Assembly (NCBI RefSeq): GCF_021731785.1
Contig: NZ_JAKFWS010000021.1
Coordinates: 1 to 33,373 of the forward strand
DNA length: 33,373 nt
Direction of reading: 5' to 3'
Source of the DNA: Methylocystis sp.
GTDB lineage: Bacteria; Pseudomonadota; Alphaproteobacteria; Rhizobiales; Beijerinckiaceae
Of this stretch, positions 1-33,373 are shown one piece after another. Below the pieces are notes generated by a model. The model made no database searches, was not told the origin of the DNA, and was given only the letters and a program-made list of their open reading frames with translations. Position 1 is the stretch's first letter; each line of letters starts with the position of its first letter. A program made the position numbers and the translations under genes.

Positions 1-539
1 GTCCGCCAGACGCTCATCCACGTCAAAAAATCCAGCCGCTCCCTTGGCCATGATCGCGCTCCATCTGCGACATGAGCAAGTGAATCAAGCCGGAGCCGAT
101 TTGGCTACAGGTTTTTGGAGCCGTCCAGTTACACTCGCCATTTATAGTCTCCCCACGATTGGCGAAGACGCGCGCGCGTGCCGAAGGCTTCCCCGCCGCA
201 CTCGCGCCGCCGCTGTAGCGATGACGTTTGTATTGGATGACTGAATTACGACACGACATCTTGACGCATCTTTTTGATACTTATAAACAGTTGAAATTTA
301 AAACGAAAAAATATCACGACGCCGAGCGTATAAAATCCATACATGCTATATATTGATGCAATATGAGATGATGACCATATATATAGCGTTTAACCTCACG
401 AGATGGCGGCGAACGCTTTGCGACGCTATATTGTATTGCGACGAAATTAATACTTGTAACTTTTGACGTCCGCCGCCGATTGTGCCGATGAGCGCAGCAT
501 GTGGTAGGTTCCGCGCTAGCCAACATTCGAAGGATAACG
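1..539. other. No convincing gene; AT-rich intergenic region
   Basis: I see no supported coding region here. Two short open frames in the first 260 bases lie opposite each other and have no recognisable motif. From about 250 to 480 the DNA is much richer in A and T than the rest of the window. This part contains a 9-bp perfect inverted repeat, GCTATATAT at 345-353 and ATATATAGC at 379-387. A TTGACG...TATAAA pair near 254-280 could be a promoter facing right. The region probably holds regulatory DNA for the gene starting at 540. Confidence 0.5.
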
Positions 540-1004
540 ATGAAACGTCACGGTTTTGGCGTGCTATTGCTTGGGTTCGCGCTTGTGCTTTCCGGCCTTT
601 ACGGCATGTGGGCAGGCTGGGACTACATCCAGCTCGAGCGCGGTTGGAGCCTCTTCATCGGCGGCGCGACGGCGGTCTCGGGCGGCGTGGTGACGATTGC
701 GCTTGGGCGCGCGATCGGCGTGCTCGGCCGCATCGCCGACAATGCGCCAGCGATGCAGGCCAGCGCTCAGCAAAAGCCGCCAGCGGCAGCGTCCAATGCG
801 TCTGAGCAACCGACGGATCTTCCAACTGCCGCCGCTGCGGGCGCGCAGGAAAAGCCGCCGGTCGAAGTCGACCGCTACGCCGCTGGCGACTCGGTCTATG
901 TGATGTTTTCCGACGGTTCGGTCGAGGTTCAAACTGACGGTCGTGCGCAGCGATATCCTTCGCTCGCGGCTCTGCGCGCCGACACGGGCGTCGGCGGCGG
1001 CTGA
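540..1004 (+). CDS. Small two-helix membrane protein of unknown function
   Basis: This 154-residue protein is not one I can name. I chose the ATG at 540 because AAGGATAACG lies just upstream and the hydrophobic segment then begins at residue 6; a GTG at 501 is in frame but adds 13 unremarkable residues. Residues 6-25 and about 33-53 are hydrophobic and look like two membrane helices separated by a short loop (WDYIQLERGWS). A low-complexity Ala/Pro/Gln linker follows at about 60-105. A compact C-terminal stretch, DRYAAGDSVYVMFSDGSVEV, is the best-ordered part and probably a small soluble domain. It is convergent with the CBS gene, with 6 bases between the stops. No function is inferred. Confidence 0.75.
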   Translation: MKRHGFGVLLLGFALVLSGLYGMWAGWDYIQLERGWSLFIGGATAVSGGVVTIALGRAIGVLGRIADNAPAMQASAQQKPPAAASNASEQPTDLPTAAAAGAQEKPPVEVDRYAAGDSVYVMFSDGSVEVQTDGRAQRYPSLAALRADTGVGGG

Positions 1005-1010
1005 CCGCGT

Positions 1011-1952
1011 TCAACTGCGGGTCGCGCTCCACAGCAGGAACAGCGCCGCGTCGCCTGGCAGGCCTTCAGGAAAATCGACTATCTGCGCCGCGATGCGAAA
1101 GCCGCGCGGGTGCAACTCGTTGTGCCAGCGCTGGAACACGTCGGCCGGTTCCCCGCGCAGAGTCGCCGGCCAATTGGGGTCGGGCGCATTGATCGCGCGT
1201 CCGCCGTCCATGCAAAGCTGCGACGGAAAGCGGATCAGCAGATGTTCGGTGAGCCCTGCCGCCGCGCTGCGCCGCGCCTGCTCCAGCATGTCCCGCCATT
1301 GGCCCTCGGTCAGCCGCTGACTTGCGAGTTCACGGATGCGCTGATCGCGCAGTTCGATCGCGACGCGGCGACGCTCAAGTCGCTCCAGTTCGAGTTGGCG
1401 CTCTCGGGCCGCCACGAGTTCGCGAAATTCCTGCGCCGTCGCTAAGGCGCAGCGTTCGACCGTTCGCTGCGGAATCGAGAAGAGCGGGCGCCGCCGATGC
1501 GCCTCCAGCGCCAAAGCGGGGAAGCCGCCCTTCATCGCCTCCATGACTTCTTTGCGGAGCACGAGCCCGATGATCCTGTGGCCTTGGACGACGGGGATGC
1601 GCTTGAGGCTATGACTCTCCATAATTCGCGCAATGTCGGTAACTTTGGCGACGTCGGGAATTGATATCGCTGGAGTGGTCATCACTTCGCGGAGCGCGCG
1701 CCCGTTGGCGTGGAACTGGCGCTTTGGCCTGTCGCGCAAGAGAAATGCCGGGATGGCGCCGAGGTCGGGCGGGACGCTGGCTCGGGCCTGTTCCAGATTG
1801 CTCCGGGTCACAATGCCGATTGGCGTGAGGTCGTCATCGACGACCGGCACAGCGCCGAGACCACAGTCAGCGAGCAGTTTCGCGACGTAATCGAGATCTG
1901 CGTCCGCCATGACATATGGAAAGTCGCTGTTCATCAGATCGCGCGCGATCAT
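1011..1952 (-). CDS. CBS-domain pair protein with coiled-coil C-terminus
   Basis: This 313-residue protein has two CBS motifs. The first is at about residues 1-52 (VVDDDLTPIGIVTRSNL), the second at about 85-140 (RIPVVQGHRIIGLVLRKEV). Tandem CBS motifs form a Bateman module that usually binds an adenine nucleotide and senses energy or ligand state. From about 170 to 220 the sequence is rich in Glu, Arg and Leu and predicts a coiled coil. The final 90 residues (RFPSQLCMDGGRAIN onwards) look like a separate small domain that I do not recognise. There is no transporter, kinase or IMP dehydrogenase domain. It is the last gene of a minus-strand set after exonuclease III, 34 bases downstream of its stop, so it is probably cotranscribed. 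Confidence 0.85.
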   Translation of the reverse strand: MIARDLMNSDFPYVMADADLDYVAKLLADCGLGAVPVVDDDLTPIGIVTRSNLEQARASVPPDLGAIPAFLLRDRPKRQFHANGRALREVMTTPAISIPDVAKVTDIARIMESHSLKRIPVVQGHRIIGLVLRKEVMEAMKGGFPALALEAHRRRPLFSIPQRTVERCALATAQEFRELVAARERQLELERLERRRVAIELRDQRIRELASQRLTEGQWRDMLEQARRSAAAGLTEHLLIRFPSQLCMDGGRAINAPDPNWPATLRGEPADVFQRWHNELHPRGFRIAAQIVDFPEGLPGDAALFLLWSATRS

Positions 1953-1986
1953 GCCGCCGTCTCGCCTCCCGATCCTAAACGCATGC

Positions 1987-2802
1987 TCAGCCCGACAGTT
2001 CGATCGTCACCGGCACATGATCGGACGGCCGGGTCCAGCTACGCGCGTCGCGCAGCACGTCGAGGCGTTTGAGACCGCCTGCAAGCGCCTCGCTCACCAG
2101 AATATGGTCGAGCCTGCGGCCCCGATTCGACGCCTCCCAATCCGCCGCGCGATAGCTCCACCAAGTATAAAGCTTTTCTTCCGCCGGCACGAAATGCCGC
2201 ATCGCGTCGATCCACGCGCCAGCCTGAAAAACGTCCGTCAGCTTCTCGACCTCGACGGGCGTGTGGCTCACGACCTTTAACAGCGCCTTGTGGCTCCAGA
2301 CGTCATGTTCGAGCGGCGCGACATTGAGATCGCCGACCAGCGCCACGCGTCCGCGCGAAACGCCCTCAGTGACGATCCAGTCACGCATTTCGTCGAGAAA
2401 GTCGAGCTTGTGCTGAAATTTCGGATTGATGTCGACGTCGGGCTCATCGCCGCCCGCCGGCACATAAAAATTGTGCAGCGATATCGGGCCGCCTTCAGAG
2501 TCGATCTCAACGCAGATATGACGCGCGTCGCCCTTTTCGCAGAAGTTGCGCTTTTCGACGAAGCGCAAAGGCCGCTTCGATATCACGGCGACGCCATGGT
2601 AGCCCTTCTGGCCGTTGATCGCGATATGCTCATAGCCGAGCGCGTGGAGATCCTTCATCGGGAATTCGGCGTCCCGACATTTCGTCTCCTGCAGGCAGAG
2701 CACGTCCGGCGTCCGGCTTTTTAGAAATTCTGCGACGAGCGGCAACCGCAGCCGCACGGAATTGATGTTCCAGGTGGTGATCTTGAGGCTTGCCGGTTTC
2801 AA
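1987..2802 (-). CDS. xthA: Exodeoxyribonuclease III
   Basis: This 271-residue protein has the full set of exonuclease III (AP endonuclease, EEP superfamily) motifs: TTWNINSVR near the N-terminus, LCLQETK at about residue 37, VALVGDLNVAP in the middle, RRLDHILVS near 232 and SDHVPVTIEL at the end. The Glu of QETK, the Asp/Asn pair of GDLN and the final Asp-His form the metal and catalytic site. The family cleaves DNA 5' of abasic sites and trims 3' ends in base excision repair in the cytoplasm. Length is normal for the family. The start codon lies 6 bases after the stop of the upstream membrane-protein gene, so the two are very likely translated from one transcript. Confidence 0.96.
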   Translation of the reverse strand: MKPASLKITTWNINSVRLRLPLVAEFLKSRTPDVLCLQETKCRDAEFPMKDLHALGYEHIAINGQKGYHGVAVISKRPLRFVEKRNFCEKGDARHICVEIDSEGGPISLHNFYVPAGGDEPDVDINPKFQHKLDFLDEMRDWIVTEGVSRGRVALVGDLNVAPLEHDVWSHKALLKVVSHTPVEVEKLTDVFQAGAWIDAMRHFVPAEEKLYTWWSYRAADWEASNRGRRLDHILVSEALAGGLKRLDVLRDARSWTRPSDHVPVTIELSG

Positions 2803-2808
2803 AGATGA

Positions 2809-3876
2809 TCAGCTCTTGGTCTTGTCGCCACGAAAAAGGAAAGGCGCGACGTCGCTGACCCCCGGCTGTTTCACGGAGATGAACGGCGTCGGGCGGCAGA
2901 CGGCCATGGCGGAAAGGCCGACTCGCGCGGTGAGAAGCCCGTTCAAAACGCCTTCGCCGAGCTTTGCGGAAACGCGGGCGGCGATTCCATGGCCGAGCGC
3001 CTGCTGAAGCAAAGAGTCGCCGACCGCCATGCCGCCGGTGATCGCAAGATGCGCGCCGACCGAACGGGCGAGCTTGAAGAAGCCGAACAGCCCCGGTCTG
3101 CCGCCGTAAATCTCGGCGATTCGCCGCATCAGCACGACCGCCTGGCCGACGACGAAAAGAACGTCGAGGAGCGCGCGTGGGCTGATCGCCGTCACGACGG
3201 AAACGCGTTTGGCGGCGCCGGCGATTTCGCGCCGCGCCTCTTCGTCGAGCGGCGCGACGAGATTGCTCTCGGCGAGCGCGATCAAATCGCGGCCGTCGAT
3301 AATCTGCTTCAAATAATCCTTCAGCAGCGCGCGCGCCCGGCCGGTGTCGGGACGATCCTCATAGAGCTTGCAAAGTTCGCCGACGCGCTCGCGCGCGGCT
3401 TTCCTATCATCGCTCGCGTGCGCCTCAGCCAGCGCAACGTGCAGTTTGGCGATGCGATTCTGCCGGCCGATGGCGCGAAATTCCCGCGTGAGGGAGATGA
3501 TGGCCGCGACGGCCGCGATGCCTGCAAGACTCAGCCCCAGTGTCCCGAGAATGGCCGAGTGCCGGAACAGGTCTTCGACGACCCCCCATATCCACATCGT
3601 CAGCGCCAACGACAAAAGTCCGCTGACCGCCGACAGAAAGACGCCGCCCCAGGAGAAGACGTAACGGCGCAGCATGCCGTCCGCCTGCGCCGCTTCGACG
3701 GCGGCTTCGTCGCCGGTCATGCCGTCGGCGAGCTCCGCGGCCTCGCGCGCGAAAGCGTCAAATTCAGCTTCGACCACCTCGACGGACGGCCGCCTTGCCT
3801 CGTCGGCCTTGGAGGTGACCGTCTGGTCGCCTTCGAGGCGGAACGCTCGGGGACGCGGCCTTCGTTGCTGGGTCAT
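2809..3876 (-). CDS. YcjF-like (TIGR01620/DUF697) membrane protein
   Basis: I place the start at the ATG at 3876 (MTQQRRPRPRAFRLEGDQ), which has the Arg/Pro-rich opening typical of this family; the open frame runs 36 codons further upstream without family-like sequence. The protein is 355 residues. After an acidic N-terminal region come two hydrophobic segments, FSWGGVFLSAVSGLLSLALT and LGTLGLSLAGIAAVAAIIS, at about residues 75-135. The C-terminal half (RALLDVLFVVGQAVVLMRRIAEIYGG and AITGGMAVGD) matches the DUF697-type domain. The family sits in the inner membrane and has no settled function. Its usual partner, the ATPase YcjX, is normally encoded just upstream but is not here: the next gene upstream is the divergent plsY. 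Confidence 0.85.
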   Translation of the reverse strand: MTQQRRPRPRAFRLEGDQTVTSKADEARRPSVEVVEAEFDAFAREAAELADGMTGDEAAVEAAQADGMLRRYVFSWGGVFLSAVSGLLSLALTMWIWGVVEDLFRHSAILGTLGLSLAGIAAVAAIISLTREFRAIGRQNRIAKLHVALAEAHASDDRKAARERVGELCKLYEDRPDTGRARALLKDYLKQIIDGRDLIALAESNLVAPLDEEARREIAGAAKRVSVVTAISPRALLDVLFVVGQAVVLMRRIAEIYGGRPGLFGFFKLARSVGAHLAITGGMAVGDSLLQQALGHGIAARVSAKLGEGVLNGLLTARVGLSAMAVCRPTPFISVKQPGVSDVAPFLFRGDKTKS

Positions 3877-4101
3877 GGGGATCCTGATCCTGGCCTTCCT
3901 TAGCGCCTCGCGTGTGAAAAGGCGAAGCGGATCTTTTCGACAGAGATTCGAAGAAGCGATCTCATCATAGAAGGGCGCCGCCAAGGCGCGACGGCCTCAG
4001 ACCCAGGCGAAGCCGCGCCGAAAAACGCTTGTTGCGGCGTGATGGCGCCTCCTTTAGCATTCCCGCGCCTTTCGCTGTCGAGAAGTATCGCGTTTTCACG
4101 C

Positions 4102-4695
4102 ATGAACGTCATCGTTTACGACCTCCTTGCCCTTGCGATCGGCTATCTGCTGGGCTCCGTTCCCTTCGGTCTTCTTCTTACGCGCGTGGCTGGCGCCCCC
4201 GATCTTCGTTCGATCGGCTCGGGCAACATCGGCGCGACCAACGTCTTGCGCACCGGCCGAAAAGACCTGGCGGCGGCGACGCTGCTGCTCGACGGGCTGA
4301 AGGGAACAGCGGCGGCGCTCATCGGCGCAACGCTGTCGCCCGAGGGCGGCATGATCGCCGGCTTCGCAGCCTTTGTCGGCCATATAGCGCCAGTGTGGCT
4401 GCAATTTAAGGGCGGCAAGGGCGTCGCGACCTTTGTTGGCGTGCTGTTTGGACTGAGCTGGCCGACGGCGCTGATTTTTTGCGTCGTCTGGCTGTCGGTG
4501 GCAGCGCTGTCGCGCTACTCGTCGCTTGCCGCGCTGACGGCGAGCGCGGCGGCGCCGCTGGCCTTATTGATGTTTGGCCAAAGAGGCGAAGCCGTTGTCG
4601 TCACGATCATGACCGCGATCGTCTACTACCGGCATCGAGACAATATTACGCGTCTGCGCGCCGGCGCCGAGACGCGGATCGGACAAAAGACGTGA
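4102..4695 (+). CDS. plsY: Glycerol-3-phosphate acyltransferase PlsY
   Basis: This 197-residue integral membrane enzyme transfers an acyl group from acyl phosphate to glycerol 3-phosphate, the first step of phospholipid synthesis with PlsX. The three PlsY motifs are present: [25 protein letters not shown] and [19 protein letters not shown]. Several hydrophobic helices lie between them, with an Arg/Glu-rich tail. I chose the ATG at 4102 because the first helix begins right after it ([19 protein letters not shown]); an in-frame start at 4039 would add 21 residues before the helix. The TGA overlaps the GTG start of dprA (GTGA), a coupling that marks plsY-dprA as an ancestral operon now broken by a transposon. 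Confidence 0.96.
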
Positions 4696-4780
4696 TCGAG
4701 GCTTCGCCAGGCGGACGGTTGAGCGAGGCGCAGCTCGTCGACTGGCTCAGGCTCATTCGCAGCGAGAACGTTGGGCCGCG
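4692..4780 (+). pseudogene. dprA: dprA, 5' fragment cut by transposon
   Basis: The GTG at 4692 opens a frame reading LSEAQLVDWLRLIRSENVGP, the usual N-terminal segment of DprA. After codon 30 (GPR) the frame runs into the transposon and stops at 4829, giving a useless 45-residue peptide. The continuation, TFRQLINRFGG, is found in frame 3.4 kb away, directly after the other transposon end. Removing the element plus one copy of the 8-bp target repeat restores a continuous reading frame. DprA loads RecA onto incoming single-stranded DNA during natural transformation. See the 3' fragment at 8166. Confidence 0.93.
4773..4780 (+). repeat. Target-site duplication, left copy
   Basis: GGGCCGCG here is repeated exactly at 8166-8173 on the other side of the transposon. 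An 8-bp duplication is the size usually made by IS1595-family transposases. The match could be counted as 9 bp if the first base of the element (C, 4781) is assigned to the target instead. Confidence 0.9.
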
Positions 4781-4805
4781 CGGTATTATGGCGCAAACGC
4801 CACAA
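4781..4805 (+). repeat. Left terminal inverted repeat of the transposon
   Basis: The 25 bases beginning CGGTATTATGGCGCAAAC are the exact reverse complement of 8141-8165. The inner part also forms its own small hairpin, TGGCG-CAAA-CGCCA. The next base inward differs between the two ends, so the repeat stops there. Confidence 0.93.
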
Positions 4806-4838
4806 GATATTTCGGAGTCGCGATCTTAGCTTTCAAGC

Positions 4839-5279
4839 ATGAGAGCCGAGATTTGCACGAAGCAAGCCCGCTTCACGCTTGAGCGCCTTCACGCCGAGCT
4901 AGGCGGCAAAATCATAGAGAACAAGAAAGAGGCCGAACGGCTCGCCGCCGACATGAAGCATGTCGAGGCGGTCCTGAAAATGCTGGACCCTTCCTATTGC
5001 GTCCGCTCGATAGCGGTTCGCCGTCGCAAGCCGAATCCCTATTTCAAGCGTGGGACGATCTTCCGCAGCGTTCTGGAAATTCTCAGGGATGCGCCAACGC
5101 CTCTCACGGCTTCCGAGATCACGTCGCGGTTGCTGGCCTCAAAAGACGTTTCCCAGCCGTCGAGAGAAGATTTCAGGAACCTGTTCGGGGGCGTGCAAGC
5201 GTCGCTGCGGAATAATGACGGTAAGACCGTGCGGGCCATTGGCGAGGGAAAGCCAGCGAGGTGGGAGTTAATGCCATAG
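4839..5279 (+). CDS. Transposon passenger protein, coiled coil plus possible winged helix
   Basis: This 146-residue protein lies just inside the left end of the transposon. Residues about 8-48 are rich in Glu, Lys, Ala and Leu in a heptad-like pattern and predict a long helix or coiled coil. Residues about 70-146 read like a winged-helix unit: FRSVLEILRDAPTPLTASEI, then TSRLLASK, then FGGVQASLRNNDGKTVRAIG and a closing KPARWEL strand. That would suit a DNA-binding accessory protein of the element, but this is inference from pattern only. The ATG follows the inverted repeat by about 30 bases, so its promoter may be supplied by plsY readthrough or lie in the repeat itself. I do not recognise a named family. 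Confidence 0.72.
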   Translation: MRAEICTKQARFTLERLHAELGGKIIENKKEAERLAADMKHVEAVLKMLDPSYCVRSIAVRRRKPNPYFKRGTIFRSVLEILRDAPTPLTASEITSRLLASKDVSQPSREDFRNLFGGVQASLRNNDGKTVRAIGEGKPARWELMP

Positions 5280-5288
5280 AAAGCACGG

Positions 5289-5308
5289 CGCGGGCGCTAG
5301 CGCCCGCG
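5289..5308. terminator. Perfect GC-rich palindrome after passenger gene
   Basis: A 20-bp perfect palindrome centred on GCGCTAGCGC starts 10 bases after the stop of the preceding gene. It would form a very stable stem but has only a weak T-rich tail (TCCATTTC), so it is a possible rather than typical Rho-independent terminator. Confidence 0.45.
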
Positions 5309-5449
5309 TCCATTTCAGACTAAATTTCCATATTGAATCGTCGGGGCCGGAATCCCCTTTGATTCGGAGTGACGAACCGCTTCATCGCTAGCCTGTAGGC
5401 TACGCGAAACGAGGGAGTTTGTCACCGTGCTTCTGGAACAAAAAGCAAG

Positions 5450-6028
5450 ATGGGGACAACTGACTTTTTGCTCCTTATCACGCCAAGCGCGTCGGCAATT
5501 TTTTATGGCATCGGGGGAGCAATAATGCTGGCCCCGACATTTGATCATAAAAAATCGGCGAAGGTAGCTTTTGGGCTCGCTGGATCACTTTTTTGGGCGA
5601 CGGGATTGATTTGGGGAGCCACAAGCGGGGATTCGCAAATGCTCACACGCTATATTGTAGTCGGAACAATAGGCGCTATTTCCGCGATGATTACCCTATG
5701 GCTATTCACACTCACTGGAAATGCCCAGATATCAAAACCTCAATCCTACATGGAGCACCCAATGCAAAAAGATGACCAAAGTTATGTAACCGGGCTTGAA
5801 ATTAAGGGTGACCATCAAGGCGGTGCGGCTGTTGAAGTAAATTCATCTGGGGCTAATGGCGCTCCATCTACAGGGATGGAGGTGACGGCGCATGGCCTGC
5901 CCGGACAATCCGTAACAGGCGCTCGCGTCATTCAGGCCGGAAATGGAACCGGGCTTAAAGTCACACAATCTGGTCCAGGCGTTGGATTCAGCTCTACTGC
6001 AGTCAGTGGCGCTCCCAGCGATAAATAG
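5450..6028 (+). CDS. Transposon passenger membrane protein of unknown function
   Basis: This 192-residue protein has three hydrophobic segments at about residues 5-28, 37-57 and 66-90, followed by a soluble tail of about 100 residues. The tail is rich in Gly, Val, Ser and Thr and contains loosely repeated units (VTGLEIKG, STGMEVTAHGLPG, GTGLKVTQSGPG) of alternating beta-type pattern, as in low-complexity beta-solenoid or adhesive tails. The start at 5450 is the only ATG before the first helix; its ribosome binding site (AAGCAAG) is weak. The coding region is AT-richer than the chromosome. It is convergent with the transposase, with only 4 bases between the stops. Family and function are unknown to me. 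Confidence 0.68.
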   Translation: MGTTDFLLLITPSASAIFYGIGGAIMLAPTFDHKKSAKVAFGLAGSLFWATGLIWGATSGDSQMLTRYIVVGTIGAISAMITLWLFTLTGNAQISKPQSYMEHPMQKDDQSYVTGLEIKGDHQGGAAVEVNSSGANGAPSTGMEVTAHGLPGQSVTGARVIQAGNGTGLKVTQSGPGVGFSSTAVSGAPSDK

Positions 6029-6032
6029 GGCC

Positions 6033-7013
6033 TTACACTGAATGACGCTGCCAGTATCCGGTAAAATTCGGGCTGCCTTTTTTCTTCATAGCCAGCGCCG
6101 CAATGCGACTCACCTGTTCGCCGTTTGACATGCGGCGGTGATCTTCGCGCCAAGAGCTTTCCTGCGCATAGCGGAGCAGATACTGGCCCGCGACAGAATG
6201 GTGATGGCCGATCTCGGCACGGCGTAGGCGCGAGAAATAGGACTCAGCGGCATTCGTGCACGCGCCGTCGTCGCTGTAAGCTTCCTGATGATTAATGCGC
6301 TTCATTTCAAACGCGGCGTGGAGCGCATCCCAAGAGCCGGCTTCGTCGGCGTGAACGATTGAGCCCTTGGCGATGCGAGTGCGAACGAAGTTGAGCGCGT
6401 GGCCTTCCGAGCGGAAGACCGCCGGAACCGAGCGGCCGTCGCGGGCGCGGACTATGACGACGCATTGGCGCTTGCCGGTCTGATTGACGGCGCGGCGACG
6501 ATCGCGGCGGTTCTCGCGCATGTTCGCCGGCTTGACGTAGCCGCCGAAATAGCCGCCGTCGATTTCCACTTCCTCGCCGTGTCCGCCGACGACGCGGCCT
6601 TTCATCTCTTCGGCCATCGCCTCGCGCAGCTTATGCAACAGGACGAACGCGGCCTTGTAGGACGTTCCTAAGTCGCGAGACATGGCGAGAGCGCTCTTGC
6701 CCTTCACCTCATTGGCGAAGATGGCGATAGCGGCGAGATAGACCCGCAGCGGCAGCTTGTGAGACGCAAAGAGCGTCCCGCTGGTCACGCTGAAATCCTT
6801 CGCGCAGGCGCGGCAACGGAAGCGCGGCGCGCCGTTCGGGCGGCGACAATCATAGGCGTCAACGCCGCCGCAATGCGGGCAAACCGGCTTGCCGTCAGTA
6901 TCGGGCCAGCGCACGCGGCAGAACATCGCCTCGGCTTCCGCGTCGGACATGCGGAAGATGCTGGCGAGCGAGAGCGTCTTGGCGGCGCGGGAGAGGAGGA
7001 AGTGCTGCGACAT
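6033..7013 (-). CDS. IS1595-family (ISXO2-like) transposase
   Basis: The protein starts MSQHFLLSRAAKTLSL (ATG at 7013; the frame stays open to 7040) and is 326 residues long. At about residues 45-75 there is a four-cysteine zinc ribbon, CPHCGG...FRCRACAKDF, typical of the ISXO2/IS1595 group. The catalytic part follows: EVEIDGGYFGG supplies the first acidic residue, VHADEAGSWDAL the second, and the C-terminal NAAESYFSRLRRAEIG region supplies the last (Asn/Glu in this family). A conserved Lys/Arg-rich stretch lies between. Nothing is missing or shifted, so it is probably active. Its start region overlaps a 12-bp inverted repeat, suggesting control by the divergent regulator. Confidence 0.93.
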   Translation of the reverse strand: MSQHFLLSRAAKTLSLASIFRMSDAEAEAMFCRVRWPDTDGKPVCPHCGGVDAYDCRRPNGAPRFRCRACAKDFSVTSGTLFASHKLPLRVYLAAIAIFANEVKGKSALAMSRDLGTSYKAAFVLLHKLREAMAEEMKGRVVGGHGEEVEIDGGYFGGYVKPANMRENRRDRRRAVNQTGKRQCVVIVRARDGRSVPAVFRSEGHALNFVRTRIAKGSIVHADEAGSWDALHAAFEMKRINHQEAYSDDGACTNAAESYFSRLRRAEIGHHHSVAGQYLLRYAQESSWREDHRRMSNGEQVSRIAALAMKKKGSPNFTGYWQRHSV

Positions 7014-7017
7014 ATCA

Positions 7018-7049
7018 CTATATCCGATGATGTTATGCATCGGATATAG
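7018..7049. promoter_or_regulatory. 12-bp inverted repeat upstream of the transposase
   Basis: CTATATCCGATG at 7018-7029 and CATCGGATATAG at 7038-7049 form a perfect inverted repeat with an 8-base spacer. It sits directly upstream of the transposase start, in the space shared with the divergent DUF6471 gene. This is a good candidate operator for autoregulation of the transposon. Confidence 0.6.
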
Positions 7050-7076
7050 CGGTAGACGTATCCAAAAGCAATGGCT

Positions 7077-7100
7077 AATATCACCATATATGATGATATT
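7077..7100. promoter_or_regulatory. 24-bp near-palindrome before the DUF6471 gene
   Basis: The 24 bases starting AATATCACC and ending GATGATATT read almost the same on both strands (one mismatched pair). They end just before the TGGAGG ribosome binding site of the gene at 7111. They may be a second operator or overlap the promoter. Confidence 0.5.
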
Positions 7101-7110
7101 TGGAGGCCCT

Positions 7111-7356
7111 ATGGCGGCGAAAGCAGACCCGGCGACACAAGCCTATGAGACGAAAGTGAAAAACCTCCTGAAAGGAGAACTGAAGCGCCGCGGCGTCACC
7201 TATGCGCAGCTTGCCGAAAAGCTGGCGGCAATCGGGGTGAAGGAGACAGAGCGGAACCTAAACAACAAAATTAGCCGTGGCGGGTTTACAGCTGCCTTCA
7301 TGATCCAATGTTTAGAAGCGATTGGTTGCAAGATTCTGCATTTATATGACGAGTGA
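7111..7356 (+). CDS. DUF6471 small HTH-like protein
   Basis: This 81-residue protein starts at the ATG at 7111, preceded by a strong TGGAGG site 4 bases away. Residues 14-81 have the DUF6471 pattern: LLKGELKRRGVTYAQLAEKL, then GVKETERNLNNKISRGGFTA, then a closing helix, ECLEAIG-like (QCLEAIGCKILHLYDE). The order of helices matches a lambda-repressor-type helix-turn-helix, so DNA binding is likely. Proteins of this family are often found near mobile elements. It is divergent from the transposase across two palindromes, so I infer that it represses transposase transcription. Its stop is one base from the stop of the convergent gene at 7358. Confidence 0.85.
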   Translation: MAAKADPATQAYETKVKNLLKGELKRRGVTYAQLAEKLAAIGVKETERNLNNKISRGGFTAAFMIQCLEAIGCKILHLYDE

Positions 7357-7357
7357 A

Positions 7358-8047
7358 TCAGCTATTAAAACTATACTCCAAAACTAAACTCGTCTTATGG
7401 CGCGCATGAATTGTAATCCTATATCTTCCAAAAGCATGCATTATCGTCGTGAAAGCGCCATCTTCGCGAATCCCTGATTGTCCACCAATGGAAGGTCCGA
7501 CGCGCATTGGGGTTGCATCAATACTTTCCAGACCTTGTCCTTTTGCATAGAGCAATAGGCTGCCAATTGGATATGGGCTAATCACTTCAATATCAGCATC
7601 ATAGATGACTTTTTCTCCATTGCCTCGTTCGGTCATGGCGATTATTTTTACTTCTGGCTCCGGTGCCTGATTAAATACGTCTCCGATATGGCCAATATTT
7701 ACATTGCCGCCAGCCTTTATGATTGGGGAGTTTTTACGCAATGTAATCGACCCTTCTTCAATCAGTGGTTTAGTGATACTGCTACTTGACGTTACTTGTT
7801 TCGGCGCTCGAAAGTGCCAAAGAATCAGCCCAATGCTGACACAGAATGCGGGGAAATAAAACCACGGCGGTGGGTTGAGGATGTAGCCAATCATGGCGTG
7901 CCAACCCCCGAGATCGTTGTAGCTTTGGATCGCGGCGTCATACCGCCCGCGCCAGTCAAGCGCCCATAGGACGAATTGTTTTGCGGGCCATAAAGATGCG
8001 ATTGCAGCGCTAAGCAGTTTCCATTTACGCAGCAGCGCAGCCCACAT
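7358..8047 (-). CDS. Transposon passenger membrane-anchored protein of unknown function
   Basis: I place the start at the ATG at 8047 (MWAALLRKWKLLSAAIASLW), preceded by GGGGAAAATCA; a GTG at 8062 is also possible. The 229-residue protein has a hydrophobic N-terminal segment and a clear membrane helix near residues 60-80 (FYFPAFCVSIGLILWHF). The rest is soluble. A stretch GGNVNIGHIGDVFNQAPEPE leads into a beta-rich domain of about 110 residues ending FGRYRITIHARHKTSLVLEY. I have seen this linker-plus-beta-domain style in uncharacterised rhizobial proteins, but know no function. It is AT-rich relative to the chromosome and lies next to the right end of the transposon. Confidence 0.7.
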   Translation of the reverse strand: MWAALLRKWKLLSAAIASLWPAKQFVLWALDWRGRYDAAIQSYNDLGGWHAMIGYILNPPPWFYFPAFCVSIGLILWHFRAPKQVTSSSSITKPLIEEGSITLRKNSPIIKAGGNVNIGHIGDVFNQAPEPEVKIIAMTERGNGEKVIYDADIEVISPYPIGSLLLYAKGQGLESIDATPMRVGPSIGGQSGIREDGAFTTIMHAFGRYRITIHARHKTSLVLEYSFNS

Positions 8048-8140
8048 TGATTTTCCCCGCACTCAAAATATGGCGCTGGGGCAATTTGCCATGAGTCGTT
8101 GGCTAGAGTCCTGAGCATCGCGATCACTTAGCGGCTCCCG

Positions 8141-8165
8141 TTGTGGCGTTTGCGCCATAATACCG
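8141..8165 (-). repeat. Right terminal inverted repeat of the transposon
   Basis: This is the exact reverse complement of 4781-4805 over all 25 bases. It abuts the right copy of the 8-bp target repeat. Confidence 0.93.
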
Positions 8166-8173
8166 GGGCCGCG
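8166..8173 (+). repeat. Target-site duplication, right copy
   Basis: GGGCCGCG, identical to 4773-4780. Confidence 0.9.
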
Positions 8174-9352
8174 CACCTTCAGGCAGCTGATCAATCGCTT
8201 CGGCGGCGCGGGGGCGGCGCTGGACGCGTTGCCGTCGCTCGCGGCGCGGTCGTTGCACGGGCGGACAATCCGCATCGCTACCCGCGAGGAAGCGATGCGC
8301 GAGATCGAGGCGGCGCGCGCGCTCGGCGTGCGCTTCGTCACCACTGGCGATCCCGACTATCCGCCGTTGCTCAAGGAAATCGCCGATGCGCCGCCGCTGA
8401 TCGCTCTGCGCGGCGCGTCATGGGCCGCGCAGCGCGACGGCGTCGCGATCGTCGGTTCGCGCAATGCTTCGGCGGCGGGTCTTACTTTCACGGAACGGCT
8501 CGCGCGCAGTCTCGCGCTTGAGAATTACGTCATCGTCTCCGGCCTTGCGCGCGGCATTGACGCCGTCGCCCATCGCGCCGCGCTTGAAACCGGCACGATC
8601 GCCGTGCTCGCCGGCGGTCACGCGCGCCCCTATCCTTCTGAACATGCGCGTCTCGTCGAAGAGATCGCCGAGAGGGGGCTGATCGTTTCTGAAATGCCGA
8701 TCGAATGGGAACCGCGCGGCCGCGATTTCCCGCGCCGCAATCGGATTATTTCCGGGTTGAGCCGCGCAACCATCGTCGTCGAGGCGGCGCGGCGTTCCGG
8801 CTCGCTGATCACCGCGCGTTTCGCCAATGAGCAGGGGCGAGAGGTTTTCGCGGTTCCGGGCTCGCCTCTCGATCCGCGCGCTGAAGGCGTCAATGATCTC
8901 ATCCGTCAAGGCGCGACGTTATGCGCGCGTCCCGAGGACGTGATTTCAGTCCTTGCCGAAAACGCCGGCGCGCCGCCGCGCAAGAATCTCTTCGATGACG
9001 ACGCGCGCGACGGAGAGGAAACCCTGATCGACGAACTGGATCTTTTCTCCGCCCCCGACGGATCGGCGTTCGAGGAGAGGTCCGCGCCAGCGCGCTTCTC
9101 GGTGCCGAGCCCGCGGAATGCGTCGCCGATTCCGACCTCCGAATGCAAGGCGATGGCGCGCCGCAGGCGGATGCCCACGAGGTCATCGTTTCTCTGCTCG
9201 GGCCTGCGCCGATCGCGATTGATGACCTGATCCGCGTCGCCGGATTGACGGCGCGCGAGGTGCAGGGCGTACTGGTCGAGCTTGATGTCGAGGGTCGCCT
9301 GCAGCGCCATGGGGCCAACAGCGTTTCACTCGTTTACAATCAAAAGTTGTGA
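8166..9352 (+). pseudogene. dprA: dprA, 3' fragment with additional frameshift
   Basis: This part encodes most of DprA without its first 30 residues. The Rossmann-type core is clear: VAIVGSRNASAAGL, then IVSGLARGIDAVAHRAALET, then TIAVLAGG, then PRRNRIISGLS and GSLITARFANEQGREVFAVPG. The first frame runs to 9230 but becomes nonsense after about residue LDLFSAPDG (near 9060). The family's C-terminal winged-helix domain (VIVSLLGPAPIAIDDLIRVA ... VELDVEGRLQRHG) continues in another frame and stops at 9352. Loss of one base, for example in the run of five C at 9054-9058, would explain the shift. With the transposon upstream, the gene is broken twice. An internal TTG at 8229 could in theory start a truncated core. 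Confidence 0.9.
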
Positions 9353-9353
9353 T

Positions 9354-9665
9354 TTAGGCGGATCGATCGATCGGATAGCCGCCAAGCTCCCGCGCCCGCA
9401 TATCGGCCTCGGCGCGCGCCAGATTCAGGAAATAGCAGAGCATGGGCATGTCGCAACGACTGGCAAGTTTCGCCATTTCATCCGCCATATCAGTGATGTA
9501 AGAAGCGATTGAGGCGGCTTCCTCATTGGTTTTGGAGTTCTCCGCAGTTGTTCCGCGGGGCTCCTTGGAGTTACTCTTGGAAGCATCCGGCCGGGACATC
9601 GTCATCGGTCTCCACACGGACCACGAGGCGGTGATGGATGAGTTAAGCATAAGACTTTCTTGCAT
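9354..9665 (-). CDS. Small conserved hypothetical protein
   Basis: The likely start is the ATG at 9665, preceded by GGTGGAAGAAAA; this gives 103 residues. The N-terminal 40 residues are polar and low in complexity. The C-terminal half, ASYITDMADEMAKLASRCDM followed by PMLCYFLNLARAEADMRARE, predicts two amphipathic helices and reads like a short conserved alphaproteobacterial protein. I know no function for it. It is convergent with the broken dprA and its stop sits within two bases of the dprA stop. A perfect TTGACA hexamer lies about 25 bases upstream of the start on this strand, without a good -10 partner. Confidence 0.7.
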   Translation of the reverse strand: MQESLMLNSSITASWSVWRPMTMSRPDASKSNSKEPRGTTAENSKTNEEAASIASYITDMADEMAKLASRCDMPMLCYFLNLARAEADMRARELGGYPIDRSA

Positions 9666-9741
9666 TTTTCTTCCACCGCCTCTTTCCCGTGTCAAGGGAA
9701 AAAATTCTATTAAAAGTTGTGATTGTTTCGGCGGCGGCGGA

Positions 9742-10206
9742 CTACAGCCGCTTCAGACGGTCTAGCGCGCCCTGCAGAATATAAGCGGCCGCCATGCGGT
9801 CCACGACTTCGGAGCGTTTGGCGCGCGAAACGTCCTGCGCAATCAGCTCGCGGGTCACGGCTGCGGTCGACAGGCGTTCGTCCCAGAAGCCGAAGGGGAG
9901 GGCCGCGAGCTTCGAAAGATTGCGCATGAAGGCGCGAGTCGCCTGGGCCCGCGGTCCCTCCGTGCCGTCCATGTTGAGCGGCAGTCCGACGATGAGCGCG
10001 CAAACGTCAAAATCGGCCGCGCGATTGAGTAAGTTCGCAGCGTCCTGAGAGAATTTCACCCGCGCGATCGTGTCGAGTGGAGAGGCGAGCCGCCGTTCGA
10101 CGTCGGAAAGCGCCAAACCGATGGTTTTGGTCCCAAGATCCAAGCCCATCAGTCGGCCTTTCGGCGGCAGAAGCGTCGCCAGTTCTTCCAGGGTTGTCGC
10201 GCGCAT
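9742..10206 (-). CDS. ruvX: Holliday junction resolvase-like protein RuvX (YqgF)
   Basis: This is a YqgF/RuvX family RNase H-fold nuclease, linked to processing of the 5' end of pre-16S rRNA and possibly Holliday junctions. From the ATG at 10206 (MRATTLEELATLL) it is 154 residues, normal for the family; the open frame extends 32 codons further but the extra residues are Arg-rich and non-conserved. Motifs: MGLDLGTKTIGLALSD with the first catalytic Asp at about residue 22, VGLPLNMDGTEG, the conserved DERLST with a second acidic residue, and DRMAAAYILQGALD with the last Asp. GGAGG lies upstream of the start. It is divergent from gatC, an arrangement common in this order. Confidence 0.95.
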   Translation of the reverse strand: MRATTLEELATLLPPKGRLMGLDLGTKTIGLALSDVERRLASPLDTIARVKFSQDAANLLNRAADFDVCALIVGLPLNMDGTEGPRAQATRAFMRNLSKLAALPFGFWDERLSTAAVTRELIAQDVSRAKRSEVVDRMAAAYILQGALDRLKRL

Positions 10207-10361
10207 TGTCACCGCGCCTCCGCTATCATGTGGCCGGCGTTCCTCAAACCGAGCGGGTTGAGCGCTCCCCCTTTTTTTGAGCCAGCGACCGGCCGCCATC
10301 ATTGCGCCGCGAAAGACCAGGCGCTATAGCGCCCCGTCGAGACCTTTCTTGCGGAGCCCTA

Positions 10362-10649
10362 ATGTCCGTTGATTCCGCGACCGTCCGCCGGATCGCCCAT
10401 CTCTCGCGCATCGCCATCGAAGACAGCGAGGTCGAGCGCCTGCGTGGCGAACTCAACGCCATTCTGGCTTTCGTCGAGACGTTGAGCGAGGTCGACGTCG
10501 ACGGGATCGAGCCTTTGACCTCCGCCTTGCCGATGCAAATGAAGAAACGCGCCGACGTCGTGACCGACGGAGGCATCGTAGACGATATTCTCGCCAATGC
10601 GCCTTTGCGGGAGGACCATTATTTCGTCGTGCCCAAGGTGATCGAATAG
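10362..10649 (+). CDS. gatC: Asp-tRNA(Asn)/Glu-tRNA(Gln) amidotransferase subunit C
   Basis: This 95-residue protein is GatC, the small subunit that wraps around GatA and GatB and stabilises the amidotransferase. Its features are the N-terminal helix [20 protein letters not shown], the central helix [20 protein letters not shown] and the C-terminal [14 protein letters not shown]. The ATG at 10362 matches the usual N-terminus; an in-frame start at 10302 would add 20 unconserved residues. gatA starts 52 bases downstream in the same direction, so they form an operon. Confidence 0.95.
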
Positions 10650-10701
10650 CGCGTTCCGCGCCGGCGCCGCGCCTGCCGCGGCCTCAGAAACAAAGGGACA
10701 A

Positions 10702-12192
10702 ATGTCCGATCCCACGCATCTTTCTTTGGCCGAGGCGCGCGACGCTCTCAAATCGAAACGGCTTTCCGCCGTTGAGCTGACGCAAGCGCATATCGATGCG
10801 ATAGAGAAATCGCGCGCGCTGAACTGCTTCATCACCGAGACGCCCGAACGCGCGCTGGCCCAGGCGCTCGAAAGCGACCTGCGTATCGCGCGCGGCGAAT
10901 CCCGGCCGCTCGAGGGCCTGCCGCTTGGCATAAAGGATCTTTATTGCTCGAAAGGCGTGCGCACGACCGCGGCGAGCCGCATTCTCGACGATTTCACGCC
11001 CACCTATGAATCGACTGTTTCGGCCAACCTGCTGCGCGACGGCGCGGCGACGCTCGGCAAGCTCAATCTCGATGAATTCGCGATGGGCTCGTCCAATGAG
11101 ACGAGCGCCTTCGGACCCGTGGTTTCGCCGTGGCGTCGCGCTGGCGATCCCGACGCCAAGATTGTGCCGGGAGGTTCGTCGGGCGGCTCCTCCGCGGCGG
11201 TGGCGGCGCATCTTTGCCTCGGCGCCACGGCGACAGATACAGGCGGCTCGATCCGGCAGCCTGCCGCCTTCACTGGGACTGTGGGCGTCAAGCCGACCTA
11301 TGGCCGCTGTTCGCGCTGGGGTATAGTTGCTTTCGCCTCTTCGCTCGACCAGGCGGGCCCGATCACGCGCACCGTGCGCGACGCGGCCATCATGCTGGGG
11401 TCGATGGCAGGCCATGATCCCAAGGACACGACCAGCGTCGATGCGCCTGTGCCGGATTATGAAGCGGCCGTCGGCGCGTCGGTGAAAGGACGCCGTATCG
11501 GCGTGCCTAAGGAATATCGCATTGACGGCATGTCGGCGGAGATCGCCGCTTTGTGGGACGTAGGCGCCGCTTGGCTGAAGGACGCCGGCGCGGAGATCGT
11601 CGAAATTTCCTTGCCGCATACCCGCTACGCCTTGCCCACGTACTATATCATCGCGCCGGCTGAAGCGTCGTCCAATCTCGCGCGCTACGACGGCGTGCGC
11701 TACGGCCGTCGCGAGCAGGGCCGCGACGTTACCGACATGTACGAGAAGACGCGAGCGACCGGCTTCGGTTCGGAGGTGCGGCGGCGCATTATGATCGGCA
11801 CCTATGTGCTCTCGGCGGGCTATTACGACGCTTATTACGTGCGCGCGCAGAAAGTCCGCAGTCTGATCAAGCGCGACTTTGACGAAGCCTTCGCGTCGGG
11901 CGTCGACGCTGTCCTGACGCCGGCGACTCCGTCGACCGCCTTCGCGCAAGGCGAGAAGGGCGCGGCGGACCCTGTCGAAATGTATCTCAATGACGTGTTC
12001 ACCGTTACGGTGAACATGGCCGGTCTTCCTGGCGTCGCTGTTCCGGGGGGTCTCGCGGCCAACGGCTTGCCCTTGGGATTGCAGCTGATCGGCAGACCCT
12101 TCGACGAAGAGACGCTGTTTTCTCTCGCCGCAGCGATCGAGCAGGCGGTGCCGAAGATCGAACGTCCTCGGCCGTGGTGGCGTGAGAGCTGA
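10702..12192 (+). CDS. gatA: Asp-tRNA(Asn)/Glu-tRNA(Gln) amidotransferase subunit A
   Basis: GatA releases ammonia from glutamine for transamidation of mischarged Glu-tRNA(Gln) or Asp-tRNA(Asn). The 496-residue protein has the amidase signature: [10 protein letters not shown] with the catalytic Lys79, [15 protein letters not shown] with the cis-Ser at about 159, and [14 protein letters not shown] with the nucleophile Ser183. [11 protein letters not shown] follows, as in other GatA proteins. Length is normal. AAAGGGACAA precedes the ATG. It is the second gene of gatC-gatA and is followed after 2 bases by the chorismate-mutase-fold gene. GatA from this locus and GatB at 12940 are separated by two unrelated genes. 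Confidence 0.97.
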
Positions 12193-12194
12193 CG

Positions 12195-12575
12195 ATGACC
12201 ACGCCGGGCGCTCAAAAGGATATTGCGGAACGCTCCGAGCAGGAGCTGCAGGACGAAATGTCCGACGTTCGCCGGTTGATCGACGAACTGGACGAAGAGC
12301 TGGTCGCGCTTCTCGCGAAGCGACAAAGACAGATCGAGCGAGCCGCGCGGGTCAAGCCCGCCCTTGGGATTCCCGCCAATGTGCCCGAGCGCGTCGATGA
12401 AGTGTTGGGGCATGTGCTTGGCGTCGCACGCCGAGAGGGCCTGTCGGTCGAAATCGCGATGAGCCTCTGGCGTGCGCTGATCGACTGGTCGATCCAGTAT
12501 GAAGAGCGACTGATGGGCGACCGCGCGCCCAAGCGCGATTCTCAACCCTCTTCGGGCGGCGGCCCGGTCTCCTGA
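12195..12575 (+). CDS. Chorismate mutase (AroQ)-fold protein
   Basis: This 126-residue protein has the AroQ-type chorismate mutase pattern between about residues 20 and 100: MSDVRRLIDELDEELVALLA, then KRQRQIERAARVKPALGIP, then ERVDEVLGHVLGVARREGL and a closing helix MSLWRALIDWSIQYEE. Such proteins convert chorismate to prephenate, the branch point to Phe and Tyr. The first Arg (RRLIDELD) and the Lys in the KPALGIP loop fit active-site positions, but the loop is shorter and less conserved than usual, so an IPA-type relative is possible. The ATG follows the gatA stop by two bases, so it is coexpressed with gatCA. Its last 34 bases overlap the convergent gene at 12542. Confidence 0.8.
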   Translation: MTTPGAQKDIAERSEQELQDEMSDVRRLIDELDEELVALLAKRQRQIERAARVKPALGIPANVPERVDEVLGHVLGVARREGLSVEIAMSLWRALIDWSIQYEERLMGDRAPKRDSQPSSGGGPVS

Positions 12576-12871
12576 TCGCCGTTGCGCGTCGTTCTCTTGA
12601 CGCGCACGAATCCGTTACGGATGGACCAGCGCAGGAACTTTATCGACCACCAGTGAAAGCGTCGCGACAGTCTGTGCGCGCCCGGAGAGTGCGGGGCGAG
12701 GATCGCGAGGCCGATAGGGACCATCCAGACCCCGAAGACGGGAAGCGGCGCGAGAATGGTGCCGCCGAGGATCAAGCCGACGCCGACGGGAATGCTCACG
12801 TGGCGGGGAGCGTTGCGCATGCGCGCAATCAGTCCTTTTCCCCTGTCATCCGAATTGCTGTTCTTGGCCAT
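12542..12871 (-). CDS. Small two-helix membrane protein
   Basis: This 109-residue protein has a basic N-terminus ([20 protein letters not shown]), a hydrophobic hairpin at about residues 26-62 ([20 protein letters not shown] then [10 protein letters not shown]) and a Trp/Arg-rich C-terminal part ([18 protein letters not shown]). This resembles the small transmembrane proteins annotated as PGPGW-type, of unknown function. It is an inner membrane protein by prediction. The gene is convergent with the chorismate-mutase-like gene, overlapping its 3' end, and divergent from gatB. Confidence 0.75.
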
Positions 12872-12939
12872 TTCGTCGCTTTCCTCGGCATCGCGCCGGC
12901 CATTCCGCTCCTGCGAAGCGTGGTTTATATGGAAGAAGC

Positions 12940-14427
12940 ATGTTTAGCGAGGCGGATATGGCGACAGAGGCGGCTCCAACCAAGCTCATCAAGGGCGCAA
13001 CCGGCGATTGGGAAGTCGTGATCGGCATGGAGATCCATGCCCAGGTGACGAGCAACGCCAAGCTCTTTTCGGGCGCTTCCGCAGAGTATGGCGGCGCGCC
13101 CAACGATCATGTCTCGCTCGTCGATGCGGCGATGCCGGGCATGCTGCCGGTGATCAATGAGGCGTGCGTCAAGCAGGCGATCCGTACCGGTCTCGGTCTT
13201 GAAGCCAAGATCAACCTGCGCTCGGTCTTCGACCGAAAGAACTATTTCTATCCGGATCTGCCGCAGGGCTATCAGATTTCCCAGTACAAGCACCCGATCG
13301 TCGGCGAGGGCGCCGTCATTGTCGACGTGTCGCCGAACGAGCGCATCACGGTCGGCATCGAACGTCTGCATCTCGAGCAGGACGCCGGCAAGTCGCTGCA
13401 TGATCTTTCGGCGACGGAAAGCCACGTCGATCTCAACCGCAGCGGCGTGGCGCTGATGGAGATCGTCTCCAAGCCGGACATGCGTTCGGCCGAGGAGGCG
13501 CGCGCCTATGTATCGAAGCTGCGAACGATCCTGCGCTACATCGGCTCTTGCGACGGCAATATGGATCAAGGCTCGCTGCGCGCCGACGTCAATGTGTCGG
13601 TGCGCCGGCCGGGCGCGCCGCTCGGCACGCGCTGCGAAATCAAGAACGTCAACTCCATCCGCTTCATCGGCCAGGCGATCGAGGTCGAGGCGCGCCGTCA
13701 GATCGGCATTCTCGAAGACGGCGGCACGATCGATCAAGAGACGCGGCTGTTCGATCCCGGCAAGGGAGAGACGCGGTCGATGCGCTCCAAGGAGGAAGCG
13801 CATGATTATCGCTACTTTCCCGATCCCGATCTGTTGCCGCTCGAATTCGACCAGGCCTATGTCGACGCGCTGAAGGCGCACCTGCCGGAGTTGCCCGACG
13901 CCAAGCGCGCGCGCTTCATCGCGCAATACGGTCTGCCGCCTTACGACGCCGGCGTGCTCGTGATGGAGCGGGCCGCGGCCGACTATTTCGAGGAGACGGC
14001 GAAGGGCCGCGACGCCAAGCTTGCGGCCAACTGGGTGATCAACGAGTTGTTTGGCCGCCTGAACAAGGAAGGGCTCGACGTGACGCGCTCGCCGGTGTCG
14101 TCGCAGGCGTTGGGCGCGATCGTCGACCTCATTTCGCAGAACGTCATCTCGGGCAAGATCGCCAAGGATCTTTTCGAGATCGTCTGGAGCGAAGGCGGCG
14201 ACCCCAAGGAGATCGTCGAGACGCGCGGGATGAAGCAGGTGACCGACACCGGCGCCATTGAAGCCGCCGTCGACGCCGTCATCGCCGCTAATCCCGACAA
14301 GGCGGAGCAGGCGAAGGCGAAGCCGACGATGCTTGGATGGTTCGTCGGACAGGTGATGAAGCAGACTGGCGGAAAGGCGAATCCGCAGGCGGTGAACGAA
14401 CTGTTGAAGCGCAGATTGGGCGTTTGA
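12940..14427 (+). CDS. gatB: Asp-tRNA(Asn)/Glu-tRNA(Gln) amidotransferase subunit B
   Basis: GatB binds the mischarged tRNA and activates its side-chain carboxyl with ATP, then uses ammonia tunnelled from GatA. The 495-residue protein shows [20 protein letters not shown] at the start of the cradle domain, the invariant [34 protein letters not shown], and [20 protein letters not shown]. The helical and YqeY-like tail domains end with [17 protein letters not shown]. Two starts are plausible: 12940 (with GGAAGAAGC) and 12958 (with [14 protein letters not shown]). The first is given here. It has its own upstream region and is not cotranscribed with gatCA. Confidence 0.97.
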
Positions 14428-15086
14428 CGCTCGCCTTTCGCCGTCAAAAACGAATCAGTTTGCGACGCGCGTTGCGCGATTCTTCTCCGAACCGAGGCGT
14501 CGCGCGCCGTTTTTTTTCGATTCGGCGGCGCTAGCCACAAATTTTTTTTCTCCCCATGCGGCTTCGCGACATGGCTTGCCGACGCGCGCGCCTCCCATCG
14601 CGTTCGATGCGCTCCGCCTCTCGGCGGAATTTGATTTGTGCGTCCGCCGCAGAGGCGCCCAGCGCGTATTCATCGTGTCTCGACACATTTCCCGATGCGC
14701 GTTCGCAGCTCGCGCGGATGACTCACGCATGTTCGCGGATACAAAAGCAAATCAAGTAATTGAACGCCAAGCGCGACGTGTCGCCCAGCATGCGCGCGCA
14801 CGATTTGAAGGCTGTTGCGAGCAGATGTCGCTAACGGATTCCGCGCTTGGACCGTCGCAATACAATGCGAGATGCAAACCTGTCGCGATAGTCTCGTTGA
14901 AGCGTTCGCAAAGCAGCTGCACCATCGTTTTGCTTGTCGTGCGACGGCGCTCAACATGCCTTGTCGTGCGTTGAGTCGATCACTTCTGCGCGCTTACCTC
15001 TTGAACGACTGGTTAACCGCGTTACGCTATTTACGCGTATTGTCGGTCGAGCACAGTTCCGGCAATTCGGATCAAGGGGACTTATT
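14428..15086. other. Non-coding stretch of about 660 bases
   Basis: I see no supported gene. Open frames here overlap on both strands, are Arg/Ser-rich and match nothing I know. Two T-runs (14511-14518 and 14541-14548) follow GC-rich sequence after gatB and may act in termination. The last part, with TTGAAC at 15001 and a TTAACC/TTACGC-rich stretch up to 15040, probably contains the promoter of the H1-like gene. The long leader could also hide a small RNA, but I found no clear structure. Confidence 0.45.
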
Positions 15087-15386
15087 ATGGCGAGAGCTAC
15101 AATGAAGCGTAAGCCGGCCAAGAAGGCTGCGGCGAAGAAGGGTGCGCGTAAAACCGCGAAGAAGGCTGCGACGAAGAAGTCAGCGGCAAAGAAAGGCGCC
15201 CGCAAGGCTACGCGAAAGACCGTTGCGAAGAAGACGGCCCGCAAGGGCGTCCGCAAGGCGGCGACCAAAAAGCGCGGCGTGAAGAAGGCCGGCGCTAAGA
15301 AGGGCGCTCGCAAGGCTACCGCGAAGAAGCGCGCGCCACGCAAGGTCAAGGCGCCGACCCCGTCCGCTCCAACGGACGCCATGTAA
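15087..15386 (+). CDS. Histone H1-like lysine/alanine-rich DNA-binding protein
   Basis: This 99-residue protein is almost entirely Lys, Ala and Arg in repeated units such as AKKGARK, KKAATKK and ARKATRK, ending in a short neutral tail (VKAPTPSAPTDAM). The composition is that of bacterial H1-like proteins (compare HctB, AlgP and KupB-like tails), which bind and compact DNA without a fixed fold. The ATG at 15087 follows AAGGGGA by 8 bases. The reading frame is real rather than a repeat artefact, because the alternating Lys/Ala/Gly codons use several synonyms. It probably acts in the nucleoid. It stands alone with a long upstream region. Confidence 0.85.
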   Translation: MARATMKRKPAKKAAAKKGARKTAKKAATKKSAAKKGARKATRKTVAKKTARKGVRKAATKKRGVKKAGAKKGARKATAKKRAPRKVKAPTPSAPTDAM

Positions 15387-15451
15387 GGCGAAGCGCCCTC
15401 GTATGCGCGATCGATCAGTTCGCGCCATTGCGACAGCGCTTCATGCACTCA

Positions 15452-15546
15452 TCGCCCGGGGGCGCGCGTCCAGCCTGACGCGTCCCGGGCGATAGCAGTC
15501 ACAGCTGATTATTTTTTTGCGCGCGCGTCCGCCGCGCGGCCTTTTT
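15452..15546. terminator. Hairpins between convergent genes
   Basis: TCGCCCGGG at 15452-15460 pairs perfectly with CCCGGGCGA at 15484-15492. Further on, T7 (about 15512-15518) and a CGCGCG-rich palindrome followed by CCTTTTT (to 15546) flank each other. The H1-like gene ends at 15386 and the minus-strand gene at 15554, so this is a plausible bidirectional termination region. Confidence 0.45.
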
Positions 15547-15553
15547 GAGACGC

Positions 15554-16000
15554 CTAACGCGTCAGGCATTCCGTCGCGAAATCGCGCCAAGTCGGCAAAG
15601 CTCTAATCGACTCACGCTTCATCCTGTCCCACTGCTCAGCGCAGGCGCGCATCTTCTGGCGCGGCGCGCGGGGAAGCGACGGCGGTGCCTGACTCGTATC
15701 GACTGGAGGCGGCGCTTGCGGCGGCGGCAGCGCGCTGACTCCTGGCGGCTGAGTCGTTGGAGGAGCAGGCTTCGCGCTTGGCGCCGCAGGAACCGCGTCT
15801 TGGGGCGGTTTCCGCGCCGGCTGCCGGACATTCTGTTCAGGCGCGCGTTTTTGCGGCGTTGGCGCGGAACGCGAGGGCGGGGCGGGCGTTGCGGGCTTAA
15901 CCTGTGCGAGGGTCGCGCTCGCAGCGAAAAGCGCGGCTGCGCCGATCGCCGCAGCGCGCGCCCATCGGCGCAATGAAAAGTTGCGCGAGCCGATTTTCAA
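15554..16000 (-). CDS. Secreted proline-rich protein of unknown function
   Basis: The best start is the TTG at 16000 (LKIGSRNFSLRRWARAAAIG), preceded by GAGGAAAAACCA; the open frame continues to 16135 but overlaps the leader of hemB. The 148-residue product has a basic start and a hydrophobic segment (AAAIGAAALFAASATLA) ending in a likely signal peptidase site before QVKP. A Pro/Ala/Gln-rich linker covers about residues 35-105. The last 35 residues, MRACAEQWDRMKRESI and TWRDFATECL, form a small two-cysteine module seen at the end of other rhizobial periplasmic proteins. Function unknown. It is divergent from hemB. Confidence 0.7.
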   Translation of the reverse strand: MKIGSRNFSLRRWARAAAIGAAALFAASATLAQVKPATPAPPSRSAPTPQKRAPEQNVRQPARKPPQDAVPAAPSAKPAPPTTQPPGVSALPPPQAPPPVDTSQAPPSLPRAPRQKMRACAEQWDRMKRESIRALPTWRDFATECLTR

Positions 16001-16087
16001 TGGTTTTTCCTCGCGCACGCGCAATGTCCGTCGATCCTCTATAGCCTGAAGTCCGTTCGCCTCGGAAGCGGCTGAGGCGTTGGCTGA

Positions 16088-17140
<1,053 letters not shown>

Positions 17141-17176
17141 CGCGCCAAGCGCCCACGCTCCTTCTCATCGGTATCG

Positions 17177-17617
17177 TCAAGCCGCGTCGCGCAGACTGCG
17201 CACGCGGTCATGGTTTTCCTTCACGCCCTGATACTGGCGCTGCACGAGCGACCTGATCTCCGGCGGGAGCGGCTGCGCAATCGCTTGCTGATAGGCGTCC
17301 TTGGCCGCATCCTCGCCGCGTTCGACTTCTTCGAGCACGGCGCGTTCCGACCGACCTGTCATCGCGGCTTTCAGATTGGTCCAGGCACGGTGCATGGCGC
17401 CGGTCATCGAGCCTCCCCTCAAGGGTTCGCCGCCCAGGCTGACGATCCTTGATTCAAGCTCCCTGGCGCCTTCCGCGCAGCGTGCGGCTGCCGTCCGAAA
17501 CACAGCCTTCAGCGTCGGATTTTGAACGTCTTCCGCCGCGGCCAAAAACCCCTGCTCGCCGTCGCGGCTGATTTCGGCAAGCTCGTTCAAGGTGGAGATG
17601 AGCTCAGACTTTTCCAT
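17177..17617 (-). CDS. PA2169/DUF2383-type four-helix-bundle protein
   Basis: The start at 17617 (MEKSELISTLNELAEISRDG) follows GGGAGGCAGGAAA. The 146-residue protein is all helical by pattern: ISTLNELAEISRDGEQGFLA, LKAVFRTAAARCAEGARELE, AVLEEVERGEDAAKDAYQQA and EIRSLVQRQYQGVKENHDRV. This matches the PA2169 family, a ferritin-like four-helix bundle often found with stress genes. No complete metal-binding set is obvious, so a catalytic role cannot be claimed. It is convergent with hemB and its expression pattern cannot be read from the sequence. Confidence 0.82.
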   Translation of the reverse strand: MEKSELISTLNELAEISRDGEQGFLAAAEDVQNPTLKAVFRTAAARCAEGARELESRIVSLGGEPLRGGSMTGAMHRAWTNLKAAMTGRSERAVLEEVERGEDAAKDAYQQAIAQPLPPEIRSLVQRQYQGVKENHDRVRSLRDAA

Positions 17618-17852
17618 TTTCCTGCCTCCCGAGAAGGCGCGAGCGCGTACGCGTCCTAAACGACAGCCGGCATGCTTTGTTCCGAGGGGAGGCGGCGCTA
17701 GGCGCGCCGGGTGAAGGCGGGATGGGAGCGACGTGGGGACGTCGCGGGGTGGACAAAGCCCCGCAAGCATGGTTTGCAGAACCGCCAGCTGCGCCGACCC
17801 CGCGCGGGCACCAGCGACCCGTCTTCAGCCCCCTCCAGGCCTCGCTAATTAC

Positions 17853-18272
17853 ATGATTAGACGCGTCCTTCTTCTTGTTGCTCTATCGTTCTGCGCCGCC
17901 GCGCCGGCCCGCGCGGACTTTCGGCTGTGCAACAATACAAGCGCCCGCGTCAGCGTCGCCATCGCCTATACCGACGGGCGCAACTGGTTGTCGGAAGGCT
18001 GGTGGAACCTTCGGCCGAGCACTTGCGAAACGCTTCTGCGCGGTCCGCTCGCCGCACAATATTATTATGTGTATGCCATGGACGAACGCGGCGGAGAGTG
18101 GAAGGGCAAGGCGTTCATGTGCACGCGCGACCGGGAATTTCGCATCGACGGACGCGAAGATTGTTTCGCGCGCGGATTCGACCGAACCGGATTTTTCGAG
18201 ATCGACACCGGACGGGATGCGAAGAGCTGGACGGTGCAGCTTACCGATCCCAACGCCACCCCGGCGCAATAA
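17853..18272 (+). CDS. DUF1036 secreted protein
   Basis: The protein starts at 17853 with MIRRVLLLVALSFCAAAPARA, a standard signal peptide ending in ARA-D. The mature part, about 118 residues, is a DUF1036 domain: FRLCNNTSARVSVAIAYTDG, NWLSEGWWNLRPSTCETLL, then YYVYAMDERGGEW and MCTRDREFRI. Four cysteines suggest two disulfides in the periplasm. No activity is known for the family. The gene lies 24 bases upstream of pyk in the same direction, an association I recall from other Rhizobiales, so they are probably cotranscribed. Confidence 0.87.
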   Translation: MIRRVLLLVALSFCAAAPARADFRLCNNTSARVSVAIAYTDGRNWLSEGWWNLRPSTCETLLRGPLAAQYYYVYAMDERGGEWKGKAFMCTRDREFRIDGREDCFARGFDRTGFFEIDTGRDAKSWTVQLTDPNATPAQ

Positions 18273-18296
18273 CTAGAGCTCAGGAACGTTTTCGTC

Positions 18297-19739
18297 ATGA
18301 GAAGGTCGCGGCGCGTCAAGATCATCGCAACGCTTGGACCGGCGACGGTCGACAAGGCGGTCATCGCGGGCCTCGTGCGCGCCGGCGCTGACGTTTTCCG
18401 CATCAACATGAGCCACACCGATCATGCGGGGCTGGCAAGCTATGTGCGGATGATCCGCGAGATCGAGAGCGATCTGTCGCGCGCGATCGCCGTGCTTGTC
18501 GACCTCCAGGGCCCGAAGCTGCGCATCGGCGCCTTCGAGGAAGGCTCGGTGCATTTGCGCAAAGGCGACGTCTTTGTCTTTGACAGCGATCCGAAGCCGG
18601 GCGACGCCACGCGCGTGCGCTTGCCGCATCCTGAAATCCTTGCGGCGCTCAAGGTCAACGACTCAATCCTCATCGACGATGGGCGGGTGCGGCTCCATGT
18701 TGTCGAAACCACTCCCGAGCGGGCGCACGCCGTCGTCGATGTCGCTGGACGCCTGTCGAACCGTAAGGGCGTGAGCCTGCCGGATACGGAAATTCCGATC
18801 ACGTCGATGACGAACAAGGATCGCGCCGATCTCGACGCCGCGCTTAAAGAGGGCGTCGACTGGGTCGCGATCTCCTTCGTCCAGCGGCCCGAAGACGTCC
18901 TTGAGGTGAAGCAGATTACGCAGGGCCGGGCGCTGGTCATGGCCAAGATCGAGAAGCCTCAGGCGATCTCGAGGCTCGAGGATGTGATCGAAGTTTCGGA
19001 CGCGCTGATGGTGGCGCGCGGTGACCTCGGCGTCGAAGTGCCGCTCGAGCGCGTTCCCGGGCTTCAGAAGCGCATCAATCGTTCGGCGCGACGACTGGGC
19101 AAGCCGGTTGTCATCGCGACGCAAATGCTCGAGTCGATGATCCTTTCGCCGTTGCCGACGCGCGCCGAAGTATCGGATGTCGCCACGGCGGTGTTCGAGG
19201 GCGCGGACGCGGTGATGCTTTCCGCCGAAAGCGCGGCGGGGCAATATCCCCACGAAGCCGTCGCGACGATGAGCCGGATCGCGGAAGAGGTCGAGACGGA
19301 TACGATCTATCGCTCGATCATCAATGCCCAGCGCGGCGAATTGCCCAATCCAACGTCGGCCGACGCCATCGCCGTCGCGGCGCGGGACGTCGCGCAAACG
19401 CTCCATTCGAAGGCGGTGATCGCCTGGACGTCCTCCGGGTCGACCGCGCTGCGCATCGCGCGCGAGCGTCCGCAGTCGCCGATTCTGGCGCTGACCCCCA
19501 AGCGCGACACCGCACGCCGCCTGGCGCTCGTCTGGGGCGTGCATGCGCTTGAGACGCGCGACGCCGTCGACATTGAGGACATGGTGGGGCGCGCCTGCGA
19601 ATATTCACATAGCGAAGGATTCGGTGGTCCCGGCGACCGCGTCATCATCGTTGCCGGCATGCCCTTCGGCACGCCGGGCGCGACGAACATGATTCGCATC
19701 GCGCATCTTGGCGACGAGGACTTGCCGCCGAAGGTCTGA
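18297..19739 (+). CDS. pyk: Pyruvate kinase
   Basis: Pyruvate kinase makes pyruvate and ATP from phosphoenolpyruvate and ADP. The 480-residue protein starts RRVKIIATLGPATVDKAVIA and shows the catalytic FRINMSHTD, the signature VMAKIEKPQAISRLEDVI with the catalytic Lys, MVARGDLGVEVPLERVPG, KPVVIATQMLESMI, and PTRAEVSDVATAVFEGADAV. The C-terminal regulatory domain (KAVIAWTSSGSTALRIARER) is present. Length is normal. The start ATG follows the DUF1036 stop by 24 bases. A pyruvate kinase operating toward pyruvate suggests carbon flow from PEP, but says little about lifestyle by itself. Confidence 0.97.
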   Translation: MRRSRRVKIIATLGPATVDKAVIAGLVRAGADVFRINMSHTDHAGLASYVRMIREIESDLSRAIAVLVDLQGPKLRIGAFEEGSVHLRKGDVFVFDSDPKPGDATRVRLPHPEILAALKVNDSILIDDGRVRLHVVETTPERAHAVVDVAGRLSNRKGVSLPDTEIPITSMTNKDRADLDAALKEGVDWVAISFVQRPEDVLEVKQITQGRALVMAKIEKPQAISRLEDVIEVSDALMVARGDLGVEVPLERVPGLQKRINRSARRLGKPVVIATQMLESMILSPLPTRAEVSDVATAVFEGADAVMLSAESAAGQYPHEAVATMSRIAEEVETDTIYRSIINAQRGELPNPTSADAIAVAARDVAQTLHSKAVIAWTSSGSTALRIARERPQSPILALTPKRDTARRLALVWGVHALETRDAVDIEDMVGRACEYSHSEGFGGPGDRVIIVAGMPFGTPGATNMIRIAHLGDEDLPPKV

Positions 19740-19794
19740 TCCTGCAGGCGCAGCTCGCCGCGGACGACCGGCGCGACGCTGATGCTTAACAGGC

Positions 19795-20271
19795 TCAGCG
19801 CTGCGGTCGCCATTCCATCATGATCGTTTCGCGTCCAGACAGCGTGTTAGCGCCGCGTCCCACGCGCGAAAATCCATCGCGCTCGTAAAAACGGATTGCA
19901 CGAAGATTATCCGCATTGACGTCGAGCCGGATAACGCTCGGCGAGACATTTCGCGCAGCGGACAGCAGCGACGCGCCGAGACCGGCGCCGAAGCGGTCCG
20001 GCGCGATGCAAATCTGATCGAGCCAGCCGTCAGCGGGATTGATCACGACGAAGCCTTCAAGGGTCGATCCTGCATCGAATAGGCAGAGCGTCACCCCACC
20101 GACGGCTTCCAGGTCGCGAACGTGGCGCATGAGCCAGTCGCGGCGCGCTTCGAAGTCGATTTCGGGATAGGTGGCCCGCCATGAGGCGACCCAGACATCA
20201 AGAAGCGACGGCCAGTCGTCGTCGACGCGCAAGCGCAATTTCATCGAGACATGTGGCGGAGAGGCGTTCAC
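19795..20271 (-). CDS. GNAT-family N-acetyltransferase
   Basis: This 158-residue protein has the GNAT fold. The acetyl-CoA loop is seen at LDQICIAPDRFGAGLGASLL (motif A, R/Q-x-x-G-x-G/A), followed by VIRLDVNADNLRAIRFYERD and GFSRVGRG. I chose the GTG at 20271 because it overlaps the suhB stop (GTGA) and has GAGGAAGGC directly upstream; the ATG at 20244 has no visible ribosome binding site. The acceptor substrate is unknown. It is translationally coupled to the inositol-monophosphatase gene, but no shared pathway is evident. Confidence 0.85.
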   Translation of the reverse strand: MNASPPHVSMKLRLRVDDDWPSLLDVWVASWRATYPEIDFEARRDWLMRHVRDLEAVGGVTLCLFDAGSTLEGFVVINPADGWLDQICIAPDRFGAGLGASLLSAARNVSPSVIRLDVNADNLRAIRFYERDGFSRVGRGANTLSGRETIMMEWRPQR

Positions 20272-21059
20272 GCCTTCCTCATCAGGTCGAGGAGTTGGCG
20301 ATGAATCGTTTCGTTGCCCGCACATATCTCGCCCTTCACAAGCATTTCGGCGCCTCCCGAAAGATCGCTCACGAATCCCCCGGCTTCGCGCACGAGGACG
20401 ATTCCCGCCGCGACGTCCCAGGAGTTGATGCCGCGTTCCCAATAGCCGTCGAAACGCCCGCAGGCGACCATTGCGAGATCGAGCGCGGCGGCGCCCATGC
20501 GCCGAATATTGGCGATCTTTCCCATCCCGGCCGCGAGTTCGCGCTTGAACGACTCATGATCGCGGGCGCGCGCCAGCGGCGGAATTCCACAAGCCACCAT
20601 CGATTCGGACAACGTGCGTCGCGCCGCGACCCGCATGCGGCGATTGTTGAAATAAGCGCCCTGGCCGAGCTCTGCGACGAACATGTCATCGGTGGCGGGA
20701 TTATAGACGAGGCCGGCGACGAGTCGGCCTTCGCGCTCCAGGCCGATGGAGATGGCGAAGACCGGAAGGCCATGGAGAAAATTCGAGGTGCCGTCGAGCG
20801 GATCGATCAGCCAGCGGTGACTCTTGTCGGCGCCTTCGACGACGCCGCCTTCCTCCAGAACGAAGCCGTAGCCGGGGCGCGCCTTCGACAGTTCTTCAAA
20901 CAGGGTTTTCTCGGCGCGCCGGTCGGCCGCTGTGACGAAATCGCCCGGCCCCTTCACCGACACTTGAAGGTTCTCCACTTCGCCGAAGTCGCGCTTAAGG
21001 CCGCGGCCGGCTTTCAAAGCTGCTGCGTTCATCACATTCATCAAGGCGGAGCGAATCAT
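20268..21059 (-). CDS. suhB: Inositol monophosphatase family protein (SuhB-like)
   Basis: This 263-residue protein starts at 21059 with MIRSALMNVMNAAALKAGRG, the usual rhizobial opening. The phosphatase motifs are complete: DFVTAADRRAEK, YGFVLEEGG (metal ligand Glu), WLIDPLDGTSNFLHGLPVFA (Asp-x-Asp-Gly-Thr metal site) and NSWDVAAGIVLVREAGG (final metal ligand Asp). The enzyme hydrolyses inositol 1-phosphate and related sugar phosphates; in E. coli SuhB also acts in rRNA transcription antitermination. The gene is divergent from the structured small RNA at 21361, the location that gave that RNA family its name. Confidence 0.93.
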   Translation of the reverse strand: MIRSALMNVMNAAALKAGRGLKRDFGEVENLQVSVKGPGDFVTAADRRAEKTLFEELSKARPGYGFVLEEGGVVEGADKSHRWLIDPLDGTSNFLHGLPVFAISIGLEREGRLVAGLVYNPATDDMFVAELGQGAYFNNRRMRVAARRTLSESMVACGIPPLARARDHESFKRELAAGMGKIANIRRMGAAALDLAMVACGRFDGYWERGINSWDVAAGIVLVREAGGFVSDLSGGAEMLVKGEICAGNETIHRQLLDLMRKA

Positions 21060-21360
21060 TGAAGGAGAGCCTAGGAAAAACGCTTGCGGGAGGTTCAACG
21101 ATTTCGAACGCGGCGGGACGTTCCGGAGCGCGCGGCAGGAGTGTTCAAATGCGCCAGTTTTCGCCTCAGGGCCAGTCCCTTTTTTGCTTCATCGACAGGG
21201 CCTTGCGCTTACTCAGGGGCCGGTCGGGCGCCGACATCGCCGGCTTCAGGATAACGCATTGGCCGGGTTGATTTTTGGCGCGCTGGTTGTCCCAGTGAAG
21301 TCGCGGAATGCATCCGTCCGACAATTTCGTTAACCTCATATTAATGATTGTCGTTTTAGT
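21060..21360. other. Intergenic region between suhB and the small RNA
   Basis: No gene is visible in this 300-base stretch. It should hold the suhB promoter on the minus strand and, near its right end (AACCTCATATTAATGATTG, about 21331-21350), the AT-rich promoter of the small RNA. No clear operators were found. Confidence 0.4.
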
Positions 21361-21463
21361 CTGAATGGGTCCCTTCAGTGGGACCCCGAGTGGCTTCTTC
21401 TCCACTCGTCCTTGATGCCTCCCTGTCAAGAAGCCTTGAGAGCCGCCGTGCGGCTCTCTTTTT
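21361..21463 (+). ncRNA. Small RNA of the suhB/mmgR (alpha-r8) type
   Basis: The stretch folds into three consecutive stems: GGGTCCC (21367-21373) with GGGACCC (21380-21386), GAGTGG (21388-21393) with CCACTC (21402-21407), and the terminal GAGAGCCGC (21438-21446) with GCGGCTCTC (21450-21458) followed by T5. Between the second and third stem is a single-stranded CCTCCC (21418-21423), an anti-Shine-Dalgarno motif. This order, and the place next to suhB, match the suhB/mmgR small RNA family of Rhizobiales, which acts on mRNA translation; in Sinorhizobium it limits storage granule formation. The transcription start is estimated, not seen. Confidence 0.78.
21438..21463 (+). terminator. Rho-independent terminator of the small RNA
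   Basis: A 9-bp perfect stem with a 3-base loop is followed directly by TTTTT. It forms the 3' end of the small RNA and isolates rcdA from it. Confidence 0.85.
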
Positions 21464-21585
21464 GTGCGTCGGGCGGGGCGCTATCCCATTAAGGTTAAAG
21501 AAAGCCTAAGCGCGCGCCACGCGGCCGCTTGCGTTACTGTCCGCGCATCAGAGGCGCGGTCGCGCCGAACAAGCGTGAATGTCGT

Positions 21586-22119
21586 ATGGCGCGAGTTACA
21601 GGCAGCGCGGGCGAAAAACAGCAGCCGGTCTCTTTCATCGAGAGGCTGGCGGGATCCGAAGGATTTTGCGTGCTGTTTCGCGAGGGCATGAGCCTTGTGG
21701 AGGACGCGGCCTCTTATCTCGATGGGGACGGGCGTTTAGAGGCCAAGGAGCTGGCGCGAAACGAAGCGCTCGGCTACGCGGCGGAGAGTATGCGGCTGAC
21801 GACCCGACTGATGCAGATTGCGTCATGGCTGCTGCTGCAGCGGGCGGTAAATCAGGGCGAACTGACGCGTCATCAGGCGGCGAGCAATCGCCATCGGGTG
21901 AAGCTTCGCGAGCAGGGGCTGGCGTCGGCTCCCGACATCTTCCAGCGCCTGCCAGAGCGCCTGCGCGAGCTCGCGCTGCACTCTCTGCGCCTGCAGGCTC
22001 GGATCATCCATCTCGACCGGCTGATCCATGCGCCCGAGACGGCGTCCGCCGAGCCTGCGCCGGCGCCAAGTCCGGTCGAGGCGCAGATCGCGAAATTGCG
22101 CGCCGCTTTCAGCCAGTAA
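21586..22119 (+). CDS. rcdA: RcdA (DUF1465), regulator of CtrA degradation
   Basis: This 177-residue protein has the DUF1465/RcdA sequence: FREGMSLVEDAASYLDGDGR, then AAESMRLTTRLMQIASWLLL, then QRAVNQGELT, and VKLREQGLASAPDIFQRLPE. RcdA is an adaptor in the ClpXP hierarchy of alphaproteobacteria. With CpdR and PopA it delivers the cell cycle regulator CtrA to the protease at the G1-S transition. The C-terminal tail (ETASAEPAPAPSPVEAQ) is disordered, as expected for RcdA. The ATG at 21586 has no strong ribosome binding site. cpdR lies 1.9 kb downstream on the other strand. Confidence 0.88.
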   Translation: MARVTGSAGEKQQPVSFIERLAGSEGFCVLFREGMSLVEDAASYLDGDGRLEAKELARNEALGYAAESMRLTTRLMQIASWLLLQRAVNQGELTRHQAASNRHRVKLREQGLASAPDIFQRLPERLRELALHSLRLQARIIHLDRLIHAPETASAEPAPAPSPVEAQIAKLRAAFSQ

Positions 22120-22141
22120 TTCTTTCAGGCGAGCAAACTGG

Positions 22142-22173
22142 AGACGGCGGTTCCACCGCCGTCTTATTTTATT
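22142..22173 (+). terminator. Terminator after rcdA
   Basis: AGACGGCGGT (22142-22151) and ACCGCCGTCT (22155-22164) form a 10-bp perfect stem with a 3-base loop, followed by TATTTTATTT. It ends the rcdA transcript and also lies just beyond the stop of the convergent rpmE. Confidence 0.8.
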
Positions 22174-22399
22174 TCTTGCCGAATGACAGATTGCCGAAGC
22201 GGGAGTTGAAGCGCGACAACCGGCCGCCGCGGTCGAGGAGCTGCGTCGACCCGCCCGTCCAGGCCGGATGCGTCTTGGGGTCGATGTCAAGATGCATCGT
22301 GTCCCCGTCCTTCCCCCAGGTCGAACGGGTCGTATATTCCGTGCCGTCGGTCATCACGATCTTGATCGTGTGATATTCGGGGTGGATGTCCTTTTTCAT
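22169..22399 (-). CDS. rpmE: 50S ribosomal protein L31
   Basis: This 76-residue protein starts [20 protein letters not shown] and continues with the L31 features [20 protein letters not shown] and [18 protein letters not shown], ending SRFGNLSF. It belongs to the type lacking the four zinc-binding cysteines (C- form). L31 bridges the two ribosomal subunits. A single gene in this position is common in Rhizobiales. The convergent rcdA ends 50 bases away. Confidence 0.96.
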
Positions 22400-22572
22400 G
22401 GCGACGCATCCTTCCTGCGATGGAAACGGCTAGAGCCCCACGCCGCAGCGGCGCGGGGTCGGCCGGTGTCGAAACAAGCAGATTTGTTGGCGCTGATAAC
22501 CCAATGCGGGCGAATGGGCAAGTTGGCTCATCAAGGTCGCCCGCCGACGCGATAAATGAGGAACGCAACAAA

Positions 22573-23508
22573 ATGTCGAGATACCGTGCCGACTTGCCGC
22601 AGCTGAAGCCTTGTCTCTTCGTCAGCGACGGCGGCATGGAGACGACGCTGATTTTCCAGGAGGGCGTGCACCTACCGCACTTCGCATCCTTTATTTTGCT
22701 CGACAGCGAAGAGGGGCGGGCGCGGCTGCGCGCCTATTACGAGCGTTACCTTGCGATCGCGCGCCGTCACCGACGCGGCATCATTTTGGACAGCCCGACA
22801 TGGCGGGCCAACCGCGACTGGGGCGCGAAGCTCGGCTTTGACGCCGCAGGACTGAAGCGCATCAATGCGTTAGCGATCGAACTGCTTGATTCGCTTCGGA
22901 AAGACTGGGAGACCGAGCAAACGCCGATCGTCGTCGCCGGGGTCATCGGGCCGCGCGGAGACGGCTACGCCGCCGGGCGCATGGGCGCTCGGGAAGCGGA
23001 AGACTACCACGCGCCGCAGATCGCGGCCTTCGCAGATACCGCCGCCGACATGGTCGCAGCCTATACGCTGAATGACGCCGAGGAGGCGATCGGCGTGGCC
23101 CGCGCCGCTCGCGCGCTCGAAATGCCGTGCTCGATTTCCTTCACGGTCGAGACCGACGGCAGGCTGGTTGCCGGCCGCAGCTTGCGCGAGGCGGTCGAGA
23201 TGGTGGATCGCGAAACCGACGCAGCGCCTGCCTATTACATGATCAACTGCGCCCATCCGACCCATTTCGAGCAGGCGCTCTCCGCGGATGAGCCGTGGAT
23301 GAAACGGCTGATTGGCGTCAAAGCCAACGCTTCGATGAAAAGCCACGCCGAACTCGACGAATCGGAAACGCTCGATTCGGGCGACCCGATCGATCTCGGC
23401 CGCAGATACCGGAAATTGCGGGAGACTTATCCCGGTCTACGCATCCTGGGCGGATGTTGCGGGACGGACGACCGCCACGTCGCGGCGATCTGTGAAGCCT
23501 GCGACTAG
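22573..23508 (+). CDS. Homocysteine S-methyltransferase family protein
   Basis: The ATG at 22573 (MSRYRADLPQLKP) follows GAGGAACGCAACAAA. The 311-residue protein is a homocysteine S-methyltransferase domain: VSDGGMETTLIFQEG, then ILDSPTWRANRDWGAKLG, VAGVIGPRGDGY, and the zinc-binding cysteines in MINCAHPTHFE and ILGGCCGTDDRHV (the Cys pair). It is a one-domain, cobalamin-independent type such as BHMT or MmuM relatives, using S-methylmethionine, betaine or a similar donor. The exact donor cannot be told. No methionine genes are adjacent. Confidence 0.9.
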   Translation: MSRYRADLPQLKPCLFVSDGGMETTLIFQEGVHLPHFASFILLDSEEGRARLRAYYERYLAIARRHRRGIILDSPTWRANRDWGAKLGFDAAGLKRINALAIELLDSLRKDWETEQTPIVVAGVIGPRGDGYAAGRMGAREAEDYHAPQIAAFADTAADMVAAYTLNDAEEAIGVARAARALEMPCSISFTVETDGRLVAGRSLREAVEMVDRETDAAPAYYMINCAHPTHFEQALSADEPWMKRLIGVKANASMKSHAELDESETLDSGDPIDLGRRYRKLRETYPGLRILGGCCGTDDRHVAAICEACD

Positions 23509-23614
23509 ATCACGCTGCATATGGGCGGAATCGCCAAAATGCGGAAAACGTGATCGATCTCATAAGTTTAGGGCGCGCTCGAGGGGTAAGCCGGCGTCCG
23601 TTTTTTGTCGCGCG

Positions 23615-23631
23615 GCGCGCCTTCGGCGCGC
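23615..23631 (-). terminator. Hairpin just after cpdR
   Basis: GCGCGCC (23615-23621) and GGCGCGC (23625-23631) form a 7-bp stem with a 3-base loop, starting one base after the cpdR stop. In the cpdR direction it lacks a T-run, so Rho-independent termination is doubtful. Confidence 0.3.
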
Positions 23632-24006
23632 TCAGGCCGCGAGCATCCTCTGCACCTCGGTGACCAGATCGCGCAGATGGAACGGCTTGGAGAGGATTTT
23701 CGCCTGTCGCGGCGCGTGACTGTCGGGGTTGAGCGCGACGGCGGCGAAGCCGGTGATGAACATGACCTTGATGTCGGGATCAAGCTCGGTCGCGCGACGC
23801 GCAAGTTCGATTCCGTCCATCTCGGGCATGACGATGTCGGTCAGCAGCAGTTCGAAGGGCTCGACCCGAAGCTGATCGTAGGCGGAAAGCCCATTATCGA
23901 ACGACGTGACCGAAAAACCAGCCTGCTGCAGCGCCTTGACCAGGAAACGCCGCATGTCGTTGTCGTCTTCGGCGAGCAGGATTCGTGCGGCCGGATAATC
24001 GTTCAT
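23632..24006 (-). CDS. cpdR: Single-domain response regulator CpdR
   Basis: The start at 24006 (MNDYPAARILLAEDDNDMRR) has GAGG 6 bases upstream. The 124-residue protein is only a receiver domain. The acidic pair is in AEDDND, the phosphorylated Asp57 in LLLTDIVMPEMDG, the switch Thr85 in FITGFAAV and Lys107 in ILSKPFHLRDLV. The sequence ALNPDSHAP and the lack of any output domain identify CpdR. When unphosphorylated, CpdR binds ClpX and primes the protease for PdeA and, with RcdA, for CtrA. Phosphorylation by the CckA-ChpT pathway blocks this. It is divergent from the N-formylglutamate amidohydrolase gene, a usual arrangement in this order. Confidence 0.93.
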   Translation of the reverse strand: MNDYPAARILLAEDDNDMRRFLVKALQQAGFSVTSFDNGLSAYDQLRVEPFELLLTDIVMPEMDGIELARRATELDPDIKVMFITGFAAVALNPDSHAPRQAKILSKPFHLRDLVTEVQRMLAA

Positions 24007-24191
24007 CGCCATCCTCGCATGTTTTTCGGCATATGGCCCGAACTTCGTAAATTTCAGGTGAAACCGAGGCGGCGCCGCGTTAACGTAGCGGCCTAATATA
24101 GCGTGAGACGCCGTCGTTTTCGAGCGCTGATCCCCTGCGCAGGCGCTACGTTTGAAAGAAAGCCGCTGCGGCGCGGAGGCGAGACGGGCGA

Positions 24192-25148
24192 ATGAACGAA
24201 GGCATGCGCGAGCGGCGCGAAACAAGTTCGGCGGAGTCCAGCTGCGAGCCGGAATTCGAGCGCGCCTTCGACATTATCGAGCCGGACGCGCTTGCTTCGC
24301 CGCTGGTCTTTTCCTCGCCGCACTCGGGTCGGATCTATCCCGCGCGTTTTCTGGCCGCGACGCCGCTCGATCAGGCGACTCTGCGCCGTTCGGAAGACGC
24401 CTTTGTCGACGATCTGTTCGCTTCGGCGTCTGCCATCGGCGCGCCTTTGCTGCTGGCGCGCTTTCCTCGCGCCTATCTGGACCTCAATCGCGAGCCGTAT
24501 GAACTCGATCCCAAGCTGTTTGACGGGGTCTTGCCCGCCTTCGCCAATGCGCGTTCGCTGCGCGTCGCGGCGGGGTTAGGAACAATTCCCCGAGTGGTCG
24601 CCGACGCCCGCGAAATTTATCAAAGCCGGCTGTCGCTCGAAGAGGGCTTGCGTCGCATCGACAGCCTCTACAAGCCCTACCATGCGGCCCTTCGCGGCCT
24701 GATGGAGCGCGCTACAGGCCGTTTCGGCGTCGCCGTGCTGATCGACTGCCATTCAATGCCCTCGACCGGCGCGCGCGATCCCTTGCTCGCGGCGCGGGGC
24801 GACAAACGGCGCATCGATTTCGTCATCGGCGATCGTTACGGCGCGAGCGCGTCCACCGGCCTCGTCGACGTCGTCGAGGACCGATTGCGCGGCCGTGGCT
24901 ATCACGTCATGCGCAACCGTCCTTACGCGGGCGGCTTCATCACCGAACATTACGGGAAGCCCGCCGCCGGCTGGCATGCGTTGCAGATCGAAGTGTCGCG
25001 CGGTCTTTACATGAACGAGGCTACGCTCCAGAAGAACGAGCGCTTCGACGCCGTCGCCCGCGATCTCGGAGAGGTTCTGGCGGCGGTGGCGCGGCAGGAA
25101 GATTTGGCCGAGATTCTGGGCGGCGAGCGACGGGCGGCGGCCGAGTAG
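24192..25148 (+). CDS. N-formylglutamate amidohydrolase family protein
   Basis: This 318-residue protein has the N-formylglutamate amidohydrolase pattern: VFSSPHSGRIYPARFL with a metal-binding His, FPRAYLDLNREPYELDP, VLIDCHSMPSTGARDP with a second metal-binding His, and GGFITEHYGKPAAGWHALQI. The family hydrolyses N-formylglutamate to formate and glutamate in histidine breakdown (HutG-like), but many members have unknown amides as substrates. No hut gene is nearby, so a histidine role is unproven. It is followed at 32 bases by hisN, likely in one transcript. Confidence 0.88.
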   Translation: MNEGMRERRETSSAESSCEPEFERAFDIIEPDALASPLVFSSPHSGRIYPARFLAATPLDQATLRRSEDAFVDDLFASASAIGAPLLLARFPRAYLDLNREPYELDPKLFDGVLPAFANARSLRVAAGLGTIPRVVADAREIYQSRLSLEEGLRRIDSLYKPYHAALRGLMERATGRFGVAVLIDCHSMPSTGARDPLLAARGDKRRIDFVIGDRYGASASTGLVDVVEDRLRGRGYHVMRNRPYAGGFITEHYGKPAAGWHALQIEVSRGLYMNEATLQKNERFDAVARDLGEVLAAVARQEDLAEILGGERRAAAE

Positions 25149-25180
25149 CTGGACGTTGCGCCGCCCGGCCTGGAGCTGGC

Positions 25181-25993
25181 ATGACCGCCGTCGATTTCGA
25201 GAAATTCGTTGAGCGTCTCGCCGATGTTTCGGCGGAGGCGATCATGCCGTTCTTCAGGACGGCGCTCGCCGCCGACGACAAAGCCCATGGCGGAGCCTTC
25301 GATCCCGTCACCGAGGCCGACCGCGCCGCCGAACTCGCCATGCGGCGGTTGATCGAATCGACCTTTCCCAGCCACGGCATCTATGGCGAGGAGTTTGGCC
25401 ACTTACGCGAAGACGCCGAATATGTCTGGGTGCTCGATCCGATCGACGGCACCAAAAGCTTCATCTGCGGCCTGCCGCTGTGGGGCACTCTGATCGGGCT
25501 CGCCCACGCCGGGCGTCCCTGTTACGGGCTGATGAGCCAGCCTTTCACCCGCGAGCGCTTCTTTGGCGACGGCGAGGCGGCGCATTGGCGCGGGCCGGCG
25601 CGGGGGGCGGAAGGCGCGCGCGGCGCCCTCGAGACTCGCCGGCTGGCGACACGCTGCTGTTCCAAGCTTGCGCAGGCGACGCTGATGACGACCTCGCCCC
25701 TGTTGATAGATCCGGCGCTGCGCGAGAATTTCCATCGCGTCGAGCGCGCGGCGCGGCTGTCGCGCTACGGCGGCGATTGCTACGCCTATTGCGCGCTGGC
25801 GTCCGGCCATGTCGATCTGGTCGTTGAGACCAATTTGCAGCCCTATGACATCGTTGCGCTGATCCCGATCATCGAGGGGGCGGGCGGCGTCATCACGAAT
25901 TGGAGCGGCGGCGCGGCGGCCCAAGGCGGCGCGATTGTCGCGGCGGGCGATCCGGCGCTGCACGAAGAGGCGTTGAAGCTGCTCGGCGCCTAG
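25181..25993 (+). CDS. hisN: Histidinol-phosphatase, inositol-monophosphatase type
   Basis: This 270-residue protein belongs to the inositol-monophosphatase superfamily and has the HisN features: FDPVTEADRAAELAMRRLIE, HGIYGEEFG, VLDPIDGTKSFICGLPLWGT with the metal ligands, and ARLSRYGGDCYAYCALASGH. HisN removes phosphate from histidinol phosphate in histidine synthesis; in this class it replaces HisB-type enzymes. The GTKSF(I) and WGTLIGL variant distinguishes it from the SuhB-like enzyme at 20268. It lies after the N-formylglutamate amidohydrolase gene and is convergent with the hydrolase gene at 26044. Confidence 0.9.
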   Translation: MTAVDFEKFVERLADVSAEAIMPFFRTALAADDKAHGGAFDPVTEADRAAELAMRRLIESTFPSHGIYGEEFGHLREDAEYVWVLDPIDGTKSFICGLPLWGTLIGLAHAGRPCYGLMSQPFTRERFFGDGEAAHWRGPARGAEGARGALETRRLATRCCSKLAQATLMTTSPLLIDPALRENFHRVERAARLSRYGGDCYAYCALASGHVDLVVETNLQPYDIVALIPIIEGAGGVITNWSGGAAAQGGAIVAAGDPALHEEALKLLGA

Positions 25994-26043
25994 AGCGCGT
26001 TTTAGCTCTTGAAATCCACCACACTATCCAAAAGTCGCCTCAA

Positions 26044-26991
26044 CTAAGCGACGAAGGCCTCTCCCGGAATGAATGCGTCGAAGGCGCGCCAGAACTGGCT
26101 GCGGAACTCGTCGCGCTCCATCAGCAGTTCGTGCTTGGCGCCCGCAATCGTCGCGAGAGCGCCGCTGTTGAGATTTTGCGCGAAGCGTTCGATGGCGGCG
26201 TTGGAGACGATCATCTCCTGTCCGCAGCTGAACATCAGAATGGCCGCGCGGATTCTACGCGCATAATCCGGCGATTCGAATCCCCTCATCAGCCGGAAGG
26301 CGGCGTTGGTCCAGCCAATCGTCGGATCGCCGATGGCGAGCTGCGGCGCGACCCGGAGAATCGCCGCGTTCCGCTCGAAGCGAACCGGATCCGTCGTCAG
26401 CAAATTCCCTTCGAAGGGCTTCTCGATCATGGAGGCGCCTGTCCCGCGCGGAATGTACATGCCGCCGAACCCGCACATGTCGAGCGTATCGGCGAGCCAC
26501 CGCGTGGCGCGCGGAAAGCGCAAATTGGCGAGATCGATCATCGGGGCGGTCAGCACGAAACGCTGAAACGGCGTTCGTTCGGAATGCGCAGCTTCGAGCA
26601 TGATGGCGGCGCCCATCGAATGGGCCAGCGCAAACCAGGGCTGCGGCCGATCGCTCAACACTTGCGCGATGAAAACGTCGAGGTCGCGCTGATATTGCGA
26701 GAAGTCGTCGATATGGCCTCTGCGCGGGTCGGCGAGTTCGCGCTCCGATCCGCCCTGACCACACCAGTCAAGCGCGACGACGTCGAGGCGGCGCCTGCGC
26801 AAATCTTCGATCGTCTCGAAATATTTCTCGATGAATTCATTGTGGCCCTGAAACAGCGCCACCGTGCCGCGCGCCCGCTCGCTGCAGGGAAAAGCGGCGG
26901 CGCGCAATCTTCGTCCGTCCCGCGTCTTCAGCGCGTAGGCTAGGGCGCCTTCGGGGACGGGATTGTAGGGCGATGCAACAAGTTCTCGCAT
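26044..26991 (-). CDS. Alpha/beta hydrolase, lysophospholipase-like (PldB type)
   Basis: This 315-residue protein is an alpha/beta hydrolase of the serine aminopeptidase/monoacylglycerol lipase (Hydrolase_4) type. It has the oxyanion region VALFQGHNEFIEKYFETIED, VVALDWCGQGGSE, the nucleophile Ser125 in FALAHSMGAAIML, and a late acid/His pair with His in AGAKHELLMERDEF. The PldB class cleaves lysophospholipids or monoacylglycerols. No signal peptide is seen, so it acts in the cytoplasm or at the inner membrane face. It is convergent with hisN. The substrate is not known from sequence. Confidence 0.9.
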   Translation of the reverse strand: MRELVASPYNPVPEGALAYALKTRDGRRLRAAAFPCSERARGTVALFQGHNEFIEKYFETIEDLRRRRLDVVALDWCGQGGSERELADPRRGHIDDFSQYQRDLDVFIAQVLSDRPQPWFALAHSMGAAIMLEAAHSERTPFQRFVLTAPMIDLANLRFPRATRWLADTLDMCGFGGMYIPRGTGASMIEKPFEGNLLTTDPVRFERNAAILRVAPQLAIGDPTIGWTNAAFRLMRGFESPDYARRIRAAILMFSCGQEMIVSNAAIERFAQNLNSGALATIAGAKHELLMERDEFRSQFWRAFDAFIPGEAFVA

Positions 26992-27069
26992 AGGGCCTCC
27001 TCGGCGCTCGAGGCCGATTCTTCACGCGAAGATAATGCATTTTGGCGACGAGGCCGAACGGGGCGGTTT

Positions 27070-27639
27070 TTAGTCGGCGCAGAAAGCGGCGAGGCGTTGC
27101 GGCTCTTCGAAGTTCAGCCTGCCGCTGACGATGGCGTCGACCCGTCCGGAAGCGCCGACCAGATAGTGGAGCGGCGTGACCACGCCGCCGTCGGCCGTCG
27201 CGCCATAGAACGCCCGCGCGCTTTTCGCCTTCGCCACATCGGTTTTGGTTGAATCGCCGACGCGGAAGATTTTCCAGGGCAGGCCGTAGGTCTTGAACTT
27301 CGCCGTATCCTTGGCGTAGTCGCTGGCGCGCGCCGAGACGAAGACCATGTTCCAGCGATCCGGGCAGGCGGCGGCGATCGCCTTGAAGCCTTTCATTTCG
27401 GCGAGGCAATTCGGACACCAATGCGCCCAAAGGCTCACCAGCGTCGGCCGTCCGTTCGCCATCAGCGCGCGCAAGTCGAGCGGCGCGGCGTTTGCGCCGA
27501 CGAGATCGATCTCCCGCAGGGAAGCCTTCATTTCGTCCTCGGTGACCGTGCGCGGCGTCGGCGCGCCGATGATCTCGGCGCGCGCCGAGGCGAGCGATGC
27601 ACAGAGGAAGCCGGTCAGAACAAGAATACGCCGCATCAT
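27070..27639 (-). CDS. TlpA/ResA-like secreted thioredoxin
   Basis: The protein is 189 residues and starts with a signal peptide, MMRRILVLTGFLCASLASARA. The thioredoxin-fold part has LVSLWAHWCPNCLAEMKGFK with the active site Cys75-Pro-Asn-Cys78, FVSARASDYAKDTAKFK in the middle, and the cis-Pro in GGVVTPLHYLVGASGRVDAI. Such proteins reduce periplasmic cysteines for cytochrome c or copper-site assembly. It follows the TonB-dependent receptor gene, with a strong terminator only about 10 bases before the ATG. The start could be either of two adjacent ATG codons (27639 or 27636). Confidence 0.9.
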   Translation of the reverse strand: MMRRILVLTGFLCASLASARAEIIGAPTPRTVTEDEMKASLREIDLVGANAAPLDLRALMANGRPTLVSLWAHWCPNCLAEMKGFKAIAAACPDRWNMVFVSARASDYAKDTAKFKTYGLPWKIFRVGDSTKTDVAKAKSARAFYGATADGGVVTPLHYLVGASGRVDAIVSGRLNFEEPQRLAAFCAD

Positions 27640-27648
27640 AAGAGTCCG

Positions 27649-27679
27649 AAAAAAAGGCGGCGCATCGGCGCGCCGCCTT
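27649..27679 (-). terminator. Strong terminator between receptor and thioredoxin genes
   Basis: On the minus strand, AAGGCGGCGC pairs with GCGCCGCCTT (27670-27679 with 27654-27663), giving a 10-bp perfect stem with a 6-base loop, followed by a run of T to 27649. It ends the receptor transcript. The thioredoxin gene starts only about 10 bases further on, so it must depend on readthrough or on a promoter inside the receptor gene. Confidence 0.88.
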
Positions 27680-27698
27680 CCAGATTAGCGCGCGGGCG

Positions 27699-30095
27699 TC
27701 AGAACCTCACGGTCAGGCCCGCGTAGAAGTTACGGCCCATTCCCGGCACCTGACGCACGCTCGCAAGTCCGACATTGCGTCCGAACAGAAACGCGTTGCG
27801 CGAATAGTTCGTCAGGTCGAATCCGCCAAGCGGCAGCGAGTAGAGCGCATCGGTGAGATTGTCGACGCCAAGGTCGATCCGCATATTGCTCCACTCATAG
27901 GCCGCGCGCAGATTGAGGAGCGCGTAAGCGGGCGTGATGAATTCGCCCTTGTTCGCCGACACGTGATCCTTGGGCGCGACGAGTTGCGTTTCGGCGGCCA
28001 TGCTCAATCCGCCGATCTGGTGCTCGAGCGCGATGCGCGCATTCGCAGGCATCAAATTCCACAGGCCGTCGCCTTTCTTGATCAGGAAGGACGCGACGGA
28101 GCAGAAGCCGTTGCCGGGCAGACAATATTGCGGATTGCCGATGTCGAGATTTCGCCCATAGACGAAACTGACGACGCCGACCGCCTGCAACCTGCCGTAT
28201 TCCGGCGACTCATGCAGCTTGATCCTGCCTGAGCCGTCGACGCCGTAAAGCTCGGCGTTAAAGTTGCGGAACTGCATGATCTGGAAAATATAAGAATTCG
28301 CTACCGGAAACGTATTGAAGGTTCCGCCGGTTCTCCCGCCGTCGATGTAATTCTCGACATAGGTATAGAAGGGCGAAATCCGCGCCTCCCAGTTATTGGC
28401 GCCCGACATGTCGCGCCAAGCGCCGGTGATCGCGACATTGTGCGCGACTTCCGGCTTGAGATTGAGATTGCCTGTGTAGCCGTTGCCGTCGCCGAACCAG
28501 TTGAACATCGCCGTGAATGCGCCGAACATCGGCCAGGTATAGCGTTCATAGAGATTGGGCGACCGCGTCTTTCGCGAATAGCCGAATTCGTACAGGCTGC
28601 CAGGCTCCGGCTCGTAGCGCGCCAGCGCGGTCATATCGAAGTTGACGTCGGTGCGGGCGCGATTTTGCGCATTGAACAGATTGACCGCGATGACGTTCGG
28701 ATTGGTGAGGGTGAACGGCGTGTAGCTGCGGCCGGGACCGGTATCCATCCAAACGACGTCATTGCGCACGCCGACAAGGCTCGACCATTGCGGGGTCCAG
28801 CGGCGCTCCCACTCCGCATAGGTTCCCACGCGATTGCGCTGGCCCCCGTTTATGTTGAGCTGCGCGAATTGCCGCGGCATGGTGGCGAAATTGGGGAAGC
28901 CGGTCCAATCGTTCGGCCAGTAGTCCTGAAGCCGGTAGCCGTGGAACTCATTGCCGATGCGGAACGTATCCTGCTCGCTATAGGGAATTTCCGCCCTGAC
29001 CGAATAGCCGAAGTCGCGGCCGAGCGCGATCATCGGGTGATTGAGCCAGAACCTGTCCTCCAAGAATCCCATCTTGTGGAAGACCTGATGCCAATAGGCG
29101 CGCGCCTCCAGCGTGCCCCAGGCGTAAGCGCCCTTGTAATTCGCGTCCAGCGAATAGGAGCGGTTGCGGATCATATCCATGCGCTGGTTCGGAAAGCCCT
29201 GATAGGGAATGTTCTGATAAGCGCCCCGGAAGGTGAAGAGGTGCCCCTCGTTCTGGTAGCCGAGCGTGACGGCGTGATTCTCCGAGATGAAGCTCGTGGA
29301 GAGAACTTTGTCGCCGTTGCCGCCGGCGTGATAGTCGGTCGCGCGCTGCCAGGAGCCGTTGTAGAGCAGGCTCCAATGGTCATTGGCCATATTGATGTTG
29401 GCTGAAACGCCGACGCCATTGTTGTTGCCGCGGAAGAACGCCGAGATCGATCCCGTCGCCAGAACTTCGTTGTTGGGTCCAAATCGCAGCGTGCCAGGGA
29501 CCGGCAGCGGCAGATATGGAACGGGAGGGTAGGGACTCACGGCGACGATCGGCGAAATCGGCGCGCCGGCCGGGCCGATGACCGCCGGAGCGACGACGGG
29601 AGTCGCAAACACCGGCGATATGGGGGTGACCAGAATCGAACCGCCGATCGAATCGCCGCCTTTGGTCACCGACGACACCGCGGTCACCACCTCAACTCGG
29701 CCGATCGTGTTCGGATCGGTGTAGCTCAGCGGCGAATTCATGTGATTGGCGCAGGTCGCCGTCGTCTGCACGCCGCCCACCACAATCTTCAGGCGATCGT
29801 CGGCGAGGCCACGGATCGCCGGAAGGCCGGAAACGCCGCCGCCCGTCTGGACGCTCACGCCAGGCTGGCGTTCCAGAAGCTTCGCCGTATCCGTTTCCGG
29901 CGGCTTCTCCGCAACGATTTCTTTTTGGGTGACCACCGCCTCGTCGCCGGCCTTTTCCAAGGGCGGCGCGGTCGGCGCCGCGCGTGCTGCGCCGACGACG
30001 ATCTGCGGGAGCGAGACTTGGGCCTCAGCGCTGGCGACCGACGCGAGCATGAGGGCGCAGGCGCTGGCGCCGCGCGAAAGAACGGTGAAAGTCAT
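27699..30095 (-). CDS. TonB-dependent outer membrane receptor, OprC/NosA-like (copper)
   Basis: This 798-residue protein has a signal peptide, a plug domain (AKLLERQPGVSVQTGGGVSG and LPAIRGLADDRLKIVVGGV) and a 22-strand-type barrel ending in Phe. The plug carries CANHMNSPLSYTDP, with Cys115 and Met119 in the CxxxM spacing, and the barrel has His340-Lys-Met342. In OprC of Pseudomonas aeruginosa a CxxxM-HxM site binds copper, so a copper role is likely here. A Pro/Val-rich insert of about 55 residues (155-210) lies between plug and barrel and is unusual. The gene follows a DUF2946 gene by 60 bases. A siderophore receptor remains possible, but the motif argues for copper. Confidence 0.9.
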   Translation of the reverse strand: MTFTVLSRGASACALMLASVASAEAQVSLPQIVVGAARAAPTAPPLEKAGDEAVVTQKEIVAEKPPETDTAKLLERQPGVSVQTGGGVSGLPAIRGLADDRLKIVVGGVQTTATCANHMNSPLSYTDPNTIGRVEVVTAVSSVTKGGDSIGGSILVTPISPVFATPVVAPAVIGPAGAPISPIVAVSPYPPVPYLPLPVPGTLRFGPNNEVLATGSISAFFRGNNNGVGVSANINMANDHWSLLYNGSWQRATDYHAGGNGDKVLSTSFISENHAVTLGYQNEGHLFTFRGAYQNIPYQGFPNQRMDMIRNRSYSLDANYKGAYAWGTLEARAYWHQVFHKMGFLEDRFWLNHPMIALGRDFGYSVRAEIPYSEQDTFRIGNEFHGYRLQDYWPNDWTGFPNFATMPRQFAQLNINGGQRNRVGTYAEWERRWTPQWSSLVGVRNDVVWMDTGPGRSYTPFTLTNPNVIAVNLFNAQNRARTDVNFDMTALARYEPEPGSLYEFGYSRKTRSPNLYERYTWPMFGAFTAMFNWFGDGNGYTGNLNLKPEVAHNVAITGAWRDMSGANNWEARISPFYTYVENYIDGGRTGGTFNTFPVANSYIFQIMQFRNFNAELYGVDGSGRIKLHESPEYGRLQAVGVVSFVYGRNLDIGNPQYCLPGNGFCSVASFLIKKGDGLWNLMPANARIALEHQIGGLSMAAETQLVAPKDHVSANKGEFITPAYALLNLRAAYEWSNMRIDLGVDNLTDALYSLPLGGFDLTNYSRNAFLFGRNVGLASVRQVPGMGRNFYAGLTVRF

Positions 30096-30155
30096 GGAAC
30101 AGTTCTCCTGCTCCGCCGGCGAACGGCGGTTGAAACAATGCGTGTTGTTGCTTCG

Positions 30156-30554
30156 CTAGGAGAGGAGAGGCGGCGCGCGTGACCGCGTTTCGCCCGGACG
30201 GCGTCGTTCCCCGGGTTCGAAAGACCAAGCAGTGAAATAAGCGAGGGTGGTTGGCGACGGTTCGGCGCGCGCAACGGGCGGCTTTTCGGGAATGAACGGC
30301 GCGGTCGCGATCAGGCAGGCGCGGCAGTGCGCATGCAAGCCGAGCCTTGTCGCGCTGCCTGATCCGCTCCTATCCACGCCATCCGCCGGCGCATGGTCGC
30401 TGAAGCAGAGTTGAAGCGTCCCGGGCAAGCCCGCGTGCGGCGCGACCGTCGCTTGCATCAGCGCCGACAGAGCGAACAGCGTCGCAGCAAGAAATGCGCG
30501 CAGGCATTTTCTTACGTTTGTCGTCGGAGTCTTGACTGATGTCCTGATGATCAT
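30156..30554 (-). CDS. DUF2946-like small exported protein
   Basis: From the ATG at 30554 (MIIRTSVKTPTTNVRKCLRA) the product is 132 residues; the frame is open to 30641 but without conserved sequence. A hydrophobic stretch (AFLAATLFALSALMQATVAP) is a signal or anchor. The rest has LQLCFSDHAP and the Cys-x-x-Cys-type HAHCRACLIATAP, as in DUF2946 proteins, whose genes often sit beside copper TonB-dependent receptors. Role unknown; metal binding by the His/Cys cluster is inferred. The receptor gene starts 60 bases downstream in the same direction, so they likely form one operon. Confidence 0.78.
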   Translation of the reverse strand: MIIRTSVKTPTTNVRKCLRAFLAATLFALSALMQATVAPHAGLPGTLQLCFSDHAPADGVDRSGSGSATRLGLHAHCRACLIATAPFIPEKPPVARAEPSPTTLAYFTAWSFEPGERRRPGETRSRAPPLLS

Positions 30555-30823
30555 GGCGTCGCTGATTGCTTTTTTGTAACTTACGTGTTGCTTTTTTTGC
30601 CGTTTCCTCCCGATTGGGAGGGGACCGGCGGCCATTGGCACATTCCTGTCCCTTGTTGCAGTTGCGCAACACAGAGGCTAAAGTGCAATGAATTGACGCC
30701 CTTGAGTTTTCGCTGATTTCTCTAGGGCTCCAGTGCAGTTCGACATTTCGCCGCGCGGCGCGCGCCATCGCAATTACCGGCTTTGCGAAGGTGTGGCGAG
30801 AGGTCGCACCGGGTGAAAAGACG

Positions 30824-31981
30824 ATGACTTTGGTAGTTGAGGATGCGCGCGTCGTCTCAGCGATAAAAGCTGCGGGCGCCGACGCGAGATGCTGGCCGGA
30901 CGCGCTTGACGAGATCGCGCGCGCCTTGAATGCGCGCTTTGCGGCGCTTCTGTTCGAAGACCGTGTTTCGACGCTGTTGGAGCTCAAATATTCGACGCGC
31001 GCGGAAAAAGCGTGGATCGTCGAATATCTGCGCAACCATCGCAAACTCGATCCGGTCAAGGCGCGCGTGCTGGCCGAAATCGGCGTCGGTCGAGCGTTTT
31101 CCTCGGAAGACTTCGTCACGCTTGAGGCGCTCCATCAAAGCGGCGCCTATCAACGCTGGATGGCGCCCTTCGGACTTGTGGACGTGATTGGCGCCGTCAT
31201 CCACCGGTCCGAGACGGGCGTTTGCTTGTTCGTGGGGTTGCGAGACGAATCCGCTGGCCTGGCGGACGCACAAGCGAAGGCGCGTCTCGACGCGCTGTTG
31301 CCGCAACTTGCCAGCGCGATCGCGCATCACACGCCGGCTTCCGACACATCCGTGCTGGTGGAATTGTTCGAGGAGCTGACGTCGCCCGTGCTCGTGGTCG
31401 ACCGCAAGATGCGGATCGTGCGCAGAAATCGCAGCGCCGACGACATGCTCGGCGAAGGCGATGCGCTCGCGGTCGTCGGCGATACGCTGATGATGCGCGA
31501 TCCGCGCGCCAGGGAGGCCCTGGAGCGCGCGCTTGCCGGAAGTGGCGGCGCCGACGCCAACGCCTTCGCGATTATGGTGAAACGCGGAGAGTCGCGTTGC
31601 TGCGTGATGCATGTGCTGCCGATGGCGAACGGCCTCTCGGCGCTGTTCCTGCGCCGCCTCGCGCTCAACGCGGACGAGGGCGGAGCGGTCGCCGCGGAAC
31701 TGTTCGGGCTCACCGCGCGCGAGAGTTCGGTGCTGCTGGCGATCGCGGAAGTTGGTGGGGTCCCAGCCACGGCTCGGGCGCTTGGCCTGAGCGAGGGAAC
31801 GGTCAAGGGCTATCTCAAAAGCATTTTCCAGAAGACCGGAGCGACGCGCCAGGCGGATCTGGTCAAGCTCGTGCTTGCGCTGGAAACGCCATTTTCGCGG
31901 CGGAGCGCCATCTCAGCCGGCCTGAGACTTTCCCGCGCCGCATCGCCGTCGCCTCTTGAACGACGCTTGAGCGCTTCCTAA
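30824..31981 (+). CDS. LuxR-type transcriptional regulator with PAS-like domain
   Basis: I prefer the ATG at 30824 (MTLVVEDARVVSAIKAAGAD); a GTG at 30791 has AAGG too close to it. The 385-residue protein has a long N-terminal region (residues 1-170) of the type in PAS/GAF-like sensors, then a PAS-like strip, LFEELTSPVLVVDRKMRIVR, at about 175-215. The C-terminal end is a LuxR-type helix-turn-helix: LTARESSVLLAIAEVGGVPA, ARALGLSEGTVKGYLKSIFQ, KTGATRQADLVKLVLAL. It may answer a signal and regulate the divergent metal-uptake cluster, but this is inference from position. No two-component Asp or kinase partner is seen. Confidence 0.85.
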   Translation: MTLVVEDARVVSAIKAAGADARCWPDALDEIARALNARFAALLFEDRVSTLLELKYSTRAEKAWIVEYLRNHRKLDPVKARVLAEIGVGRAFSSEDFVTLEALHQSGAYQRWMAPFGLVDVIGAVIHRSETGVCLFVGLRDESAGLADAQAKARLDALLPQLASAIAHHTPASDTSVLVELFEELTSPVLVVDRKMRIVRRNRSADDMLGEGDALAVVGDTLMMRDPRAREALERALAGSGGADANAFAIMVKRGESRCCVMHVLPMANGLSALFLRRLALNADEGGAVAAELFGLTARESSVLLAIAEVGGVPATARALGLSEGTVKGYLKSIFQKTGATRQADLVKLVLALETPFSRRSAISAGLRLSRAASPSPLERRLSAS

Positions 31982-32021
31982 ATCGTGGCCAGCGCGGGCC
32001 GTAACGGACGCGCGAAGAGGC

Positions 32022-32076
32022 GCGGCGCGGTTACGCAAGCGCGCCGCATGTCGCTCAACTGGAGGATATGTCATGC
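32022..32076 (+). promoter_or_regulatory. Possible ROSE-like RNA thermometer before hsp20
   Basis: The leader contains a stable hairpin (GCGGCGCG at 32022-32029 with CGCGCCGC at 32040-32047). Downstream, TCGCT (32051-32055, matching the ROSE motif U(U/C)GCU) lies opposite the Shine-Dalgarno GGAGGA (32061-32066), and GCATG (32046-32050) can pair with CATGC spanning the start codon (32072-32076). Together these would hide the ribosome binding site at low temperature, as in ROSE elements of rhizobial small heat-shock genes. The two helices compete for two bases. The fold was read by eye only. Confidence 0.45.
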
Positions 32077-32537
32077 GTCAGTTCGATCTCTCTCCGTTGT
32101 ATCGTCAGACCGTCGGTTTCGACCGTCTGTTCAACCTGCTCGATCAGGCTGGAGGATTCGAGACCTCACAAACCTACCCGCCCTATAACATCGAGCGCAC
32201 CGGCGAAAACGCCTATCGCGTGACGCTCGCGGTCGCGGGGTTCTCGCACGACGAATTGTCGGTCGAGACCAAGGAAAACACCCTGTCCATCAAGGGCTCA
32301 AAAGAGCCGGCGCAGCCTGCGGACGGCCGCGAAGTCTTGCATCAGGGCATCGCCGCGCGGGCCTTTGAGCGCAGGTTCCAGCTCGCCGACCATGTCGTCG
32401 TGACGGGCGCGAGCCTTGTCAATGGCTTGCTGCACGTCGATCTCGTGCGCGAGATTCCGGAGGCGCAGAAGCCTCGCCGCATCGACATCGGCGTGACCGC
32501 GCCGTCGGCGACCATCGTCGAGTCGAAAGCCGCGTAA
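32073..32537 (+). CDS. Small heat-shock protein, Hsp20 family
   Basis: This 154-residue protein has the alpha-crystallin domain at about residues 36-135: YPPYNIERTGENAYRVTLAV, then AGFSHDELSVETKENTLSIK, then IAARAFERRFQLADHVVVTG, and the signature ASLVNGLLHVDLVRE (A-x3-NGxL). An I-x-I type motif (RRIDIGV) follows. The N-terminal part MRQFDLSPLYRQTVGFDRLF is that of IbpA-type class A proteins in Rhizobiales. It holds unfolding proteins in the cytoplasm without ATP. GGAGGATATGTC precedes the ATG. A terminator follows at 32559. Confidence 0.95.
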   Translation: MRQFDLSPLYRQTVGFDRLFNLLDQAGGFETSQTYPPYNIERTGENAYRVTLAVAGFSHDELSVETKENTLSIKGSKEPAQPADGREVLHQGIAARAFERRFQLADHVVVTGASLVNGLLHVDLVREIPEAQKPRRIDIGVTAPSATIVESKAA

Positions 32538-32558
32538 GTTTTACGTCTGACGTGGATG

Positions 32559-32587
32559 AAAAGGCGCCCTTCTGGGCGCCTTTTTTG
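32559..32587. terminator. Bidirectional terminator after hsp20
   Basis: AAGGCGCCC (32561-32569) and GGGCGCCTT (32574-32582) form a 9-bp stem with a 4-base loop, flanked by A-runs and followed by TTTTTT. It serves hsp20 on the plus strand and the convergent gene on the minus strand. Confidence 0.88.
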
Positions 32588-33373
32588 TTACCCGCCAGTT
32601 GGCCTTGCGGCGCTGTCGGGCGTCTTCGCCGTCGCTGAACCGTTCGGCGTCGAAGCCGGCGGCGCAGATGCGGCAGGAGCCACGACGGTCGTGCCGCTCG
32701 AGGCGTGCGGCGGCACGATCGCCCGGCGAGTCGAGGCGCCCGCGGCGCGGATTGCCGCCGCACGCTTGGCGGGCGCGGAAAGGACTCGCGCTGGCGCTGG
32801 GGCTGCGGTTTCGGCGGTCTGATCCGCTGGATGCGCCGCGATCGTCGCCGAGCTGTCGGCGCTCTGGTTGGACTCCTTCGTCGCCTGCGCTGTGCTGGAC
32901 TCCGGCTTGGGCTCGGTCGAAGCATTCACCGCCGGCTTGTCGGCCGCCGGCTGTTGACCGGCCTGGGCCGCAGGCGGAGCCGCTTCCGAATCAGGCTTCT
33001 TTTCAGCGACAGGCGCCGGCTTTTCAGCGATGGACGCCGCCTTGGCCGGGCTTTCGGCGGCCGGCTGCGGGTCCTGAGAAGACTTCGCAGGCGCTGCGAC
33101 GCCGGATCCGTCCGACTTCAGCTCAGCGGGGGCCGAGGCCTCCACTGCTTTGTCAGAGGGGGGCGTGTCCGCAGCCTTCGCCGAATCGATCGAGTTCGAC
33201 GCCTTCTGCGTCGGGGCTTGCTCGGATTTGGCCTTGGCGCTTTCCATGGGTGGCTCGGGCGCCGGGGCCGGCTGCGCGGCTACCGGCACGGCTTTAGCGT
33301 CAACCGGCGTTGAAGCCGCCGATGGCGCGGCGGCGGCAGGAGGCGGGGCAGGCGCTGCCGCGGTCGGCGGTGG
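32588..33373 (-). CDS. Pro/Ala-rich protein, 5' end outside the window
   Basis: The reading frame stays open to the last base of the window, so the gene starts beyond it. At least 261 residues are present, almost all Ala, Pro, Lys, Ser, Glu and Thr in low-complexity blocks such as AEKPAPVAEKKPDSEAAPPA. Near the C-terminus, AKRAAAIRAAGASTRRAIVP is more ordered and basic. It is probably the extended tail of a secreted or membrane-anchored protein (a cell-envelope linker of TonB or Tol type would fit), but no domain is visible. The stop lies beside the bidirectional terminator. Confidence 0.7.
   Translation of the reverse strand, partial: PPPTAAAPAPPPAAAAPSAASTPVDAKAVPVAAQPAPAPEPPMESAKAKSEQAPTQKASNSIDSAKAADTPPSDKAVEASAPAELKSDGSGVAAPAKSSQDPQPAAESPAKAASIAEKPAPVAEKKPDSEAAPPAAQAGQQPAADKPAVNASTEPKPESSTAQATKESNQSADSSATIAAHPADQTAETAAPAPARVLSAPAKRAAAIRAAGASTRRAIVPPHASSGTTVVAPAASAPPASTPNGSATAKTPDSAARPTGG

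Follow-up and report, generated by a model that had tools for sequence, protein, structure and literature searches.

A coiled-coil/winged-helix protein as the likely target selector of an IS1595-family transposon that interrupts dprA in Methylocystis sp.

Insertion sequences are usually thought to pick their targets via the transposase alone. A 33,373-nt stretch of Methylocystis sp. DNA (contig NZ_JAKFWS010000021.1, hereafter the window) contains at positions 4781..8165 a 3,385-bp element that encodes, besides an IS1595-family transposase and a DUF6471 protein, three further proteins denoted here as A, B, and C, all of which a first-pass annotation of the sequence had taken for uncharacterised passengers. 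This locus raises the question of whether all three genes are passengers, and what has led the element to the place where it lies.

The element and its insertion into dprA

The element is delimited by perfect 25-bp terminal inverted repeats at 4781..4805 (forward strand) and 8141..8165 (reverse strand), for which the chance expectation is about 6e-9 in 3.8 kb, and the same end was also seen in other genomes. Two copies of the 8-bp target duplication GGGCCGCG abut the left and right arms directly on their outsides (4773..4780 and 8166..8173), which confirms the ends and the duplication as first annotated. The transposase gene (6033..7040, reverse strand; several relatives begin at MSQHF, located at 7013 here) exhibited matches to the ISXO2-like DDE domain PF12762 (E = 2.8e-37, 128.5 bits against a cut-off of 27), to NF033547 (140 bits, cut-off 75), and at its N-terminus to the zinc ribbon PF12760 (E = 6e-11, 42.5 bits, cut-off 25.4). 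Together with the terminal inverted repeats and the 8-bp duplication characteristic of the IS1595 family, these identify the element as a complete IS1595-family transposon and a member of a known family, as had been proposed. The DUF6471 assignment was likewise borne out for an 81-residue protein encoded divergently from the transposase (7111..7356, forward strand; PF20075, E = 9e-33). Its gene adjoins the transposase in this manner in 39 of the 77 elements surveyed below, and the protein is probably a regulator of the element; no mention of DUF6471 was found in the literature search. An imperfect palindrome at 7013..7054 spans the transposase start and is a possible operator.

The ends of this 3,385-bp element read CGGTATT, and the ISNha5 group, according to a published table, is said to comprise passenger-bearing elements of 3.4–7.9 kb with ends CGGnnTT. 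Passages of PMC11891212 and PMC8101967, in which Siguier et al. (2009) is cited, state that passenger-bearing IS1595 members (the ISNha5 group, or “transporter IS”) have already been described. Compared by description, the present element is similar to that group in its transposase with DDE_Tnp_IS1595 and zinc-ribbon domains, its 8-bp duplications, and its passengers including a putative regulator. It differs in that A covaries with the position of insertion, a property of an accessory protein for which no report was found in the literature searched. The transposase matched 19 plasmid records, and there was no Nitrobacter among the matches listed.

The host genome contains one full copy of the element and one further end match on contig C5. 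Allowing one mismatch, the same 22-bp end was detected in 17 of 298 genomes of the host family, in which 16 end pairs were compared and matching duplications were found in 13. Most of the full-length elements sharing these ends possess the same transposase and DUF6471 gene, and the genes between A and the transposase (slot 1) and those beyond the transposase (slot 2) vary among them. One of these elements contains a DNA methyltransferase and a second IS1595 transposase, and several others contain proteins with predicted membrane segments; a search for the same ends around different cargo, suggested in the first-pass annotation, thus gave other insertions with other genes inside. The element has a GC content of 0.547, compared with 0.632 outside it in the window. 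The lower GC noted for the cargo is most marked in B (0.508) and C (0.477) and less so in A (0.58), so that the low value of the element is mainly due to B and C.

When the flanks were read through as an empty site, the in-frame continuation gave WLRLIRSENVGP up to the junction and RTFRQLINRF beyond it, which is DprA. The 5′ part of dprA (4692..4780, forward strand; about 29 codons with a presumed start codon) stops at the insertion, and the 3′ part (8174..9230, forward strand) matches PF02481, PF21102, and TIGR00732, with the winged-helix end of dprA falling in another frame at about 9143–9352. This interrupted gene is the sole PF02481 match of the host genome, and PF02481 is present in 35 of 39 genomes of the genus Methylocystis. 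The motif IRSEN[VI]GPRTF is uninterrupted in 28 of the 30 Methylocystis dprA loci read; the two broken loci, that of the host genome and that of a second genome (G032), are hit at the same codon by two related elements that point in opposite directions. The interruption of dprA is absent from the first-pass annotation.

Protein A and the positions of insertion

Protein A (4839..5279, forward strand) consists of 146 residues, and its gene starts at nucleotide 59 of the element. In the 11 elements that share these ends and possess A, its homologue invariably begins at nucleotide 59 or 60 from one end. A start 50–97 nt from one end was found in 76 of 77 delimited elements, the last one (L164) having a distance of 242 nt as extrapolated from the profile. 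The smallest elements, five of 1,576–1,691 bp, consist of A and the transposase alone, and A adjoins an IS1595 transposase with nothing between them in plasmid records of Skermanella and Rhodovastum. At E ≤ 0.001, the profile of A had matches in 22 of the 385 genomes from the class and in 68 of the 296 from the family; at E ≤ 1e-8, it had matches in 41 of the 397 from the order. A convergent transposase gene lies downstream within 6 kb for 69 of 88 A matches in the first locus set, in which some of the remaining matches are near contig ends, and downstream for 35 of 41 in the second. A is hence a conserved core gene of the element and no passenger, which leaves two passenger genes, B and C, of the three originally proposed.

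An AlphaFold2 model of A based on 70 window and locus sequences gave a pLDDT of 93, with a helix at residues 2–49 and a winged-helix-like part at residues 74–146, in agreement with the coiled-coil/winged-helix-like protein annotated earlier. A Foldseek search with this model returned nothing at E ≤ 0.001; the best matches were winged-helix proteins, namely I73R of African swine fever virus (E = 1.9e-3) followed by Fur, PerR, PadR, and forkhead. DNA binding by A is predicted from this fold.

Elements were called by an inverted repeat together with an 8-bp duplication, for which at most one mismatch was allowed and an exact duplication was favored. This gave 53 end pairs in the first set and 27 in the second, and 51 and 26 of them were kept (77 elements) after dropping L105 (mismatched duplication) and L191 (non-consensus end) from the former and the 4,284-bp L226 pair, which is the same as L102, from the latter. 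The profile of A derives from 10 elements that had initially been recognized by their ends in the family of the window, so that very different types of A are missed. Targets were identified by reading the flanks as empty sites and by applying Pfam and NCBIfam to pieces of representative flanks. Three conserved genes, at six positions in all, were found to hold 46 of the 77 elements. The gene for a GT2 glycosyltransferase is hit at site 1 (DYP/KLDI) by 22 elements, including L067+, which was placed there by hand as one of its flanks is a neighboring element, at site 2 by 3, and at site 3 (GTSNHFR) by 11. The gene of ComM/YifB is hit by 6 elements at FLDELPEF, which we take to be the Walker B motif, and the small classes include its second site with one element and dprA with three. 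The positions within each class agree to within one base. The other 31 elements lie elsewhere, pyrF and a TrwC relaxase gene being among their targets.

The relation of A and the transposase to these positions was evaluated with 73 of the 77 elements, excluding L074, L080, L208, and L219, which have no usable A or transposase. Of 264 classed pairs whose A proteins are at least 35% identical, 262 occupy a common position, as do 8 of 16 classed pairs with a transposase identity of at least 85%. In a leave-one-out prediction for 45 classed elements, the nearest classed A was correct for 43 and the nearest classed transposase for 25; these values became 38 and 22 when elements at other places were admitted as neighbors. 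The partial correlation with a shared position was 0.84 for A given the transposase, a value reached in none of 5000 permutations, and −0.24 for the transposase given A. When the labels were permuted only inside transposase clusters, none of 2000 permutations reached 43, with a maximum of 31. On the trees, the position label changes 5 times for A, which is the minimum for six states, and 16 times for the transposase. The element of the window exemplifies this dependence: its transposase and that of L065, an element at GT2 site 1, are 91% identical but their A proteins only 21%, and 56% identity was found between its A and that of L068, which is likewise inserted in dprA.

A later set of 26 elements was composed of 22 from the order search, run after the idea had been formed, and 4 leftovers of the family search; it was not wholly blind, since A of L226 had been seen earlier without its ends. 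For the 14 classed elements of this set, A of the first set predicted the position in 14 cases (13 when neighbors at other places were admitted), and the transposase did so in 5 either way. Pairs whose hosts belong to different families share the position in 155 of 157 cases with an A identity of at least 35% versus 27 of 504 below it, where the family counts mix two-name codes and are possibly one or two too high. For hosts of the same genus, the corresponding numbers are 15 of 15 versus 1 of 38. The covariation of A with position is not accounted for by how closely the hosts are related.

Targeting is not absolute: for 13 of the 28 usable elements inserted elsewhere, there is a classed element whose A is at least 45% identical. 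L193 and L194, minimal elements from a single genome, lie at unrelated sites with an A identity of 99%, so A of such minimal elements may not aim. Of 26 other sites, 8 resembled the expected motif at p < 0.05 by shuffling, which is a weak resemblance. The strong covariation found by this sequence comparison, considered with the fixed place of A near one end and its fold model, nevertheless suggests that A is probably an exchangeable selector, a protein that would determine the position of insertion.

A proposed aiming module and its alternatives

We consider it likely that the small coiled-coil/winged-helix protein A is a swappable aiming module of a single-transposase DDE insertion sequence, sending elements to dprA, the Walker B region of comM, or one of three GT2 motifs across many genera. 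Such targeting would be protein-guided and Tn7-independent, and would partly serve to disable transformation. In this mechanism, the core would comprise the transposase, A, and, in half of the relatives, the DUF6471 regulator. A, probably dimerized via its coiled coil, would recognize a short conserved coding motif through its winged helix, in the present case probably the dprA codons ENVGPR. It would then bring the transposase to the motif, leading to insertion in either orientation with 8-bp duplications, and an exchange of A between elements would lead to a new target. Both halves of A follow the position about equally (partial correlation 0.82 for the coiled coil and 0.79 for the winged helix), so that neither half singles out the contact residues. 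With lower confidence, hits on dprA and comM are speculated to protect the element from removal by natural transformation, and the GT2 gene to offer a dispensable conserved site. The anti-transformation purpose itself is tentative, and we lean slightly against it.

The covariation might instead reflect linkage. A is the gene nearest one end, so a homologous exchange involving the flank would include it and keep it with the locus, the transposase and cargo being replaced and A aiming nothing. This is improbable, because each of the five multi-element classes contains both orientations, and 5 of 7 same-position pairs with an A identity of at least 80% are oppositely oriented, including L226 and L251, for which both A and the transposase are 99% identical. 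Exact 8-bp duplications were also found in 77 of 77 elements, though exactness was favored in choosing the ends. At L067, two elements of different subfamilies with different ends (transposases 58% and A 47% identical) lie side by side at GT2 site 1, each with its own duplication. Finally, of 23 classed pairs with a common slot-2 gene and an A identity below 35%, none is at a shared position.

Slightly less probable still is a choice of position by the transposase or the ends, with A merely regulating expression. At GT2 site 1, the 8-bp target stretch of the 6 elements with GCGC-type ends is offset by one base from that of the 16 others, so that the transposase or the ends may set the exact register. 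The gene and site are, however, poorly followed by the transposase, as seen from the 8 of 16 pairs mentioned above and from L067+ and L202, which occupy different positions with 97% identical transposases and 22% identical A.

Both dprA and comM function in transformation. Insertions that inactivate them or the GT2 gene may be favored by selection and found more often in the absence of any targeting, and comM and other competence genes were reported as hit by mobile elements in passages of PMC4774983. Selection alone is nonetheless very improbable, since it would scatter insertions along the genes, yet each class lies at one position to within a base, and the position follows A even inside one gene (GT2 sites 1, 2, and 3).

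Aiming by A, the preferred reading, has parallels in known systems. According to passages of PMC10293859, TnsF aims at the Walker B region of comM in Tn6022 and the Tsy transposon. As with TnsD/TniQ of Tn7-like elements, TnsF of Tn6022, and Tsy, a separate modular protein would aim at a conserved coding motif here, and Walker B of comM is a common target (PMC10293859, in part). Unlike Tn7-like systems, the insertion orientation is free and the element is without TnsABC or TniQ, as none of its five proteins matched TnsA, TnsB, TnsC, or TniQ in Pfam or NCBIfam. TnsF is tyrosine-recombinase-like in the passages of PMC10293859, whereas A is a 146-residue coiled-coil winged-helix protein; A is probably analogous but unrelated to TnsD and TnsF. 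Passages of PMC4774983 describe comM, comK, comYC, and comFA as broken by mobile elements and discuss this as a defense of the element against transformation. Our case is similar in that dprA and comM belong to transformation and orthologous positions are hit across genera; it differs in that a small DDE transposon replaces the integrase of the comM cases described there, and in that the commonest target is a glycosyltransferase gene. For ISApl4, an IS1595-family element of the IS1016 subgroup, passages of PMC12561309 mention a location at which different isolates have three insertions, with opposite orientation. It shares the family and this behavior with our elements and differs in its mostly intergenic insertions and in that no targeting protein is mentioned in the passages of that paper. 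PMC2682660, as far as its available parts show, tabulates an IS1595-family element separately from disrupted comM and dprA and draws no link between them.

No report of an IS1595 accessory protein that selects targets was found in the literature searched (titles, abstracts, and some passages). If the proposal is true, a transposase and a 146-residue selector hitting one position of a conserved gene constitute a very small natural targeting system, and several natural selectors with known targets become available for structural work. That mobile elements evolve to disable transformation, with dprA and comM as programmed targets, would also become a directly testable idea. “Hypothetical passenger” genes of other IS1595 elements may likewise be core parts.

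Cargo genes of the element and its relatives

The two slots, i.e., the gap between A and the transposase and the region beyond the transposase, probably hold swappable cargo, here B and C. B (slot 1; 5450..6028, forward strand) is an orphan of 192 residues with two membrane segments predicted by hydropathy, and C (slot 2; 7358..8062, reverse strand) consists of 234 residues, for which N-terminal helices and a β-rich domain were modeled with low confidence. Among 248 family genomes, B matched its own genome alone, and C matched its own and one other, in which its N-terminal part resembles the slot-2 protein of L179, another dprA element. B and C are true passengers, and to this extent the first-pass view of a cargo-bearing unit stands. 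That annotation had named two observations as counting against it, namely the same passengers residing in relatives without the repeats and the repeats missing from other insertions. Neither was encountered, since the same ends bound other insertions and B and C occur in 1 and 2 of the 248 family genomes, their own included.

No Pfam, NCBIfam, or PADLOC family above cut-off was found for B or C, and neither these two nor A and the DUF6471 protein matched a PADLOC anti-phage model up to E = 0.1. B showed a PDB sequence match to a glucosidase (E = 0.005), which was taken as chance, and C gave nothing under E = 0.3 in the same database. The single-sequence model of C was poor (mean pLDDT 65, mostly 70–88 in the β part), and its best Foldseek match, a CLIPPER adhesin domain (1.6e-4), was too weak for use. 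The first-pass annotation had counted two membrane proteins; this was supported for B and is uncertain for C, in which hydropathy scored no membrane segment but the low-confidence model contains four N-terminal helices.

The 137 cargo proteins of the element family included SocA/Panacea (6), M78 peptidases (5), DNA methylases (4), and HipA (1). An assignment of the slot-1 protein in G032 as a SLATT effector was a guess without Pfam support and was discarded. Although the mobile ends enclose two orphan genes, B and C, and relatives bear the cargo just listed, an ordinary cargo transposon whose three passenger genes confer a host trait is hardly credible, as A is core and B and C have no family match above cut-off. 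A slot-2 protein of at least 150 residues with a membrane segment predicted by simple hydropathy was present in 30 of 39 elements with DUF6471 versus 3 of 38 without it. One element (L090), inserted in pyrF, carries a complete, different pyrF (270 residues) as cargo, as if to replace the gene broken by its insertion.

Cargo associations among the related elements

Slot 2, the cargo position on the far side of the transposase, held a predicted membrane protein in 30 of the 39 elements carrying DUF6471, the probable regulator divergent from the transposase, versus 3 of the 38 lacking it (n = 77), and DUF6471 and this protein may form a two-gene unit. Element L090, located on contig C1 of genome G020, carried a complete pyrF as cargo (L090:5238-6047; 270 aa, OMP decarboxylase). 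The gene interrupted by this element is also pyrF, from which the cargo copy differs, and the latter is possibly a built-in replacement for the copy broken by the same element.

Incomplete and adjoining end structures

End pairs of 811-1,985 bp (loci L074, L075, and L072) contained no transposase, some of them carrying A, the proposed target selector, or DUF6471 plus a protein predicted to have a membrane segment; these pairs were possibly mobilized in trans. At L072, the duplications at the two ends differed. Contig C5 of the window's own genome held a 31-bp micro-element (L006:6284-6314) with CGATACTA at both flanks; this micro-element combines the left 22 bp with the final bases of the right end and is likely an internal deletion or excision scar. 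A 40-bp palindrome in G020 (L086:8267-8306) was flanked on both sides by CTGAACTC. In the Methylocystis relative G032, two elements of different subfamilies adjoined at one position of the GT2 glycosyltransferase gene (L067:398-8489), each having a separate duplication of its own.

Further features of the window and its genome

The C-terminal winged-helix part of DprA (window 9143-9352) lies in a different frame from the remaining dprA, indicating either a second lesion in this gene or an error in sequencing. Contig C41 of the same genome encodes another IS1595 transposase, which is diverged, together with a partial A homologue (L007:3016-5474). Positions 21326-21463 of the window matched the alphaproteobacterial sRNA BjrC1505 (Rfam).
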